From positions 1 through 64,000 of the forward strand of contig NZ_ASGZ01000021.1 of NCBI RefSeq assembly GCF_000495475.1: 64,000 nt of DNA. The letters run 5' to 3'. The notes under the pieces are model-generated. The model ran no database searches. It was not told where the DNA came from and worked only from the letters and a program-made list of their open reading frames with translations. The stretch is from Candidatus Halobonum tyrrellensis G22 (GTDB taxonomy: Archaea; Halobacteriota; Halobacteria; Halobacteriales; Haloferacaceae). Positions 1-64,000 of this stretch are shown here, one piece after another; the first letter of the stretch is position 1; every line of letters begins with the position of its first letter. Both the position numbers and the translations under genes were made by a program.

Positions 1-234
1 GCACGGGAGCGCGCGGGCGCCGGCGGCCGGGCCGGGTCGCCCGCGGGCGGGGCCGGGATGTCCCGACCGGAGGCGTACAGCGAACTCGACCTCTCGCCGG
101 AGGCGTCCGGCGAGGAGGTCAAGCGCGCCTACCGCGAGCGCGTCAAGGAGACGCACCCCGACTCGGGCGGCGACGAGGAGGAGTTCAAGCGCGTCACCAG
201 CGCGTACGAGACGCTGACCGAGGCGGGAAGCTAG
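1..234 (+). CDS. J-domain (DnaJ-like) protein, 3' end
   Basis: The frame is open from the first base and ends at TAG 232-234, so this is the 3' part of a gene beginning outside the window, unless the ATG at 58 is the true start. From that Met the sequence reads as a compact J domain: a helix, then the HPD tripeptide (THPDSGGDEEEF), then a helix ending in TSAYETL. HPD is the Hsp70-stimulating motif of J proteins. The preceding 19 codons are a Gly/Ala/Arg-rich linker, which fits a C-terminal J domain on a longer, possibly membrane, protein as is common in haloarchaea. There is no G/F or zinc region, so it is not a full DnaJ. Confidence 0.75.
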   Translation, partial: ARERAGAGGRAGSPAGGAGMSRPEAYSELDLSPEASGEEVKRAYRERVKETHPDSGGDEEEFKRVTSAYETLTEAGS

Positions 235-380
235 AGCGAGCTGGCCGAGAGAAACCGCCCGCGGGCGACTCCGATTGACGAACGCTCGGCCGACGGCGCG
301 ACGCGGTGGAGGGGACCGGAGAGTGGTGTGGGAACACGACCCGTGAAAAGGATTATAGCCGGTGCGCGCCGAGCGGCCCC

Positions 381-2006
381 ATGAGCGCTGACCGGGCCGC
401 CTTGCGGCGGGCCATCGAGCGCGGCGAGGAGGAGGGCGGCCGCATCGAGTTCAAGACCCGGCTCTCGCGGGCGATTCACTTGGCCGACGGACGCATGGAG
501 AGTCTCGCGGCACAACTGCGCCACCGCGTGCTCTCGGGCGACGGCGAGGCGCTGTACGTCGTCGGCGTCGACGACGACGGCGGCATCGCGGGCATCTCGC
601 CGTCGGAGTTCTCCGAGTCGATGGACGTGCTCTCGCTGCTCGCGGAGGAGGCGGACGCCCACATCGGCGACGTCGAGACGTGGAGCGCGGGCGACGGTCC
701 CGCCGAGGAGTCGGGACTGGTCGGTCTCGCCACCGTGCGGGAGGGGGCGATGTTGGAGACGGACGACGAACACATCGTCGTCGGCACCGCGGGCCACGTC
801 GACCACGGCAAGTCGACGCTCGTCGGCTCGCTCGTCACCGGCGAGGACGACGACGGCGAGGGCGGGACCCGATCCTTTCTCGACGTCCAGCCCCACGAGG
901 TGGAGCGCGGCCTCTCGGCCGACCTGAGCTACGCGGTGTACGGCTTCGACGACGACGGGCCGGTCCGGATGGACAACCCCCACCGCAAGTCCGACCGCGC
1001 GCGCGTCGTCGAGGAGGCGGACCGACTGGTGTCGTTCGTCGACACGGTCGGCCACGAGCCGTGGCTCCGCACCACCATCCGCGGGCTGGTGGGGCAGAAA
1101 CTCGACTACGGCCTGGTCGTCGTGGCGGCCGACGACGGCCCGACGAAGACCACCCGCGAACACCTCGGCATCCTGCTCGCGATGGACCTGCCCACCATCG
1201 TCGCCGTCACCAAGGTGGACGCCGCGCCCGACGACCGCGTCGCCGAGGTGGAGCGGGAGGTGGAGTCGATGCTCCGCAACGTCGAACAGACGCCGCTGCG
1301 GGTCGACCGCCACGGCGTCGCCACCGCCGTCGACGAGGTGGGCGACGGCGTCGTCCCGGTCGTCTCCACCTCGGCGGTGACCGGCCGCGGCATGACCGAC
1401 CTCGACCGCTTCTTCGAGGCGCTCCCCAAGCGCGCGTCGAGCGCCGACGGCGAGTTCCGGATGTACCTCGACCGCTCGTACGACGTGAAGGGCGTCGGCG
1501 CCGTCGCGTCGGGCACCATCCAGTCGGGGCGGGTGGAGGCGGGCGACGACCTCCTCGTCGGGCCGATGGCCGACGGGTCGTTCCGCGAGGTGGAGGTGCG
1601 CTCCATCGAGATGCACTACCACCGCGTCGACAGGGCCCGCGCCGGCCGCATCGTCGGCATCGCGCTCAAGGGCGTCGCCGAGAGCGAACTCGAACGCGGG
1701 ATGGTCCTCGTCCCGCGGGCGTCCGAACCGCGGGCCGTCGAGTCGTTCGACGCGGAGGTGATGGTGCTCAACCACCCCACGCGCATCCGCGACGGCTACG
1801 AACCCGTGGTCCACCTGGAGACGCTGAGCGAGGCGGCCGTCTTCCACCCCGAGGGCGGGCAGTTGCTCCCCGGGGACACGGGCGAGACGGAAGTCGAGTT
1901 CAAGTTCCGGTCGTACCTGGTCGAGGAGGGCCAACGGTTCGTCTTCCGGGAGGGGCGCAGCAAGGGCGTCGGGACGGTCACCGGCGTGAACTACGCCGAC
2001 GACTGA
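381..2006 (+). CDS. GTPBP1-family GTP-binding protein
   Basis: A translational GTPase of 541 residues. G1 is GHVDHGKST at about residues 137-145, G3 is DTVGHE near 220 and G4 is TKVD near 276. These are followed by EF-Tu-like domain 2 and 3 beta barrels. The roughly 130-residue N-terminal extension (ending VGTAGH) is typical of the GTPBP1/GTPBP2-like group, which is related to elongation factors but not required for standard elongation. I chose the ATG at 381 because homologues start MSADRxALRRAI; an upstream in-frame start at 306 would add a poorly conserved leader. An A/T-rich stretch (AAAGGATTATA, about 347-357) lies some 25 bases upstream and fits a TATA box for a leaderless transcript. 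Its substrate is not evident from sequence. Confidence 0.85.
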   Translation: MSADRAALRRAIERGEEEGGRIEFKTRLSRAIHLADGRMESLAAQLRHRVLSGDGEALYVVGVDDDGGIAGISPSEFSESMDVLSLLAEEADAHIGDVETWSAGDGPAEESGLVGLATVREGAMLETDDEHIVVGTAGHVDHGKSTLVGSLVTGEDDDGEGGTRSFLDVQPHEVERGLSADLSYAVYGFDDDGPVRMDNPHRKSDRARVVEEADRLVSFVDTVGHEPWLRTTIRGLVGQKLDYGLVVVAADDGPTKTTREHLGILLAMDLPTIVAVTKVDAAPDDRVAEVEREVESMLRNVEQTPLRVDRHGVATAVDEVGDGVVPVVSTSAVTGRGMTDLDRFFEALPKRASSADGEFRMYLDRSYDVKGVGAVASGTIQSGRVEAGDDLLVGPMADGSFREVEVRSIEMHYHRVDRARAGRIVGIALKGVAESELERGMVLVPRASEPRAVESFDAEVMVLNHPTRIRDGYEPVVHLETLSEAAVFHPEGGQLLPGDTGETEVEFKFRSYLVEEGQRFVFREGRSKGVGTVTGVNYADD

Positions 2007-2023
2007 GGCGGGCGGGGACCGAC

Positions 2024-2578
2024 TCAGCCCCCGCGCGATTCGATCGCGACCAGTTCGTCGCTCGCGGCGTACTCGCCGTCGGCCTCGGTGGCGAGTCCGA
2101 GGAGGACGAACCACTCCAGCGTCAGCCCCACCCGCTCGCGCCACACGTCCTCCCAGTCGGTGGTGCGGTTGCGCTCCCACCCCGGCACGCGCTCGCGAAC
2201 CCGGGCGAACGCCGCGTCGACGGCGACCCCGCCGGGGGCCGTCCCGCCGCCGGAACCGCCGTCCCCGTCGCGTGCGGCGAGGAGCGCCTCGGCCGCCTCG
2301 CGCGCGCCGTAGACGCCGTCGAGGTACGCCGTCCGGAGGTGGTCGGCCGTCGCCTCGACCCGCGTGCGCTCGAACCCCGCGTCTGTCTCGCGGGCCAGTC
2401 CCACCGCCCGGAGGAACGTGAGCCACGTCCGCGCGACGTCGCGGGAGTCGAACCCGCACCGGCGCATCAGCCGGGCACAGCAGTCGTCCTCGCTTTCGGG
2501 GACGAGCGGCACCGCCGCCTGCACCTCCCCGACGAACGAGACGGTCCCGGGCGGGTCGGGGACCACTTTGAACCTCAC
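2024..2578 (-). CDS. Conserved haloarchaeal protein, unknown function
   Basis: A 184-residue acidic protein beginning MRFKVVPDPPG. I prefer the GTG at 2578 because GAGGT lies just upstream and this start leaves a short gap after mch. An ATG at 2614 would overlap mch by 23 bases. The gene is downstream of mch on the same strand and probably co-transcribed with it. The middle is helical with a Cys pair (DDCCARLMRRCGFD), followed by a Gly/Asp-rich linker and a second helical half ending DELVAIESRGG. No membrane segment or catalytic motif is visible. I do not recognise the family beyond its likely restriction to haloarchaea. Confidence 0.65.
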   Translation of the reverse strand: MRFKVVPDPPGTVSFVGEVQAAVPLVPESEDDCCARLMRRCGFDSRDVARTWLTFLRAVGLARETDAGFERTRVEATADHLRTAYLDGVYGAREAAEALLAARDGDGGSGGGTAPGGVAVDAAFARVRERVPGWERNRTTDWEDVWRERVGLTLEWFVLLGLATEADGEYAASDELVAIESRGG

Positions 2579-2591
2579 GCGCGTACCTCGC

Positions 2592-3584
2592 TCACGCCGC
2601 GTCGGCGTCGGCATCGGCGTCCGGGTCGCCCTCCTCGGCTCCCGCCCGGCCGACGAAGTCGAACGACTCCGCGAGCAGGTCCTCGCGGACCTCGCCGTAC
2701 GCGTACGTCGGGCCGTTCACCACGTCGACGGTGAGGCTCGCGGGCGCGAACACCGACTCGTCGAGGTCGTAGAAGTCGTAGTCAGCGTCGGCGAATATCT
2801 CGCCGAACGGCGTGCCGTACTGGTCGGCGGCGACCGACGGCACCTGGTCGAACCGGTCGAACTCCTCGGCGACCGTGAGGTGGACCTCGCCGCCGTACGC
2901 GAGGGCGTCGTTCGTCCGCCCCATCGCGGTCGTCTCGTCGTAGCTGACCGGCGCGACCGGCGCCGACGCCGACACCGAGAGCACGTCCGTCGGGTCGTAG
3001 CCGAGTTCGAGCAGGCGGAACATCGCCAACTCGCCCGCGCGGGCGGCGGTGGTGACGCTGCCGACGGTCGACCCGAGCGCGCAGGTGGGGAGGAACACCG
3101 CCGACTCGTTGACGTTCGCGCGGTCGGCGACGCGCGCGACCACGTCGTCGTCGGGCAGGGTCGTGCTCTCGACACACAGCACCGTCAGGTCGAACTCGTC
3201 GTAGTAGCCCACCGCCTCGAACTCCCGCTCCTCGCCGACGAGCGCGCGGGCCGGGCCGGAGCCCAGCCCCTCGAACGTCTCGGTGTCGAGTTCCCAGCCC
3301 GCCTTCTGAGAACACAGCAGCGCGACGGCGGGGTGATCGGTCGACAGTTCGACGTGCGGGACGGGCGCGCCCGTGACCCGCCCCATCCGGGTCTGGACCG
3401 TCGCCAGCCCGGCCGTCTGTATCTCCGCGAGCAACAACCCCGCTTCCACGCCGCCGTCCGCCTCGACGCCGAAGTCGAGCACCGTCGCGCCCGAGTCGAG
3501 TTCGTAGGCGGCGACGTTGAGTTCGTCGGCGAAGTCGATGGCCTCGTCGACCAACTCGACCGCCATCCGGTTGAGACTGTCCAT
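2592..3584 (-). CDS. mch: Methenyltetrahydromethanopterin cyclohydrolase
   Basis: Mch interconverts 5,10-methenyl- and 10-formyl- (or 5-formyl-) tetrahydropterin in cytosolic C1 metabolism. In haloarchaea, which lack methanogenesis, the family is thought to serve folate/pterin C1 flux. The 330-residue product starts MDSLNRMAVELVDEAIDFAD, the normal family start and length. It contains the family-like stretches SGATVLDFGVEADGG, TGAPVPHVELSTDHP and SASAPVAPVSYDETTAMGRTNDALAYGG. A longer reading to 3710 adds an Arg-rich leader without family character. The 196- or 184-residue gene at 2024-2578 follows on the same strand. Confidence 0.93.
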   Translation of the reverse strand: MDSLNRMAVELVDEAIDFADELNVAAYELDSGATVLDFGVEADGGVEAGLLLAEIQTAGLATVQTRMGRVTGAPVPHVELSTDHPAVALLCSQKAGWELDTETFEGLGSGPARALVGEEREFEAVGYYDEFDLTVLCVESTTLPDDDVVARVADRANVNESAVFLPTCALGSTVGSVTTAARAGELAMFRLLELGYDPTDVLSVSASAPVAPVSYDETTAMGRTNDALAYGGEVHLTVAEEFDRFDQVPSVAADQYGTPFGEIFADADYDFYDLDESVFAPASLTVDVVNGPTYAYGEVREDLLAESFDFVGRAGAEEGDPDADADADAA

Positions 3585-3721
3585 GCCGGCCGTTGGGCGC
3601 TTCCGCGGAAAGGGTTTGCCAGTCCCGACCGCCGGCGCTCGCCGGTCCCGACGGTCGAACGGGTCGCGCGCGCCCACACGCGAGTACGAACACTGCCCGC
3701 TCTCGGCCACCGCTCGGCCGC

Positions 3722-4123
3722 TCAGGTCTCCCGGTTGGGGTCGGGGGCGGGCGCCGAGGGCGACGCCGCGTCCGCCCGCTCCCCGCTCGTCTCTTCGTCG
3801 TCGCTCCCGCCGTCGTCGGCCGACCGCGCCGGCCGGCCGAGTTCGCGTTCGACGGCGTCGACCTTCTCGCTCGCCCGTCGGTCGCTGGTTCGCTTGTCGT
3901 CTATCTTGAGGAACGTGCTCACCCGGTCGCCGTCGACCGCGTTGTGCGCCGCCGTCGCGGCGGCCATCAGTTCCTCCATTGACTCCGCCTCGATGACGGT
4001 CCCCATCGGGTTGGTCTCGTACGTCACGTCGAACGCGTCGAGGGCGTCGACGGCCTTCGCCACCTCGGCCGCCATGCTCCCCTCGACGACCGGCGCGACG
4101 CTGAGGAGCGCGATGACTGTCAC
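3722..4123 (-). CDS. MTH1187-family thiamine-binding protein
   Basis: A 133-residue protein whose first 90 residues (TVIALLSVAPVVEGSMAAEV... YETNPMGTVIEAESMEELM) match the thiamine-binding domain of the MTH1187/YkoF type, a small ferredoxin-like fold that binds thiamine or a pyrimidine moiety. The tail is acidic and low in complexity, as in many haloarchaeal proteins. The best start is the GTG at 4123, which gives the family N-terminus MTVIALLS; another GTG lies 39 bases upstream. No Shine-Dalgarno sequence is visible. It is on the same strand as mch but separated by about 137 bases. Confidence 0.82.
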   Translation of the reverse strand: MTVIALLSVAPVVEGSMAAEVAKAVDALDAFDVTYETNPMGTVIEAESMEELMAAATAAHNAVDGDRVSTFLKIDDKRTSDRRASEKVDAVERELGRPARSADDGGSDDEETSGERADAASPSAPAPDPNRET

Positions 4124-4283
4124 ATCGGCCGTTCGTCGCCGGGTACCGTAACTCTCACCCACGCCCGCAGCGGGTCCCGTTCGTACCGGGTCCCGCTCGC
4201 GGCGGGTTACACGCCCCGTCGGGGCGCTCGCCGCGCCGCGGTGTCGCTACCTTCTCGGTCCGGGGGGTCGAGCGGCCCGTTGG

Positions 4284-5492
4284 ATGAAGTTCGACCGCCG
4301 TCGCGTCGGCTCCCTCGCGCGGGCCGTCTACCACGAGATCCGCGTCGAGAACGTCACGTTCCTCGCGGGGAGTATCGCCTACCACGCGTTCGTCTCGCTG
4401 CTGCCGCTTCTGTTGCTCGTGGTGTTCGTCCTCTCGGCGACGGGCAACGCCGGTCTCGAATCGGCGTTCGAGTCGCTCGTCCGCACCGCGCTGACGGCCG
4501 ACGCGGGCGATGAACTCCTCGACGAACTCCGTCGGGGGAGCCGGTCGAGCAGCCTCTCGGTCGCCGGGGTGGGCGTGTTGACGTGGGGGGCGCTCCGCAT
4601 CTTCCGCGGGCTCGACACCGCCTTCTCCGCGATATACGAGACGGAGGCGGAGAATGACCTGCTCGACCAACTCGCGGACGGCGTGGTCGTGTTGGTGCTG
4701 TTCGGCGGCGCGGTGGGGCTGGCGATCGGGATCCAGGGGGTGCTCCCGAGCGCGGGCGCCGGCCCGCTCTGGTGGTGGCTCCACCGCGTCTCGCTCGCGG
4801 CCGTGCTCGCGGTGTCGCTGCTGCCGATGTACTACGTCTTCCCCGACGCGGACGTGTCTCTCCGGGAGGTGCTCCCCGGGACGTTCACCGCGGCGGTCGG
4901 TCTCACGGTGTTCGAGTCGCTGTTCCGGTTTTACGTCGGGTGGAGCGGCCGCCAGCCCGACGAGTCCGTCGTCGCCGCCATCCTGGTGTTTCTCACCTGG
5001 CTCTACTTCTCGGGGCTGGTCATCCTCGTCGGAGCCGCCATCAACGCCGTCCTCGCCAACCGGAGCGCCGACGTGACAGTCGACCCCGTGTTCGGGACGT
5101 ACACGACGCCCGAGCGGCCGAGCGAGACCGAGGTGGTCCGCGCCATCGAGTCGCTTGAGGACCTGCTCGTCGACCCCGCGGCGTTCACCGTCTCGGTCGG
5201 TGACTGCTCCGTCTCCTTCCCCGCGCCACGGCGGGTCGAGACCGACACGAACGCCGACTTCTTCGGCGGGCGCGACCTCGGAGTGACGCTCCGGTGGAGC
5301 GGCGACCCCGACTCGGGGGGCGATACGTCGGCCGAGTCGGCCGACGCGGACCGCGCGAACGCGGGGGAGAGCCCGAATCCCGAGGCGAACAGTGACGCCG
5401 ACGCCGGCGCGACCAGTGACGCCGATGCCGGCGCGGACGCCGACGCGAACACTGACGCCGACGCGAACGGCGACCCCGAGCGGGACGGCTGA
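4284..5492 (+). CDS. YihY/BrkB family inner-membrane protein
   Basis: A 402-residue integral membrane protein with about six hydrophobic segments in residues 30-260. The conserved YihY start (VYHEIRVENVTFLAGSIAYHAF) is present, as are the SLLPLLLLVV helix and AINAVLANRSAD at the end of the membrane part. The fold was once annotated as RNase BN; that assignment has been withdrawn for the family, and its role in the envelope is unknown. The last 80 residues are soluble and end in repeats of Asp-Ala, Thr/Ala-Asp type, an extreme acidic tail that is probably disordered. There is no evident operon partner; a tRNA gene follows on the opposite strand. Confidence 0.85.
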   Translation: MKFDRRRVGSLARAVYHEIRVENVTFLAGSIAYHAFVSLLPLLLLVVFVLSATGNAGLESAFESLVRTALTADAGDELLDELRRGSRSSSLSVAGVGVLTWGALRIFRGLDTAFSAIYETEAENDLLDQLADGVVVLVLFGGAVGLAIGIQGVLPSAGAGPLWWWLHRVSLAAVLAVSLLPMYYVFPDADVSLREVLPGTFTAAVGLTVFESLFRFYVGWSGRQPDESVVAAILVFLTWLYFSGLVILVGAAINAVLANRSADVTVDPVFGTYTTPERPSETEVVRAIESLEDLLVDPAAFTVSVGDCSVSFPAPRRVETDTNADFFGGRDLGVTLRWSGDPDSGGDTSAESADADRANAGESPNPEANSDADAGATSDADAGADADANTDADANGDPERDG

Positions 5493-5676
5493 CTCCGCCG
5501 CTGGGCGCCGAAGCGAAACGCGCTCGCCCGGCCGCGCGTCACGCTCGGGTGTGCACCTCGGCCACCCCGTCCGGCGGGTGCGCGACGACCCCGTGGCCGG
5601 TGAGGACGCGACGCTCGCGGTGACGGTCGGGTCGCCGTCGGACGACGCGGGCGAGGACCGGTCGGACGAGCGGAAC

Positions 5677-5747
5677 TGCGCTGGCCAGGAGTCGAACCTG
5701 GGTCACGGCCGTGGAACGGCCGCGTGATCCCACTACACTACCAGCGC
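5677..5747 (-). tRNA. tRNA-Gly (anticodon TCC)
   Basis: The reverse strand folds as a 71-base tRNA. The acceptor stem is GCGCTGG/CCAGCGC with discriminator A, and the D arm is GTGTAGTGGGATCAC. The anticodon stem is CGGCC/GGCCG with loop GTTCCAC, whose bases 34-36 are TCC. The T arm is CCAGG with loop TTCGACT. CCA is not encoded. A second tRNA-Gly lies about 1.2 kb downstream on the same strand. Confidence 0.93.
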
Positions 5748-5845
5748 GCGGGTCGCGTGTCGGGCCGGCGTCGCGCCGTCCTCGCTCACTTCTGCAGGTG
5801 GATACCACTTAATCATACACTGGCTACCGGGCGCGTACCGGGACC

Positions 5846-6685
5846 CTACCGGACGTCCGAGCCGGCCGAGGAGGGCGACAGGTGGTCCCCGGACGTCGCT
5901 CCCGACGCCGAGGGGAACGTCACCGGCTCCGCCTCCCGCTTGCACGCCTCGAACGTCTCCTCCGCCCACTCGCGCACCTCCCGCCGCTCAGTCTCCACGA
6001 GCGCGCGCGGCTCTTGACCCTCGGCGGCGATGAACTGGACGCGGTCGTCGACCACCCCGAGCGACAGCGGTAGCGCCTCGCTCGCGCGGAACACCCGGAA
6101 TCCGCCGGCGTCGGCCATCTCCGCGACCACCGGCGCGTACTCGTCGTCGCGGAACGTGCGCGCGACCGACGGGGCGACGACCACCTCGCAGTCGGCGCCG
6201 TGGTCGACGACGCGCTCGTGGACCGTCTCCGCGGCGTGCAGCCCGGTGAACGGCAGCAGGAAGCGCCCCTCGTCCATCTCCCGCAGCCGGCCGACGTGGC
6301 GGTTGATCACCCCGTACGGGTCCCCCGGGTCCGGCACCACCACCTCCGCGTCGTCGAGGAGCGTCAGGTCGAACCCGAGCTCCTCCTCGGGCACCCACCG
6401 GAGAAACGGCTCCAGCTCCGTCCACACTGCCGCGTCCGCCGCGAGTTCGGCGAACCCCTCGACGATCCGCCGGCCCAGCGGCGTCGTCCGGTACCCCCCG
6501 TCGTCGTACTCGACGAGTTCCGCCGCCTCCAACTCCCGGACGCCGCGGTTCACCGTCGACCGCGAGCAGTCGAGTTCCGCCACCAGCGTCCGCTTGTCCG
6601 TCGGCTCCTCGTCGAGGCAGTCGAGGAACGATGACCGCCGCAGCGCCGTCTCGAACAGCGCCGTGGCCGTGTCGTCGGTTGACAT
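5846..6685 (-). CDS. HTH transcriptional regulator with FilR1-type domain
   Basis: A 279-residue protein. Residues 15-75 form a winged helix-turn-helix (KRTLVAELDCSRSTVNRGVREL, then a wing GGYRTTPLGRRIV). The C-terminal two thirds resemble the FilR1 middle domain found in archaeal regulators (TLLDDAEVVVPDPGDPYGVI, VVVAPSVARTF, LSLGVVDDRVQFIAAE). Such proteins are presumed ligand-sensing repressors or activators; the ligand and targets here are unknown. The ATG at 6685 was chosen over one 30 bases upstream because a TATA-like TTTTAC lies 21-28 bases before it, the usual arrangement for a leaderless haloarchaeal mRNA. It sits between two tRNA-Gly genes on the same strand. Confidence 0.82.
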   Translation of the reverse strand: MSTDDTATALFETALRRSSFLDCLDEEPTDKRTLVAELDCSRSTVNRGVRELEAAELVEYDDGGYRTTPLGRRIVEGFAELAADAAVWTELEPFLRWVPEEELGFDLTLLDDAEVVVPDPGDPYGVINRHVGRLREMDEGRFLLPFTGLHAAETVHERVVDHGADCEVVVAPSVARTFRDDEYAPVVAEMADAGGFRVFRASEALPLSLGVVDDRVQFIAAEGQEPRALVETERREVREWAEETFEACKREAEPVTFPSASGATSGDHLSPSSAGSDVR

Positions 6686-6705
6686 GTCAGGAGGAACGGA
6701 ACCGG

Positions 6706-6713
6706 GTAAAATC
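6706..6713 (-). promoter_or_regulatory. TATA box of the FilR1-type regulator gene
   Basis: On the reverse strand GATTTTAC lies 21-28 bases before the ATG at 6685. This matches the archaeal box A position for a leaderless transcript starting at or next to the ATG. It stands out as A/T in a GC-rich stretch. Confidence 0.5.
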
Positions 6714-6938
6714 AACGCTTCGGTCTAATTCAACGCGAGTTTCGGGGATACAAATGGGGTGGATCCGGGACGCCCGCCGGCAGCCCACCCCGTACGTGCC
6801 CTCGCCGACGCCCGTGAACTCCGACCGCTCGGACCGGCCGCGGACGGGCCGGCGGCCGTCAGTGTATCGGTCGGCACGCGACGAACTATCCCGATCGGTC
6901 GAACCGCGCCGCTCGGAGTCGAGACGACCGGACAGAAC

Positions 6939-7009
6939 TGCGCTGGCTGGGACTTGAACCCAGGTTGTGACCATGGCAAGGTCACGTGATACCACTACAC
7001 TACCAGCGC
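6939..7009 (-). tRNA. tRNA-Gly (anticodon GCC)
   Basis: The reverse strand gives a 71-base tRNA with the same acceptor stem as the tRNA-Gly at 5677-5747 (GCGCTGG/CCAGCGC, discriminator A). The D arm is GTGTAGTGGTATCAC. The anticodon stem is TGACC/GGTCA with loop TTGCCAT, giving anticodon GCC. The T arm is CCTGGGTTCAAGTCCCAG-like. CCA is not encoded. With the TCC isoacceptor this covers most glycine codons. Confidence 0.94.
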
Positions 7010-7197
7010 CCTGCTACACTTCCCGCTACCGCCGACGCACACTTAACCCTGTCGAAACGCGACAAACCGCACGAGGGCGTGGGGACGACTCCCACGGTTC
7101 TCCCGGCTCGCCCGCCTCCCCCCGCGGCACGACGTGACACGCGAAACGGACGATTCTCGGAGCGTGACGCGCTCACACACCCGGGTGCGTTCCGACG

Positions 7198-7206
7198 TGT
7201 TTTTAC
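7198..7206 (+). promoter_or_regulatory. Putative promoter of the ribosomal-protein operon
   Basis: TGTTTTTAC at 7198-7206 is the only T-rich box in the 240 bases between the tRNA-Gly gene and the ATG at 7251. It would place the transcription start near 7230, about 20 bases before the first gene of the operon. No other comparable box is seen before rpl3. Confidence 0.5.
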
Positions 7207-7250
7207 GGCGCGGGACTCGAGTGGTCGAGTACAGTCCGGTGTGAGCGATC

Positions 7251-8084
7251 ATGGACGACACGAGACTCGACGTGCTCGTGCCGTCGTCGCTCGTCCGGGA
7301 GGCCGAGGACGGCCGCGAGGCCACGCGGAAACTCGGTTACGTCGCCCGCGCGGCGACGGTCTTCCGGGCTGACCGGTTGGTCGTCTTCCCCGACCGGGAA
7401 GGCGAACGCCGCTGGGGCGGCGAGTACGTCCGCACGGTACTGGAGTACTGCGCGACCCCCGCCTACCTCCGGAAGGAGGAGTGGGGGATGCGCGAGGAAC
7501 TCCGGCACGCCGGCGTGCTCCCGCCGATGCGGCCCGACTCATCCGGCCCCGACGGGTCGGAGCGACGAGCCGGAATCGTGACCGAGGTCGGACCTGAAGG
7601 CCGCGTTCGGGTCAATTGCGGACTGCAACACCCGATCTCCCTCCACCTGCCTCCCGGACGGGAGGCGCAGGAGGGGGAGCGCGTCACCGTCAGGGTCTCT
7701 TCGAGAGAACCCGTCCGCGCCCGCATCGTGGACGACCCCCCACCGGGGTTCCGCGTCGCGGGCGAGGACGTCGCGGACGCCGCCGCCGCCGCCGAACTGG
7801 CGGTCGCCACCTCGCGGCACGGACGCCCGCTGTCCGTGTCGGGACTGAGCGATCTCCACGCGCGACTGGACGACACGCACGTCGCCGTCGCGTTCGGTTC
7901 GCCGGGGCGGGGGCTTCCGGCCATCCTCGGGATGTCCCCCGAGGAGGTGCCGGTCGAACCCGGAGACGCAGACGACTCGGGGTTCGACCTCTGGCTGAAC
8001 ACGGTTCCGCGACAGGGGAGCGAGGTGGTGCGGACGGAGGAGGCGGTGTTCGCCACGCTCTCGCCCCTCTCGCTGACGAAGTAA
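7251..8084 (+). CDS. Putative RNA uridine N3-methyltransferase (SPOUT)
   Basis: A 277-residue SPOUT-superfamily protein. The N-terminal part (RKLGYVARAATVFRADRLVVFPD) and the ending (HVAVAFGSPGRGLPAILGM, then DLWLNTVPRQGSEVVRTEEA) match the C9orf114/DUF171 family. The glycine-rich loop and NTVPRQGSE segment belong to the knotted SAM-binding half. Between them sits an OB-like insert (AGIVTEVGPEGRVRVNCGLQHP). The family is found at the head of the haloarchaeal rpl3 operon and is predicted to methylate rRNA uridine. Only 15 bases separate it from rpl3, so co-transcription is likely. The specific site is an inference from the family. Confidence 0.85.
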   Translation: MDDTRLDVLVPSSLVREAEDGREATRKLGYVARAATVFRADRLVVFPDREGERRWGGEYVRTVLEYCATPAYLRKEEWGMREELRHAGVLPPMRPDSSGPDGSERRAGIVTEVGPEGRVRVNCGLQHPISLHLPPGREAQEGERVTVRVSSREPVRARIVDDPPPGFRVAGEDVADAAAAAELAVATSRHGRPLSVSGLSDLHARLDDTHVAVAFGSPGRGLPAILGMSPEEVPVEPGDADDSGFDLWLNTVPRQGSEVVRTEEAVFATLSPLSLTK

Positions 8085-8099
8085 GCCACACACAACACA

Positions 8100-9116
8100 A
8101 TGCCACAACCAAGCAGACCACGAAAGGGCTCGATGGGCTTCGGCCCGCGCACCCGCGCGACCAGCGAAGTCCCCCGCATCCGCTCGTGGCCCGACGACGA
8201 CGGCTCCGCCGTCGTGCAGGGCTTCGCGGGCTACAAGGCGGGGATGACCCACGTCGTCATGGTCAACGACGAATCCGACTCCCCGCGCGAGGGGATGGAG
8301 GAGTCGGTGCCCGTGACCGTCGTCGAGGTGCCGCCGATGCGCGCGGTCGCCCTCAGAGCCTACGAGGACACGCCGTACGGACAGAAGCCGGTGACCGAGG
8401 TCTGGGCGTCCGAGTTCCACGACGAACTCGACCGGACGCTCGACCTGCCGGCGGAGGACACCCACGAGGAGGACGCCGACGAACTCCGGACGCTGGTCGA
8501 CGACGGCGTCGTCGACGACCTGCGGTTCATCACCCACACCGCCCCGAGCGAACTCGCGAACGTCCCGAAGAAGAAGCCCGACGTGATGGAGACTCGCGTC
8601 GGCGGCGGGTCGCTCTCCGACCGACTGGAGTACGCGCTCGATATAGTCGGCGAGGGCGGCGAACACGAGTTCGGCGAGGTGTTCCGCGCGGGCGAGTACA
8701 TGGACGTCTCCGGCGTCACCAAGGGGAAGGGGACGCAGGGTCCCGTCAAGCGCTGGGGCGTCCAAAAGCGGAAGGGCAAACACGCCCGGCAGGGGTGGCG
8801 CCGTCGGATCGGCAACCTCGGCCCGTGGAACCCCTCCCGCGTGCGCTCGACCGTCCCCCAGCAGGGGCAGATGGGCTACCACCAGCGCACCGAACTCAAC
8901 AAGCGACTCATCGACTTCGGCGAGGGTGACGAGGCGTCCGTCGAGGGCGGCTTCAAGGGCTACGGCGAGGTCACCGGGTCGTACGCGCTGGTGAAAGGCT
9001 CCGTTCCGGGGCCGAGCCAGCGCCTCCTGCGGTTCCGCCCGGCCATCCGGCCGAACGACCAGCCGCGCCTCGACCCCGAGGTGCGGTACGTCTCCACCGC
9101 GTCGAACCAAGGATAA
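8100..9116 (+). CDS. rpl3: 50S ribosomal protein L3 (uL3)
   Basis: A 338-residue archaeal/eukaryal-size uL3. The start MPQPSRPRKGSMGF is the usual archaeal N-terminus. The characteristic stretches GFAGYKAGMTHVVMV, SGVTKGKGTQGPVKRWG and GQMGYHQRTELNKRLI are present. uL3 binds 23S rRNA early in assembly and reaches the peptidyl transferase centre. The stop shares a base with the start of rpl4 (TAATG), so the two are translationally coupled. Confidence 0.97.
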   Translation: MPQPSRPRKGSMGFGPRTRATSEVPRIRSWPDDDGSAVVQGFAGYKAGMTHVVMVNDESDSPREGMEESVPVTVVEVPPMRAVALRAYEDTPYGQKPVTEVWASEFHDELDRTLDLPAEDTHEEDADELRTLVDDGVVDDLRFITHTAPSELANVPKKKPDVMETRVGGGSLSDRLEYALDIVGEGGEHEFGEVFRAGEYMDVSGVTKGKGTQGPVKRWGVQKRKGKHARQGWRRRIGNLGPWNPSRVRSTVPQQGQMGYHQRTELNKRLIDFGEGDEASVEGGFKGYGEVTGSYALVKGSVPGPSQRLLRFRPAIRPNDQPRLDPEVRYVSTASNQG

Positions 9117-9862
9117 TGAAGGCAACAGTACGAGACCTGAACGGCGAGGAGGGCGAGGAGGTCAACCTCCCCGACGTGTTCGAGACGCAGTACCGCCCGG
9201 ACCTGATCCGGCGGGCCGTCGTCGCCGCGCAGGCCAACCGGAAGCAGGCGTACGGCGCCGACGAGTACGCGGGGCTCCGCACGCCGGCGGAGTCGCCGGG
9301 GTCGGGCCGCGGCATGGCCCACGTCCCCCGGCAGAACGGTCAGGCCCGGCGCGTCCCCCAGACGGTGAAGGGACGCAAGGCCCACCCGCCGAAAGCCGAG
9401 AAGGACCAGGGGAAGGACATCAACGACAAGGAGCGGAAGCTCGCGGTCCGGTCGGCCATCGCGGCCACGACCGACGCCGAGCGGGTGGCCGAGCGCGGCC
9501 ACCAGTTCGACGAGGAACTCGACTTGCCGCTCGTCGTCTCCGACGAGTTCGAAGGGCTCGTGAAGACCCGCGAGGTCGTCGACTTCCTCGAAGCCATCGG
9601 CGTCCACGCGGACGTCGAACGCGCCGACGAGGGCCGGTCGGTCCGCGCCGGTCAGGGGACGACCCGCGGCCGGAAGTACAAGCAGCCGAAGTCGCTGCTG
9701 TTCGTCACGTCGGACGAGCCGTCGAAAGCCGCCCGCAACCTCGCGGGCGTCGACGTGACCACCGGCGCCGAAGTGAACGCGGAGGACCTCGCGCCCGGGA
9801 CGCACCCGGGGCGGCTCACCGTGTTCACCGAGTCGGCGCTCGGGGAGGTGGCGGAGCGATGA
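9116..9862 (+). CDS. rpl4: 50S ribosomal protein L4 (uL4, archaeal type)
   Basis: A 248-residue uL4 of archaeal/eukaryal type. It includes FETQYRPDLIRRAVVAAQAN near the start and the long internal loop rich in Gly/Arg (GLRTPAESPGSGRGMAHVPR) that lines the peptide exit tunnel. The ending LTVFTESALGEVAER is typical for haloarchaea. The gene overlaps the start of rpl23 by four bases. Confidence 0.97.
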   Translation: MKATVRDLNGEEGEEVNLPDVFETQYRPDLIRRAVVAAQANRKQAYGADEYAGLRTPAESPGSGRGMAHVPRQNGQARRVPQTVKGRKAHPPKAEKDQGKDINDKERKLAVRSAIAATTDAERVAERGHQFDEELDLPLVVSDEFEGLVKTREVVDFLEAIGVHADVERADEGRSVRAGQGTTRGRKYKQPKSLLFVTSDEPSKAARNLAGVDVTTGAEVNAEDLAPGTHPGRLTVFTESALGEVAER

Positions 9863-10110
9863 GCGTGATCCGCCACCCGCTCGTCACGGAGAAGGCGATG
9901 GACGAGATGGACTTCGCGAACAAACTCCAGTTCATCGTCTCGACCGACGCGTCGAAAGGCGAGATCGTCGAGGCCATCGAGTCGCAGTTCGACGTGGCCG
10001 TCGAGGCGGTCCGCACGCAGATGACGCCGAAGGGGACGAAGAAGGCCACCGTCACCCTCAACGAGGACGACGACGCCCAGGAAGTGGCCTCCCGGATCGG
10101 GGTGTTCTGA
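9859..10110 (+). CDS. rpl23: 50S ribosomal protein L23 (uL23)
   Basis: An 83-residue uL23. MSVIRHPLVTEKAMDEMDF is the conserved start, and MTPKGTKKATVTL is the loop that contacts 23S rRNA. uL23 forms the docking site for SRP and translocon at the exit tunnel. It overlaps rpl4 and is followed two bases later by rpl2. Confidence 0.97.
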   Translation: MSVIRHPLVTEKAMDEMDFANKLQFIVSTDASKGEIVEAIESQFDVAVEAVRTQMTPKGTKKATVTLNEDDDAQEVASRIGVF

Positions 10111-10112
10111 GA

Positions 10113-10841
10113 ATGGGACGCAGAATTCAGGGACAACGACGCGGTCGCGGCGGACCGACGTTCCGTGCGCCGTCGCACCGCTACAAGTCGGACAAGTCGC
10201 ACAAGAAGACGACCGAGGGCGAGAGCGACACGGTGTCGGGCGAGATCGTCGGGATCGAGCACGACCCCTCGCGGTCGGCGCCGCTCGCGGACGTGGAGTT
10301 CGAGGACGGCGACCGCCGCCTCGTGCTCGCGCCCGAGGGCGTCACCGTCGGGGAGACGCTCCAGGTGGGCGTCTCCGCGGAGATCAAGCCCGGCAACACG
10401 CTCCCGCTCGCGGAGATCCCCGAGGGGGTTCCGGTGTGTAACGTCGAGTCGAAACCCGGCGACGGCGGCAAGTTCGCCCGCGCGTCGGGCGTCAACGCGA
10501 CGCTGCTGACCCACGACCGCCGCGTGGCGGTCGTCCAGTTGCCCAGCGGCGAGGTCAAGCGGCTCAACCCCGACGCCCGCGCCACCATCGGCGTGGTCGC
10601 CGGCGGCGGCCGGACGGAGAAGCCGTTCGTCAAAGCCGGCAACAAACACCACAAGATGAAGGCCCGCGGCACCAAGTGGCCGAACGTGCGCGGCGTCGCG
10701 ATGAACGCCGTCGACCACCCGTTCGGCGGCGGCGGCAGACAGCACCCCGGTCAGCCCAAGTCGGTGTCGCGGAACGCGCCGCCGGGGCGGAAGGTGGGCG
10801 ACATCGCCTCGAAGCGGACGGGACGCGGAGGTAACAAATAA
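10113..10841 (+). CDS. rpl2: 50S ribosomal protein L2 (uL2)
   Basis: A 242-residue uL2 beginning [20 protein letters not shown]. The conserved C-terminal region carries [19 protein letters not shown], with the histidine stretch that reaches the peptidyl transferase centre. Its Arg/Lys/Gly-rich ends bind 23S rRNA. The stop overlaps the start of rps19 (TAATG). Confidence 0.97.
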
Positions 10842-11263
10842 TGAGCTCGGACTACCGAACCGGCCGCGAGGGTGAGTTCACCTACCGCGGTCACACGCTC
10901 GACGAACTGCAGGAGATGGACCTCGACGAGGTCTCGGAACTGCTGCCCGCGCGGACGCGGCGAACCATCACCCGAGGACTCACCGTCGAACAGCGGAAGC
11001 TGCTGGAGAAGGCGCGCGAGACCGACGAGGAGGAGTCGGCAAACGACCCGCTCCGGACGCACCTGCGCGACATGCCGGTGCTGCCGGAGTTCGTCGACCT
11101 CACGTTCGCGGTGTACAACGGTCAGTCGTTCGAGCGCGTCCGGGTCGCCCCCGAGATGATCGGCCACTACCTGGGCGAGTTCCAACTCACCCGGACGTCG
11201 GTCGAACACGGCCAGGCCGGCATCGGCGCGACCCGGTCCTCGAAGTTCGTGCCGCTCAAGTAA
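10841..11263 (+). CDS. rps19: 30S ribosomal protein S19 (uS19)
   Basis: A 140-residue uS19 with the archaeal N-terminal extension ([20 protein letters not shown]). The conserved part includes [39 protein letters not shown] and [14 protein letters not shown]. It sits in the 30S head next to S13. Eight bases follow before rpl22. Confidence 0.97.
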
Positions 11264-11270
11264 CACAACC

Positions 11271-11732
11271 ATGGGAATCAACTACAGCGTCGACGCCGAC
11301 CCGGACTCCACCGCCAAGGGGATGCTCCGCGAGCGGCAGATCAGCCTGAAGCACAGCAAGGCCATCGCCCGACAGATCAAAGGCGAGACGGTCGCCGACG
11401 CCGAGGAGTACCTCGAAGCCGTGCTGGCGGAGGAACGGTCGGTGCCGTTCAAACAGCACAACTCCGGCGTGGGTCACCGATCGGACATCGACGGCTGGGA
11501 CGCCGGCCGCTACCCCGAGAAGGCCACGAAGGACTTCCAGAAACTGCTCGAGAACGTCAAGAACAACGCCGACCGCGCGGGCTTCGAACCCGACGAGATG
11601 GAGATCATGCACGTCGCGGCCCACAAGGTCGGCGAACAGCAGGGTCGCAAGCCCCGCGCGATGGGCCGGGCGACCCCGTGGAACTCACCCCAAGTGGACG
11701 TCGAAATGATACTCACGGAGGCCGACGAGTAA
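11271..11732 (+). CDS. rpl22: 50S ribosomal protein L22 (uL22)
   Basis: A 153-residue archaeal uL22. MGINYSVDADPDSTAKGM is the usual haloarchaeal start. The beta-hairpin that lines the exit tunnel is represented by AAHKVGEQQGRKPRAMGRAT. Its TAA overlaps the ATG of rps3 at 11732. Confidence 0.97.
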   Translation: MGINYSVDADPDSTAKGMLRERQISLKHSKAIARQIKGETVADAEEYLEAVLAEERSVPFKQHNSGVGHRSDIDGWDAGRYPEKATKDFQKLLENVKNNADRAGFEPDEMEIMHVAAHKVGEQQGRKPRAMGRATPWNSPQVDVEMILTEADE

Positions 11733-12742
11733 TGGCGGACGAACACCAGTTCATCGAGGACGGACTCCAGCGGAGCCAGATCGACGAGTTCTTCGAGAAC
11801 GAACTCGGCCGCGCGGGCTACGGCGGCATGGACGTCGCCAAGACGCCGATGGGCACCCAGATCGTGCTCAAGGCGGAGAAGCCCGGCATGGTGATCGGCA
11901 AGGGCGGGAAGAACATCCGCAAGGTCACCACCGAACTCGAAGAGCGGTTCGACATGGACGACCCCCAGATCGACGTCCAGGAGGTCGACGAACCGGACCT
12001 CAACGCGAAGATCGTCGCCGACCGCCTCGCCAACGCGCTCGAACGCGGCTGGTACTTCCGGAAGGCCGGCCACACCACGATCGACCGGATCATGGACGCG
12101 GGCGCGCTCGGCGCCGAGATCAACCTCAACGGGAAGGTCACCGGCGCGCGGAGCCGCGACGAGAAGTTCAACCGCGGCTACATCAAACACAACGGCGAAC
12201 CCGCCCAGGACGTCGTCGACACCGGCCAGGGCGTCGCGGTGATGAAGCTCGGGACGATCGGCGTGACGGTGAAGATCATCCCGCCGGGCGCGGAACTGCC
12301 CGACGACTTCGAGGTGGCCGACGACGCCGAGGCGCCCGAGGTCGAACAGACCGTCGAGGACGACGGCGTCGAGGCGCTCCTCGAGGAGGAACCGGAGGAG
12401 GTCCCCGACGTCGGCGACGACGAGGACGTCGAGGTGCCGACCGACGAACCCGACGACGTCGACGTGATCGACGAGGACGTCGTCGAGGAGGTCATCGAGA
12501 GCGACGAGACCGAGGACGGCGACGGCGCCGCCGACACCGGCGAACCGTCCGGCGAGTCCGCCGCCGACGCCGAGGAGATGGAGGACCTCGACGAGGACGT
12601 CGAGTCCGAAGCCGAGGAACTCGTCGCCGAGATGGAGTCCGACGAGGACGACTCCGACGACGAGGAGGAGACGGCGTCCGACGACTCCGGCGACGAGGAC
12701 GAAGCGGCGTCCGACGACGAGGACGAGGAGGAGGAGGAGTAG
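11732..12742 (+). CDS. rps3: 30S ribosomal protein S3 (uS3) with long acidic tail
   Basis: A 336-residue uS3. The first 210 residues hold the KH domain (MVIGKGGKNIRKVTTELEERF) and the C-terminal S3 domain (GTIGVTVKIIPPGAELPDDF). The remaining 125 residues are almost entirely Asp/Glu/Ala/Ser. This tail is much longer than in non-halophiles and common in haloarchaea. The start at 11732 was chosen over an in-frame codon at 11678 because MADEHQFIEDGL is the family N-terminus and overlaps the rpl22 stop. Confidence 0.96.
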   Translation: MADEHQFIEDGLQRSQIDEFFENELGRAGYGGMDVAKTPMGTQIVLKAEKPGMVIGKGGKNIRKVTTELEERFDMDDPQIDVQEVDEPDLNAKIVADRLANALERGWYFRKAGHTTIDRIMDAGALGAEINLNGKVTGARSRDEKFNRGYIKHNGEPAQDVVDTGQGVAVMKLGTIGVTVKIIPPGAELPDDFEVADDAEAPEVEQTVEDDGVEALLEEEPEEVPDVGDDEDVEVPTDEPDDVDVIDEDVVEEVIESDETEDGDGAADTGEPSGESAADAEEMEDLDEDVESEAEELVAEMESDEDDSDDEEETASDDSGDEDEAASDDEDEEEEE

Positions 12743-12745
12743 CCG

Positions 12746-12964
12746 ATGGCGATCCTCCACACCGCGGAGATCCGCGACATGACCTCCGCCGAGCGGGAGT
12801 CCGAACTCGAGGAACTCGAGACGGAACTGCTCAACGCGAAGGCCGTCCAGGCGGCCGGCGGCGCGCCGGACAACCCCGGCCGCGTCGGCGAACTCCGCCG
12901 GACGATCGCGCGGATCAAGACGATCCAGCGCGAAGAAGGCGACACCGACGAGGACACGGAGTAG
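12746..12964 (+). CDS. rpmC: 50S ribosomal protein L29 (uL29)
   Basis: A 72-residue two-helix uL29. It reads [20 protein letters not shown], then [20 protein letters not shown] and [13 protein letters not shown], the normal archaeal pattern. It is located near the exit tunnel in the large subunit. It starts three bases after rps3 and is followed by rnp1. Confidence 0.95.
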
Positions 12965-12971
12965 AGACCGC

Positions 12972-13472
12972 ATGCCCCTGACCCCCGAGACGCTCACGCG
13001 ACACGAACTCGTCGGCCTGCCCGTCGGGGTGGCCGACGCGCCCAGCGACGCCCACGTCGGCATCGCGGGCCGAGTCGTCTCCGAGAGCCAGCGGACCCTC
13101 GTGGTCCGCGTCCCCTCGGGGGAACACCGGGACAAACGAGTGCCGAAGGCGGGCGCGACGTTCACGTTCGCGCTCCCCTCGGCCGCAGGAACCGACGAGG
13201 CGGACGGTTCCGTCACAGCAGGGGACGCTCGCGCGTCCCACCCTACAGATGAAGCCGCCGGGGCGCGCAAGCCCCCGGGGTCCGCGTTCGAACTTCCGTC
13301 GTCCGCGCACGGCACACTGGTCGCCGGGCGCGGGCAGGACGATACTGCCGGGGTCACACCCGGTCAGTCGGGCGGTTGCGAGGACGCGGTCTACGTTACG
13401 GTGGATGGGACCAGACTGCTCTCACGACCCGCCTTCCGCACGGAACGTGCGGGTGATTCGACATGGCAATAG
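12972..13472 (+). CDS. rnp1: Ribonuclease P protein component 1 (Rpp29/Pop4), with insertion
   Basis: Rnp1 is a protein subunit of archaeal RNase P, which removes 5' leaders from pre-tRNA. The 166-residue product starts [18 protein letters not shown] and continues with [21 protein letters not shown] and [12 protein letters not shown]. It ends [22 protein letters not shown], the normal Rpp29 Sm-like core. Between the last two parts lies an insert of about 60 residues (roughly 70-132), Ala/Gly/Pro-rich and without relation to the core. At DNA level the insert contains two hairpins. The reading frame stays open throughout and runs ten bases into rps17. The gene is in its usual place between rpl29 and rps17. 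Confidence 0.9.
13221..13280 (+). repeat. Two hairpins within the rnp1 insert
   Basis: The first hairpin is GGGACG at 13222-13227 paired with CGTCCC at 13234-13239, loop of six. The second is CCGGGG at 13258-13263 paired with a CCCCGG-type arm around 13272-13278, loop near GCGCAA. Between them is ACCCTACAGATGAAGCC. Paired stems next to a GATGAAGCC box resemble the 3' ends of haloarchaeal IS200/IS605 (TnpB) elements; that comparison is from memory, not from a search. Confidence 0.5.
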
Positions 13473-13789
13473 GACTGAACGCAACAGAACCGGAGGAGAC
13501 GTGCTCCGACGAGAACTGCCCGTTCCACGGGTCGCTCTCCGTCCGCGGGCAGACGCTCGAAGGCACCGTCGCCTCCACGCAGATGGACAAGACCGTCGTC
13601 GTCGAGCGGGAGTACGACGTGTTCGTACCGAAGTACGACCGCTACATGAAACGACGGAGCCGCGTCCCCGCACACTGCTCGCCCTGCCTCGACGTCGAGG
13701 AAGGCGACGAGGTGCGGATCGCCGAGACCCGTCCGCTCTCGAAGACGAAGTCGCACGTCGTCGTCGAGACGCTGGAGGGTGATGCCTGA
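13463..13789 (+). CDS. rps17: 30S ribosomal protein S17 (uS17)
   Basis: A 108-residue archaeal uS17. It has the extended N-terminus with cysteines ([18 protein letters not shown]) and the core [20 protein letters not shown] and [18 protein letters not shown]. The ATG lies ten bases inside rnp1, with GGGTGAT nearby as a possible ribosome binding site. Its last base is shared with the start of rpl14. Confidence 0.96.
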
Positions 13790-14187
13790 TGGAGGCGCTC
13801 AAGGCCGACGTCACGCAGGGCCTCGAGAAGGGTTCGCTGATCACGTGCGCCGACAACACCGGCGCCCGCGAACTCAAGGTCATCAGCGTCTCGGGCTACT
13901 CGGGGACGAAGAACCGCCACCCCAAAGCGGGTGTGGGCGACAAGGTGACCGTCTCGGTCACCAAAGGCACGCCGGAGATGCGACGACAGGTGCTCGAAGC
14001 CGTCGTCGTCCGGCAGCGCAAGCCGATCCGTCGCCCCAGCGGCACGCGCGTGAAGTTCGCGGACAACGCCGCCGTCGTCATCGACGACGTTGGCGAACCG
14101 CGCGGGACCGAGATCAAGGGTCCCATCGCGCGCGAAGTCGCGGAACGCTTCGGGAGCATCGCATCCACGGCGACACAGATCGTCTAG
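13789..14187 (+). CDS. rpl14: 50S ribosomal protein L14 (uL14)
   Basis: A 132-residue uL14 starting [34 protein letters not shown] is the diagnostic stretch. The remainder forms the beta barrel with [13 protein letters not shown] and [16 protein letters not shown]. It contacts 16S rRNA in an intersubunit bridge. A single base separates it from rpl24. Confidence 0.97.
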
Positions 14188-14188
14188 T

Positions 14189-14551
14189 ATGACAGAGCAA
14201 CCGCACAAACAGCGAAACCAGACGCGGGACGCGCCGCTCCACGAGCGGCAGAAGTTCGTCCGCGCGACGCTGACGCCCGACCTCCGCGAGGAGTACGGCC
14301 AGCGGAACGTCCGCGTCAACGCGGGCGACACCGTCGAGGTGATGCGCGGGGACTTCGCCGGCGAGGAGGCGGAAGTCGTGAGCGTCGACCTCCGCAACTC
14401 CGTCGTCCACGTCGAGGACGTCGTGATCGAGAAGGCCGACGGGGAGGAGACCCCGCGGGCGCTCGACGCGTCGAACCTCCGCGTGACGGAGTTGAACCTG
14501 GAGGACGACGTCCGCGAGGCGCGTCTCGACGCGGACGAGGAGGCAGCGTAA
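14189..14551 (+). CDS. rpl24: 50S ribosomal protein L24 (uL24)
   Basis: A 120-residue archaeal uL24. [20 protein letters not shown] leads into [20 protein letters not shown], the KOW motif, and [19 protein letters not shown]. The ATG at 14189 follows the rpl14 stop directly. An upstream in-frame start within rpl14 is not credible. uL24 starts 50S assembly. Confidence 0.96.
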
Positions 14552-14552
14552 G

Positions 14553-15287
14553 ATGACGAAACACCAGAAACGACTCTCGGCCCCCAACTCGTGGCCGGTC
14601 GAGCGGAAGGAGGAGACGTTCACCGTGAAGGCCGACGCCGGCCCGCACGGCGAATCCGGCGTCCCCCTGCTGATCGTCCTCCGGGACGTGCTGGGGTACG
14701 TCGACACCCGCAAGGAGGCGCGCTACGCGCTCGACAACGACTCCGTGCTCGTCAACGGCGTCGCGGTGTCGGACGAGGAGCGCCCGGTCGGCATGTTCGA
14801 CATCCTGGCGTTCACCGAACGCGAGGAGTTCTACCGGGTGTTCCCGGGCGATGGCGGCCGGCTCTCGCTCGACCCGATCGACGAGGCGTCCGCCGAATCG
14901 CGGCTCGGGAAGGTCACCGGCAAGCGGCAGGTCACCGGCGGCCAGTTCCAGTACACGCTCCACGACGGCACCACGCTGGTCGCCGACGAGGGCGAGTACG
15001 CCGGCAAGGACTCGCTCGTGGTCGACAACGAGACCAAGGAGGTCGTCGCGCACTTCCCCTACGAGGAGGGTGCGCTCGTGACCGCCGTCGCCGGCACGCA
15101 CGCGGGCGAGGTCGGCACGGTCGACGACATCACCGTCACCCCCGGCTCCGGGTCGAACGGCGTCACCGTCGAACAGGACGACGACGCCGTCAGCGCGGCC
15201 GACGACCGCGAGCCCGGCTTCGAGACGGTCGAGGAGTACGTCGTCGTGATCGACGAGAACTTCACCGACGGAGGTGACGACGAGTGA
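14553..15287 (+). CDS. rps4e: 30S ribosomal protein S4e (eS4)
   Basis: A 244-residue eS4. [20 protein letters not shown] is the standard start. The S4-like RNA-binding domain follows ([19 protein letters not shown]), then the central domain and a KOW-like part ([18 protein letters not shown]). The protein is shared by archaea and eukaryotes but absent from bacteria. It overlaps rpl5 by four bases. Confidence 0.96.
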
Positions 15288-15820
15288 GCGACGCCGAGAG
15301 CGGCGAGGAGTTCCACGAGATGCGCGAACCGCGCATCGAGAAGGCCGTCGTCCACATGGGCGTCGGGCAGGGCGGGCGCGAACTGGCGAACGCCGAGGAG
15401 ATCCTCGAAGAGATCACCGGCCAGGAGTCCGTTCGCACGACGGCCAAGCGGGCCATCGCCGAGTTCGACATCCGGCCGGGCGACCCGATCGGCGCGAAGG
15501 TCACGCTCCGCGACGAGGACGCCGACGAGTTCCTGCAGACGGCGCTGGAACTGGTGGACCTCCGACGGGCGCAGTTCGACGACACCGGGAACTTCAGCTT
15601 CGGCGTCGAGGAGCACACCGAGTTCCCGAGCCAGGAGTACGACCCGAACGTCGGCATCTACGGGCTCGACGTGACGGTCGCGCTCACGCGGCCGGGTTAC
15701 CGCGTCTCCAAGCGGGACACGGTGACCCGGTCGTTGCCGGGCCGTCACCGGATGACGGTCGACGACGCGGTGGCGTACCTCGAACGCGAGTTCGAAGTCG
15801 AGGTGACCGACAATGAGTGA
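15284..15820 (+). CDS. rpl5: 50S ribosomal protein L5 (uL5)
   Basis: A 178-residue uL5 with a GTG start overlapping the rps4e stop (GTGA). Conserved parts are [37 protein letters not shown] and the C-terminal [19 protein letters not shown]. It binds 5S rRNA together with L18. It overlaps rps14 by eight bases. Confidence 0.96.
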
Positions 15821-16019
15821 AGCAGAGACGGAAACCGACTCGGAAGCGGAACCCGGAACCGCCGAGACGGGCGAGCACGCGACCAAACGGACCGGCCAGG
15901 AGCACGAGTGCCGGCGCTGCGGCCGCAAGCAGGGGTTGGTCGGCAAGTACGACATCAACCTCTGTCGGCAGTGCTTCCGCGAGGTCGCCCGCTCGATGGG
16001 GTTCCACAAGTACCGATAA
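15813..16019 (+). CDS. rps14: 30S ribosomal protein S14 (uS14, zinc-binding)
   Basis: A 68-residue uS14. It has a variable acidic N-terminus, then [20 protein letters not shown] and [18 protein letters not shown]. The CxxC...CxxC pair is the zinc site of the C+ form. It assembles late into the 30S head. Two bases separate it from rps8. Confidence 0.96.
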
Positions 16020-16021
16020 TC

Positions 16022-16414
16022 ATGGCAGGCAACGACCCACTCTCCGACGCGCTCGGCGGTCTCAACAACGCCGAGAGCGTCGGCCATCTGGAGTACACTG
16101 TCCAGCCCGCCTCGAACATCGTCGGCTCGATCCTCGAAGTCCTGTACGACCGCGGTTACGTCGACGGCTTCGAGTACGTCGAAGACGGCAAGGCCGGCCT
16201 GTTCGAGGTCGAACTGAAGGGCGCCATCAACGAGTGTGGCGCGGTGAAGCCGCGGTACTCCGTGGCCGCGGACGGCTACGAGCGCTGGGAGAAGCGCTAC
16301 CTGCCGGCCCGCGACTACGGCTCGCTCATCGTGACCACCTCCCACGGCGTCATGAGCCACTACGATGCCCGCGAACAGGGGATCGGTGGCCAGGTGATCG
16401 CATACGTATACTAA
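16022..16414 (+). CDS. rps8: 30S ribosomal protein S8 (uS8)
   Basis: A 130-residue archaeal uS8. It starts MAGNDPLSDALGGLNNAESV and has GFEYVEDGKAGLFEVELKGA in the middle. It ends with TTSHGVMSHYDAREQGIGGQ, a diagnostic rRNA-binding loop. Its TAA overlaps the rpl6 ATG. An upstream in-frame start lies within rps14 and is rejected. Confidence 0.96.
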   Translation: MAGNDPLSDALGGLNNAESVGHLEYTVQPASNIVGSILEVLYDRGYVDGFEYVEDGKAGLFEVELKGAINECGAVKPRYSVAADGYERWEKRYLPARDYGSLIVTTSHGVMSHYDAREQGIGGQVIAYVY

Positions 16415-16950
16415 TGGAACGAGAAGAGATCGAACTACCGGACGAGGTGTCGGCCGAACTCGACCACCTCGACTTGACGGTCGAGGGACCGGACGGCTCC
16501 GTGACGCGCCGGCTGTGGTACCCGGACGTGTCCGTCTCCGTCGACGACGGGGCGGTCGTGATCGAGTGGCCCGAGGACGCCGACCGGAAGACGACGGCCA
16601 CCGTCGGCACGTTCGTGAGCCACGTCGACAACATGCTCCACGGCGTCACCGACGGGTGGGAGTACAAGATGGAAGTCTTCTACGCCCACTTCCCGATGGA
16701 CGTCTCCGTCGATGGCGACCGAGTCGCCATCTCGAACTTCCTCGGCGAACGCGCCCCGCGGCACGCGAGCATCCGGGGCGACACGCAGGTGGAGATCGAC
16801 GGCGAGGAGATCACCCTCACGGGACCCTCGAAGGAGGACGTCGGGCAGACGGCGGCCAACATCGAACAGCTCACTCGCGTGACCGACAAGGACACGCGCG
16901 TCTTCCAGGACGGCGTGTACATCACGCAGAAACCCGTGGGAGGTGCCTAG
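16414..16950 (+). CDS. rpl6: 50S ribosomal protein L6 (uL6)
   Basis: A 178-residue uL6. It starts MEREEIELPDEVSAELDHLD, with two L6 domains and VTDGWEYKMEVFYAHFPMDV in the middle. The C-terminus is VTDKDTRVFQDGVYITQKPV. It lies at the factor-binding site of the 50S subunit. The gene directly abuts rpl32e. Confidence 0.96.
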   Translation: MEREEIELPDEVSAELDHLDLTVEGPDGSVTRRLWYPDVSVSVDDGAVVIEWPEDADRKTTATVGTFVSHVDNMLHGVTDGWEYKMEVFYAHFPMDVSVDGDRVAISNFLGERAPRHASIRGDTQVEIDGEEITLTGPSKEDVGQTAANIEQLTRVTDKDTRVFQDGVYITQKPVGGA

Positions 16951-17691
16951 ATGGCCGACGACACCGAAGCCGAGACCGACGACGGAGCGGAGATCGAAGA
17001 ACTGGAGGATATCTCGGGGGTCGGACCCTCGAAGGCCGAGGCGCTCCGCGAGGCCGGCTACGAGTCGGTCGAGGACGTCCAGGCGGCCTCCCAGTCGGAA
17101 CTGGCGGACGTCGACGGGGTCGGCAACGCGCTCGCTGCCCGCATCAAGGCGGACGTCGGCGGGCTGGAGGTCGACACCGAGACCGACGCCGAGATCGAAG
17201 AGGACGAGACGGAGACGGAGGCGGACGACGAGGAGACGGAGGCGGCCGAGACCGAACTCCGTCCGCGCGGGCACGCCGACAAGACGCCCGACCTCTCCAA
17301 CGACGCCGCACGCGCGCTCGTCCAGAAGCACCGCGAGTCCAAGCCGCAGTTCAACCGGCAGGACTACCACAAGAAGAAGCGGACGCCCACCTCGTGGCGC
17401 CGCCCCCGCGGCGGGCTGTCGAAACAGCGCCGCGGGATCAAGGGGAAGGGACCGAAGGTCGAGGCGGGCTACGGCTCGCCGAAGGCGGCCCGCGGACTCC
17501 ACCCCAGCGGGTTCGAGGAGGTCCGCGTGCACAACACGGACGACCTCGAGGGCGTCGACCCCGACACGGAGGCGGTGCGGATCGGCTCCTCGGTCGGCGG
17601 CCGCAAGCGCGAGCGGATCGAGGACGTCTGCGAGGACCGAGAGATCCGCGTGCTCAACCCGACCTACGAGGAAGTCGAGGTGACAGAATGA
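16951..17691 (+). CDS. rpl32e: 50S ribosomal protein L32e (eL32) with N-terminal HhH domain
   Basis: A 246-residue eL32, about twice the length of the eukaryotic protein. Residues 12-70 read as a helix-hairpin-helix DNA/RNA-binding domain ([20 protein letters not shown] ... [18 protein letters not shown]). An acidic linker follows, then the eL32 core ([33 protein letters not shown]). Haloarchaeal eL32 proteins are known for such an N-terminal extension. It overlaps rpl19e by four bases. Confidence 0.95.
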
Positions 17692-18152
17692 CCGACCTGA
17701 GCGCCCAGCGCCGGCTCGCGGCCGACGTCCTCGACGTCGGCGAGAGCCGGGTCTGGCTCAACCCCGAAGCACAGGACGAACTGGCGGACGCGATCACGCG
17801 CGAGGACATCCGCGAGCAGGTCGAACAGGGCAACGTCCGCGAGGAGGACGCGAAGTCGAACTCCCGCGGGCGCGCCCGCGAGCGCGACGAGAAGCGCTCG
17901 TACGGCCACCGCACCGGTCCCGGCTCCCGGAAGGGGAAGGCCGGCGGCCGCCAGGACACGAAGAGCGACTGGGTCGCGCGGATCCGCGCACAGCGCGCAC
18001 GGCTGAAGGAGCTCCGCGACGACGGGCCGCTCGACCGCTCGCAGTACCGCGAGCTGTACGACAAGGCCTCGGGCGGGGAGTTCGAGGACGTCCGCCGGCT
18101 CGAGACGTACGCCGAGACCAACTACGACATCACATTGGAGGACGACGACTGA
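17688..18152 (+). CDS. rpl19e: 50S ribosomal protein L19e (eL19)
   Basis: A 154-residue eL19. It starts [20 protein letters not shown], with [20 protein letters not shown] and the basic linker [18 protein letters not shown] helical end follows. The ATG at 17688 overlaps the rpl32e stop. Its last base is shared with the start of rpl18. Confidence 0.96.
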
Positions 18153-18709
18153 TGGCAACCGGACCACGATACAAGGTGCCGATGCGGCGCCGCCGAGAGG
18201 TTCGGACCGACTACCACCAGAGGTTGCGCCTGCTGAAATCCGGCAAGCCGCGCCTCGTCGCGCGCGCCTCGAACAGCCACGTCAGGGCGCAGCTGGTGAC
18301 ACCCGGTCCGAACGGCGACGAGACCCACGCGGCCGCTTCGAGCGAGGACCTCGAGGAGTACGGCTGGGAGGCCCCCACGGGGAACCTCCCGAGCGCGTAC
18401 CTCACGGGCTACCTCGCGGGGCTGCGCGCGGTCGAGGCCGGTCTCGAGGAGGCGGTCCTCGACATCGGTCTCCACACGGCGACGCCGGGCAACAAGACGT
18501 TCGCGGTACAGGAAGGGGCGATCGACGCGGGGCTGGAGATCCCCCACAACGAGAGCGTGCTCGCCGACTGGTCGCGCAACCGCGGTGAACACATCGCGGA
18601 GTACGCGGAGTCGCTCGACGAGCCGCTCTACTCCGGGGCGTTCGACGCCACCGACCTCCCGGCCCACTTCGACGAGGTTCGGGAGACCATCACTGAGGAA
18701 CACGAGTAA
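18152..18709 (+). CDS. rpl18: 50S ribosomal protein L18 (uL18)
   Basis: A 185-residue archaeal/eukaryal-type uL18. The start is [20 protein letters not shown], followed by YHQRLRLLKSGKPRLVARAS. GLHTATPGNKTFAVQEGAID is the 5S rRNA-binding region. No gap separates it from rps5. Confidence 0.96.
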   Translation: MATGPRYKVPMRRRREVRTDYHQRLRLLKSGKPRLVARASNSHVRAQLVTPGPNGDETHAAASSEDLEEYGWEAPTGNLPSAYLTGYLAGLRAVEAGLEEAVLDIGLHTATPGNKTFAVQEGAIDAGLEIPHNESVLADWSRNRGEHIAEYAESLDEPLYSGAFDATDLPAHFDEVRETITEEHE

Positions 18710-19396
18710 ATGAGCCGAAGCAACAACGGCTGGGAGCCGCGCACGCGGCTCGGCCGCATGGTACAGGAGGGCGACGTCGGATCGATGGACCAGGCGCTCG
18801 CCACGGGGCTCCCGCTGAAGGAGCCGCAGATCGTCGACCAACTCCTCCCCGGTCTGGAGGACGAGGTGCTCGACATCAACATGGTCCAGCGGATGACCGA
18901 CTCGGGCCGCCGGGTGAAGTTCCGGTGTGTCTGTGCGGTCGGCAACCGCGACGGCTACCTCGGCTACGCCGAGGCCCGCGACGACCAGGTCGGCGGCGCC
19001 ATCCAGAAGGCGATCGAGGTGGCGAAGCTGAACATCATCAGCGTCGACCGCGGCTCGGGCTCGTGGGAGGACTCCGCCGGCGGGGTCAACTCGCTGACCC
19101 GGACCGCCCACGGCAAGGCCGGCTCGGTCGAAGTCGAGATCCGCCCGGCGCCGCAGGGGCTCGGCCTCGCGGCCGCCGAGACCGTCCGGAACATCCTCGA
19201 ACTCGCGGGCGTCCAGGACGCCTGGACGAGTTCGAACGGCAACACCCGGACGACGGTGAACCTCGCGAAGGCGACGTTCAACGCGCTCCAGAACGCCTCG
19301 CAGGCGCGCACGCCCGACCGGGCGCAGCGGGTCCAGCAGGAGGCGCGCGGCGAGAGCGGCGGACGGCAGGGCCAGGGTCAGGAGGTGCCCGAGTGA
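18710..19396 (+). CDS. rps5: 30S ribosomal protein S5 (uS5)
   Basis: A 228-residue uS5. The double-stranded RNA-binding-like N-terminal half contains [20 protein letters not shown] and [20 protein letters not shown]. The C-terminal half carries [20 protein letters not shown]. The Gln/Gly/Arg-rich tail is longer than in bacteria. The stop overlaps the rpl30 start (TGATG). Confidence 0.96.
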
Positions 19397-19854
19397 TGCA
19401 GGCGGTCGTCCAGCTCCGCGGCGAGGTGGACATGTCGGCGGCACAGCACGACACCCTGAAGATGCTCAACCTCCACGCGGTCAACCACGCGACGCTGGTG
19501 CCCGAGGAGGACACCTACCGCGGGATGATCGCGAAGGTGAACGACTACGTCGCGTTCGGCGAGCCGTCGGTCGAGACGGTGGCGACCCTGCTGCGGACGC
19601 GCGGGGAGCCGCTCGAGGGCGACGCGGTCGTCGACGACGACTGGGTGGCCGACGAGACCGACTACGACGACGTCGACGCGCTCGCGTCGGCGCTGGTCGA
19701 CGAGGAGACCACCCTGCGCGAGCAGGGACTCTCGCCCGCGATCCGGCTCCACCCGCCGCGGAAGGGGCACCGCGGGATCAAACACGCCGCGAAGAACGGC
19801 GGCGAACTCGGCTACCACGACGACATCGACGGCCTGCTGGGGGCGATGCGATGA
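19396..19854 (+). CDS. rpl30: 50S ribosomal protein L30 (uL30)
   Basis: A 152-residue archaeal uL30, longer than the bacterial form. It reads [20 protein letters not shown], then LKMLNLHAVNHATLVPEEDT and HPPRKGHRGIKHAAKNGGEL. A longer frame upstream lies within rps5 and is rejected. It overlaps rpl15 by four bases. Confidence 0.95.
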   Translation: MQAVVQLRGEVDMSAAQHDTLKMLNLHAVNHATLVPEEDTYRGMIAKVNDYVAFGEPSVETVATLLRTRGEPLEGDAVVDDDWVADETDYDDVDALASALVDEETTLREQGLSPAIRLHPPRKGHRGIKHAAKNGGELGYHDDIDGLLGAMR

Positions 19855-20363
19855 CGAGCAAGAAGCGACGCCAGCGCGGTAGCCGGACGCACGGCGGCGG
19901 CAGTCACAAGAACCGACGCGGCGCCGGCCACCGCGGCGGCCGCGGCCGTGCGGGTCGCAAGAAGCACGAGCGGAACCTCTACGGCCCGCTCGGCAAGCAC
20001 GGCTTCAAGCGCCCGCAGGGCGTCAAGGAGGACGTCGTCGAAGTCACCGTCCAGAAACTCGACGAGGACGCCGCGCTGCTGGCCGCGGAGGGCGTCGCCG
20101 ACGAGGAGGGCGACGGCTACAGCCTCGACGCGCGCGACGTGGCCGAGGACGGCCACGAGGCCGACGTCGTGAAGGTGCTCGGCAACGGGCGCGTGATGGG
20201 CGAACTCCACGTCACCGCCGACGCGTTCACCGACGACGCGCGCGAACTCATCGAGGACGCGGGCGGATCCGTCGCGCTCTCCGAGCGTGGCGAGGCGCGC
20301 GCCGAGCGCCGAGCCGAAGAGGAGGAAGCGGAAGATACTCAATCCGACGAGGACGAGGCGTAA
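19851..20363 (+). CDS. rpl15: 50S ribosomal protein L15 (uL15)
   Basis: A 170-residue uL15. The N-terminal Arg/Gly-rich arm (MTSKKRRQRGSRTHGGGSHK, then RGAGHRGGRGRAGRKKHE) penetrates 23S rRNA. The globular half ends in an acidic tail. It is followed three bases later by secY, an arrangement conserved in bacteria and archaea. Confidence 0.96.
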   Translation: MTSKKRRQRGSRTHGGGSHKNRRGAGHRGGRGRAGRKKHERNLYGPLGKHGFKRPQGVKEDVVEVTVQKLDEDAALLAAEGVADEEGDGYSLDARDVAEDGHEADVVKVLGNGRVMGELHVTADAFTDDARELIEDAGGSVALSERGEARAERRAEEEEAEDTQSDEDEA

Positions 20364-20366
20364 TTA

Positions 20367-21842
20367 ATGAGCTGGAAGGAGGCCGCGGAACCGGTACTCA
20401 CACGGATGCCCTCGGTCACCAGACCGGAGGGGCACGTTCCGTTCAGACGGAAGTTGGGGTGGACCGCCGGGGTCCTCGTGCTGTACTTCTTCCTGACGAA
20501 CGTGACGCTGTTCGGGCTGCAGACGCAGACCACCAGCGGTGACTTCTACGGACAGTTCCGTTCGATACTCGCCGGGTCGACCGGGTCGCTCCTCCAGTTG
20601 GGGATCGGTCCCATCGTGACGGCGAGCATCGTCTTGCAGTTGCTCGGCGGCGCGAACCTGTTGGGACTCGACACCGACGACCCGCGCGACCAGGTGCTGT
20701 ATCAGGGCCTCCAGAAGGTGCTCGTCCTCGCGATGATCTGCCTGACGGGGCTGCCGATGGTGTTCGCGAGCAACTACCTGCCCCCCAGCGGCGAGGTGGC
20801 GGCCGCGCTGTTCGGGTCGAGCGGCGCGCTCATGCCCGTGCGAGCGCTGATCTTCGCACAGATCGCGGTCGGCGCCGTCCTCATCCTGTTCATGGACGAG
20901 GTCATCTCGAAGTGGGGCGTCGGATCGGGGATCGGGCTGTTCATCATCGCATCGGTGAGCCAACAGCTCGTCGCCGGCCTGTTCGCGACGGAGGCGCTCG
21001 CGAACGTCACCGGGTTCTTCCCGGCGTGGGTCGGCATCGTCACCGGCGGTATCGACCTCGAAGGGTCGCTGCTGGAGGCGCTGCTGTTCGAACCCGGCAA
21101 CCTGCTGGCGATGGTGACGACGCTGTTCATCTTCGCCGTCGTCGTCTACGCCGAGAGCGTCCGCGTCGAGATCCCGCTGAGTCACGCGCGCGTGAAGGGC
21201 GCCCGGGGGCGGTTCCCGGTGAAGCTTATCTACGCGAGCGTCCTACCGATGATCCTCGTCCGCGCGCTCCAGGCGAACGTCCAGTTCCTCGGGCAGATCC
21301 TCTACTCCCAACTGGGTGACGTGGGGATGCCCGACTGGCTCGGCGTCTACTCGGACGGACAGCCCGTCGGCGGGCTGTTCTACTATCTCGATCCGGTCCA
21401 GAGCCGCGAACAGTGGATGTGGTTCATCTACGCGCCCGCGGGCGACCCGCTCGACATCGCGGTCCGCGTGCTGATCGACCTGACGGTGATGGTCGTCGGC
21501 GGCGCGATCTTCGCCATCTTCTGGGTGGAGACGACCGGGATGGGCCCGGAGTCGACCGCCCAGCAGATCCAGAACTCGGGGATGCAGATCCCCGGCTTCC
21601 GGCGGAACCCGCAGGTGATCGAGAAGGTGATGGAGCGGTACATCCCGCAGGTCACCGTGATCGGCGGCGCGCTCGTCGGCTTCCTCGCGGTGCTCGCGAA
21701 CCTGCTCGGCACGATCGGCGGCGTCTCGGGAACGGGGCTGCTGCTGACGGTGTCGATCACGTACAAGCTCTACGAGGAGATCGCCGAAGAACAGCTCATG
21801 GAGATGCACCCCATGATGCGCACCATGTTCGGCGGGGATTGA
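20367..21842 (+). CDS. secY: Preprotein translocase subunit SecY
   Basis: SecY is the channel-forming subunit of the Sec translocon. The 491-residue product starts MSWKEAAEPVLTRMPSVTRP and has ten predicted membrane helices. It contains the archaeal cytosolic loop SHARVKGARGRFPVKLIYASV and ends EEQLMEMHPMMRTMFGGD. It is the last gene of the ribosomal operon. The final 30 bases are part of an attachment site. From 21836 onward the sequence, including the last codon and TGA, comes from the integrated element, yet the encoded ending (GGD-stop) is the same as that encoded by the displaced host 3' end at 45846-45874. The gene therefore remains intact. Confidence 0.96.
   Translation: MSWKEAAEPVLTRMPSVTRPEGHVPFRRKLGWTAGVLVLYFFLTNVTLFGLQTQTTSGDFYGQFRSILAGSTGSLLQLGIGPIVTASIVLQLLGGANLLGLDTDDPRDQVLYQGLQKVLVLAMICLTGLPMVFASNYLPPSGEVAAALFGSSGALMPVRALIFAQIAVGAVLILFMDEVISKWGVGSGIGLFIIASVSQQLVAGLFATEALANVTGFFPAWVGIVTGGIDLEGSLLEALLFEPGNLLAMVTTLFIFAVVVYAESVRVEIPLSHARVKGARGRFPVKLIYASVLPMILVRALQANVQFLGQILYSQLGDVGMPDWLGVYSDGQPVGGLFYYLDPVQSREQWMWFIYAPAGDPLDIAVRVLIDLTVMVVGGAIFAIFWVETTGMGPESTAQQIQNSGMQIPGFRRNPQVIEKVMERYIPQVTVIGGALVGFLAVLANLLGTIGGVSGTGLLLTVSITYKLYEEIAEEQLMEMHPMMRTMFGGD
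21813..21835 (+). repeat. Left attachment-site repeat (attL) in the secY 3' end
   Basis: These 23 bases (from ATGATGCGCACC to TTCGGCGG) encode the MMRTMFGG end of SecY and recur exactly at 45846-45868. Downstream of this copy base composition drops sharply, marking the left boundary of the element. Confidence 0.92.
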
Positions 21843-21916
21843 ACACGATTTAACAATCGGGCAATCCCTTCCCCTTTCTCACAACGTGTAGTTACATCAC
21901 CACAGAAATCCTCTGT

Positions 21917-21924
21917 CTTTATTA
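21917..21924 (+). promoter_or_regulatory. TATA box of the first element gene
   Basis: CTTTATTA lies 24-31 bases before the ATG at 21948, the normal spacing for a leaderless haloarchaeal transcript. It drives the gene next to the integrase and probably the integrase itself. Confidence 0.5.
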
Positions 21925-21947
21925 GAGGGTACTGCCTCCAGAGAGGC

Positions 21948-22697
21948 ATGCCTACAGACTCCGCGAAAAAGGACGTTTCCCCCCACGTCCACGCAAAAGT
22001 GGGAGAGGAAACGAAAAAACGCTGGCTGGAGTACGCACACGAGCACCATCGAGGTAATCTGTCGTCGCTTATTGTGGAAGCAGTGGACCAGACTATCAGC
22101 GACCACTGGGTCTTAGAGAGTGAAGCCCAGTCTAAGACTGAAAATATAGACGTAGACCTCTCTGGGGTTGATGAGGAGCTTGAAGACGTTCAAGAACAGC
22201 TAATCGTTCTCAGCAGGCAGATTGATGGGCTTACCGTTGCCGATGCGACTGGAGGCGAAAAGGAACTGGAGGAGAGTGAGCTGATTAGACTCGCTAATCT
22301 AATCTATGATACTCTCCCTAGTGCGCCGTCAGAGTGGGCCTTCACCCATCTCATGAAGTATTGGAGCGAGCTTGAGCCAAAACACCGGCCGAAGATTAGC
22401 GGGAATGCTGATGACCTAGCAGATTACCATGAGGAATCCCGCTACCATATTCAGGATGCCGCTATCTACCTGGAAAATAAAGACGAGAGTGTGAAGAGCG
22501 TAATTGATAGCGGAATAAGGCGATGGTACATTCATCGCCCAGATAGTCCTGATGAGTGGAAATGGGTGAAAGAACTGAACGAACACTCCGATGTAGATGC
22601 GGCCGACCTATTCGATACAGGAGTAGAATCTGACAAGGCGGCCGAAGAAGCGGCACAGAGATTCCAATCTATAGTGAGTGAAGATGGACCGAACTGA
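21948..22697 (+). CDS. Ribbon-helix-helix-like protein upstream of the integrase
   Basis: A 249-residue protein. The first 50 residues (SPHVHAKVGEETKKRWLEY, then GNLSSLIVEAVDQTI) look like a ribbon-helix-helix or similar small DNA-binding fold. Residues 60-105 are Glu-rich and probably coiled. The rest is a mixed alpha region with several Trp residues (EWAFTHLMKYWSEL, IRRWYIHRPDSPDEWKWVKE). The stop lies inside the integrase gene, so both are likely translated from one mRNA. A role as excision factor or integrase regulator is inferred from position only. I do not recognise a named family. Confidence 0.75.
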   Translation: MPTDSAKKDVSPHVHAKVGEETKKRWLEYAHEHHRGNLSSLIVEAVDQTISDHWVLESEAQSKTENIDVDLSGVDEELEDVQEQLIVLSRQIDGLTVADATGGEKELEESELIRLANLIYDTLPSAPSEWAFTHLMKYWSELEPKHRPKISGNADDLADYHEESRYHIQDAAIYLENKDESVKSVIDSGIRRWYIHRPDSPDEWKWVKELNEHSDVDAADLFDTGVESDKAAEEAAQRFQSIVSEDGPN

Positions 22698-23754
22698 AAA
22701 GGGTCAGTTCGTGGCCAAGCATAAGCTTCGGGAGCATCAAGACCTATACAATGACTATGGAGGGTGGGTGGAGACTAATCGAGAGAAGTCCACGACGATA
22801 GAACGATTGAAGGCTGGAGTAAAGGCTTGGCTGTGGTGGTGCGAGAATAACGATGTTGACCCACTAAGTGTGGATACTACTGATATCCGGACTTATATCG
22901 TCGATATCCGAAGTCAGTACGCGGATACTACACTCACACGTCAAATAGCTAGCGTCAGCAAATACTACCAATATCTTGAAAATGACCCACGAACAGGGGT
23001 AAATTACGAAGATAACCCCGTCGCTCCAATATCTCTACCAAAGGACTACGGAGTCAAAGAGACTTCAGAATACGTTAGGGTTCTTCACCGAGAAGGGCGT
23101 AATGATATCATTGCTCTTCCAAAGAAAACTATCGAAAAGATGTTCAAACCTTCTGCTATACCCGGGAAGAACCCAGCAACTCGAACTCGGAATGAGCTCA
23201 TTGTGCGATTAGCGTGGCAGACCGCCTGTCGTGCTGACGAACTCTCTCGAATGCGAACGAGAAAGATAGATTGGAACGAGCGTGACATTGAGATTCGGTC
23301 TTCAAAACTTGACCCGGAGGACCACCCCGACCTGTATTATCGGCATGTTTGGTGGGAACCAGACCTAGACCTCCTGATGCGGCGGTGGGTCGACAGTCAT
23401 AGAGCACAGTTCTCAACTTACGCAGATAATAGTCCATATCTATTCCTCAGTACACACGGGGAGAATCTCAAACCATCAACCATCTCTCGTATCATAAAAG
23501 AGGCCGCAAATAATGCTGGTATTCAGGAACCACTCCTACAGGATGCGGAAGGAGGGGTGAAGCAGTGGCTAGTAACTGCGCATCGACTGCGTCACTCTCG
23601 GATTTCCCATCTCGCTAACGAGGTTGATGACTTCAAACTACACTTCCTACGGATGATGGCAGGACACGCAAACTTCGACACCACTCTCGGTTATGTGGAA
23701 TCGAATTGGGAATCTGCGCGAAGTGGATACCACTCTGCGCTCCGTAATACGTAG
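22684..23754 (+). CDS. Tyrosine recombinase (integrase)
   Basis: A 356-residue phage-type integrase. The N-terminal half is a SAM-like core-binding domain (STTIERLKAGVKAWLWWCEN ... TRQIASVSKYYQYLE). In the catalytic half the first Arg is in WQTACRADELSRM, the HxxR box is HRLRHSRISH, and GHANFDTTLGYV contains the late His and the tyrosine nucleophile. It adjoins the left attachment site and is the best candidate for the enzyme that integrates the element into secY. The ATG at 22684 is preferred; a GTG six bases upstream is possible. It overlaps the preceding gene by 14 bases. Confidence 0.93.
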   Translation: MDRTEKGQFVAKHKLREHQDLYNDYGGWVETNREKSTTIERLKAGVKAWLWWCENNDVDPLSVDTTDIRTYIVDIRSQYADTTLTRQIASVSKYYQYLENDPRTGVNYEDNPVAPISLPKDYGVKETSEYVRVLHREGRNDIIALPKKTIEKMFKPSAIPGKNPATRTRNELIVRLAWQTACRADELSRMRTRKIDWNERDIEIRSSKLDPEDHPDLYYRHVWWEPDLDLLMRRWVDSHRAQFSTYADNSPYLFLSTHGENLKPSTISRIIKEAANNAGIQEPLLQDAEGGVKQWLVTAHRLRHSRISHLANEVDDFKLHFLRMMAGHANFDTTLGYVESNWESARSGYHSALRNT

Positions 23755-23760
23755 CGTTAA

Positions 23761-24027
23761 TCAAGTCCAGCCGAACCACTCCCGAATCGCCCCCGGCTCT
23801 TCCTCAACAAATCGCATCGCTCGTGAGAGATTAGCGAGTGCTCCGTCGAGCGTGTCCCCGGTGGCCGTCAGGCCCGTCAACCTGTGACGAGCCTGCCAGC
23901 ACTCTCTGTCCATCGAGACCAGTTCGTCCCACCCACCAGAATCCATGAGACACGCGATGTGAGATTCATTCAGGAGTGCAGTCGACTCGCGCACGCGTTC
24001 CACGTGGACCGTCTGTTGTACGGACAT
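23761..24027 (-). CDS. Small HicB-like protein, copy A
   Basis: An 88-residue protein with the pattern RVRESTALLNE ... RHRLTGLTATGDTLDGAL ... IREWFGWT. TGLTATGDTLDGALANL resembles the partial RNase H fold of HicB antitoxins, where a similar stretch forms the second strand and first helix. It is a paralogue of the 88-residue protein at 24481-24747, with the same length, order of motifs and ending (GWT). No HicA toxin is visible next to either. It is convergent with the integrase, with six bases between stops. Confidence 0.7.
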   Translation of the reverse strand: MSVQQTVHVERVRESTALLNESHIACLMDSGGWDELVSMDRECWQARHRLTGLTATGDTLDGALANLSRAMRFVEEEPGAIREWFGWT

Positions 24028-24161
24028 CAGCGACAGAGACAGCGAACGAGTACTTGATGTCGAGGATACCGGGGGACGGAACTGAAAGTGAATTAGACCC
24101 CGCTTGCTGAAGAGAGACGTGCCAAGACCTCACCGATGTAATGCATCAAAGGATGGATGAC

Positions 24162-24371
24162 TCAGAGTGCACCAAGTTCCAATTGTTGCGAGAACTCCGG
24201 GTACATCCGTTCTAGGGGTTCTGCTGTGCACTTGCCCTCTTGTGGGTGGCGACCTTCCCAGATATGACCACCTTTGTCCTGGCAGTCGTCCTCCGCGGCG
24301 TCGCCGTGCAGTTCTTCACTCGACTCATGAGGACCTGCAGGCTTGGCTCTAGTCAGGGCAACAACCTTCAT
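24162..24371 (-). CDS. Small cysteine-containing hypothetical protein
   Basis: A 69-residue reading frame, starting MKVVALTRAKPAGPHESSEE. The centre DDCQDKGGHIWEGRHPQEGK carries the Cys-x4-GGHxWEG arrangement found in small zinc-knuckle proteins of haloarchaeal plasmids and viruses, followed by a single Cys (KCTAEPLE). One or two ligands of a full knuckle are missing, so it may be a degraded copy. A longer frame begins at 24428. It lies between the two HicB-like copies on the same strand. Confidence 0.4.
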   Translation of the reverse strand: MKVVALTRAKPAGPHESSEELHGDAAEDDCQDKGGHIWEGRHPQEGKCTAEPLERMYPEFSQQLELGAL

Positions 24372-24480
24372 CGACAATATCATGAGGTCGAAGAGAAATG
24401 ATGGTTTCCAATACAAGCTAACCCGCATCCGAATTGGCCGATAACAGACGCCACCAATAATGACGAGGTTCAGGAAGAAA

Positions 24481-24747
24481 TCAGGTCCAGCCGACTCCTT
24501 CCCGTATCAGCTTCCTATCCGATTCTATGACCGTCTTCATTCCCTGTACCAAATTCTCTAGAGCTTCTATACGTGTCTCTCCGGTCGCTGTTAATCCCGA
24601 ATTCCCGTGGCGAGCTCGATAGAGGTGGCCCTCGTCATTCACTATCTCTTCCCATTTCTCGGTTTGCTTCAGGTCTTCGATTTCCTGTTCTGTCAGGAGG
24701 GCGGTTGACGCCCTAACTCGCGCTATTTCGACTGTAAGACTCTCCAT
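24481..24747 (-). CDS. Small HicB-like protein, copy B
   Basis: An 88-residue paralogue of the protein at 23761-24027. It aligns as ARVRASTALLTEQEIEDL ... RARHGNSGLTATGETRIEAL ... LIREGVGWT. I chose the internal ATG at 24747 because it gives the same length and N-terminus as copy A; the frame stays open to 24873. It shares the HicB-like GLTATGET segment. The two copies differ at roughly half their residues, so the duplication is old or they were acquired separately. Confidence 0.7.
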   Translation of the reverse strand: MESLTVEIARVRASTALLTEQEIEDLKQTEKWEEIVNDEGHLYRARHGNSGLTATGETRIEALENLVQGMKTVIESDRKLIREGVGWT

Positions 24748-25047
24748 CACTGGCTCGGATGAATCGTCCCCGCTTAACATCGAGTGTTGAGTCGAGTAAG
24801 ATAGAAGAGAATCACCACTTCTCGGGAGCTCAATGTTGGTACATGAACTAGGGGGGAATCCAACGAGCACCATTGACGCCGTTATTCATCACCGGACGTA
24901 GTCGATGTCTGCCGCCTACGGTTCCAATAAAAGGTTGTCAATTAGTCTCTTCCGCTACTATTCCCTGTCTTGCTAATTACCTCCCGTACCCACGTGCTTG
25001 GAGCGTGAATAGTAGAAGTAGTGAGTTTACAGACAGAACTCGCTCCC

Positions 25048-25070
25048 CCACCCCACGTCTTGAATGAAAT
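25048..25070 (+). repeat. Imperfect 23-bp direct repeat, left copy
   Basis: CCACCCC, two variable bases, then GTCTTGAATGAAAT. The same arrangement recurs at 44388-44410, with 21 of 23 bases identical and in the same orientation. Confidence 0.6.
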
Positions 25071-25491
25071 GAGCCCGGTAACGCGCCTTTGTAGTCGGGT
25101 TCTACCACGTTCCGTACTGGCTTCTGCGTCGTTCGTTCGATATCGACGTTCACGGCAACGGAACGTGCGTCATCGCTGTTCGAACCACGTACAGGACCGA
25201 CAAAGCCATTTCGTCAACCGAACGTCGACCCTCCACTCCCGTCGACAAAGGGATGCGCAACTACTCACTCTGCGCCCCGGACCCATCTACTGGGCCGACC
25301 TCGATGTGAGCAACGACACGTGGCTTCCCCTCTCTCAATTCAATCGTGTCCTTGAGACGGATGAACTAAACCCGCCGTTCAGCGCACAGGAGACCCTTTT
25401 CGGACGTATTTGGACGTGTTAGTCAGCGCTACAGAGTGGACTCAAGCGAGAGTGATTTGCAATCTCGCATAGTATAATAGGGGGAACTGAG

Positions 25492-25537
25492 GGGGGGTGT
25501 GCTGGCTCCCAAAAAAGGAGACACAGAGACACCCCCC
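25492..25537. repeat. Nested inverted repeat upstream of the replication genes
   Basis: Outer arms GGGGGGTGT (25492-25500) and ACACCCCCC (25529-25537) are perfect 9-bp complements. Inside them CTCC (25506-25509) and GGAG (25517-25520) pair around CAAAAAA. It could be a terminator, an operator or part of an origin. Confidence 0.55.
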
Positions 25538-25688
25538 TACATACCCCCTAATAACGAGATTCCGAGAGACGACGATTCACGGAACAGCCGACTCCTCGCA
25601 CTCAGATTCAGCAGATTAGAGAAATGGGGGGTGCGAATTGTCCTAACTGGCGACAAGGCTAAAGGGGTACATCGGAATGATGTGTGAT

Positions 25689-25862
25689 ATGGTTGAAACA
25701 AACCTAATCGAACGGACAACCCGGTCCGTCGGGGACCGGGGTCAGATGCGGCTCGTCGCCGAACACTGGCGCGAAGTGTTCGGTGCGGCCGGTGAGGTTG
25801 AGTACGACCTTGTTGAGTGTAAAAACGGCACTCGGGAAGTTCGGATACGGCCGAAAGCATAG
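25689..25862 (+). CDS. AbrB-like small protein
   Basis: A 57-residue protein: MVETNLIERTTRSVGDRGQM, then RLVAEHWREVFGAAGEVEYD and a basic end EVRIRPKA. The RSVGDRGQ followed by a helix matches the start of the swapped-hairpin AbrB/SpoVT fold (usually VDDRGRxxLPxE), in a divergent form. The ATG at 25689 was chosen; an ATG 12 bases upstream is possible. It heads the operon of replication genes and may regulate it, by analogy with other AbrB-like proteins. Confidence 0.6.
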   Translation: MVETNLIERTTRSVGDRGQMRLVAEHWREVFGAAGEVEYDLVECKNGTREVRIRPKA

Positions 25863-25996
25863 ACCGATGGATTGGTGCAAACAATCCAATCGAACCAGCC
25901 CTCCACATCGACAGCGAGCGACTGACGAACGAACATACATGCTCGCGGTGCAAGTACGTTCCGCCGTTCTGCCTGTCGTTGGAGGTGATTCCCTAA
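25859..25996 (+). pseudogene. Cysteine-motif micro-ORF lacking a standard start codon
   Basis: From ATA at 25859 the frame reads 45 residues with good protein character, including NPIEPALHIDSERLTNEH and TCSRCKYVPPFC (CxxC plus a third Cys), to TAA at 25994. No ATG, GTG or TTG is available in frame after the upstream stop at 25820. The preceding gene ends GCATAG. An ATGA stop-start overlap is the usual junction here, and ATA stands where ATG would be expected. It may be a decayed gene, or use a rare start. Confidence 0.4.
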
Positions 25997-26008
25997 AATA
26001 GGACTCCC

Positions 26009-26977
26009 ATGAACGACACACACGACCACGAATCAAGTATCGACCTCCCAGAAGTTTGGAAGGACGCAAAAGAATGCCTCGACAACGCCCCTAGCCCGTC
26101 CGCGGAGGGGCAACTCGCCTCTGAGTTCGCGGAGTCTATCGCACTCGCAGTTAGTGAGGGTGAGAAGATGACGACGGCAGAGTCGCTTCTCGGCCAGTTC
26201 GCACGGAATTCTGACATCGCAAAGTCGACGATGGTTAAGGAATTCGAAGAGGAGTTAGAGGCTCTCGAAGCCGCCACGGAAGAGGATGAGGACGACGGCG
26301 ATGGAGAGGTGCTGAAGCACTCAATAGACACTCTACTTGAGTCCCACCTCGACGAACTCACTATCTACAAGCCGAGTGACGCGTCTGCGAAGCCGCGGTA
26401 CTCGTGGGCGTTCGGGACAGGAGTGAGGGTTGAGACCGAAACGGAACACCTCGCCCCGGACTCGTTCTGTCAGTGCTACCACGACGCATCTGGTGCAGAA
26501 CGGAACGCGAGGACGCCCGACGACCTCAACGGGTCTTGGACAGAATATGTGCGCGACCTCATTTCGGCCCTTCAAAACGATGGGGAGAAGGTACGCGTTG
26601 TCCCTGTGGAGGGTGTTCGGACGCAGGCTGTCCAAGACCTCCGCGATGCTGTGGAGGGCAAGCCGGCGACGACCGACCTGAAGACCGCGGCCCAGCAGTA
26701 CCGTCCGTACGTCAACCCCGACGACCCAAGCGTGGTACAGGTACCGTCAGCGGCCATTGAGCGCATCCTCGCCAACTTCGAGGATTGCTCGTACAACGAC
26801 CTTCAAATCGAACTCGACAAGCGGGAGGTGCGTGCAGGGAACGTCCGCCAGACGCAGGTCGCCCGCGGTATGAACGTCCGCTTTTGGCTACTTGACCGCG
26901 AGTGGCTGGATGTGGAGGTTGAGGAGGGCGAACAAGAGACTGCAGAGAACGGGGGTGACTCCCGTGTCGAGGCATGA
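26009..26977 (+). CDS. Hypothetical protein of the replication operon
   Basis: A 322-residue acidic protein. Residues 1-110 are helical with a Glu/Asp-rich run. Then come SAKPRYSWAFGTGVRVETET, a Cys pair (DSFCQCYHDASGAERN) and a C-terminal domain VPSAAIERILANFEDCSYND ... VARGMNVRFWLLDREWLDVE. That last domain could be a winged helix, but I do not recognise the family. The gene overlaps the helicase gene by four bases (ATGA) and lies upstream of helicase and primase, so an accessory role in replication is likely by context only. Confidence 0.8.
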   Translation: MNDTHDHESSIDLPEVWKDAKECLDNAPSPSAEGQLASEFAESIALAVSEGEKMTTAESLLGQFARNSDIAKSTMVKEFEEELEALEAATEEDEDDGDGEVLKHSIDTLLESHLDELTIYKPSDASAKPRYSWAFGTGVRVETETEHLAPDSFCQCYHDASGAERNARTPDDLNGSWTEYVRDLISALQNDGEKVRVVPVEGVRTQAVQDLRDAVEGKPATTDLKTAAQQYRPYVNPDDPSVVQVPSAAIERILANFEDCSYNDLQIELDKREVRAGNVRQTQVARGMNVRFWLLDREWLDVEVEEGEQETAENGGDSRVEA

Positions 26978-28851
26978 ATGGCATCGACATCGTAGGGGTC
27001 GAAAAGGTCCCTATCGACAAATCCCTGAAAATCAACGGCCCACCGGGAACGGGTAAGACGACGCAGGGTATCGCACGGGTCGTTGACCTTATCGAGACGC
27101 ACGGGTACACTGTTCAAGACATCGCATGGGCGACGTACCGACGTTCGCTTGCTGAGGACGTTCTCGACCGCCTCGTCGATGCGGAGGTGTTGACGGACGA
27201 CGACATGGAGAAACCGTGGCTCGGTCGTACTGAGTACTTCAGTACGGTCCACGCCATCGCTCGACGCATCGCGGAACGGAACGAAATCCGTCAGTGGAAC
27301 GCTCCGCGGTGGCACGATAAGCAGGACTTCATGCTTTCACAGTATTCGCTCCCGTTCGAGAGCAACTCGAACAACTCGCCCGACTATGGGGCACTCCTGT
27401 TCGGCGTCTACCAGTGGTTAGTGAACAACAACCTCCCGATGGATGCCGCCCACCAGTGCCCTCGGTTCGACGAACTCCAGTCGGAATGGTCGTCCCACTC
27501 ATCTCTCAACCAGTTCGAGGGGGAGTGGGAAGATTACAAGCAAGAGAACAATATCGTAGACTTCCACGAGTACTTGACACACGTTCGAGACGGGGGCATC
27601 GCGCCCCCAGTCGACGTGGTGGTCATCGACGAGTACCACGACGCGTACCCGTTGCTTGACGACGTATGCAGGATGTGGATTGACGCCGCGGAGGTAGCTA
27701 TTGTCCTCGGCGACCCACAACAAGTCGTCAACGTCCACGAGGGGGCGACACCTAAACTGTTCGAGGACCTCGCCCACCCCGAAGTCCAACTGGACAAGAC
27801 GTGGCGCGTCCCGCCAGTCCTGTGGGGCGCGGCCGCCGACGTGCTGGCTGGGTACCATGAGCCGCACGAACCCGAGCTTAACGAAGACGTGGTGGGAGAC
27901 CTCTACGAGGTTCGCCCACCCCAAATCGACTACAATAACGATACCGACGAGTGGATGACGCCGTCGCGCGAGTACGGGACACCCGACGACCTCGTTGAAC
28001 GGTTCGACGATTCGATGCTGTTCCTCGCCCGAACACGGAGGATGGTCAAGGGTATCACGCAGGCGTTCCTCGACGAAGGCCTGCTGTTTCGCTCGCAGGT
28101 CGGAAACGGATGGCGTTCGAACGACCGCCGTCGACACGTGTACAACGCACTCCAGCGTCTTCGCGGCGTCGACGTGGAGATGGGTGGCTGGCATGAGTAC
28201 GAGGTCGTCTGGTCTGACGACGCAGGGTCAGCGGACGAGGAACCACCTCAGGAAATGCACAGCTACGAGATGGGTCACCTCCTTCAGCAGACGCCTGCGA
28301 AGTTCCTTCGCCTCTCTCGCGGCGAAATAGACGCGGTGGCCGCCAACCTCCTCGACAGCGCGAAGTGCGTCTCGATTACCCGGCTTGGGACGCTCGTCAC
28401 GGACGAGTTCTGGACGGAGATGACGGGCGGTGCCGGTTCTGTCCATCACCTCGTCCACCGGCAAGGTGACCGCGCACTCGAACATCAAGTCATCGAGGCG
28501 GCGCTCAACTACAACGAGGGGCCGACCATCGAAGTAGCTCCTGACACGCTCCACGACGACGGCCTCGACGACGCACCCGACGCTCGAACCATCCACGCGA
28601 GCAAAGGGTCGGAAGCCACCGTGGCCGTCGTCTACGACGGAATAACGTCGACTATCTCGCAGGGCATTCGGCGTGACCCGACAGTAGCCGCGAACGAAGA
28701 CCGCGTCTGGTACGTCGGTCTGACCCGCGCGATGCAGTCCGTCGTGGTCTGCCGAGATGTGTGGTGGTGGGCTGACGAGTACCTGCCGTGGACGATTTCG
28801 GACCGAACGACGAACGCCTCCCTCCCTTCCAAGAAGGGTGATTCCCAATGA
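26974..28851 (+). CDS. UvrD/Rep-type superfamily 1 DNA helicase
   Basis: A 625-residue SF1 helicase. The Walker A box is GPPGTGKTT at residues 22-30. The Walker B box is VVVIDEYHDA near 215-224 and motif III is GDPQQ at 246-250. Motif V is HASKGSEATVAVVYDG and motif VI is VWYVGLTRAMQSVVV, near 585-600. Motif II reads DEYH instead of the usual DEAQ/DEFQ. The enzyme would unwind DNA 3' to 5' by family. It overlaps its neighbours by four bases on both sides, forming one operon with the primase-polymerase downstream. Confidence 0.92.
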   Translation: MNGIDIVGVEKVPIDKSLKINGPPGTGKTTQGIARVVDLIETHGYTVQDIAWATYRRSLAEDVLDRLVDAEVLTDDDMEKPWLGRTEYFSTVHAIARRIAERNEIRQWNAPRWHDKQDFMLSQYSLPFESNSNNSPDYGALLFGVYQWLVNNNLPMDAAHQCPRFDELQSEWSSHSSLNQFEGEWEDYKQENNIVDFHEYLTHVRDGGIAPPVDVVVIDEYHDAYPLLDDVCRMWIDAAEVAIVLGDPQQVVNVHEGATPKLFEDLAHPEVQLDKTWRVPPVLWGAAADVLAGYHEPHEPELNEDVVGDLYEVRPPQIDYNNDTDEWMTPSREYGTPDDLVERFDDSMLFLARTRRMVKGITQAFLDEGLLFRSQVGNGWRSNDRRRHVYNALQRLRGVDVEMGGWHEYEVVWSDDAGSADEEPPQEMHSYEMGHLLQQTPAKFLRLSRGEIDAVAANLLDSAKCVSITRLGTLVTDEFWTEMTGGAGSVHHLVHRQGDRALEHQVIEAALNYNEGPTIEVAPDTLHDDGLDDAPDARTIHASKGSEATVAVVYDGITSTISQGIRRDPTVAANEDRVWYVGLTRAMQSVVVCRDVWWWADEYLPWTISDRTTNASLPSKKGDSQ

Positions 28852-30302
28852 ATACGACCTCCCACGACCACCAAGATATCGACTGGCACAGCATCCGAGA
28901 CCACGTAGTGGCGAATATCGACGATATCCGTCCAGCGACGTACGATGAGATGATGGACGGAGTCGAAGCCATCCATGACTCCAACGAGATACCGATGGGT
29001 GTCCTTGACCTCGCGGTAGAGACTGGTCTCCTCAAGCGGCAAGGAGACGGTCTCGACGACTCGTACACGTTCAATCTGCCGCGGGCCAACGAAGAGGTCG
29101 AAGAGAAGGGCTCTGATACTTCCGAATTGCACATTACCGACGACGGTCGGAAGTACGCTCTAGCGATGGTTGAGCGTGACTCATGGGTCCTCTACGAAGA
29201 GGGTGAGAAGCAGGTGAAGGCTCCCTGGAAGACGGGAAACCTCTACAATGCCGCGTGGGGTGGTCAACTCGACGCCGACGAACAACCGGAGACGGATTTC
29301 GAGACCGCCCGACGTTGGTCGGAGATGGCGCACTCTACGGGACTCCCTGGTGTCGCCGAGTGTGGCGAGGTGCATCCCGGGTACCTGCTCCAACGCGAAC
29401 TGCTTCCACCCGGGGTGAACATCATACTCATCGACATAGACGACTGTATAGACCCCGAAACGAACGAACTCTTACCAGAGGCGCGAAGAATCATCGACCG
29501 CGCGAACTCGTACACCGAGGTCTCGATGTCTGGGACTGGAGTTCACATCTTTGTCTTCGGCCGCCTCCCCGAGTGGTTCCCATCCTCACGGCTCGTAGAA
29601 CCGATGCATACGGACGAACAACCCGCGGGGGAACAACCGAAGGTGGAAATCTACCAGCGACGACGCATCGTTATCACGACAGGCGACCACCTCGCCGGTA
29701 CGCCTGACGATGTGGCGGACGGGCACGACCTCATCGCGGACCTCTGTGACGAGTACTATGAAGACGACCGTACCGCAGAGGACGTACTGAAGGACCTCTC
29801 GTCGCGCGACGACAAGTACGACAGCGAGTCCTCTTCAGGCGACCGCTCACCGTACTTTGATGTAGACCCGGCGTCACTCCTCGGGTCAGGCTACCGAAAA
29901 GTTGGAACTCGCGTACAAGGACCACACCCTAAGCACGGTTCCTCAGGTGGTTCGTCGTTCGCCGACGGAGGGCGGAATTTCGCTGTCGAGAACGACGTGT
30001 GGACGTGTTACCGCCACGGTACGGGTGGGAATGCCCTACACCTCGTCGCGGTGATGGAAGAGTACCTCAACTGCGGAGACGCAGGCTCCGGATGTCTGGA
30101 TTCGCTGTCAGACACAGAGTTCGCTCAACTCTGTTTGGACGCCCGCGACAACCACGGATTTAGCGGGAAGCCGCCCTACCAAGCCCTCCTTGGAGTTGCT
30201 AAGTCACAAGGTCTCGCCGCGGACTCGGCTGACCAATTCGATTACGGGCTTCGTGACGTTCTCACAACGATGTACGAAGGCACAGACTCGGGGATGCTCT
30301 GA
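28848..30302 (+). CDS. Primase-polymerase (archaeo-eukaryotic primase family)
   Basis: A 484-residue protein. The catalytic hhhDhD motif is ILIDIDD at about 193-199. The second motif is SGTGVHIFVFG at 228-238 with its His, followed by VEIYQRRRIVITTGDHL, the third conserved region. These define the prim-pol domain of plasmid and viral replication proteins. N-terminal to it are about 120 residues with a winged-helix look (LDLAVETGLLKRQGDGL). The C-terminal part has VWTCYRHGTGGNALHLVAVM, similar to the zinc-associated segment of such primases. With the adjoining helicase it makes a self-sufficient initiation module. A shorter relative lies at 42648-43247. Confidence 0.88.
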   Translation: MNTTSHDHQDIDWHSIRDHVVANIDDIRPATYDEMMDGVEAIHDSNEIPMGVLDLAVETGLLKRQGDGLDDSYTFNLPRANEEVEEKGSDTSELHITDDGRKYALAMVERDSWVLYEEGEKQVKAPWKTGNLYNAAWGGQLDADEQPETDFETARRWSEMAHSTGLPGVAECGEVHPGYLLQRELLPPGVNIILIDIDDCIDPETNELLPEARRIIDRANSYTEVSMSGTGVHIFVFGRLPEWFPSSRLVEPMHTDEQPAGEQPKVEIYQRRRIVITTGDHLAGTPDDVADGHDLIADLCDEYYEDDRTAEDVLKDLSSRDDKYDSESSSGDRSPYFDVDPASLLGSGYRKVGTRVQGPHPKHGSSGGSSFADGGRNFAVENDVWTCYRHGTGGNALHLVAVMEEYLNCGDAGSGCLDSLSDTEFAQLCLDARDNHGFSGKPPYQALLGVAKSQGLAADSADQFDYGLRDVLTTMYEGTDSGML

Positions 30303-30499
30303 CCTCTCCGACTGCGGCCCGAACCCATTCATATCGGTCAATAAAGGTTCAGACAGTCAGAGTCGGTAAGCCAGTCATCGCTCGTCCACTCGCGTAGCGT
30401 GGGTTCGGTCAGATTGCCTCAGAGACGAACGAGATTGCACCTCAGAGCGACGAAGTGAGTTTCGTAGGGTAGTGGAAGAAGACGACGTTCTACCGCGAC

Positions 30500-30645
30500 G
30501 TGAAGAACCGCAACGGGATTGGCGAGGTGATGAGTCTGTCTGGCATCCCGATGACTGACATTGAGCATTCGACGTGGGACGAGGGTGACTTCATCTTTGA
30601 CGCCGATGAGAATATGGTAGTGCCCATCGTTAGGAATGTGTGTCG
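30500..30645 (+). pseudogene. 5' part of the HEPN-like gene, out of frame
   Basis: This frame reads MSLSGIPMTDIEHSTWDEGD, then FIFDADENMVVPIVRN, which is credible protein, until it runs into TGTGTG at 30637-30642. Removing one TG would join it directly to SNPESEGDITFF, the start of the next frame. It is therefore probably the true N-terminus of the 30640-31332 gene, separated by a two-base slip. The GTG at 30500 or the ATG at 30530 could be the start. Confidence 0.55.
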
Positions 30646-31332
30646 AACCCGGAGTCTGAAGGCGATATCACGTTCTTCGAGTATATCGACCGGCTCGCCG
30701 CGGAGAAGGATATTGCACGCGATAGCATCGAGTACGCTGAACTGATTGAGGAGAAGAAGCCACTCTACATTCTCACTACTGACGAGTTCGGTCCTTTCGA
30801 ACGACGGCGACTCGCTATTTGGGATGTTCAGAAAATTATTCGCTTCGCGTGCGACCAGTACGAGGACGCGTATGAGAGGGCCTTGGAACACAACAAGGGC
30901 GGGAACACAGACTCAATTCCGTTTGAGCCAGCAGAGATAGCTGAGTTCAATGCAAGGTATACTACTGGAAATATGCTATTATTGGCGTACACGCTGGCAT
31001 ACGAATTTGTTGTCGACCTCTCAGCAGAACTTGCTCGGGACAACGACCTCGGAAGTGAGCAGAAATCGGTCTCTCAAATGAAGAAGAAGGAGGTGACTGA
31101 ACGACTCTACGAGGCAGGCGTCATAGACGACGACCTGAAGGGACATATCCAGCACGTCGCCAACCGGCGGAACGAGCTCACTCACGACATTGAGGAGAGA
31201 TATTTACTCTCGAACTTCGCTGATGACTTGGTCAAAGATACGGCCAGACCGCTCTATGCAGTCGACGGTCTCTTCCACATCAAGTTCGACGAGCACGCCT
31301 ACATCCCAGCGGTAGAGATGCAAGAAGAGTAA
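30640..31332 (+). CDS. HEPN-like protein (possible RNase/toxin)
   Basis: A 230-residue reading frame beginning with GTG. The C-terminal half is all-helical and contains ANRRNELTHDIEERYLLSNF. The RxxxxH motif (RNELTH) preceded by a basic residue is the catalytic signature of HEPN domains, many of which are metal-independent RNases in toxin-antitoxin and defence systems. The helix FVVDLSAELARDN and the helix before RxxxxH fit the four-helix bundle. The N-terminus is probably incomplete, since protein-like sequence in another frame continues upstream across a TG repeat. No nucleotidyltransferase partner (MNT) is seen next to it. Confidence 0.65.
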   Translation: MSNPESEGDITFFEYIDRLAAEKDIARDSIEYAELIEEKKPLYILTTDEFGPFERRRLAIWDVQKIIRFACDQYEDAYERALEHNKGGNTDSIPFEPAEIAEFNARYTTGNMLLLAYTLAYEFVVDLSAELARDNDLGSEQKSVSQMKKKEVTERLYEAGVIDDDLKGHIQHVANRRNELTHDIEERYLLSNFADDLVKDTARPLYAVDGLFHIKFDEHAYIPAVEMQEE

Positions 31333-31403
31333 ACAACCGAGACTCGAACCTATTCCGAACGGACTATCCGGTCGTTGATAATGCTACATCGATTACCGCT
31401 TGC

Positions 31404-31967
31404 ATGATTGTAGAAGCGCTCGTCGAGTGGGTGAGCCAGTTCTTTCATCTCACAACCAACAACCCTGGTTCGACGATAGCTCTCCTGAGTCTCCTTGCTG
31501 GAGGTGTCTGGTATCGGTTGAGCAACCTCTCTTCTCCAGAGGACCGCGAGAGGTTCCTTCATCACCGATTCGATGACCGAGCATGGAAGAGAGAGCCACT
31601 AGTAGCAGAGTTCGATACATTACACGTCGTCGAAGCGCAAGGATACCTCTACAAACTCCGCCGATTCTTGTTCGGTCACCTAGATGGGCGGGCCGTACTC
31701 GTGCTCGATACGAATTTTAAGGTTCCTGATGAGGTGTGGGAGCTTGAGGAGTTCGTCGACATCTACAGAGATGAGCTTCCTTGCCACGTAGAGATACAGT
31801 CCTCAAAGCAAATCAGTCCGAGCAGAGTTCAACTCGCTCTAGAGATTCACTCTCTGGACCCAGACGTGATTCAGCTGGTGGTTAGTGAGCTACTCAATTT
31901 CCTTCACCACGTGGACAAAACAGGCGACCCGAACTCCCTACAACTCCGCTCTATCGTCTTAGCCTAA
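31404..31967 (+). CDS. Hypothetical protein with one N-terminal membrane segment
   Basis: A 187-residue protein. A hydrophobic helix at about residues 22-38 (GSTIALLSLLAGGVWY) follows an amphipathic start. The remainder is soluble (FDTLHVVEAQGYLYKLRRFL, HLDGRAVLVLDTNFKVPDEV). Anchoring in the membrane with the C-terminus in the cytosol is likely. No family is recognised. It stands 71 bases after the HEPN-like gene on the same strand. Confidence 0.7.
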   Translation: MIVEALVEWVSQFFHLTTNNPGSTIALLSLLAGGVWYRLSNLSSPEDRERFLHHRFDDRAWKREPLVAEFDTLHVVEAQGYLYKLRRFLFGHLDGRAVLVLDTNFKVPDEVWELEEFVDIYRDELPCHVEIQSSKQISPSRVQLALEIHSLDPDVIQLVVSELLNFLHHVDKTGDPNSLQLRSIVLA

Positions 31968-32026
31968 GCCACTTTGTTTATATCTGCTTCTGAGCCTCTA
32001 GTCACCATCGTTAAGATGTAACCAGT

Positions 32027-32647
32027 ATGAACGCTGGCATGGAACCCCGCTCGGAGGAGGGTGTTGGTATTGAGTTTGATGAGACGAGTAAACACGTTCG
32101 TATCAAGCCGAATCCTGACGAGCAACTGCCCTTAGATGTGTGTTCGGCCGAAGGCGGATGCTTTGTCTTCGATAACAATGGTGCTGAACTCCGACTCAAC
32201 AACCGCCGATACTGGAAGAAGGACCCAAAGGCAATCGTCTGGATGGCGCAAGACCTCCGAGAAGTATACGAAACCCCTCACGAGGTAATAGAGGAAACAG
32301 CGGGATACGAGGTAGTAACTCTGTTCTACGACAGCGAGTACCCGGACGATGATGTTCCTCATAAAGAGCGAACTATGGAACTCGTTGGCCCGAGCCGAGA
32401 ACTCCCTCCGCTTGACGGTCATGACTCAATTGAGCCGCAGGAGTCACCGTTGACGGTCAAGACGGACGATTGGTACGCCGAAGACCATCCCTCAACCATC
32501 CAGATAGTCGATGGGGAGGAGGTACTGAGAGAATGGACGGTTGAACACACAGAGGATGGGGAGAAGAACCCACAACTCGGGGCTGAGGTAGCATGGGCAA
32601 TTCGATTAGCCTACGAGCGGCCGTGGGAACTTCGAGACCAGAGCTGA
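32027..32647 (+). CDS. Hypothetical protein
   Basis: A 206-residue acidic soluble protein. It starts MNAGMEPRSEEGVGIEFDET and includes RRYWKKDPKAIVWMAQDLRE and an ending AEVAWAIRLAYERPWELRDQ. The MEPRSEE start five codons later is an alternative. No motif or membrane segment is visible. It is convergent with the restriction-modification gene, 43 bases apart. Confidence 0.7.
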   Translation: MNAGMEPRSEEGVGIEFDETSKHVRIKPNPDEQLPLDVCSAEGGCFVFDNNGAELRLNNRRYWKKDPKAIVWMAQDLREVYETPHEVIEETAGYEVVTLFYDSEYPDDDVPHKERTMELVGPSRELPPLDGHDSIEPQESPLTVKTDDWYAEDHPSTIQIVDGEEVLREWTVEHTEDGEKNPQLGAEVAWAIRLAYERPWELRDQS

Positions 32648-32690
32648 ACAGCTCTCATCAAAGCGATACACCCACTTCTGAGGAGAGTAA

Positions 32691-35600
32691 CTACTCTGAG
32701 TCACCCATATCTGTCAGCGTCGTCTGGGTCGGCTGAGATTCTTCAAGCGCCTCAATACACAGCTCGGAGAGTTCTGACCGGATGGGCTCCATCTTCTCGC
32801 GTTGCCGCCGTCGAATCCAGCTGAGCGCGGTCAACGGGTTGTACTGGTCAAGTAGTTCGGGGAGAAGTTCCTCCGCCTTCGCCTCTCCACGCATCGCGGC
32901 GTCTCGGATGGCGGTGTGGGTCTCGTCTTCTGGGTTGTACTCCGGGATAGCAACCTCCCAGACGCGTTTGTGAACGTCGCGGCCACCGAAGAGTCCACGA
33001 CTCATCATCTCCTCGATGAGTTCGAGAATGAGCGGCGCGTTGAGGAATCCACAGAGGTAGTACGCCTCATCAACGTTGTCGGTCCCATAGGAGTAGCACT
33101 TGTGGTCAACGACGAGCGGGAGATTGCCCTCGTTGTTGCGCTGAAGGTCGATTTCTGTCTCTTGGGTGGTCGGGTCATCAAGGTCAGCGGTATCGACGAC
33201 TGCTCCGTACACGTATGAACCGCTCGTGTTCTGAAGAACCCGATACCGCGCGTCAGGGTCCTGCTGGGTAAGCTTGTGTCGATAGTTCAGCCACTCAAGC
33301 ACGTCCTCGTCGGTGGTCTCCTCTTTGTAGTCGTCCCATTGCTCTTCCGCGTTGGCTATCCACTCAGGGAGATGCTGGAACCCACTGGTTCGCGCCTCCT
33401 CTTCGGTATAGAGATGGTACGAGTCGTTCTCGATTTCGACCGGGAGGACAGAGAGCGGGAAGTTGAGGTGATGGAAGTGGATGAGCTCACTCCCGGTCAC
33501 GGTGTGGAAGATGAACTGGCTCTCTATCTGTTGGCTCATCTCTACGTTGTCCCACGGTTCCTTTGCACGGTCTTTCGCGCGCTGAGAGGTTTGGACGAGG
33601 GGCGCGGTCGGGTCGGGCGAGAAGGTCGGGTGTTCCTCGAACTCAACGAACCAGAGCGACCGAGGGACGATAGTCGCCCCCTGCCGTATCTGAGATTCGT
33701 ACGGTGACTCGGCGCGGAATACCTCCGGGTCGAGTTCGCGCGTCATCACTACAGAGCGCTCACCGAGGATGTTCAGATAGAACGTCGTCTCCTCCATCTC
33801 AAGCCGCTCACGTGAGACATCTACGTCGACGTTCGCTTCTGGGAGTGTTCCGTTGTACGTCCGACCTTCCACCGGCGAACGCTCTCCCTCTGCTTTCTGT
33901 GCGGCGATGACGCAGGAGGGGACGTTAAAGAGAGGCGATACACCCTCCAAGTCCCAGAGTGTAGTCGGGTGAGCAGAGCCGTCACCAAATTCGAACTCGC
34001 GGAGGTTGGCGAGGTGGTCGGAATTGAAGATGCCACGTGGCATCACGAACGAGATGTAGCCATCATCCTTCAGGTAGTGGTCGATGCTGTATGCGAAGAA
34101 CAGAGCGGCCAGCTCCATGTGCGTCATGTTCTCAACCTCTCCAGAGTCCAGCAGTCCGTACTCGTCAATGGTGAGGTCTCGAACGTGGCTCTCGTAGTCC
34201 TCTCGCGTAATGTAGCGGTACGACAGCCATGGAGGATTGCCCAGTATACGGTCGAACCGCCGATGTTCGAGGTAGATGGGCTTGTAGACGTTCTTCAGGA
34301 TGAACGTCCAGATAGTGTCCCGGTCTTCTTCTTGAAGGTCGCGGATGCGCTTGACGATGCTCTCCCAGATGACGTTCCGCTCTTCATCACTCAACTCGTC
34401 ATAGTCATCCCCGATGCGGCGGCTCAGGAACGCGTTGAGGCTCTCTTGGTTGATGCTATCGTTCGCATCCAAGTACGCCTTGGAGCCGTCGAGTACATCG
34501 TTGAGGATGTCAAGGTCGTCCGCTACCGTGACGGGAATCTCGAATACACCGTCATCCTCGTCGGACTCGAATCTGTAGACCTTCACCCCTTCCATCCGTT
34601 TCTCATAGGAGGGGGGCTGGATGCTGTTGGAGAGGTAGACCGGGATGGAGACGGAGCCGCTTCGGTGGTCCCGGAGAATGTCACCTACCGCAAGGAGGTA
34701 GTTCACGCGGGCCGTGATGACCGCGAGCGGGTGGATGTCGACGCCGACCACGTCCTTGAAGATGTGGTTGAGGAGTTCCTGCCCCTCCTTGTCGAGGTTC
34801 TCGCGCTTGTACTGAATAGACTTGAAGAGAAACGTCCCGGACCCGCAGGTCGGGTCAAGCACGGACGCGTCGGGCTCGTCTTCGAGTTGGTCCTCGACGA
34901 CTTCCTGCACGAGCCAGTCAGGCGTGTAGTACTCGCCGAGACTGTGCCGCTCTTGTTGCCCGACGAGGTTTTGGTACAGTTCCTTCAGCACGTCCTCTTC
35001 GATAGTCGTGAGGTTGTAGTCACGGAGCCGGGAGAGGAGATGCTGAGCGACTCGCGTGTCAGCGCTATCTGCTTCAGGGCGCGAAATCCACGCGAAGAAG
35101 TCTTCCTCGATAAAGTTCCGAATGCCCCACCGTGAGAAGACTTCTCCAGTTATGACCTCATGGACTTCACCATCAGGAAGAGTTCCGCCGGAGTACTGAA
35201 CGTAGGCCATCAGCTTGGCGAGGACGCTCAGATACGTGTGGCGAAGGAACAGTTCCTCTGAATGGTGTTCCTGCTCCCCGTGAACGATTTCGAGGTAGCG
35301 CCGCCACTCGTCAAAGAGAACCTCGGCACCGTCCTCACGTACGTCGTCCCACTCCTCTTTCAGTAGCTCAAGCCCTTCGCGGTAGAGCGGCGTACCTGGA
35401 CCGAAGTCGCTGACGAAGTTCTCCGCGGTAGGGGCGATATTGTCACTGAAGAGCAGGTACTGGTCGAGCTTGCGGTATACGCTTTCAGCATCGTCCTCGG
35501 CGAGATGTATCTCGTCGACAGGGTTGAGTTCAACATTGTCGGGACTCAACGTCTCTCCATCCTCTAATTCTGCCGTGTAGACGATGCAGTCCAAGCCGTC

Positions 35601-35966
35601 GCTAGCAACAAGGTAGTACTCTTGGTCCTGTCCCTGTTCGGTCCAGATGGCCGTGATGTACTCGCGTAGCTGGCTCTCTGCGTCGTTTTGGAACTTCTCT
35701 AAGCTCGTTTTGAACTCAATGAGGACGTTCCCGAGCCGTGCGTCGATACGACCCCGAATGGCGACTGCCGCTTCATTGGTAGCGACGTATTCTTCAAGAA
35801 AGGGAAGGAGGTCGTCTGCTTCGCCTGAGTTGAGCGTATCGAAGGTGCCCTGGATGAAGTTAAGGAAGTGGTGACCGAGAGCCGCCTCACTATTGGCTCG
35901 TCGCGTCGTGTCAAGGTACTCTTGGAGAGACTCGGAGAACCCACTTCCCTGGGACGAGGACGACAT
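32691..35966 (-). CDS. Type IIG restriction-modification enzyme (DNA adenine methylase fused to nuclease)
   Basis: A 1091-residue single-chain enzyme. Residues 70-105 hold a PD-(D/E)xK-like nuclease site (RGRIDARLGNVLIEFKTSLE, with Asp75, Glu84 and Lys86). The methyltransferase part has motif I DPTCGSGTF at 371-379 following GEYYTPDWLV, and motif IV NPPW at 577-580. This order and size are those of the Eco57I-like or DISARM/BREX-like class of large N6-adenine methylases with an N-terminal nuclease. The C-terminal 350 residues would be the target recognition domain. No separate specificity or methylase gene is nearby, so it would act alone in host defence or element maintenance. Confidence 0.87.
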   Translation of the reverse strand: MSSSSQGSGFSESLQEYLDTTRRANSEAALGHHFLNFIQGTFDTLNSGEADDLLPFLEEYVATNEAAVAIRGRIDARLGNVLIEFKTSLEKFQNDAESQLREYITAIWTEQGQDQEYYLVASDGLDCIVYTAELEDGETLSPDNVELNPVDEIHLAEDDAESVYRKLDQYLLFSDNIAPTAENFVSDFGPGTPLYREGLELLKEEWDDVREDGAEVLFDEWRRYLEIVHGEQEHHSEELFLRHTYLSVLAKLMAYVQYSGGTLPDGEVHEVITGEVFSRWGIRNFIEEDFFAWISRPEADSADTRVAQHLLSRLRDYNLTTIEEDVLKELYQNLVGQQERHSLGEYYTPDWLVQEVVEDQLEDEPDASVLDPTCGSGTFLFKSIQYKRENLDKEGQELLNHIFKDVVGVDIHPLAVITARVNYLLAVGDILRDHRSGSVSIPVYLSNSIQPPSYEKRMEGVKVYRFESDEDDGVFEIPVTVADDLDILNDVLDGSKAYLDANDSINQESLNAFLSRRIGDDYDELSDEERNVIWESIVKRIRDLQEEDRDTIWTFILKNVYKPIYLEHRRFDRILGNPPWLSYRYITREDYESHVRDLTIDEYGLLDSGEVENMTHMELAALFFAYSIDHYLKDDGYISFVMPRGIFNSDHLANLREFEFGDGSAHPTTLWDLEGVSPLFNVPSCVIAAQKAEGERSPVEGRTYNGTLPEANVDVDVSRERLEMEETTFYLNILGERSVVMTRELDPEVFRAESPYESQIRQGATIVPRSLWFVEFEEHPTFSPDPTAPLVQTSQRAKDRAKEPWDNVEMSQQIESQFIFHTVTGSELIHFHHLNFPLSVLPVEIENDSYHLYTEEEARTSGFQHLPEWIANAEEQWDDYKEETTDEDVLEWLNYRHKLTQQDPDARYRVLQNTSGSYVYGAVVDTADLDDPTTQETEIDLQRNNEGNLPLVVDHKCYSYGTDNVDEAYYLCGFLNAPLILELIEEMMSRGLFGGRDVHKRVWEVAIPEYNPEDETHTAIRDAAMRGEAKAEELLPELLDQYNPLTALSWIRRRQREKMEPIRSELSELCIEALEESQPTQTTLTDMGDSE

Positions 35967-36489
35967 GTGTTGAAGGTATCACATCTACAACTTAATTGGT
36001 GCGATTGCGGTATGAAGGTAGATGCACTTCTGCGACCGACTCTATCCCACCACCCTTCGCGTGGTCATAGCGAGAGATACTGTGTTCTGGTGTTGTCGAG
36101 GGTAAACTCAAATAAACTCGCTTCGAGTTAGCCACGGTATAGAAGGTGTATTGATGGTTAGATTGAGCACCGTTTCCAGAAACCGTTTATACCGTTGCTA
36201 CAGGGCCTCCGTCACCCCCGCATGCGGGCGACCCTTCTGTAGTCGAGGTACTGAGGGAGTGTGTCTATACGGTGGTGAGGTAGTGAATCATCAAGGCAAG
36301 AGGATTGTCAGAGCAAGGGTCATCCTCAACTACCGGCGCAACCCAAGACCTCCACAGATATGATGAGGCGATTCTCATTTGAGCCTCTACACCTACGAGA
36401 CCTACCCAAGAAGACCTGCACATATTTGACATCGTGAACAGGTCATACACCATACAAGAGCAATAGTCCTCAATGACGTGGGTGAGAAC
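35967..36489. other. Intergenic stretch without a convincing gene
   Basis: No frame in this 520-base stretch has convincing protein character. It contains the upstream region of the restriction-modification gene (reverse strand), a TATA-like GTTTATACC near 36185 and, 25 bases later, a hairpin-forming segment with the 12-bp palindrome at 36217-36228. A small RNA is conceivable. Confidence 0.4.
36217..36228. repeat. Perfect 12-bp palindrome (possible hairpin)
   Basis: CCCGCATGCGGG is self-complementary. It is flanked by GTC and GAC, which extend the stem imperfectly, and lies about 25 bases after a TATA-like box. Confidence 0.45.
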
Positions 36490-36675
36490 ATGGCAGACAC
36501 GCCAGACCCAGAAGTAGAACAGTTGCATCGACAAGTTACCGAGCTGGAGCTGAAGCTCATCGCCACGCTTGAACCTCTAGGTGGGTGGCGGTCCGAAGAA
36601 GTCCGGGAGTCAGTCATCAGCGATGTAGTGGGTGGAGCCCGCGGTGCGAGGCATGAGTGTCCTCATCTCGATTGA
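36490..36675 (+). CDS. Small coiled-coil protein
   Basis: A 61-residue protein: MADTPDPEVEQLHRQVTELE, then LKLIATLEPLGGWRSEEVRE and an ending ARHECPHLD. The first 30 residues have heptad spacing for a short coiled coil. The final CPH looks like the start of a zinc knuckle that is cut off, and cysteine-rich sequence in another frame follows at 36800-36946. The gene may therefore be the 5' remnant of a longer one. Confidence 0.5.
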   Translation: MADTPDPEVEQLHRQVTELELKLIATLEPLGGWRSEEVRESVISDVVGGARGARHECPHLD

Positions 36676-36799
36676 CCACGGACTCATCAGTATGGAAGAC
36701 GTGTACTGGCCGTCTGAAGAGAGTAGATTGATTGATACCTCAGATATCGACGTTTCGGTTTTCCACCAAAGCTCTCTCCTATCTACACCTTGGCCCTGA

Positions 36800-36946
36800 G
36801 GGGGCCCAAGTGATGCATACAGTCCGGGGCACCTCTTGGTCTGCCCGATAGACTCGTCGGCTGGGTGGAGATGCGAGGACTGCGGTATCGAGTACAACGA
36901 CCTCACCGACGCTCACGAGAATGTCGTCGAGTGCGGTAGTTTCTAA
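36800..36946 (+). pseudogene. Zinc-ribbon gene fragment
   Basis: From the stop at 36797 the frame reads HLLVCPIDSSAGWRCEDCGI, then EYNDLTDAHENVVECGSF and TAA. The Cys-x8-CEDC-x15-C pattern is that of a small zinc ribbon. There is no start codon. It is probably a broken 3' end, possibly belonging with the 36490-36675 gene. Confidence 0.45.
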
Positions 36947-36973
36947 CCTCGGCGAAGCATCGATTCTCCAGAG

Positions 36974-37156
36974 ATGGGGATTAAACAGGTGAACAGCCTC
37001 CTCGACACTATCTATGCTCTTACATCGTTCGGCACGCTCTTCTTCGGAATTGTTGCTCTCTTAGCTGGCGTCCGGACAGAGATTGTCTCTCCGGTAGTAC
37101 TCGCTGGAGCGGTGGTTGTGGGGTTTATCAGTATCTACTGGCTTCTCGGCGGTTAG
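36974..37156 (+). CDS. Small two-helix membrane protein
   Basis: A 60-residue protein with two hydrophobic segments (TSFGTLFFGIVALLAG and SPVVLAGAVVVGFISIYWLL) joined by a short loop VRTEIV. The N-terminus is polar (MGIKQVNSLLDTIYA). Function is unknown. Small two-helix proteins of this kind are common in mobile elements and may act as holins, toxins or effector channels, but nothing specific supports that here. Confidence 0.6.
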   Translation: MGIKQVNSLLDTIYALTSFGTLFFGIVALLAGVRTEIVSPVVLAGAVVVGFISIYWLLGG

Positions 37157-37245
37157 TATAGCCTCTCTCCTTCCGAGACTTCGTCAAGAATGCTTAGTTA
37201 ACAACGGGATAAGAGATATACGTGGGACTGCCAAGCAGTCAAAAT

Positions 37246-37536
37246 ATGGCACGCTACTCTACAGCAAACGGAGATTCGATTAAGGTCATTGTCAAAGACA
37301 ACGATTCCCTGTCGTTCTCCGACGAAGTGGTCGTTGATGCCTTTTCAACTCAGCGGGGAGCACAAGGAACATTCCAAGGTAACGAACACTCCGCTGAACG
37401 ACAGCAGATATCCGATGATGATACGCTGTTTGATATTATCGTTGAGCCGAGCGGAGAGAGGCGGACAAAGCGGTACGAGGGCTGTATACTGACGAGCCCC
37501 AGCGAGTGGAAATGTGCCGCGGTACGTGAGCAGTAA
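37246..37536 (+). CDS. Hypothetical small soluble protein
   Basis: A 96-residue protein rich in beta strands: MARYSTANGDSIKVIVKDND, then SLSFSDEVVVDAFSTQRGAQ and TKRYEGCILTSPSEWKCAAV. The ATG at 37246 is preceded by AGATATACG about 35 bases upstream, a possible TATA box. An earlier start at 37222 would add eight residues. No family is recognised. Confidence 0.55.
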   Translation: MARYSTANGDSIKVIVKDNDSLSFSDEVVVDAFSTQRGAQGTFQGNEHSAERQQISDDDTLFDIIVEPSGERRTKRYEGCILTSPSEWKCAAVREQ

Positions 37537-37546
37537 CCGACGCTCG

Positions 37547-37870
37547 TTAGACCATCCCGGGGGCGACGAATAGGTAGTTGACTACGAGAGAGATGAAAAA
37601 GTAGAGGAGAAGAAATACGAATATCGTGGCGACAACGTTCTCTCCTACCATCCGAAACGAAACGACGCCACTCAGAGTTGCCGCTCCTGCGTCAACGATA
37701 AGCGAGAAACCGGTTGGCTTGAGGGAGAGGACGAGTGCGATAAGAAAGAGCTGTAGGCTCTCACCCCCCGACTGTACCGAGGATAGGTCAGCTGTTTTCA
37801 GAAATATAAACGCGAATATCGCTAGAGCCGCTCCGAATGCGGCTCTCACCATCTCCCCCCAATCGCTCAT
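37547..37870 (-). CDS. Small integral membrane protein
   Basis: A 107-residue protein with three hydrophobic segments (VRAAFGAALAIFAFIFL, LFLIALVLSLKPTGFSLIV and VVATIFVFLLLYFFISLVVN). The start is MSDWGEM at 37870; a start three codons upstream is possible. It is convergent with the 37246 gene. No family recognised. Confidence 0.6.
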   Translation of the reverse strand: MSDWGEMVRAAFGAALAIFAFIFLKTADLSSVQSGGESLQLFLIALVLSLKPTGFSLIVDAGAATLSGVVSFRMVGENVVATIFVFLLLYFFISLVVNYLFVAPGMV

Positions 37871-37925
37871 CAAGTACATACGTAGTTCTAACCTATATCA
37901 AAGTTCGGTCGTATGGAGGTGAGAA

Positions 37926-38462
37926 TTACGATTGAAAGACGTAGTCTTCAGGGAATCGGTCACGCAATCGACGAGCGATGGTCTTCTCTGCTCGCTTCGC
38001 CCCTTCGAACGAGGACCACCAGGAGACATCGAGTAGTCGGACTGGCCTGAACACCGCGGTGAAGTGAGCGCCCTTGTTCCCCGGTGAATTCAGGTGGCGA
38101 TGTAACCGACGGACGAGGTTGAGCGTCATCCCGACGTAGAGGATGCGATTTGCGCCCTCGACGCGACCGTTCCACGGTTGACCCATCGTCTTTCCGAGAT
38201 ACTGTAGCGCCGTGGTTCGATAGGACTCGTTCTTGAAGCACTCAAGCACGTAGACTGCGTCTTTCCGCGGCTCAGCGGTACAGTACGGAAAACACTCGCC
38301 GATGATAGTCCAGATAGAGCTATCCTGAGAGAAGGGTGCTCGCACATCTGGGTCTTGGTAACTGTCCAAAGGGACGCGTTCAGCGATGTCGTCGACGCGG
38401 TCGCTAAACGGGTCGCGGGTGAAGAGAGATAGAGTCGGCGAACCGTCGACGCAGTAGTGCAT
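37926..38462 (-). CDS. GIY-YIG domain protein
   Basis: A 178-residue protein. KDAVYVLECF and, after a short insert, NRILYVGMTLNLVRRLHRHL form the GIY and YIG strands with the catalytic-type Arg on the following helix. EGAKRAEKTIARRLRDRFPE supplies the Glu-containing helix. GIY-YIG domains cut DNA in homing endonucleases, UvrC and some restriction enzymes. The first motif reads VYV in place of GIY, which is seen in divergent members. The N-terminal 80 residues have no recognised domain (PFSQDSSIWTIIGECFPYC). It could be a restriction or anti-element nuclease. Confidence 0.72.
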   Translation of the reverse strand: MHYCVDGSPTLSLFTRDPFSDRVDDIAERVPLDSYQDPDVRAPFSQDSSIWTIIGECFPYCTAEPRKDAVYVLECFKNESYRTTALQYLGKTMGQPWNGRVEGANRILYVGMTLNLVRRLHRHLNSPGNKGAHFTAVFRPVRLLDVSWWSSFEGAKRAEKTIARRLRDRFPEDYVFQS

Positions 38463-38514
38463 TGACCGTATCGAGAGAAGCTATTACCAGACAATAACCT
38501 TTTTGCTGAGTGAG

Positions 38515-39105
38515 TTAGTACGGCCCCAGCTCAACTGTGCGAGGATGAGTGTCTACCTCGAAATCGATGTTATTCAGCAGAGCGTCGTACTCTTTCACAA
38601 CGACCAGAATTGGCTCAATTGCTTGTGAGACGGCGATTCCCTCGACAGCAGGAACGTCGAGCATCTCGCTAACCCCTCGACGTGTGGCTTCCCCTTTCAG
38701 GTACTCCAGCGTCGCCAAGATAGCGGGCATGAGCGCCGCTCTTCCGTGTCGGTCCATGAAACGGTAGAGGTTATCGTCAACACTCGTTGCGCCGTAGACT
38801 GCGATAATCGCTGGTCCGAGTTTAACTGTCCCGTCCGATGTCCACTGACCGCTTACCGGATTGGCTCGCCAGAGAGGGGTGCCGTCTTCAGAGCTGTCGA
38901 GTTCCTCCGCGATACCCAGTTCAGCTAACGTATGAGCGTACTCATTACTGGTTCTCTTCGGGAGCCCCTGTCGCTCGCTCGTGACCGTGATAGTCGTCGG
39001 AGAGTGTACCAACACGTCGGTGTAAAACCGAGCGAGGTCGGGAGCCTCCAATAGCTCGTGGATGGTGAAGAACCGCTGGAGAGACGCCTTGGAGTCTAAG
39101 GGCAT
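38515..39105 (-). CDS. Haloarchaeal winged-helix regulator (DUF7437-like)
   Basis: A 196-residue protein. Residues 22-75 (PDLARFYTDVLVHSPTTITV ... AHTLAELGIAEELDSSEDG) form a winged helix like MarR/ArsR types. The following half (AIIAVYGATSVDDNLYRFMD, then RHGRAALMPAILATLEYLKG and DVPAVEGIAVSQAIEPILVV) matches a haloarchaeal regulator family I recall as DUF7437. The start is MPLDSKASLQRFF. It is divergent from the small gene at 39119, with 13 bases between starts, so autoregulation over a shared control region is plausible. Confidence 0.75.
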   Translation of the reverse strand: MPLDSKASLQRFFTIHELLEAPDLARFYTDVLVHSPTTITVTSERQGLPKRTSNEYAHTLAELGIAEELDSSEDGTPLWRANPVSGQWTSDGTVKLGPAIIAVYGATSVDDNLYRFMDRHGRAALMPAILATLEYLKGEATRRGVSEMLDVPAVEGIAVSQAIEPILVVVKEYDALLNNIDFEVDTHPRTVELGPY

Positions 39106-39118
39106 AGTTGATGGAGAG

Positions 39119-39403
39119 ATGCGACCAAGTGACGATAGTGACTTTGGTAGTGGGAGTAAGATGATGAGTATGCCCCAACTCTCTGAGGACGAAGCACGAG
39201 AGTTTCTGAGCCTGCTTGAGCGCATTGACGGTGATATGAAAGAGGCAATGGGTGACCTCGAAGACCTCGCCAATGGCAAATACCGAGAGAAGTGGGGGGC
39301 ACGACCGACTGAGGTCGAACTCGAAGCTGGGAGAGATAATTATCGCTCCTTCGTTGAACACGCCTACCTCGGTGAGGTTGCGGATGAGAGTGAGAAGCGA
39401 TGA
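39119..39403 (+). CDS. Small acidic helical protein
   Basis: A 94-residue protein: MRPSDDSDFGSGSKMMSMPQ, then LSEDEAREFLSLLERIDGDM and a second helix EVELEAGRDNYRSFVEHAYL. It is helical and acidic, like many small antitoxins. It diverges from the winged-helix regulator. An internal ATG (MSMPQLSEDEA) would leave more room for a promoter. Function unknown. Confidence 0.55.
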   Translation: MRPSDDSDFGSGSKMMSMPQLSEDEAREFLSLLERIDGDMKEAMGDLEDLANGKYREKWGARPTEVELEAGRDNYRSFVEHAYLGEVADESEKR

Positions 39404-39496
39404 AGGTCCAATACGCATCAGTGTGACCACCGTCGTCGCAGAACTCCTTGACGAGCAAGGCTAGATACTCTTTTCCCCGGTTTGCGTGCATCTGGT

Positions 39497-39667
39497 GTGC
39501 CCGACTACAAGCTGGACCTCTCGTTCTCCCACGAAGGAACTGTACAACTCCACGTGTTCGACCTCAACGCCGACGAGTCAGGCCCGCTGGAGACGTGTTC
39601 CGTTGGCGAAGAATTGGACTCATACGCCCTCGGCGAGGCGTGGGAGCAATTTCACGACCGGGAGTAA
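39497..39667 (+). CDS. Small acidic hypothetical protein
   Basis: A 56-residue frame with GTG start: MPDYKLDLSFSHEGTVQLHV, then FDLNADESGPLETCSVGEEL and an ending AWEQFHDRE. TACTCTTTTCC lies about 28 bases upstream, fitting a leaderless start. It precedes the AbrB-like gene on the same strand. No family recognised. Confidence 0.5.
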   Translation: MPDYKLDLSFSHEGTVQLHVFDLNADESGPLETCSVGEELDSYALGEAWEQFHDRE

Positions 39668-39699
39668 TCTTTTGTACGGTTCCCACTGGAGTGAGAAAC

Positions 39700-40002
39700 A
39701 TGCCCCGCGTCGATTCAGACGGCCATCTCGTAATCCCTCAGGATATACGGGATGAAATGGGGATGCGACCAGGGACTGTAGTCGATATTCGAATAGAAGA
39801 CGGTCGTCTCATCATCGAGTCAGAACAGGACCCTGAGGAGTTCTGGGAGAACCATCTTGAGATGATACGCGAGATGAGTGAGGAGCGCCACGAGGAAGAC
39901 AGGCCAGCTCCCCCTTACGAAGAGATGGACGCGCTCGGTCGTTCTCACATCGACAGTATTCAAGAGATGGCGAAGCGCGCAGAGTCGAAGCGCTGTGAGT
40001 GA
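39700..40002 (+). CDS. AbrB/MazE-family antitoxin-like protein
   Basis: A 100-residue protein. MPRVDSDGHLVIPQDIRDEM and GMRPGTVVDIRIEDGRLIIE form the swapped-hairpin DNA-binding domain. The C-terminal half (EEFWENHLEMIREMSEERHE ... DSIQEMAKRAESKRCE) is helical, like the toxin-binding tail of antitoxins. GGAGTGA lies nine bases before the ATG and TCTTTTGTA about 30 bases before. The expected toxin (PIN or MazF type) is not found next to it. The last 53 bases are duplicated at 40723-40775. Confidence 0.8.
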   Translation: MPRVDSDGHLVIPQDIRDEMGMRPGTVVDIRIEDGRLIIESEQDPEEFWENHLEMIREMSEERHEEDRPAPPYEEMDALGRSHIDSIQEMAKRAESKRCE

Positions 40003-40004
40003 GG
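39952..40004 (+). repeat. Duplicated 3' segment, copy 1 (in the AbrB gene)
   Basis: Fifty-three bases covering the last codons and stop of the AbrB-family gene. They match 40723-40775 with four differences. Confidence 0.75.
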
Positions 40005-40085
40005 GGGTCGAAGGAGCAACCGGTTCAGAGAACATCTCCTTCTGCGATGTCGGTCCGTATCCTCGTGGTCGAGTGGTCGTCCTGC

Positions 40086-40286
40086 TCACCCTCTCTGTCT
40101 CTGCTCTTTGACGACCCGCTCAAACTCCTCGGCATCGTCGCGCATTCGTCCGAAGGAGTATCGCCAGTCGGACTGTTCGTCGTCAAGGAGTCGGTCGACC
40201 ACGTCACTGATGCTCTCCCCTTCACGTTTCTCGGCGGCAAGGCGCTCGTACACATCGTCCCGAAGTTCGACGGTCTTGGTACTCAT
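40086..40286 (-). CDS. VapB-type antitoxin, apparently without toxin
   Basis: A 66-residue protein: MSTKTVELRDDVYERLAAEK, then REGESISDVVDRLLDDEQSD and EEFERVVKEQRQRG. It matches the archaeal VapB/UPF0330 pattern of a ribbon-helix-helix-like start with DVYERL. In intact systems vapC overlaps its 3' end on the same strand. Here the following sequence belongs to the oppositely oriented AbrB gene, and no PIN-domain start (xLDTDxL) is present. An A/T-rich box lies 8-18 bases upstream of the ATG, near 40294. Confidence 0.75.
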   Translation of the reverse strand: MSTKTVELRDDVYERLAAEKREGESISDVVDRLLDDEQSDWRYSFGRMRDDAEEFERVVKEQRQRG

Positions 40287-40382
40287 ACGTGGTATTTGGA
40301 TATGCGAACACAAGTCGGTTATTCCGTCGTTGGTCGGGGGCGGCGACACACCAAAGCACCAGTAGCGTGAGTGATGAGTATA

Positions 40383-40492
40383 TGACGACCGAGCGAATCG
40401 ACGGGATGTCGATGGTGGATGGTATCCGTGCTATGGCTGAGGGACATTTCGCAACTGTCGACGACTTGGAAGAGGGTGAAGGCGATGAGTGA
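40383..40492 (+). CDS. Very short open frame overlapping the next gene
   Basis: Thirty-six residues: MTTERIDGMSMVDGIRAMAE, then GHFATVDDLEEGEGDE. The stop overlaps the ATG of the 40485 gene in the ATGAGTGA manner typical of haloarchaeal operons, which is the main reason to believe it. It may be a small regulatory peptide or the relic of a longer one. Confidence 0.35.
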
Positions 40493-40712
40493 GGCAGTAG
40501 TGGACGGTTATGAATACGATGCAACCTGTCCCGAGTATGGATACAGGACTCGACTCTCTTACTTCGACGGTTCGAACAACTTCACGTACGGGCACCTCAA
40601 CCCGGACGCCCCGAATGGGCGCGTCAGCTGTGGCCGAACTCTACGCGTCGTCATCGAGGCCGTCGATGAGGGGGAGAGTCGACGGCGGACGACGGAGGCG
40701 GGCGTCGAGTAG
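40485..40712 (+). CDS. Small hypothetical protein with cysteines
   Basis: A 75-residue protein: MSEAVVDGYEYDATCPEYGY, then RTRLSYFDGSNNFTYGHLNP and NGRVSCGRTLRVVIEAVDEG. The Cys residues at CPEYGY and SCGRT are spaced like half a zinc ribbon in which CPxCG became CPEYG. Function unknown. It overlaps the short frame before it. Confidence 0.5.
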   Translation: MSEAVVDGYEYDATCPEYGYRTRLSYFDGSNNFTYGHLNPDAPNGRVSCGRTLRVVIEAVDEGESRRRTTEAGVE

Positions 40713-40722
40713 TTCGGAGGTT

Positions 40723-40775
40723 GACAGCATTCAAGAGATGGTGAAGCGTGCAGAGTCGAAGCGCCGTGAGTGAGG
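40723..40775 (+). repeat. Duplicated 3' segment, copy 2 (remnant of a second AbrB gene)
   Basis: Encodes DSIQEMVKRAESKRRE and the same stop and following GG as the end of the AbrB-family gene at 39700-40002, with 49 of 53 bases identical. No AbrB body precedes it, so it looks like the leftover end of a deleted tandem copy. Confidence 0.7.
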
Positions 40776-40791
40776 AGGTCAAGCGGCGATA

Positions 40792-40899
40792 CTCAGTTTG
40801 GGTTTCTTCTCGTAGACTCCCAAACTGAACCACCATTTGGGGCGTATACCGGGTAAAATCGGTCTGAATCAAGAGTGTATTGCAGACTCCCAAACTGAG
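40792..40899. repeat. Three copies of an 11-bp motif (one inverted, two direct)
   Basis: CTCAGTTTGGG at 40792-40802 is the inverse of CCCAAACTGA(G), which occurs at 40819-40828 and 40889-40899. The two direct copies share a longer unit AGACTCCCAAACTGA and are exactly 70 bases apart. They lie upstream of the genes that end with the short tyrosine recombinase at 41228, so they may be its binding sites or an operator. Confidence 0.65.
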
Positions 40900-40935
40900 G
40901 GGAGCACTTATGAAATTAGCAATCTATTGACAAGT

Positions 40936-41040
40936 ATGATACGAAACCCCGACTACTGGTGTACTCAGTGTGGTACGGACAAGGACAGCGGAGGTGAACC
41001 CGCAGTATGTGACGACTGTCGTCGTGATTCTCGATGCTGA
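40936..41040 (+). CDS. 34-residue zinc-ribbon-like micro-protein
   Basis: MIRNPDYWCTQCGTDKDSGG followed by EPAVCDDCRRDSRC contains two CxxC pairs 14 residues apart, a complete zinc ribbon. The stop overlaps the start of the next gene at 41034 (ATGCTGA). Such CxxC micro-proteins are frequent in haloarchaea. Confidence 0.55.
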   Translation: MIRNPDYWCTQCGTDKDSGGEPAVCDDCRRDSRC

Positions 41041-41231
41041 GTGTCCTGCGCCGCCTACTCAGGAACGGCGACGCTTGCTCGTACTGTGAGAAGCGTCTGC
41101 CGTACAACACGCGTGAGAACGGGTGCACTCTCTGTGCGTCCTGCTTCCAGCGCGAGTTTGAAGCACAACTCCCCGACCTCAGACCCCGGTTCCAGACCGC
41201 TTACGATGAAGTCGTAGGTGATTCTGAATGA
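41034..41231 (+). CDS. Small zinc-finger-like protein
   Basis: A 65-residue protein. CSYCEKRLPYNTRENGCTLC with a following ASC provides the pattern CxxC...CxxC, and the rest is helical (QREFEAQLPDLRPRFQTAYD). It overlaps the micro-protein upstream and the recombinase downstream by a few bases, so the three form one translation unit. It could bind DNA at the motif repeats upstream; this is a guess from position. Confidence 0.6.
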   Translation: MLSVLRRLLRNGDACSYCEKRLPYNTRENGCTLCASCFQREFEAQLPDLRPRFQTAYDEVVGDSE

Positions 41232-41884
41232 GCAACACAGAATCCACATCGAAGAAGCCCGTGGTGCATCGCTACATCAACATCCGCGAAGTGGACCCGC
41301 TCCGTGACGCGGCCCACGACCGCCCGCTCCGGTACGACTCCCTCGGGCGGCGGCTCCGCGACGAGGTACTCGTCGTGCTGGCCATCGACTTTGGACTCCG
41401 TGCGAACGAACTACGCCAACTCAAGGAAGCGATGTTCCGACTCGACGATGCCGAGGTCGTCCTCCCCGGGCACATCCAGAAGGACTACCCTCGTGAGGAC
41501 ATCACGCCCGGTGCGGTCACGATGCGACTCGACCCGTACGGTCACTTCGGGACGGTGCGCCTCCTCCGAACGTACTTCGGAAGTGAGTGGTACCGCGCCC
41601 GGGGGAGCGACTACGTGTTCCCGTCGCGGCAATCAGACGTGATGAGTACTGAGTCGATGCGGAACGTCGTACGAGACCTCGCCGTCCACGCTGACGTGAC
41701 TATTCACCGTTCAGATGGAGCACCTGCTGACCCGAGCGAACTCCACCCGCACGCGTTCAGACACTCACTTGCGAACTATATGCTCGCAGACTCAGACACC
41801 CGCCTTGTGGACGTGCGGAACCATCTCCGGCACCGCTCCGTCACCACGACCGAGCGAGTGTACGACCACTTCCAACGGCGGTAG
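41228..41884 (+). CDS. Second tyrosine recombinase (short, XerC/D-like)
   Basis: A 218-residue protein consisting of little more than the catalytic domain. The first Arg is in DFGLRANELRQL. The HxxR box is HPHAFRHSLANYML. The late His/Arg and the nucleophile are in LRHRSVTTTERVYDHF. No core-binding domain of normal length is present, so it may be truncated or belong to a minimal class. It is much more GC-rich than genes around it, which suggests a different origin. Its likely targets are unknown; the 11-bp motif repeats at 40792-40899 are candidates. It is not next to an attachment site. Confidence 0.85.
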   Translation: MSNTESTSKKPVVHRYINIREVDPLRDAAHDRPLRYDSLGRRLRDEVLVVLAIDFGLRANELRQLKEAMFRLDDAEVVLPGHIQKDYPREDITPGAVTMRLDPYGHFGTVRLLRTYFGSEWYRARGSDYVFPSRQSDVMSTESMRNVVRDLAVHADVTIHRSDGAPADPSELHPHAFRHSLANYMLADSDTRLVDVRNHLRHRSVTTTERVYDHFQRR

Positions 41885-42111
41885 CTTACGAAGCGTACTC
41901 TCCTTCAGGGAAAATCAAGAAGCGAATTGAGAGACACTAGACAACATCGAAATTACGCCTCCTGACCAGAAGCAGAAATATACCCCGGAGTTTTGTATTA
42001 CTAGATAGATACTGATTAAAAGCGTATAACCTACTATCTATAGGCTGTTCGACCCCCCTCCCAAAGACCATTACCCTGTAGGACGGCCTTTAGAGTATGA
42101 CGGGTTCAAGC

Positions 42112-42651
42112 ATGAGCACAAACGAACCCCCGAATGCAGATGCGATGCGAGAGCGGTGTGCCGAGATGATGAATGGTCTCCGGTACACGTTCAAAACGCA
42201 CTATAAGATGGCCGAGGCCTACGAGAAGATTGGAATCGCCATGAATCTTCTTGTCGCTGTCGGTACCGCCGCCATCGTAGTGTCCCTTCTGTGGGACGCA
42301 GTCTCTCAACAGATTCTCATCACAATCGCGTTCTTAGTCGCCATCGGTTCGTGGTCGCAAGCCGTGCTGAAACTTGGAGTAAAATCGCAAAAGCATTTCA
42401 GCGCCGGGGACAGGCACCACGCCCTCTATGAGGATTTCAAGAGCTTCATCGACGTGGAGATGCACGACGACGACACTACCATCTCCGAAAAGCGGGAACG
42501 CTTCCGAGAACTCACCCGGACGCGAGACCAGATAAATCAGATGTCACCGAGAACCACCAACTTCTGGTACAATCGTTTGTCTGAGAAAGAAGCCCAAGCG
42601 ACGGCGGGTTCCGATGCGGAAGAAGTGAATGCGATACTGAAATCCGATTAG
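42112..42651 (+). CDS. SLATT-like two-transmembrane protein
   Basis: A 179-residue protein. YTFKTHYKMAEAYEKIGIAM leads into a first membrane helix (NLLVAVGTAAIVVSLLWD). A second helix (ILITIAFLVAIGSWSQAVL) follows after a short loop. Then comes a long cytosolic helix HFSAGDRHHALYEDFKSFID. This layout is that of SLATT domains, two-helix membrane effectors found next to nucleotide-sensing or -making partners in prokaryotic conflict systems. An ATG five codons upstream (42097) is also possible. The gene is convergent with the small primase-polymerase-like gene, and their stop codons overlap. Confidence 0.7.
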   Translation: MSTNEPPNADAMRERCAEMMNGLRYTFKTHYKMAEAYEKIGIAMNLLVAVGTAAIVVSLLWDAVSQQILITIAFLVAIGSWSQAVLKLGVKSQKHFSAGDRHHALYEDFKSFIDVEMHDDDTTISEKRERFRELTRTRDQINQMSPRTTNFWYNRLSEKEAQATAGSDAEEVNAILKSD

Positions 42652-43247
42652 TCCCACCCACCGTGGGTTTCGATGTTGTACCGTTCGCAGAGTTCATTAA
42701 CCACCTTATGGATGTTGTTGGTCTCCCTTGGAGTGGAGGCTACGTGTTGGAGTGTCACATCAACCCAACTTCCATCAAACACTCCGATTTCGATGTCCGA
42801 GTGGTCGGGAGCCCATCCGTAAGATGACGGATTCCCTCGCGCAATGATATGGAGGCCGGTGTTGCTTGATGAAATCTCGGTGTAGGAGTTTACCTCATCT
42901 ATCAGAGAAGACACTTCGTCATCAATTTCTAGTGAATCTGGGTCCACACAGTTGTCAATATCGATATAGCAGTAGGGAGTTCCCATCATTACGAAACCAA
43001 ATCCCGAAATTGATGTATCTTCCCGACTCCGTTCAAAAGCTTCGTCGAAGGACTTCCAGTTTGACTGGTCACTATAAGCTCCCGACTCGTATTCGTTTCT
43101 TGACTCATTCCACTTAGAGAGGTCCAGAGGAACCTTCTTGCTGAGGCGAGGGTCTCGATGATGGGCCCAACATATCCAGTTTCTCTGCCGCCGACACCGC
43201 GATAGAAGGAGAGATGGTGATGCACCACTACGAACCAGTTGTTTCAT
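42648..43247 (-). CDS. Small primase-polymerase-domain protein
   Basis: A 199-residue protein with the prim-pol catalytic signature. YCYIDIDNCVDPDS (two Asp, about residues 93-106) and SSNTGLHIIARG (His in the second motif, about 127-138) are followed by HSDIEIGVFDGSWVDVTLQH. It lacks the N-terminal and C-terminal domains of the larger relative at 28848-30302, with which it shares the pattern INSYTEVS/VNSYTEIS before the second motif. The ATG at 43247 gives a clean N-terminus. ATTTAAAATAT near 43283-43293 is a TATA candidate. It may be an effector-type nucleotidyltransferase paired with the SLATT-like protein, or a reduced replication primase. Confidence 0.7.
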   Translation of the reverse strand: MKQLVRSGASPSLLLSRCRRQRNWICWAHHRDPRLSKKVPLDLSKWNESRNEYESGAYSDQSNWKSFDEAFERSREDTSISGFGFVMMGTPYCYIDIDNCVDPDSLEIDDEVSSLIDEVNSYTEISSSNTGLHIIARGNPSSYGWAPDHSDIEIGVFDGSWVDVTLQHVASTPRETNNIHKVVNELCERYNIETHGGWD

Positions 43248-43649
43248 GGGGAGAGCAGTCACCTCAAGATATATCTGAAAGCATTTAAAATATCCTCCCC
43301 TAGAACCTGCCTCTCGCCATCTTCCTCTATCTCGGGCTATCCTGATGAGTATCTTCCTGGCTGAGCGTGCTTGGTCGGGAGATAGCCCGACCCCTAACCC
43401 ATCTTCCCATGTCATGCTGGAGACGAGAGAGCAATGCGGTCAAACTCAGGTCGGAGATACAACAGCGTACCCACCCTTATCGGTACTGGAGAAGAGAAGT
43501 CGTGTCCAGATTGGTCGTGGCCCCCGTTCCTGACCACCCCTCGACCTGATGTACCTCGATAACGGGTTTCTACTATGGCTGACGACGAGTAGGAAGGAAA
43601 ACTACGGTGGCACTCTTCCATCATCCTGCACGAGCGGCGCATCCAGCTG
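43248..43649. other. Intergenic stretch with an inverted repeat
   Basis: No convincing gene. TCGGGCTATC at 43332-43341 and GATAGCCCGA at 43381-43390 are perfect 10-bp inverted repeats 39 bases apart. Frames here lack protein character. Confidence 0.4.
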
Positions 43650-43931
43650 ATGGTGATACGGGTGAAGGAGGAGAGTGGAGAGGTGTTAGATGAACCCCGA
43701 GGGCTAAACGAGGAGTTTGACGAGGATGAGTGGGAGGAGGCCGTGCGCTCGTTCGTCGAGTGGATTGAAGAGCAGTGTGAGTACCTCGATTACTACCGTG
43801 ACCTGTTCCGAGACGTTGAGAGAGAAGACGAGGACCTCCAGCCGGCAACCGCCGACCGCGACGACTGGGAAGGAACAATGCCGAGCGATGCTGGCGAGGC
43901 GGCGTTTGGTTCAGGGCCGAGAACTGAGTAG
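43650..43931 (+). CDS. Small acidic hypothetical protein
   Basis: A 93-residue protein, over one quarter Asp/Glu: RGLNEEFDEDEWEEAVRSFV, then EWIEEQCEYLDYYRDLFRDV. The middle is helical with many aromatic residues, an amphipathic pattern suited to binding a partner. The start is ATG at 43650 without an obvious ribosome binding site. No family recognised. Confidence 0.5.
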   Translation: MVIRVKEESGEVLDEPRGLNEEFDEDEWEEAVRSFVEWIEEQCEYLDYYRDLFRDVEREDEDLQPATADRDDWEGTMPSDAGEAAFGSGPRTE

Positions 43932-43956
43932 AGGGCAGACAAAGAGAGCAGTCCAA

Positions 43957-44166
43957 TCACTCTTCTCGTTCATTCCGCAACTCCGCTTCCAGTTCGGCGA
44001 GTTCAGCCTCAAGCTCAGCGTCATCCATGTTCCTCGTGGGTGCACTCTCTGTGTCAGGGGAGGGTGTACAGGTCGCTTCAGGCGGCTCGTTGAACATCCG
44101 GTGCAACTGTCTGAGGCTGGCGGCATGGCGGCGAAGAAGCTCGCTGGACTCCTCGTCAAGGGGCAT
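43957..44166 (-). CDS. Small coiled-coil protein
   Basis: A 69-residue protein: MPLDEESSELLRRHAASLRQ at the start and DDAELEAELAELEAELRNER at the end, both with heptad spacing, joined by a Pro/Thr-rich link. AATATTA at 44187-44193 lies 21-27 bases before the ATG and fits a leaderless promoter. Convergent with the 43650 gene. Confidence 0.55.
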   Translation of the reverse strand: MPLDEESSELLRRHAASLRQLHRMFNEPPEATCTPSPDTESAPTRNMDDAELEAELAELEAELRNEREE

Positions 44167-44176
44167 ATCTGTGTGT

Positions 44177-44473
44177 AAGCGTCGAGAATATTAGTCGGTT
44201 CGCCGACGGTCAGCTTGTCACGTGACGTTTGTAGGAGGACTGAGAATAGAAGCACGCTTATCCCGATTGTCACGCTCCTCACTATCGGAGACGAGCCGAC
44301 GAAGTTCCAAACTACAACTTGCGTCGTCAACGCCATTGTCTACGCATGGCTCGTCCCCTGTCTTGCATTCATATCTCTCATCTCTCTCCACCCCGGGTCT
44401 TGAATGAAATAGGGCGGGAATCCAGTATACTGAATTCGCGTGTTCTCAAGCGTCGAGGGTACTGGTAGCGTAG
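44177..44473. other. Intergenic stretch; no clear gene, contains right copy of 23-bp repeat
   Basis: Short hydrophobic frames exist on both strands (44215-44403 forward; reverse from 44336), but neither is convincing. The only firm feature is the imperfect direct repeat at 44388-44410. Confidence 0.35.
44388..44410 (+). repeat. Imperfect 23-bp direct repeat, right copy
   Basis: CCACCCC, GG, then GTCTTGAATGAAAT. It matches 25048-25070 except for the two bases after CCACCCC. Confidence 0.6.
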
Positions 44474-44653
44474 TTACTCCTGTTCTTCAATCCACTCTGG
44501 CGGATTTGCCTCATGACCGGTCCGCGCGTAGAGCCAGTTCAGGAAGCGCCACATCAATGGAGAGCCGCTCGGGAGGCGCGCACCATCTGAGTACTCCCGT
44601 ATCTCTGTGAGCCGCTCCTCACGTTGCACGTCCTCCCTGGTTTCACGCACCAT
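44474..44653 (-). CDS. 59-residue hypothetical protein
   Basis: The reverse strand from ATG 44653 reads MVRETREDVQREERLTEIRE, then SPLMWRFLNWLYARTGHEAN and PPEWIEEQE to TAA. The composition (charged helix, then a Trp-rich hydrophobic helix) is convincingly protein-like. A 54-residue frame upstream (about 44643-44807, starting MMKRLRLAFLLSKV) overlaps its start and may be a partner, with low confidence. Confidence 0.55.
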   Translation of the reverse strand: MVRETREDVQREERLTEIREYSDGARLPSGSPLMWRFLNWLYARTGHEANPPEWIEEQE

Positions 44654-45031
44654 GCTTGTAATTCACCGCGCTACTCCTTGGTATCATCGGGTCTACGACG
44701 GATGATAATACCATTTTTAGATGAGGCAAGTGTGTCTTCTCTACACGCTCAGCGGTCTCAGGGCTTACTTTCGACAGAAGGAAAGCCAGCCTAAGACGCT
44801 TCATCATGAGAAAGCTCCTAGAGACTAATGGCAACCAGCCAATCTTGGTAAGACACATCCGAAGCTAGTTTAACCGCTTCCTCTAGATAAGCATCTTATC
44901 TTCGCTGGTCTTCTAGGGTCTAGACATACACTCCTATTCGGACACATCTAGTGTGTCCAAAATCCTCCTAACTAGCCGCTAGACCTGGTGAGGGGCAAAA
45001 ATTCATATTCAGAGGTGTCTATCAGTGTGAT
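44654..45031. other. AT-rich intergenic stretch
   Basis: About 380 bases, the most AT-rich part of the element. It has several CTAG-containing words and a TATA-like AATTCATATT about 30 bases before the ATG at 45032. Beyond the weak reverse frame noted for the 44474 gene nothing is seen. Confidence 0.35.
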
Positions 45032-45691
45032 ATGACACATAAGAACCGGGCGACCAAGATTGAACTCCCGATTGGTGGCAAAATGCGGAAGAGGATTACC
45101 AATGTGGAGCCAATACTTGAAATAAACTTCGAACGTTATGTCGTTCACGACTCGACTGACAAAGAATGGCCAACCGTCGTTGAGGCTAACAAATCCAGTG
45201 GTGAAGTCTTGGGAATAGCAATCTTGTATTGGGGGCACCTCCAGGACTCTCCAATCCACGAGGTCGACGCTATCCTGTCTTCTGATACCGAACAGTGGCG
45301 AACTATCGTCGCATATCAGGATAAGAACGTGGCGCGTAGATATGTTCAGACAGACCATGAGGAATATGGGATGCCCGAGTTTATTGACTCAACTGAAGCA
45401 TCAGAAAACCGCATAGAAGCAACAATAGAATGTGGTCGAACCCCGGTCGTTTATACCGAAGAAAGACCCTATCATACTACAACTGCCTTCCAACGCGGCG
45501 ATTCATTTGACTCACTGGCAGGACTCTTCGGAATCGGATGGTCCACTGCACTCGCTGACCGCATTCATCAGGTACGTCAACTTGTTTCCCCCTCTGAGGA
45601 GACGTGGGAGTCGAAGAAAACCGACGCGTTTGAGAATAGACAGCGCATTTACAAATCGATTCTTGACAAGCAATCGGACAATGGGAAGTAA
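45032..45691 (+). CDS. Hypothetical protein at the right end of the element
   Basis: A 219-residue soluble protein. It starts MTHKNRATKIELPIGGKMRK and includes INFERYVVHDSTDKEWPTVV, TTTAFQRGDSFDSLAGLFGI and a lysine-rich end. The codon use is the most AT-rich in the window. RGDSFDSLAGLFGIGWSTAL followed by a helix looks like a small helix-turn-helix, so a DNA-binding role is possible. No named family is recognised. About 150 bases separate it from the right attachment repeat. Confidence 0.65.
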   Translation: MTHKNRATKIELPIGGKMRKRITNVEPILEINFERYVVHDSTDKEWPTVVEANKSSGEVLGIAILYWGHLQDSPIHEVDAILSSDTEQWRTIVAYQDKNVARRYVQTDHEEYGMPEFIDSTEASENRIEATIECGRTPVVYTEERPYHTTTAFQRGDSFDSLAGLFGIGWSTALADRIHQVRQLVSPSEETWESKKTDAFENRQRIYKSILDKQSDNGK

Positions 45692-45845
45692 ATCGGAGAT
45701 GGTTCTAAACTGTGATAGCTCGATACTGGCTGACACCTGGCTACAACCCCGGTCATTGAGAAGACTTTCCTCATACGCACAAATACCGAAGGAGTACTTA
45801 CCGGAGTATATTTCCTATTTATCACTAAATGTTGTTAGTTGGTCT

Positions 45846-45868
45846 ATGATGCGCACCATGTTCGGCGG
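45846..45868 (+). repeat. Right attachment-site repeat (attR)
   Basis: This is identical to 21813-21835. The six bases that follow, GCGACTGA without the shared GG, are the original host ending of secY (Gly-Asp-stop), and the GC-rich host sequence resumes here. Confidence 0.92.
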
Positions 45869-45996
45869 CGACTGAGTCGGCACCGGACGCCGACTCCGCT
45901 CGTCGCTCGATTCTCCCGCCCGTCCCCCGACCCCGAGCGACGCGTCCCTCCTCGGTCCCTCGGTTCGACCGCGTCGGTCTCCGCCGCGGACCGCGG

Positions 45997-47478
45997 CTAC
46001 GCTCTCTCGCCGGTCGTCGTCGCCCGGCCGTCCTCGAAGGTCATCCCCCGGAGTTCGAAGCGGGCGCCGCCGTCGCGCGCGTCGGTCGCGCCGATACACC
46101 AGCCGTGGGTCTCGGCGATCTGCTCGCAGATGGCCAGCCCGAAGCCCGTCCCGTCGGGCTGGTGGGTGTGACCGATCTCGAACACCGCTTCGTGCTCCCC
46201 CTCGGGGATACCCGGGCCGTCGTCGGCCACGAACACCCCCGTGTCCCCGCCTTCGAGGCGGCCGACGCGGACGCGCACGTCGGGACCGCCGTGGCAGTGG
46301 GCGTTCGCGAACAGGTTCTCGAACAGCTGTCTGAGCTGGTGGCGGTCGGCGGTGACGACGGCGTGGTCGAGACTCGCGTCGACCGAGAGGCGCTCGCGGT
46401 CGCCGCCCGCGGTGACCCACGACGCCTCGACGACCTCCCGGAGGTCGACCGGGACGGGGTCGGTCAGCCGCCCGCCCTCCTTCGCGAGGTTCGTCAGGTA
46501 CGAGAGGAGTTCGTTCACCCGGTCGAGCGCCCGCCGGCTCTCGTCGAGATACGAGAGGTCGCCCGTGTCGGCGGCGAGTTCGACGTTGCCCTCGGCGACG
46601 TTGAGCGGGTTCTTGAGGTCGTGCGATATCGACGTGATCAGGTGCCGCAGCTGCTCGTTCTGTTCGAGCAGCATCCGCTCTTGGTGGGCCGCGGTGTTGT
46701 CGCGGGTGACCTTCGCGTACCCGACGAGTTCCCCGTCGTGTCTGAGCGCCGTGATCGTCACGTCGGCCCAGAACTCCGAGCCGTCGGCGCGGACGCGCCA
46801 CCCCTCGTCTTGCACCTGGTCGTGTTCGGCCGCGTCCCGGAGGTTCCGCTCGGGCACGCCCGCCTCGACGTCCTCCTCGCGGTAGAACACCGAGAAGTGC
46901 TCGCCGACGACCTCCTCGCGTTCGTACCCCTTGATGTTCTCCGCTCCCCGGTTCCACGTCCGGATGTACCCCTCCTCGTCGAGGAGGAAGATGGCGTAGT
47001 CCTCGACGCTGTCGACGAGGAGTTTGAACTGGGCTTCGGTCCGACGCGCGGTGAGTTCGACCGCCGCTTCGGCCCGTTCGTGCGCCACCAGGTTGCGGAT
47101 CCGGTTCGCGAGGAGGGCGTACTGGGTCGCGTCCGACGTCTCGCGGAGGTAGTCGGTCGCCCCAAGCCCGATCGCTTCGAGCGCCACCGCATCGTCCTCG
47201 TCCGCCCCCGAGACGAGGATGAACGGGAGGTCGGGCCAGCGGTCCCGGACGCGCCGGAGCAGGTCGAGCCCGTCGGTCCCCGCCGACCGGTGCCCGCTGA
47301 CGACGCAGTCGACGTCCCCCTCTTCGAGTTCCGCGAGCGCGGCTGCGGCGTCCGCCACCGCGACGACGGAGACGCCGTCGGCCCGCTCTCGGAGGAACTC
47401 CCGCACCGACTCGGCGAACCCGTCCCCGCCGCCGACGTGTACCACTCGAACGGCCGCCGTCGTGTTCCCCCCGTTCAT
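45997..47478 (-). CDS. PAS-domain sensor histidine kinase with degenerate receiver
   Basis: A 493-residue cytosolic kinase. Residues 10-130 form a receiver-like domain (VRVVHVGGGDGFAESVREFL ... PFILVSGADEDDAVALEAIG). Residues 150-262 are a PAS domain (FLLDEEGYIRTWNRGAENIK). The kinase core has the H box SISHDLKNPLNVAEG (His near 286), the N box ENLFANAH, and the G boxes VADDGPGIPEG and GTGFGLAICEQIAE. The expected phosphoacceptor Asp of the receiver (usually VSDxxMPGxDG) is Gly: VSGHRSAGTDG. The ATG at 47478 fits a TATA box at 47516. Its input and partner are unknown. Confidence 0.88.
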   Translation of the reverse strand: MNGGNTTAAVRVVHVGGGDGFAESVREFLRERADGVSVVAVADAAAALAELEEGDVDCVVSGHRSAGTDGLDLLRRVRDRWPDLPFILVSGADEDDAVALEAIGLGATDYLRETSDATQYALLANRIRNLVAHERAEAAVELTARRTEAQFKLLVDSVEDYAIFLLDEEGYIRTWNRGAENIKGYEREEVVGEHFSVFYREEDVEAGVPERNLRDAAEHDQVQDEGWRVRADGSEFWADVTITALRHDGELVGYAKVTRDNTAAHQERMLLEQNEQLRHLITSISHDLKNPLNVAEGNVELAADTGDLSYLDESRRALDRVNELLSYLTNLAKEGGRLTDPVPVDLREVVEASWVTAGGDRERLSVDASLDHAVVTADRHQLRQLFENLFANAHCHGGPDVRVRVGRLEGGDTGVFVADDGPGIPEGEHEAVFEIGHTHQPDGTGFGLAICEQIAETHGWCIGATDARDGGARFELRGMTFEDGRATTTGERA

Positions 47479-47515
47479 TATTTCCCCATATGCCGCGTAG
47501 AAAGTACGAGCAGAG

Positions 47516-47523
47516 TATAAAAA
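47516..47523 (-). promoter_or_regulatory. TATA box of the histidine kinase gene
   Basis: On the reverse strand TTTTTATA lies about 40 bases before the ATG at 47478. It is the clearest box A sequence in this GC-rich part and would give a leader of roughly 12-15 bases. Confidence 0.6.
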
Positions 47524-47648
47524 CCTACGCTCCACCCCCGTCCGAGCCGAGTCGGACGGCCAGGTTGTTACCGAATCGACACGCGGCGGTTCTCAGCCGT
47601 GAGAGGCGGTCGCATACGTTGATGTACCCCGAGGGCGGCGTTCGTGCC

Positions 47649-47834
47649 ATGAGCGCGATGGACGGCCGCGCGGAGCCGAGCGGGCTAGAGCAGTTCCCCG
47701 AGTTCGACCTGAGCTACCTCCTCGACGACGGGGAGTCGCCGGGCGCGGTGACGGTGTACGACCCCGACGCGCCGGACGCGCGGTGGGTCTCGGCCGACGT
47801 CAGCGGCGCCGTACCGCTCGAACAGCTCCGCTGA
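47649..47834 (+). CDS. Small conserved haloarchaeal protein (DUF7331-like)
   Basis: A 61-residue acidic protein: MSAMDGRAEPSGLEQFPEFD, then LSYLLDDGESPGAVTVYDPD and an ending WVSADVSGAVPLEQLR. The pattern of an acidic start and WVSADxxxxVxLExxR is one I associate with a small family found widely in haloarchaea (DUF7331), of unknown function. Starts at 47622 or 47658 are possible. It diverges from the histidine kinase gene. Confidence 0.6.
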   Translation: MSAMDGRAEPSGLEQFPEFDLSYLLDDGESPGAVTVYDPDAPDARWVSADVSGAVPLEQLR

Positions 47835-48269
47835 ACACGGGACGGCCGGCGCCGACCCCGAACTCGACCGCGACGTCGGGACCGTGGATGCGGTCGCGCT
47901 CGGCGATAGGTAGCGCGGTCGATGCCGTCCGCGGGGCGGTCGACCGACCCAGATCGACCGCCGTCGTCCGATTCTTTCCGGCCGTGTTCCCGGCTCGTTT
48001 TCGCTGGCTGACGTTAGGTGAACCCAGATTCACATAGCGGTTAAGTATCGAGCGCACGCAGTTGTCGACGGCGACGGGTACGCGGGGCCGCCTCTGACAT
48101 GGTTTCCCCGGACCCGCCGTACCCACCGCCGCCCGATTCTGCCGTCCCCCGGAACCGGTAAGTCACCGGCGGGGGAAGCCGAACGTATGCGAACCAGAGA
48201 CGACGCCCCGCGAGCGGGGTGGCTCCGAGCCGACGGCGGCGGCGCGTGTACCGCCCGGGAGGGCGCCCG
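47835..48269. other. Intergenic stretch without a convincing gene
   Basis: About 430 bases. Contains a somewhat A/T-rich part around 47990-48050 (TTTTCGCTGG, GTTAAGTATC) that may hold a promoter. Open frames here are GC-rich shadows. An upstream extension of the hydrolase frame to 48219 is possible. Confidence 0.35.
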
Positions 48270-49205
48270 GTGACCGAGCGGAGGGCGAGCCGCGCCGCGG
48301 CGAGCGAACGCGGCGAGCGCGACCGGCCGCCGCGCGACTCGTACGCCACCCGTCGGGTCGCGTTCGACTCCGAGGGCGACGAGTGCGTCGGAACGCTGTA
48401 CCTCCCCGCGGACGCCGACGACCCGCCGGTCGTCGTGATGGCGCACGGTTACGCCGGCGAGTCGTCGTTCGGTCTCCCGCGGTTCGCCGAGACGTTCGCC
48501 GCGGCGGGGTACGCCGCGTTCCGCTTCGACTACCGCGGGTTCGGTCCCTCGGAGGGCGACCCGCTGGTCCTGCCGGGTCGACAGCTCGACGACTGGCGCG
48601 CCGCGCTCGCGCGACTCGACCTGATGGGTGCGGTCGGCGACGGACGAGTGCTGTGGGGGACGGCGCTGTCGGGCGGCTACGCGGTGTCGCTCGCGGCCGA
48701 GCGGTCGGACGTCGACGGCGTGGTCGGGCAGATGCCGGTCGCCAACGGGCGGTCGCTGCTCGCCAGTCACGGCCTGTTCGGGAAGCTCAAGGCGCTGTTC
48801 GCGGGCCTCCGCGACCGGGCTGGCGGGCTGGCCGACCGCCCGCACCGCGTGAAGGTGTACGGCGACCCCGACGAGTTCGCGGTGTTGAACGCGCCCGGCG
48901 CGAAGGACGGCTTCCTCTCGTTGGTCCCCCGGGAGTCGACGTGGCGCAACGAGACGCGCGCGCGGACGCTGCTCGCGCTCCCGCGGTACACGCCGGCGGA
49001 CGACGCCGCGAAGGTGACGTGCCCCGTGTTCCTCGTCGCCGGCACCGACGACGACCTCGTCCCGTACAGTTCGGTGGAGACGCTCGCGGACCGACTCCCG
49101 GACGCGTCGCTGCTCCGACTCCCGATGGGCCACTTCGACGCCTACACGGTCCGGTTCGACGAGGTGGTCGCCCAGCAGGTCGCGTTCCTCGACGCGCGGC
49201 TGTGA
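48270..49205 (+). CDS. Alpha/beta hydrolase
   Basis: A 311-residue alpha/beta hydrolase. The oxyanion region is VVMAHGYAGESSFGLPRFAE, with FRFDYRGFGPSEG following. The nucleophile elbow is GTALSGGYA (Ser). The acid is in AGTDDDLVPY, and the catalytic His is in LPMGHFDAY. This is the arrangement of cytosolic serine hydrolases of the dienelactone hydrolase or prolyl-peptidase-like type. The GTG at 48270 is chosen because GGAGG stands seven bases upstream; a GTG at 48219 is the alternative. The substrate cannot be told from sequence. Confidence 0.85.
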   Translation: MTERRASRAAASERGERDRPPRDSYATRRVAFDSEGDECVGTLYLPADADDPPVVVMAHGYAGESSFGLPRFAETFAAAGYAAFRFDYRGFGPSEGDPLVLPGRQLDDWRAALARLDLMGAVGDGRVLWGTALSGGYAVSLAAERSDVDGVVGQMPVANGRSLLASHGLFGKLKALFAGLRDRAGGLADRPHRVKVYGDPDEFAVLNAPGAKDGFLSLVPRESTWRNETRARTLLALPRYTPADDAAKVTCPVFLVAGTDDDLVPYSSVETLADRLPDASLLRLPMGHFDAYTVRFDEVVAQQVAFLDARL

Positions 49206-49328
49206 GACGCGGCCGCGTCGGGTGACGCCTCGACTGGGCCGGGGTGGGCGGGGCCGGGCGGGACTTCCCCTCTCGCGCCGTCCGGCCGCACACAAAGCAT
49301 TTAGTCGGGTCGTGGAAACCCACGCGGT

Positions 49329-50348
49329 GTGTCCCGCGAACAGTACCTCGCGGGGGCGGCAGCCGCCGTCCTCGTCGTCGCCCTCCTCGCGGCGGTCGTC
49401 GTCCCCGGCGTCGTCGCGGTTCCCTCGGACGAACCGCTCCGCCCCGGTCCCGTTCGGGTCGCCGAGGACGTCGCCGTCGCTCCCGGCGACGTCGGCGGCG
49501 CGACCGCCGAACTCGAACTGCAGACGCGGGTGCGCCACGACGGCAACCCCGCCCGGAACGTCTCGGTCCGGTTCCGCGCGTACGACGCGGAGTCGGGGCT
49601 GTTGAAGGCCGAGGAGACGGTCGACCTCGGGACGCTCGACGCCGAGGGGAGCGTCCCGGTCGACACCACCCTCCGGGTCGACCGCGAGGGCGGGTACGTC
49701 GTCGAGACGACGGTGTTCCGCGACGGCGAGGCGGTCGACAGCCGTCGCCGGCAGGTGGCGGGGATGGAGGCGCTCGTGCCGTCGTACGCCCAGACCGCGG
49801 TGCGGTTCACCGACAGCGAGGCCGTCCCGCCGCTGTCGGTGTCGGTCGACGCCGTCGACGAGGCGGCCAACCGCACCACGCTCCGGGTCGCCGCCTCGCT
49901 GACCAACGGCGGCGACGCGGTCAACGACGACCTCCGCGTCGAGTTCGTCGCCCGGCAGGCCGACTCCAACCTCGTCGCCGCGCGCGCGAGCGCCGACGTG
50001 GGGTCGATCCGACCCGGACGGACGGTCGACGCCGCGGCGACCCTGACCGTCCCCTCCGAGTACAACTACTACGTCGACGCCGCCCTCTACAAGGACGGCG
50101 TCCTCGTCGGCACCGCCCGCTCGGTCGCCAACCTCGACCCGACAGAGCGCATCGCCGCCAACGAGACCACCCGCGAGGTGGAGTTCGAGGTGAGCGACTT
50201 CGAAGGCGGCGGCGCGGGCGGCGGGGGCGTCCCGACGGAGGCGGGCGCCGAGCGAACGACCGGCGCACAGACACCCGGATTCACCGCCGGCGTCGCCGCC
50301 GTCGCCCTCCTGGCGGCGGCGCTCGTCGCACGGAGGCGTTCACGATGA
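49329..50348 (+). CDS. Secreted, membrane-anchored surface protein with PGF-CTERM
   Basis: A 339-residue exported protein. Residues 1-30 are a signal segment (YLAGAAAAVLVVALLAAVVV). The body contains two beta-rich repeats of CARDB-like or DUF7490-like type (LELQTRVRHDGNPARNVSVR; TLRVAASLTNGGDAVNDDLR). The C-terminus TPGFTAGVAAVALLAAALVA followed by RRRSR is a PGF-CTERM signal, cut by archaeosortase A and replaced by a lipid. Start is GTG. It overlaps the next gene by four bases. Confidence 0.82.
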   Translation: MSREQYLAGAAAAVLVVALLAAVVVPGVVAVPSDEPLRPGPVRVAEDVAVAPGDVGGATAELELQTRVRHDGNPARNVSVRFRAYDAESGLLKAEETVDLGTLDAEGSVPVDTTLRVDREGGYVVETTVFRDGEAVDSRRRQVAGMEALVPSYAQTAVRFTDSEAVPPLSVSVDAVDEAANRTTLRVAASLTNGGDAVNDDLRVEFVARQADSNLVAARASADVGSIRPGRTVDAAATLTVPSEYNYYVDAALYKDGVLVGTARSVANLDPTERIAANETTREVEFEVSDFEGGGAGGGGVPTEAGAERTTGAQTPGFTAGVAAVALLAAALVARRRSR

Positions 50349-50683
50349 CCGACACAGACACAGACACCACCGACACGCACGCGTCGTCCGCGACGGAGCC
50401 CGCCCCGGCCGAACCGGTCGAGTCGACGGAGTCGACCGGCGACCGCGACGCCGACCGGGAGTCGACCGCCCGCAACCTCCGCCGGTACCTCAACTACGCG
50501 GTGCTCGCGGGGCTGGTCCTGCTCGGCGTGGTCGCCGCGCTCCAGTTCTACCTCGCGGCGGGGGCGACGATCAACCGCTGGGTCGCCGCCGAGTACCGCT
50601 CGCTGTTCCGCGCCGCGTTCAACCTCGCGGTGCTGTTGCTCGCGGCGCTCGGCGTCTCGGTCCAACTCCGGCGGCTGGTCTGA
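50345..50683 (+). CDS. Small membrane protein partnered with the surface protein
   Basis: A 112-residue protein. An acidic, Thr/Asp-rich N-terminal 45 residues (TDTDTDTTDTHAS) are followed by two membrane helices (YAVLAGLVLLGVVAALQFYL and FNLAVLLLAALGVSVQLRRL). It overlaps the surface-protein gene by four bases, so the two are made together, and it may be a membrane partner. I recall the family as DUF8060 in haloarchaea; function unknown. Confidence 0.72.
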   Translation: MTDTDTDTTDTHASSATEPAPAEPVESTESTGDRDADRESTARNLRRYLNYAVLAGLVLLGVVAALQFYLAAGATINRWVAAEYRSLFRAAFNLAVLLLAALGVSVQLRRLV

Positions 50684-50744
50684 GCCGGCCGCCCGACGGC
50701 GTACCGCGGGAACGCCCCGCGCCGGGCGGGCCGGCGCCGCCCGC

Positions 50745-51410
50745 TCACCGCCGGGCGCCGTCCCCCTCCCCGGCGGGTTCGAACACGTACGAGTTGCGCA
50801 TGTCGACGTCGTAAAACAGCGTCCCCGGCGGCGTCCGGAGCGCGACGGTCGTGGCGTACAGGTCGCCGGCGGCGCCGCTGGTGTTGACGACGAGCGCGCC
50901 GACCGCGCCCGCGGCGACCGGCGCCGGCGCGAACGCCACGAGCGCGACTCCGACCGCGTCGAGGACGACCAGCGGCGCGAGCGCGACCGGGATCAGGTGC
51001 TCGCGCGGCTGGAACTGGCCGAACGCGGCGGCGTACACCCCCCCGACGTTGGTCGCGACGCCGTACGACACCCGGTAGCCGAACGCGGTGGCGACGGCGC
51101 CGTGGACCGCCTCGTGGAGCGGGACGGCGAGGAGGAAGCCGACGACGAACGCCACCGCGACGCCCCCGAGGTTCAACACCACGCCGTCGGGCGTGTCGGT
51201 CACCACGACCCACGCGAGCAGGTCCGCGCGCCGGAGCGCGAGCGCGAGCCACCCGAACCCGGCGAGCGAGACGACCGTCAGCGTCGCCGCGAGGAGGTTC
51301 ACCCCGAGTGCGGGGTAGGCGAACCGCCACGGCGGTCCGTACCCCGCCGGCGGGTCGGGTGCGGCTCCGGGCTCCGTCTCGCCGGGTCGGTCCGCGGGTG
51401 GGTCGCTCAC
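50745..51410 (-). CDS. DUF3267-type putative membrane metalloprotease
   Basis: A 221-residue protein with four to five membrane helices. The zinc motif HExxH is present as LAVPLHEAVHGAVATAFGY in the second half of the membrane part. The following helix contains Gly-rich GQFQPREHLIPVALAPLVV. This pattern belongs to DUF3267, a site-2-protease-like family. Residues 1-25 are a Pro/Asp-rich cytosolic leader. The substrate is unknown. It is on the reverse strand, 131 bases downstream of the ZIP gene. Confidence 0.8.
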   Translation of the reverse strand: MSDPPADRPGETEPGAAPDPPAGYGPPWRFAYPALGVNLLAATLTVVSLAGFGWLALALRRADLLAWVVVTDTPDGVVLNLGGVAVAFVVGFLLAVPLHEAVHGAVATAFGYRVSYGVATNVGGVYAAAFGQFQPREHLIPVALAPLVVLDAVGVALVAFAPAPVAAGAVGALVVNTSGAAGDLYATTVALRTPPGTLFYDVDMRNSYVFEPAGEGDGARR

Positions 51411-51540
51411 GGTCCGCCACTCCCGCCTCGGGGAGCAAAAACGCGCCGGGCGCTCGCGGGGCGGTCGGTCCGGGCCGCGTCGGCCGGCCCCCGTTCGGAC
51501 CCGACCCGTCCTGCGCCGTCGGTTCCGACGCCGACCCGTC

Positions 51541-52407
51541 TCAGACCACCACGAGCCAGCCGAGGAACACCGCGAGGCCGCCGAGGGCGGTGCTGGCGAC
51601 GGCGTGTGCGCGCATCCGGTCTAACACCGCGTGGGCGTCGGCGTCCTCGTGGTTCCCCTCGATCGACTCGTGGATCTCGGAGCCGATCTCACACTCGGGG
51701 AGGAAGTCCATCGCGACGTGGAGGAAGACGCCGGCGGCGAAGCCGAACACGACGCCCCGGACCGGATCGGAGGCGGGCAGCGGGAGGAACGACGCCGCGA
51801 CGGCGGCGACGCCGACGCCCGCCGCGGGCAGGAGGACCGCCCGCCAGTCGCCGCCGTCGCCGACGAACCGGTTCGCGGCGGCGTAGCCCGCGGGACCCTT
51901 GTGCGAGACGATGGCAAGCCCGAGTAGCGGGCCGAGCGTCATGTTGCCGTAGATGACGCCGATGATCGCGCCCGCCGACACCGCGTGGGCCGTCAGTTCC
52001 GCGAGCGTCCGGTCGACCGGCAGGTCCATGTGTGCCAGTCGGTGGCCGAGGGTGTGGGTCGCGAACCCGACGAGCAGGCCGAGCGCGACGCCGAGCCCGC
52101 CGTACTGCATGTGCTGTCCGAGCGCCTGCGGGAGCAGGAACACCGCGGCGCTGGTCACCATCGCGCCGCTGGCGAGGCCGTACCCCCACACCAGCCGCCG
52201 GGCGTGCTCGCGGGAGGCGCGCGCGCCCAGCCACGCCGCCGCCCCCATCCCGACGAACGCGGTCCACGCGACGCCGAACAGCGTCGTCCGGCCGGTCCAC
52301 AGCGCGAGCGCGCCCGCGACCACCATCGCCGCGACGCTCCCCGCGCCGAGGTAGGCCGCCCGCCTGCGGTTGTTAACCCCCGAAAATGCGTTAATAACCT
52401 CGCTCAC
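51541..52407 (-). CDS. ZIP family divalent metal transporter
   Basis: A 288-residue transporter with eight predicted helices. The metal-binding helices are LTAHAVSAGAIIGVIYGN ... LAIVSHKGPAGYA and FGFAAGVFLHVAMDFLPECE, which carry the conserved His/Asp/Glu of the ZIP family. The start is GTG at 52407. The transcript is probably leaderless, as GTTATTAAC in position -22 to -30 acts as an A/T-rich box. A series of four such nonamers spans the start region, suggesting metal-dependent control. Substrate (Zn, Fe or Mn) not determinable. Confidence 0.85.
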   Translation of the reverse strand: MSEVINAFSGVNNRRRAAYLGAGSVAAMVVAGALALWTGRTTLFGVAWTAFVGMGAAAWLGARASREHARRLVWGYGLASGAMVTSAAVFLLPQALGQHMQYGGLGVALGLLVGFATHTLGHRLAHMDLPVDRTLAELTAHAVSAGAIIGVIYGNMTLGPLLGLAIVSHKGPAGYAAANRFVGDGGDWRAVLLPAAGVGVAAVAASFLPLPASDPVRGVVFGFAAGVFLHVAMDFLPECEIGSEIHESIEGNHEDADAHAVLDRMRAHAVASTALGGLAVFLGWLVVV

Positions 52408-52437
52408 GTTACTAACGAACGCTCCAATGTTAATAAC
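52369..52437 (-). promoter_or_regulatory. Four-site operator array at the ZIP gene start
   Basis: Nonamers GTTGTTAAC (52369), GTTAATAAC (52390), GTTACTAAC (52408) and GTTAATAAC (52429), read on the forward strand, are spaced 21, 18 and 21 bases apart. All are variants of the near-palindrome GTTANTAAC. Two lie within the coding start and two upstream. Spacing of about two helical turns suits dimers on one DNA face, as for a metal-sensing repressor. Confidence 0.7.
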
Positions 52438-52458
52438 GACTCCGGTTCGGGGGGTGGG

Positions 52459-53979
52459 TCAGGGGAACACCTCGACTGAGACCCAGCCGGTCGCGCCGCG
52501 GGGATAGGCGGACCGCTCCTCGCGGGGCTGGACGGTGCCGTCGGCCTCGACGGCGCGGGCGACGACTTCGTGGTTGGTCTCGCTGTCGTACTCGTGGCGC
52601 CACATCCGCCAGGCGTCGTCCGCCTCGCCGCCGATGTCGGCGGGGTCGGCGTCGGCGGCCACCGCGCCGGGGAGCGGCGCCGACAGGTCCGCCTCGGTCC
52701 ACGTCTCGCCGCCGTCGGTCGACACCTCGACGGCGGAGACGCCGCGGGTGCCCGCGTAGGCGTGCCCGCCGACGACGACCGAGTCGCCGCTCGTGTCCGT
52801 GGCGTGGATCTTGGCAACGGTCGACACCGGGCCGGTGCCGTGCCAGCCCTGCTTTTCCCAGTAGCCCGTCGCCGGCTCCTCCAGGATCTCGATCTCCGTC
52901 AGCCACTTGACGTTGATCTCCCCCCAGTGGCCCGGGATCAGCGCCCGGACGGGGTAGCCGTGCCCGCGCGGCAGGTCGAGCCCGTTCATCCCGTACGCGA
53001 GGAAGCCGCCGTCGAGCGCTTCGAGCGGGAACTCCTCGTAGTAGCCGTCGTCCGCGCGGAGCATCACGCAACAGCCCTCCTCGGCGTCGACGCCCGCCTC
53101 CTCGACCAGATCCGTGATCGGGACCCCGGTCCAGAGCGCGTTGTCGGTCTTCCGGCCGTTGACCGGGTCGCCGACACAGCGCAGCGAGACGAACCGGTGG
53201 TGGGCGGGCCGGCCGGCGATGTCGGCGAAGTCGAACTCCGTCGGCTCCTCGACGGCGCCGGTGACCCGCAGCGACCACGACTCGCGGTTCACGCGCGGGT
53301 TCGCGGAGTTCTTGTCCACCTCGTAGAAACTGCTCGACACCAACCCCTCGACGCCGGGGACGGCCAGCGAGCGCTCCTCGGCGGTCGATAACAGCGCCTC
53401 CACCAGCGGGTCGTCGACCGTCGCGTCGGTGTCGGGACCCGCGCCGCCCGACCCCATCCCGTCGCGGACGCCGAGCACGCCCGCCAGCCCGAGCGTCCCC
53501 GCGGCGACGCCCGCCGAGCGGAGCAGGTTCCGCCGCGGTACGTCCAGCCCCTCGGTCATCTCCCGGCCGCCGAGACCGGCGACGAGTCCGCCGCAGACCC
53601 CACCGACCAGCGACGGCAGCGGCGCGACCGTGAGCGCGAACGCGGCGGCCGTCTGGACGACGCCGACGGCGAACACCGACTCGCCGCGCGTCCGCGCGAG
53701 CGACCGCGTCACCCGGAGGGTCCCGACCGCGAGCAGGGCGAACAGCGCGACGGTCAGGGCGCCGCCGCCCGCGAGCAACAGCGGCTGGCCCGCGTCGCCC
53801 AGCCCCTGTATCCCGGCCGCGAGCACGGCGTTCGGGAGGAGGTACAGCACCGTCTGCGCGACGCCGACGGCGACCCACCGAGGGGTGAACCCGGTGACGA
53901 GGAACGCCCCCGCCACGACGGCGACCCCGGAGGCGAGGGCGACGAGCGCGCGACGTGGCGTCGGACGAGTCGTATCCAT
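52459..53979 (-). CDS. Molybdopterin-dependent oxidoreductase (sulfite oxidase family) with membrane part
   Basis: A 506-residue protein. Residues 15-140 contain four to five membrane helices. Then comes a sulfite-oxidase-type molybdopterin domain with FYEVDKNSANPRVNRESWSL. The molybdenum-ligating Cys lies in SLRCVGDPVNG (about 268). Further on are YPVRALIPGHWGEINVKWLT and a dimerisation domain with SAVEVSTDGGETW. The ending is VSVEVFP. The catalytic part is probably outside the membrane; this is inferred from the hydrophobic N-terminus and similar haloarchaeal proteins. A longer frame upstream was not used because MDTTRPTPRRALV is the first credible start. Confidence 0.86.
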   Translation of the reverse strand: MDTTRPTPRRALVALASGVAVVAGAFLVTGFTPRWVAVGVAQTVLYLLPNAVLAAGIQGLGDAGQPLLLAGGGALTVALFALLAVGTLRVTRSLARTRGESVFAVGVVQTAAAFALTVAPLPSLVGGVCGGLVAGLGGREMTEGLDVPRRNLLRSAGVAAGTLGLAGVLGVRDGMGSGGAGPDTDATVDDPLVEALLSTAEERSLAVPGVEGLVSSSFYEVDKNSANPRVNRESWSLRVTGAVEEPTEFDFADIAGRPAHHRFVSLRCVGDPVNGRKTDNALWTGVPITDLVEEAGVDAEEGCCVMLRADDGYYEEFPLEALDGGFLAYGMNGLDLPRGHGYPVRALIPGHWGEINVKWLTEIEILEEPATGYWEKQGWHGTGPVSTVAKIHATDTSGDSVVVGGHAYAGTRGVSAVEVSTDGGETWTEADLSAPLPGAVAADADPADIGGEADDAWRMWRHEYDSETNHEVVARAVEADGTVQPREERSAYPRGATGWVSVEVFP

Positions 53980-54191
53980 CGACAGCGGTTGGGGGCGAGG
54001 AGGCAAAGCCGTGGCCCGGGTTCGCACGCCCCGCACACACGCGATCGGACCTCCGCAATCGGCTCTACGTCCGTACCCCGAGCTACGTCCGTGATTGGAT
54101 CTATCCGCGACCGGGACCCGTGCCCCCGGTCGGCGCGGGCTGTCGAGTCGCGCGACCGAAGCCTCAAGACGGCCGGGCGGGACGGGACGGT

Positions 54192-54392
54192 ATGGCCGAC
54201 GCCGACGGGGAGGGGGACGCGGGTCGCGACGCCGACGCGGGGACGGGCAGCGGCGGGGACCCGGGCGTCGAGACGGTCGCGGGTCGACCGTGCCCGTACT
54301 GTGGCGCGTCGATGCGGCACGTCCACTGCGAGTACGTCTGCCCCGCCCACGGCGTGGTGATGGACTGCTCGGACACGTTCTTCCACCGGTAG
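54192..54392 (+). CDS. HVO_2523-family zinc finger protein
   Basis: A 66-residue protein. An acidic, Gly/Asp-rich N-terminal half is followed by RPCPYCGASMRHVHCEYVCP and AHGVVMDCSDTFFHR. CPYCG...C...CP...C with a closing HR is the signature of a small zinc-finger family named after the Haloferax protein HVO_2523. It probably works in regulation or nucleic acid binding. It diverges from the molybdopterin gene and is followed by crtB. Confidence 0.8.
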   Translation: MADADGEGDAGRDADAGTGSGGDPGVETVAGRPCPYCGASMRHVHCEYVCPAHGVVMDCSDTFFHR

Positions 54393-54523
54393 CTCCGGCG
54401 ACGCGTTCGCCGAACCCGCCCCCGAGGGTGGTACCAACTGTTATGGTGGCGGCCGTCGTAATACTGCTACTATATGCCCGGAGGGAACCGGACGGGACCA
54501 GCGACGGCGGCGACTGACCCGCC

Positions 54524-55477
54524 ATGGTGAACGACGAGCAGGTCATCCGGAGCAAGCGCATCCAACAGCGGACGGGGCGGACGTTCCACTTCGCGACGCG
54601 GCTGCTGCCCCAGCGGGTGCGCCACCCGACGTACGTCCTCTACGCGTTCTTCCGCGTCGCCGACGAGGTGGTCGACGCCGCCGACACCGCGCCGCCGGTC
54701 GAACAGCGCGCCGAACTCGACCGGCTCAGGGACGCCGCGCTCGGGCGGACGCCGACGGACGACGCGGTGTTGGCCGCCTTCTCGGAGATGCGCGAGGAGT
54801 TCGACATCGCCGACGCCGACGTGGAGACGTTTATCGACGCGATGGAGTCGGACATCGACACCGACCGCTACGAGACGTACGAGGAGCTGGAGGCGTACAT
54901 GGACGGCTCCGCGGCGGCCGTGGGCCGGATGATGACCGCCGTGATGGACCCCGTCGACCCGGAGGCCGCGCTGTCGCACGCGACGGCGCTCGGCGAGGCG
55001 TTCCAGCTGACCAACTTCCTCCGCGACGTCCGCGAGGACGTCGTCGAGCGCGACCGGGTGTACCTCCCGCTGGAGACGCTCTCGGAGTACGGCGTCACCG
55101 AACAGCAGGTGCTCGACTTGGAGTTCGACGACGGCGTCGCCGACGCGATACGCCACGAGACCAGACGCGCCGAGTCGCTGTACAAGGAGGGTGTCGCCGG
55201 CATCGAGTACCTCCCCGAGGACTGCCAGTTCTCGGTGCTGCTCGCGGCGGTGCTGTACGCCGAACACCACGCGCTGATCCGCGACCGCGGGTACGACACG
55301 CTGTCGGCGACGCCCCAACTCGGCACCGTCCGGAAGGTGACGCTGCTCGCGAAGACCCGGTGGGCGTGGTTCCGGACGAAGGACCCCGAGGCCGTCTTCC
55401 GTCGGGTGAGCTGCGTCCCGCACGGCGACCACTCGTACGGCGGCTCCGGCCACGGCGAGCGCGCGCCCGTCCGGTGA
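54524..55477 (+). CDS. crtB: Phytoene synthase
   Basis: CrtB joins two geranylgeranyl diphosphates to phytoene, the first committed carotenoid step. The 317-residue product has the first Asp motif in FFRVADEVVDAADTA and the second in LTNFLRDVREDVVERDRVYL, which bind Mg2+-diphosphate. The C-terminus carries the usual basic stretch. Just upstream is a 24-codon hydrophobic frame (54443-54517) and CTATATG near 54468, a possible TATA box. It is divergent from the other carotenoid genes. Confidence 0.92.
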   Translation: MVNDEQVIRSKRIQQRTGRTFHFATRLLPQRVRHPTYVLYAFFRVADEVVDAADTAPPVEQRAELDRLRDAALGRTPTDDAVLAAFSEMREEFDIADADVETFIDAMESDIDTDRYETYEELEAYMDGSAAAVGRMMTAVMDPVDPEAALSHATALGEAFQLTNFLRDVREDVVERDRVYLPLETLSEYGVTEQQVLDLEFDDGVADAIRHETRRAESLYKEGVAGIEYLPEDCQFSVLLAAVLYAEHHALIRDRGYDTLSATPQLGTVRKVTLLAKTRWAWFRTKDPEAVFRRVSCVPHGDHSYGGSGHGERAPVR

Positions 55478-55574
55478 GCCGGCCGCGCGACCGCGAGTAG
55501 CGGGCCTCGCTCCCGAACGCGAGCGCCGCCTCCCTACGTCTCGGGACCGCACCGCAACCGAGAGCGTCCCCGCC

Positions 55575-56453
55575 TCACGACCGCTCGGGCCGCAGCAGCG
55601 ACGCGTCGAACCGGTCGGCGCGCACCAGCCCCGCGGCGATACCCCCCGCGACCAGCGCGGGCAGCCAGTTGCCGAACGCGACGTTGACCGTCCCCCACAG
55701 CAGCACGAAGCTCACCATGTCGTCGAGCGCGAACTCGCAGTCGGCCAGCCGCCGGCGGAGTCGCTCGCGGTCGAACGACCGGTCGAGCGCGACCACCGCG
55801 ACGGTCGCCGACAGCACCCACCCCGCGTAGTTCGACGGCGGGACGCCGTAGAACCCCGTCCCCGCGAGTACGCCCGCCGCGCCCGCGTTCGGGACGCCGG
55901 GGTACGCCCAGAAGCCGAGCGCGACCGCGCCGGGGTCGAGCACCACGTCCATCAACAGCACCAGCCCGACGACGGTTGCGAGCCGCGTCGGCGCGTGCGC
56001 CGCCCGGCCGCCGAGCAGGAGGAGACACAGCAGGTAGGCGTTCGCCACCAGCGGCAGGAAGAACACCGGCAGCCCCAGCGGGACGCCCGCGACGGTGGGG
56101 CCGAGCGCGACGCCGTAGACGAACTCGCCGTACGGCCACCCCGTGTGGACGCCGACGTACTCGACGGCGTACGCGTACGCCGCGAGCAGTCCGACGCCCG
56201 CGAGCGCCCGGCGGTCGGCGACCGGCGCGAGTCCGACGACCAGCGGCGAGCGCATCACCGCGGTCCCGAACAGGACGAGCCAGCCGTTGAACGCCAGCCA
56301 GTCGGGCAGCGGGAGGGTCGCACTCGCGAGCAGGAGCGCGGCCCCGACGACGGGGAAGACGACCGCGACGGTGACGCGGTGCTCGCGGAGGAGCGCGTCC
56401 GCGCGCGCCTCCGCCTCGCGGCGGTCGGCCGGCAGCGTGAGGGAGACGCTCAC
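55575..56453 (-). CDS. cruF: Bisanhydrobacterioruberin hydratase
   Basis: CruF adds water across the C1' double bond in the last steps of bacterioruberin synthesis. The 292-residue membrane protein has about eight helices. It contains YAVEYVGVHTGWPYGEFVYG and MDVVLDPGAVALGFWAYPGV, typical of CruF-type carotenoid hydratases (DUF422). The end carries LLWGTVNVAFGNWLPAL. It starts with GTG, overlapping the stop of lyeJ by four bases. It is the third gene of the crtD-lyeJ-cruF operon. Confidence 0.88.
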   Translation of the reverse strand: MSVSLTLPADRREAEARADALLREHRVTVAVVFPVVGAALLLASATLPLPDWLAFNGWLVLFGTAVMRSPLVVGLAPVADRRALAGVGLLAAYAYAVEYVGVHTGWPYGEFVYGVALGPTVAGVPLGLPVFFLPLVANAYLLCLLLLGGRAAHAPTRLATVVGLVLLMDVVLDPGAVALGFWAYPGVPNAGAAGVLAGTGFYGVPPSNYAGWVLSATVAVVALDRSFDRERLRRRLADCEFALDDMVSFVLLWGTVNVAFGNWLPALVAGGIAAGLVRADRFDASLLRPERS

Positions 56454-57349
56454 GCGACCACCGCCCGGAGCGCGGGGAACCGCCACAGCGCCCCCAGCGT
56501 GAGCAGCGTCCCGACCAGCGTGTTGAGCGCCGGGAACCACCAGTACGCCCGGTGGACGGAGACGCCCGACAGCGGGACGGCGGCCGCGACCGGCGGGTAC
56601 ACCGCGAGCGGGAGCGCCAGCCGGGGGTCGACGGCCGCGAACGCGGCGACCGCCGCCAGCCAGCAGGCGCCGCAGTAGGCGTACGTCCGCGTCTCGCCGA
56701 GCAGCGTCGCCGTCGTCTCGACGCCCGCCGCGCGGTCGGGTTCGACGTCGGGGATCGCCGAGAACGTGTGCATCCCCATCGACCAGAGCCACCCGCCGAC
56801 GAGCGCCGCGGTCGGCGGGTGCGCGCCCGACACCAGCGCGAACGCCGCCGCGCCGGGGAGGACGTACAGCCCGTTCGACACCGAGTCCAGCGGCGGTTTG
56901 GTCTTGAGCCGCGGCGGCGCGCTGTACGCCGCCCCGAGCAGGAGGAACCCCCCGAGGTACGGCCACGTCGCCCGCGGCGTCACGGCGAACAGCCCAAGCC
57001 CCAGTAGGGCGGAGGCGACGACGGCCGCCGGGACGAGCGGGTCACCCTCGTAGCGCGCCTCGCGGCCGCCACCCTTCTTGGGGTTGACCGCGTCGATATC
57101 GCGGTCGAACACGTCGTTGACGCCGTAGAGGAACACGTTCGCGGGCAGCAGGAAGTACGCGAACAGCCCCGCGGTCGAGGGAGTGACCAGGTCGCCGACC
57201 GTCCGCGCCCCGAACGCGACGCCGACGAGGACGGGTCCCGCGAGGTAGAGCCAGAAGCGCGGGCGCGAGAGCGTCACGAGCGACCGGAGCCGCGCGCGCG
57301 GGCCGTCCCGGGCGCCCGCCGCGCTCGCGGTGGGCCTGTCGCCGGACAC
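56450..57349 (-). CDS. lyeJ: Lycopene elongase / bacterioruberin C50 prenyltransferase
   Basis: A 299-residue UbiA-family prenyltransferase with about nine membrane helices. The first Asp motif is YGVNDVFDRDIDAVNPKKGG and the second is SAIPDVEPDRAAGVETTATL. In haloarchaea the gene between crtD and cruF encodes the enzyme that extends lycopene to C50 and hydrates it. The start is GTG at 57349, six bases after the TGA of crtD. It overlaps cruF by four bases. Confidence 0.88.
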   Translation of the reverse strand: MSGDRPTASAAGARDGPRARLRSLVTLSRPRFWLYLAGPVLVGVAFGARTVGDLVTPSTAGLFAYFLLPANVFLYGVNDVFDRDIDAVNPKKGGGREARYEGDPLVPAAVVASALLGLGLFAVTPRATWPYLGGFLLLGAAYSAPPRLKTKPPLDSVSNGLYVLPGAAAFALVSGAHPPTAALVGGWLWSMGMHTFSAIPDVEPDRAAGVETTATLLGETRTYAYCGACWLAAVAAFAAVDPRLALPLAVYPPVAAAVPLSGVSVHRAYWWFPALNTLVGTLLTLGALWRFPALRAVVA

Positions 57350-57352
57350 GAC

Positions 57353-58861
57353 TCACCCCTCGGTCTCGGCGTCGGCGACCGACTCGGCGGTCAACAGCCC
57401 GCCGATCAGACACATCGGGACGCCGATGCCGGGCGTGGTGTACGACCCGGTGAAGAACAGGCCGTCGACCGCCGACGACCGGCGGTTCGGCCGGAACGGC
57501 GCGGTCTGCGGGAGGGTGTGTGCCAGCCCCAGCGCGGTGCCGTTCAGCGCGTTGTAGCGGTCGGCGAAGTCGGAGACGCAGAACTCCTCCTCGAAGACGA
57601 TGCGGTCGCGGAGGTCGGTGCCGGTGTTGTCGGCCACGTCGTCGAGCACCTGGTCGCGGTACGCCGCCCGCCGTTCGGGCGTGTCGTCGAGACCGGACGC
57701 GAGCGGGACCAGCGCGAACAGGTTCGAGTGGCCCTCGGGCGCCACGTCGTCGTCGGTCTTCGAGGGGACACAGAGGTAGTAGGCGGGGTCGTCGGGCCAC
57801 GCGGGGTCGTCGAATATCTCCGCGAAGTGGTCGTCCCAGTCGGTCGGGAGCACGAGCGTGTGGTGGGCGAGTTCGGGCACGTCGCCCTCCACGCCGAGAT
57901 AGAGGAGGTACGCCGAGGGGGCGAGCGTGCGCGACTCCCAGTACGCGGCGTCGTACTGGCGCTTCTGGGGCGCGAGCAGTTCCTGCTCGGTGTGGGCGTA
58001 GTCGGCGTCGCTCACCACCAGGTCGGGGAAGTAGTCGTCGCCCGACGCCGTCCGGACGCGGAAGCCGCCGCGCGCACCCTTGATCGCGTCGACTTCGGCG
58101 TCCGTCTCGTAGCTGACGCCGAGTTCCCGCCCCAGGTCGGCGATGCCGTCGACCACCGCGCCCAGCCCGCCGTCGGGGTAGTAGACGCCGAGTTCGAAGT
58201 CGACGTGGCTCATCAGGTTGTACAGCGCCGGCGTGTTGTACGGCGACCCGCCGAGAAAGACCAGCGTGTACTGCATCAACTGCTGGAGTTTGGGGTGGTC
58301 GAAGTACTCCTCGACGTGCCCCTGCATCGTCCCCAAGAGCGACAGCCCCGACGCGTACCGCAACACGTCGGGGTCGACGAAGTCGCGCAGGCTGTCGCGG
58401 TGTTCGTACACGAACTGTCTCATCCCCACCTCGTAGGTGTACTTCGACTCGTCGAGGTAGTTCGCGAGCGCCTCGCCCGCCCCCGCCTCGTACGACTCGA
58501 ACGTCCGCTTGTTCGTCTCCACGTCCGGCGCGACGTCGACGCTGTCGCCGTCCTTGAAGAAGACGCGGTAGTGGGGGTCGAGCCGGCTCAGCGAGTAGTA
58601 GTCGCTCACGTCCCGGCCGAAGTGCGCGAAGAACGTCTCGAACACGTCGGGCATCAGGTACCACGAGGGGCCCATGTCGAACCGGAAGCCGTCCGCCTCC
58701 AAGACGGAGGCGCGCCCGCCCAGCCGCTCGTTCTTCTCGAGGAGGGTCACGTCCGCACCGGCGTCGGCGAGGTAGCAGGCGGTCGAGAGCCCGCCGAAGC
58801 CGCCACCGATGACGACCACCGACTCGTCGGCCACCGCCGACAGGTCCCGGGGGTGTCGCAT
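57353..58861 (-). CDS. crtD: Carotenoid 3,4-desaturase / phytoene desaturase family
   Basis: A 502-residue FAD-dependent desaturase. The dinucleotide-binding motif is SVVVIGGGFGGLSTACYLAD near residues 14-33, followed by LEKNERLGGRASVLEADGFR and FDMGPSWYLMPDVFETFF. The C-terminal FAD motif is FFTGSYTTPGIGVPMCLIGG. The family includes CrtI (phytoene to lycopene) and CrtD. Placement upstream of lyeJ and cruF supports CrtD, as in Haloarcula. GGTTATG lies about 30 bases before the ATG and may be its TATA box. Confidence 0.83.
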   Translation of the reverse strand: MRHPRDLSAVADESVVVIGGGFGGLSTACYLADAGADVTLLEKNERLGGRASVLEADGFRFDMGPSWYLMPDVFETFFAHFGRDVSDYYSLSRLDPHYRVFFKDGDSVDVAPDVETNKRTFESYEAGAGEALANYLDESKYTYEVGMRQFVYEHRDSLRDFVDPDVLRYASGLSLLGTMQGHVEEYFDHPKLQQLMQYTLVFLGGSPYNTPALYNLMSHVDFELGVYYPDGGLGAVVDGIADLGRELGVSYETDAEVDAIKGARGGFRVRTASGDDYFPDLVVSDADYAHTEQELLAPQKRQYDAAYWESRTLAPSAYLLYLGVEGDVPELAHHTLVLPTDWDDHFAEIFDDPAWPDDPAYYLCVPSKTDDDVAPEGHSNLFALVPLASGLDDTPERRAAYRDQVLDDVADNTGTDLRDRIVFEEEFCVSDFADRYNALNGTALGLAHTLPQTAPFRPNRRSSAVDGLFFTGSYTTPGIGVPMCLIGGLLTAESVADAETEG

Positions 58862-59025
58862 CTAAACCGGTACACGGGGCGGGGGCGCATAACCTCGGTG
58901 GTCCCGTCCCGGCGTCCCGCGGGGCGTCGGCGGGGACGGGGAGAGCGGCCGGTAACCGCGGCGCGAGCGACGGGACGGAAGCGGAGCGAGACCGAGCGGA
59001 GCCGGGCGGCGACTCCGTCGCTCGA

Positions 59026-59952
59026 TCAGGAGCTAGAGGGGGACATCTGGATGTTGAGTCCCTTCTGGATGATCTGGGTGAACGCCATCGAGCAGAGGAA
59101 GTACCAGATGATCCACGCGGGCATGACGAGCACGTTGTCGCTCCACGTCACCTGCCCCACCAGCGGCAGGACGATGTCCTGGAGCCCGCTCCACGCGCCC
59201 GCGCCGCCGCGGAAGCCCATCCCCCAGTACATCCAGAGGAACGCCGGGATGGTGAGCATCATGATCCACACCATCGGGCGGAACTGCTCTTTGAACATGC
59301 CGAGCTGGTCGCCCATCGCCGACATCTGCTCCTCTTGGATGCGGTCGAGTTCGTCGTCGTCACCCCGTTCCTTCGCGGCCTTCTGCCGCTCTTGGAGCTC
59401 CTGCATCTGTTCTTGGTACTCGGACATCTTCTCCATGTCCATCAGGTTCGCGCGCAACAGCGTGGAGTACAGCCCCGTGACCGTCGCGATGATCATGATC
59501 ACCGCGTACAGCGGCAGCGCCGCCTGGAGCGGTCCCAACACCACGTCCATCGCCTGCCCGACGACGCTCCGCACCGGGCCGTACGAGTAGCCGATGAAGA
59601 ACAGCACCGTCACGGCCGCGGCGCCCTTGTCGTAGAGGCTCCACGACGAGTCCTCCTCCTCGTCGTCGTCGGACGTTCCGGCCGTCTCGGTCGTGGCGTC
59701 CCCGGTCGTATCCGCGTCGGGGTCGCGCAGGCCGGCCTCGATGGCGTCGCGGTCCGCGAGCGCGAACCCGGACTCGCCGTCCTCCAGGATGCCGCGCTCG
59801 ATGAGCCGCCCCCACTGCCCGCTGGAGATGTCGTCGCGCACGTCCGTCCACTTCACCTCGCCGTCCTCGGCGCGCGCGAGGACGACTTCGACCGCCTCGC
59901 GCATCTCCGGGTCGGACGCGAGGTCGCGGACGCGCTCTTCGATACGTGCCAT
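59026..59952 (-). CDS. EMC3/TMCO1 family membrane protein (DUF106)
   Basis: A 308-residue protein. The first 110 residues are soluble (ARIEERVRDLASDPEMREAV). Residues 130-300 hold a helix, a pair flanking the coiled-coil (EKMSEYQEQMQELQERQKAA ... EQMSAMGDQLGMFKEQFRPM) and further helices. This is the archaeal EMC3/YidC-like insertase arrangement. Members in haloarchaea usually sit beside adk and secY. The start MARIEERV at 59952 is chosen. It precedes crtD on the same strand and follows adk. Confidence 0.85.
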   Translation of the reverse strand: MARIEERVRDLASDPEMREAVEVVLARAEDGEVKWTDVRDDISSGQWGRLIERGILEDGESGFALADRDAIEAGLRDPDADTTGDATTETAGTSDDDEEEDSSWSLYDKGAAAVTVLFFIGYSYGPVRSVVGQAMDVVLGPLQAALPLYAVIMIIATVTGLYSTLLRANLMDMEKMSEYQEQMQELQERQKAAKERGDDDELDRIQEEQMSAMGDQLGMFKEQFRPMVWIMMLTIPAFLWMYWGMGFRGGAGAWSGLQDIVLPLVGQVTWSDNVLVMPAWIIWYFLCSMAFTQIIQKGLNIQMSPSSS

Positions 59953-60240
59953 TGAGGCGGGGTAAGCGACGGGCGCGTAAGAAGCTTTAGCAATCGCGCC
60001 GCGTCCGCGGTCGCCCGGCGCCACACGCGGTCGGCGCGAGACGGTCACCGGCGGGGAACCGGACGACCTGGCGGCGGTGGACGCGCCGGGGCGTCGCGAC
60101 TACCCCGCGGGTCGGCTGTGGCCCGCCGGCTCAGGTCGCGCCGGTGGACCGGTCACACTACCCCCGAACCGTGGACGGTTCCCGGCGGTGTCACGGCGAC
60201 GCGTGCGGATGAGGAGGGCGGCCGGTTCGCCCGGGCCGGC

Positions 60241-60858
60241 TCATTCCTCGACGACGTCGCGGATCCGCTCGAACACCTCGTCGGGCGTCCCCTCGCCGGA
60301 CACCTCGACGAGTCCGCCCGCCTCGCGGTAGTGTTCGACGACGGGTTCGGTGTTCTCGCGGTAGACGCGGAGGCGCTCGCGGACGGTGTCCTCCTGGTCG
60401 TCCTCGCGTTGGACCAGTCGCTCTTCGATTTCGGGGTCGTCGGGCACGTCGAACTCGACGTGGTAGTTGTCGCCCGTCTCGGGGTCGACCCGGCGGCCGG
60501 TGAGTCGCTCGACGAGTTCGTCCTCGGGCACGTCCAGGAAGACGACGTGGTCGAGGTCGGTCTGCTCGGAGAGGTACTCCGCCTGGTCGAGGTTGCGCGG
60601 GTAGCCGTCAAGGACGAACCCGTCGTCCGCGTTCGACAGCGCCGCGACGACGATCTCGTTGACCACGGGGTCGGGGACGAGTTCGCCGGCGTCCATGTAC
60701 TCGCCGGGCGTGCCGTACTCCGTCTCCATCTCCTTGTTCGCGCGGAGCGCGTCGCCGGTCGTGATGTGGTCGAGGTCGTACGTCTCGGCGAGCCGCGTGC
60801 TCTGGGTGCCCTTGCCGGCCCCCGGCGGGCCCAACAGCAGGATTCGGTGGTCGCTCAC
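60241..60858 (-). CDS. adk: Adenylate kinase
   Basis: Adk interconverts AMP + ATP and 2 ADP. The 205-residue product has the P loop [13 protein letters not shown] (residues 10-18), the AMP lid with TGDALRAN and [13 protein letters not shown], and the LID with [16 protein letters not shown] (the short-LID type without zinc Cys). [20 protein letters not shown] closes the site. The start is GTG at 60858. It is normally found directly after secY in haloarchaea; here 38 kb away and reversed. Confidence 0.94.
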
Positions 60859-60958
60859 GCACGGAGCCTCCCGCGCCACGGTAAAAGGCGTGCTGAAACC
60901 GACACGCCCGGGCGCTCGACCGCCGGGGTTTTCTCGCGGCCCGCCGTACGCGGCGAGC

Positions 60959-61462
60959 ATGACCCGGTTCGACGCCGACACGCCCGCCGACCGGCGGTCG
61001 CTGTTCGCCGACGCCGTCACCGCCCACCGGACCCGCGGGAGCGCCTTCCTCACCGTCGAGACCGACCCCCCCGACGACGGGGTTCGGTTCGGCGACGGCG
61101 ACGACGAGGCGGACGCGAGCAGAGGGGCGGATGCGAGCGGAGGGGCGGACCCGAGCGCCGACGGGTCCGAGGGGGACGACGACGCGAGCGACGAACCGGC
61201 GGCGCCGCCGTGGGTCCAGTTCGCCGAGGACACGTTCAACCTCGACTGCACCGGCGAGGAACTCGACCGGCTGGAGTCGACGCTCGACGACTTCCCCGAG
61301 TTCCGGATCGACGCGCTCGACTCGCCCGACGAGACCGACGGGACGAACGTCCGGATCTCCGCGCGGTCGGACGCCAACCGCCTCGCGGAGTTCCTCGACC
61401 GGACGTTCCGCGAGGTGTACGACCGGCCCGAGGACTACCGGGCGTGGGTGACGCAGGTCTGA
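60959..61462 (+). CDS. Conserved haloarchaeal hypothetical protein
   Basis: A 167-residue acidic protein. [20 protein letters not shown] starts the globular part and [20 protein letters not shown] follows. About 40 residues of Asp/Ala/Gly-rich insert come next. The C-terminal half is [20 protein letters not shown] ... [20 protein letters not shown]. The fold is probably alpha/beta, with a conserved-looking end. It diverges from adk, with 100 bases between. I do not recognise a function. Confidence 0.7.
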
Positions 61463-61484
61463 GTCGTCGACCCCGTACCGCAGG

Positions 61485-61706
61485 TCAGGCGTCGACGCCG
61501 TCGCGCTCCGGGTCGAACTCGCCCCAGCCGCGGAGGATGGCCACTCCGATCAGCGCGAGCGCACAGCCGCCGACCGTGCCCGCGGCCGCGCCGAGGCCGT
61601 CGAGGCTCGTCGTGGCGTCCGCCGCGAGCAGCGGCTCGACCGTCGACGAGAGGCACCACGCGCCGAACACCAGTGCCGAGAGGCCGATCGCTCGTGGGTT
61701 CTCCAC
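61485..61706 (-). CDS. Small membrane protein
   Basis: A 73-residue protein with two hydrophobic stretches (IGLSALVFGAWCLSSTVEPL and LGAAAGTVGGCALALIGVAI) and an acidic tail GEFDPERDGVDA. The start is a GTG at 61706. No family recognised. Confidence 0.55.
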   Translation of the reverse strand: MENPRAIGLSALVFGAWCLSSTVEPLLAADATTSLDGLGAAAGTVGGCALALIGVAILRGWGEFDPERDGVDA

Positions 61707-61774
61707 ACGCGAGCGAGAGCGAGCGAACGGAAAACGGCTCGGGTGGGTGCCCGCTCCCGCCCCCGGTACCGGCC

Positions 61775-62014
61775 TCAGGTCCGGCCGACGAGCACGTACA
61801 GCGCCAACACCGCGACCGCTCCGACGAGCGGGGCGACCAGCCCGGCGATCACCACCCCGATGGCCCACAGCGTCGCGCGGTCGTTCCCCCGCCCGGTCGC
61901 GTCCTGGTACACCCAGTAGGCGAGTCCGATGGGGACGAGGAGGAACAGGATCCCCACGAGGAGGACGATCAACAGCTCCGGACCGCCGGGTATCGCGCCG
62001 AACAGGAGGGCCAT
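61775..62014 (-). CDS. Small membrane protein, paralogue 1
   Basis: A 79-residue protein with two membrane helices (LLIVLLVGILFLLVPIGLAY and AIGVVIAGLVAPLVGAVAVL). The conserved middle WVYQDATGRGNDRATLWAIG matches the protein at 62251-62487 and an ending VLYVLVGRT-like. It is typical of a small haloarchaeal membrane family. Function unknown. Confidence 0.75.
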   Translation of the reverse strand: MALLFGAIPGGPELLIVLLVGILFLLVPIGLAYWVYQDATGRGNDRATLWAIGVVIAGLVAPLVGAVAVLALYVLVGRT

Positions 62015-62250
62015 ACCCCGCCGTCGGCGGGGCGGGGTTTCAAATCACCGACCGACCCGGTCCACGAGTCGCTCGGCCCCCGCGGTCGCTCCGCCGCACC
62101 GCTCCTCCGCGTCCGGCGGCGGGTGGTCCCAGCCGACGAGGGGCGCGACGCTCCCCGCGAGGGCGAACCGGACGAGTCGCATCCCGACCAGGCCGCTCCC
62201 GTCGGGGAGCGGTCCGAACAGCGGCGTCGGCCCGGGCGACGCCTCCCGGC

Positions 62251-62487
62251 TCAGTCGCGCCCGACGAACAGGTAGAGCGCGAAGACGATCAGGAAGCCGA
62301 TCAGCGAGAGGAACAGCGACGCGAGACCCACCCCGATGGCCCACAGCGCCGCGTTGTCGTTGTGCCGCCGCGAGGCGTCGCGGTACACCCAGTAGCCGAC
62401 GAGCAGCGCGATCACTAGGTTGATCACGCCGAGCAGCGCCAACTCGACGCCGCCGGGGAGCGCGCCGAACAGGAGAATCGGGTCCAT
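62251..62487 (-). CDS. Small membrane protein, paralogue 2
   Basis: A 78-residue paralogue of 61775-62014. It starts MDPILLFGALPGGVELALLG. The central region WVYRDASRRHNDNAALWAIG and the ending FALYLFVGRD correspond residue by residue. They are encoded in tandem on the reverse strand, with about 240 bases between them. Confidence 0.75.
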   Translation of the reverse strand: MDPILLFGALPGGVELALLGVINLVIALLVGYWVYRDASRRHNDNAALWAIGVGLASLFLSLIGFLIVFALYLFVGRD

Positions 62488-62587
62488 GTCGGGCGTGTCG
62501 CGGCCGGCCGTGAAAGCGGTTGCGCCGCGTCGCGTCCGTCGGACGCGGGACGCCGTCCGCGCCGCCCGTCCGTCGTTTCGCCCGCGC

Positions 62588-63511
62588 TCACGCCACGTCG
62601 GGGTCGCTCAGGTCGGCGGCGAGCACGAAGTCGGGTTCCTCGGAGACGGGCGTCCGGGCGGCGGCGGCGTCCGACACCCACCGGACGCGCTCGGGTATCA
62701 ACACGCGCGTGCGATCGACCCCCGCCTCGGCGGCGTCGCGGGCGACCGCGCGGAACAGCGCGCGCGCCGCCGCGGGGTCGTCCCACGCGGCGACGCCGTA
62801 GATGCCCCACGTCTCGGTCCCGCCGTCCTCCGTCCCGCGGTCGTAGTCGTACGCCCGGTAGGTGAACCCGCGGGTGCCGCCGTCGCGGGCGACGAACAGG
62901 CGGCCGTCGTCGGCCGCCGCGCGGAGTTGCTCGCGGCGGAGCGCCGACACGGCCCACGACTCCTCGGCGTCCATCGCCAGCCCGCGGAGGTGGGTCCGCG
63001 CGTCGCTGCCGGCCCAGAACGACCACGCGTCGGCCGCGTCGCGGGCGTCGGCGTCGGCGGTCACGTCGAGCGCCGGGTCGGCCGTCGGGTCGGGGTCGGG
63101 CTGGACCCACCGGAACTCCGCGCAGGGGTCGAACCCGGCGGCGCGCGAGAGACCCAGACCCGCGACGTTCCACGCGAACACCATGTTTCGACACGTCGAC
63201 GCGCCGCGCTCGCGCGCCCACGAGAGTACGGCGCGGGTGAGTTCGGCCGCGACCCCGCGGCCGCGGTGGGCGGGGTCGACGCGCATCCCCTGCGCCCACG
63301 CCTCCCGGTCGGTGAGCAGTCGACCCTGGATCACGCCGACCGGGTCGCCGTCCAGGTCGGCCACGAGCGTCCGCTGGTCGTCGCCGTCGGTGGCGACCCA
63401 GTCGGCGAACACGTCGGGGAGGTAGTCGCCGCCCGAGCGCTCGTCCCAGGTGTCGCGCGTGAACGCGACGACGCGCTCCTCGTCGTCCGCGCGCGCCCGC
63501 CGGACGGACAC
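62588..63511 (-). CDS. GNAT family N-acetyltransferase
   Basis: A 307-residue acetyltransferase. The N-terminal GNAT domain has VGVIQGRLLTDREAWAQGMR followed by VDPAHRGRGVAAELTRAVLS, where RGRGVA is the acetyl-CoA pyrophosphate loop. A second domain of about 130 residues follows (RLFVARDGGTRGFTYRAYDY) and looks like a second, degenerate GNAT fold. The start is uncertain: GTG at 63511 (MSVRRARADDEERV) is preferred over GTG at 63547, which overlaps the gatD stop. The substrate is unknown. Confidence 0.8.
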   Translation of the reverse strand: MSVRRARADDEERVVAFTRDTWDERSGGDYLPDVFADWVATDGDDQRTLVADLDGDPVGVIQGRLLTDREAWAQGMRVDPAHRGRGVAAELTRAVLSWARERGASTCRNMVFAWNVAGLGLSRAAGFDPCAEFRWVQPDPDPTADPALDVTADADARDAADAWSFWAGSDARTHLRGLAMDAEESWAVSALRREQLRAAADDGRLFVARDGGTRGFTYRAYDYDRGTEDGGTETWGIYGVAAWDDPAAARALFRAVARDAAEAGVDRTRVLIPERVRWVSDAAAARTPVSEEPDFVLAADLSDPDVA

Positions 63512-63537
63512 GTCGGGGTCGTCGGCGCCGCCGCGGC

Positions 63538-64000
63538 TCAGGTCCACGGCGCGGACTCGTCGGTGAGTTCGCCCGCGAGGTTCCGGCCCATCGCGTCGGC
63601 GGGCTCTTCCGCGTTCGCGAGCGCCCACATCAGCTTCACCTTCGCGGTGCCGGGGAGGGTGTCGCCCGCCTCCACGACGCCGGCGTCCAGCAGGTCCCGC
63701 CCGGTGTCGTACACGCGGTCACAGACCCGGCCCTCGATACACTGGCTGGTCATCACGACCGTCGCGCCGTCGTCGACCAACTCCGACAGCCGCGGGATCA
63801 GGTCGGTGTGGACGTGCCCGAGACCCGTCCCCTCGACGACGACGCCGTCCTTCCCGCTGAGGTAGTCGAGCGCCGCGGGGTCCATCCCGGGCGTGAACTT
63901 CACGAGCTCCACCTCGGGGTCGAGCTCCGCCGCGAGCGCGAGCTCCGTCCCGCCGCGTTCGGCGTACTCCTTCCCGTCGGCGAACGACACCGTCACCTCC
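63538..64000 (-). CDS. gatD: Glu-tRNA(Gln) amidotransferase subunit D, 3' part
   Basis: GatD, with GatE, converts Glu-tRNA(Gln) to Gln-tRNA(Gln) in archaea. It is an L-asparaginase-type amidase providing ammonia. The visible C-terminal 154 residues include YLSGKDGVVVEGTGLGHVHT, LVDDGATVVMTSQCIEGRVC and DTLPGTAKVKLMWALANAEE. They end RNLAGELTDESAPWT. The gene begins beyond the right edge of the window. Confidence 0.9.
   Translation of the reverse strand, partial: EVTVSFADGKEYAERGGTELALAAELDPEVELVKFTPGMDPAALDYLSGKDGVVVEGTGLGHVHTDLIPRLSELVDDGATVVMTSQCIEGRVCDRVYDTGRDLLDAGVVEAGDTLPGTAKVKLMWALANAEEPADAMGRNLAGELTDESAPWT

Follow-up and report, generated by a model that had tools for sequence, protein, structure and literature searches.

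The window analysed here is a 64-kb stretch of DNA (64,000 nucleotides) from a haloarchaeal genome with 65% G+C (3.68 Mb in 72 contigs, 99.6% complete). On its reverse strand, a gene with a GTG start (51541–52407) encodes a 288-residue protein that we identify as a ZIP-fold divalent-metal transporter from Pfam, AlphaFold, and Foldseek. The match to the Pfam Zip family (9.2e-06) is under the gathering score. The AlphaFold model has a pLDDT of 75, and all 10 Foldseek matches in the PDB at E ≤ 0.001 are bacterial ZIP structures (6e-05 to 6e-04). Since these are the only significant PDB matches, the ZIP name stands despite the sub-threshold Pfam score. Upstream lies a co-oriented gene for a molybdopterin (sulfite-oxidase-like) protein (52459–54561, reverse strand, start putative), the stop codon of which is 51 bp before the GTG of ZIP. 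Positions 52459–55477 of the window hold this molybdopterin oxidoreductase gene and a phytoene synthase gene, and a phytoene-desaturase-like gene is found near ZIP in 41 relatives.

Four nonamers, all read on the reverse strand, surround the start of the ZIP gene. Nonamer 1 (GTTATTAAC, 52429–52437) is a half-site at the TATA position, and nonamer 2 (GTTAGTAAC, 52408–52416) is a half-site directly 5′ of the start codon. Nonamers 3 (GTTATTAAC, 52390–52398) and 4 (GTTAACAAC, 52369–52377) are half-sites within the ZIP coding sequence. The starts at 52369, 52390, 52408, and 52429 and the GTG at 52407–52405 agree with the earlier note, which described sites at spacings of 21, 18, and 21 bases straddling the GTG, two of them inside the coding region. 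On the forward strand, three of the four are exact copies of GTTANTAAC and the fourth is GTTGTTAAC (GTTAACAAC on the gene strand); the consensus common to all four is GTTNNNAAC. The note had called this A/T pattern striking for such a GC-rich genome, and the counts bear this out. The window contains three copies of GTTANTAAC where 0.11 are expected, and two of the pair GTTNNNAAC-N12-GTTNNNAAC, for which the expectation is 0.00 and 100 dinucleotide shuffles yield no copy. Counted from the GTG, the uppermost nonamer spans about −22 to −30, which fits the TATA box of a haloarchaeal leaderless mRNA, as the note had placed it.

On the gene strand, the nonamers resolve into two tandem copies of a dyad, GTTATTAAC-N12-GTTNNNAAC, 39 bp apart. 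They are better described as pairs, giving two 30-bp boxes rather than four single sites. The outer box (box A, GTTATTAAC-N12-GTTAGTAAC, 52408–52437, reverse strand) overlaps the presumed TATA box, and its last base adjoins the GTG. The inner box (box B, GTTATTAAC-N12-GTTAACAAC, 52369–52398, reverse strand) lies within ZIP codons 4–13. For scoring, we use a matrix trained on 57 non-redundant ZIP promoters of the Haloferacaceae. The core of the box, TTATTA-N16-TRNYAA, spans 28 bp, the nonamer centres are 21 bp apart, and the two halves of the matrix are mirror images. When the window is scanned with a leave-one-out matrix, the outer box is the top position (32.0), the inner box scores 28.3 on the forward and 26.7 on the reverse strand, and the best unrelated position scores 13.5. 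With a symmetric matrix, the two boxes are about equal (outer 30.6, inner 31.2).

The box is conserved at the ZIP start. Among 171 genomes of one family, identified as Haloferacaceae from the mappable genus names, 106 have the ZIP gene. The exact pair TTATTAAY-N12-GTTNNNAAY has 42 matches in the 171 genomes, 38 of them at the ZIP start; the reversed pattern, used as a control, has six matches of any kind. Strict GTTANTAAC pairs occur in one relative only. In the promoter alignment, the second half-site varies as GTTNNNAAC, and the box of most ZIP orthologs ends immediately 5′ of the ATG or GTG. Comparison of homologous ZIP upstream regions, the check suggested in the earlier note, finds at least one box in 147 of 149 loci overall. 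In other haloarchaeal families, the whole 3–4 kb of each of 41 ZIP loci was scanned on both strands with the ZIP-trained matrix. These loci, none motif-selected, include Halobacterium salinarum, Haloarcula, Halorussus, Halorientalis, Halosimplex, Halomarina, and Halalkalicoccus. The top position is the ZIP start in 41 of 41 (one was scored as distant by the script solely because the protein match starts at residue 69), with a margin over the second-best position of mostly more than 15 bits. Another, more distantly related ZIP type, found mostly in genus g21 (loci L092, L093, L124–L130, and L134–L136), also has a box, which does not abut the start codon.

The position of the box relative to the start codon differs among lineages. 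In Haloarcula, Halorientalis, and Halosimplex, it lies just 3′ of the ATG. The outer box occupies the same location in the ZIP orthologs of Halobaculum. Measured from the conserved part of the protein, the inner box aligns with the only promoter box that most other genera have. An extra box upstream, together with a start 13 codons earlier, therefore appears to have been acquired by the window gene and its relatives in Halobaculum. This alignment, and the fact that the copy equivalent to the inner box is decayed or absent in Halobaculum, would also suit a reading in which a 39-bp tandem duplication left the inner box as a functionless remnant of the old promoter and only the outer box works. 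We regard this as rather unlikely, because the inner box scores as high as the outer one although it encodes a disordered tail, and because two boxes 31–40 bases apart (commonest spacing, 36) are kept in 25 of the 149 ZIP loci. Residues 1–12 of the ZIP protein are disordered in the AlphaFold model (pLDDT < 50), and the N-terminal stretch encoded by the inner box varies freely among relatives, which makes it hard to explain this box by constraint on the protein.

The earlier note also looked to further genomic copies of the site, especially before other metal genes. Such copies exist in relatives, before znuA, CbiM-type, and other genes, but in this genome there are none besides those at ZIP. 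Here, a profile of the box matches only the ZIP promoter, a search for the pair with up to two mismatches returns ZIP and one stray, and no znuA is detected at the threshold used. In the 171 genomes, four exact matches fall outside ZIP, one of them a stray. Of the other three, one precedes a znuA gene, another precedes a gene for a His-rich lipoprotein that is the first gene of a znuA-znuC-znuB operon, and the third precedes a P-loop gene, which is clustered with znuACB, a nikR-like gene, and genes for His-rich lipoproteins and CobW-type GTPases. The chance exact match (G151) was set aside, as were three stray profile matches that have no metal gene (G012, G068, and G004). The P-loop protein (L207:8709-9443), with a perfect box upstream, has no Pfam match and carries the sequence CNCTYHDGH close to its C-terminus; it is possibly a new metal chaperone.

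The ZIP-trained matrix extends these targets to the zinc ABC importer. In 20 znuA loci of 18–20 kb each, selected without reference to the motif (three of them, L254–L256, partly for nikR proximity, with the motif ignored), the best score is at the znu start in 20 of 20. The 17 znuA loci picked regardless of nikR (320 kb) each contain exactly one match with a score of at least 19, always at the znu start. The scans of the znuA loci, the nikR loci, the 41 ZIP loci, and the 320 kb are independent, since the matrix was trained on ZIP only. Profile R1 was built with znuA and nikR-linked boxes included, so its search of the 171 genomes is not independent for those targets. On this sequence evidence, we take the box for an operator conserved at divalent-metal uptake genes throughout the Halobacteria. 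A metal-sensing repressor probably binds to it, an interpretation with good support.

The sole regulator family that recurs in znu neighbourhoods is NikR-like. Its proteins have RHH_1 (PF01402) and NikR_C (PF08753) domains and keep the metal ligands H, HxH, and C in an alignment to Pyrococcus NikR (2bj1), the architecture and ligands expected of a NikR. Among the NCBIfam NikR equivalogs, one matches just above its cut-off (83.6 vs 83) and the others fall below theirs. This genome has a NikR-like gene (G000:C68:66911). Such genes are present in 165 of the 171 genomes and are so widespread that co-occurrence cannot single them out. A nikR-like gene adjoins ZIP in Halonotius (g13) and lies 6–9 kb from ZIP, with znuA just past, in Haloprofundus (g18). 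Among 30 nikR-like loci picked by NikR homology, 19, several of them close relatives, have a strong box within 3.4 kb, while the 320 kb of control sequence has no strong box outside znu. The box-bearing genes at the nikR-like loci encode ZIP, CbiM-type cobalt/nickel transporters, and NMT1-like binding proteins. Because CbiM is among these targets, cobalt and nickel are indicated as much as zinc. Linkage is sparser from the side of znuA: a nikR-like gene is found in only 2 of the 17 znuA loci picked regardless of nikR (L248 and L249).

Autoregulation of nikR through an identical box is borne out only in part. A box lies at the start of one nikR-like gene itself (L163), a clear exception, and another lies before a nikR paralog (L186). 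The nikR-like promoters (L144–L200) instead have a conserved element that resembles the ZIP box without being identical to it. This element, TTAATA-N16-TTRNTAY, abuts the ATG, is accompanied by AA at −34/−33, and has its half-sites one base further apart than the ZIP box; it probably serves autoregulation and is related to that box. Several genomes contain 4–11 nikR-like copies, and in some (including L254 and L255) four paralogs with 25–89% identity are clustered near znuA, which suggests that the family has expanded. A recurrent neighbour of nikR-like genes is an NMT1-like ABC substrate-binding lipoprotein, which bears a box (L152, L154, L157, L159, L161, L162, L164, and L167–L171) and could be a so far overlooked component of nickel or cobalt import.

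Bacterial Zur boxes precede znuABC and zupT, and the Zur regulon comprises the zinc ABC importer, ZIP, and CobW/COG0523 GTPases. The targets of the haloarchaeal box are of the same kind; the dyad differs in being longer, with two separate half-sites. A Zur/Fur box presupposes a FUR-family protein, and no match to PF01475 was found in this genome, for which Fur or Zur is therefore rejected as the binder. A search of 60 genomes returned only partial matches to the family (21–28 bits), none full-length. In the literature, we find nothing specific on a haloarchaeal ZIP regulator or NikR/zinc regulator. The small RNA s479 controls znuA1C1B1 in Haloferax volcanii and thus also regulates haloarchaeal zinc uptake genes, but it acts post-transcriptionally on one operon, whereas the box is a DNA operator common to ZIP and znu (PMC8155600).

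The design of the box resembles that of bacterial NikR operators. The E. coli operator is GTATGA-N16-TCATAC (PMC7055735), and that of delta-proteobacteria is GTGTTAC-[N13/14]-GTAACAC, an inverted repeat of 27–28 bp (PMC545781). Like the haloarchaeal box, they are inverted repeats of 27–28 bp in metal-importer promoters, with half-sites two helical turns apart, and nikR often adjoins the target (PMC7055735, PMC545781). The box matches the size of a NikR operator, about 28 bp with half-sites about 22 bp apart centre to centre. Its half-sites do not match GTATGA or GTGTTAC, and GTTNNNAAC is only partly like GTGTTAC/GTAACAC. The NikR half-site differs between lineages (PMC545781), so this mismatch makes membership in the known operator class less likely but leaves the claim that the box works alike. 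In addition, the haloarchaeal half-site GTTNNNAAC is itself palindromic, ZIP and znuABC, not nikABCDE, are the chief targets, and the boxes occur in tandem and overlap coding sequence. Since half-sites 21 bp apart are two helical turns apart, one two-headed protein, such as a tetramer, could grip both on one face, a geometry that suits a NikR tetramer.

The box might instead be a metal-uptake operator whose binder is of the DtxR/MntR or ArsR/SmtB type, or a haloarchaeal protein not yet described and encoded at another locus. In favour of this reading, several metal regulators of the DtxR type occur in haloarchaea, the majority of znuA and ZIP loci lack a regulator next to them, and the nikR genes' own promoters have a different motif. 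We judge a binder other than NikR improbable, because the nikR-like gene is the only recurring regulator at znu and is repeatedly linked to the box, and Fur/Zur is absent from the search of this genome, with partial matches elsewhere. The dyad of about 28–30 bp with 21-bp spacing likewise fits the design of a NikR operator (PMC7055735, PMC545781). A NikR-like protein is most likely the binder. Far less probable is that the sites are mere core promoter elements (a TATA box and a −10/initiator region) of a strong leaderless promoter, even though in most genera the first half-site coincides with the TATA position and the second covers −1 to −9. General elements are expected at many genes, whereas the box is restricted to ZIP, znu, and nikR-linked transporters in the 171 genomes; the inner box is in coding sequence 3′ of the start, as is the box after the ATG in Haloarcula and Halorientalis; and the half-sites of the matrix mirror each other. 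A chance A/T-rich pattern in GC-rich DNA, for which short length alone speaks, is practically negligible given the shuffle expectation of 0.00 for the pair and refuted by class-wide conservation at orthologous starts.

We consider it fairly probable that the four nonamers form a tandem operator of divalent-metal uptake for a putative repressor, with the NikR-like protein as the leading candidate. The metal sensed is most likely zinc, as ZIP and Znu indicate; cobalt or nickel is possible in view of CbiM and CobW. As follows from established knowledge, a protein that covers the TATA box and the start would exclude TBP/TFB and the polymerase. When metal is plentiful, the metal-loaded repressor would bind the outer box and cover the TATA box and the transcription start, so that TBP/TFB and RNA polymerase would be excluded; the ZIP mRNA is probably leaderless, beginning on or close to the GTG. 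The block would be reinforced by a second repressor bound 39 bp further downstream, on the inner box. When metal is scarce, the repressor would leave and the importer would be made. That the outer box lies over the TATA position and the start is consistent with such occlusion, and the proposal in the earlier note that a bound repressor would block the basal factors is supported. The dyad as the unit, its tandem duplication, its reach across haloarchaea, the other metal-uptake targets, and the candidate regulator are additions to that note.

We propose tentatively, with slightly less than even confidence, that a haloarchaeal NikR-family protein took over the job of Zur. It would repress the uptake of zinc, and perhaps cobalt, throughout the class by way of operators that are often tandem and lie over both the TATA box and the first codons; their translated part would form the variable N-terminus of the importer. 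A class-wide box, a named candidate, and a short list of targets make the control of haloarchaeal zinc uptake directly accessible to experiment in Haloferax volcanii, Halobacterium salinarum, and other tractable species. The locus would also provide a clear example from archaea of an operator lying across the TATA box, the transcription start, and the coding sequence, with a translated operator arising by tandem duplication.
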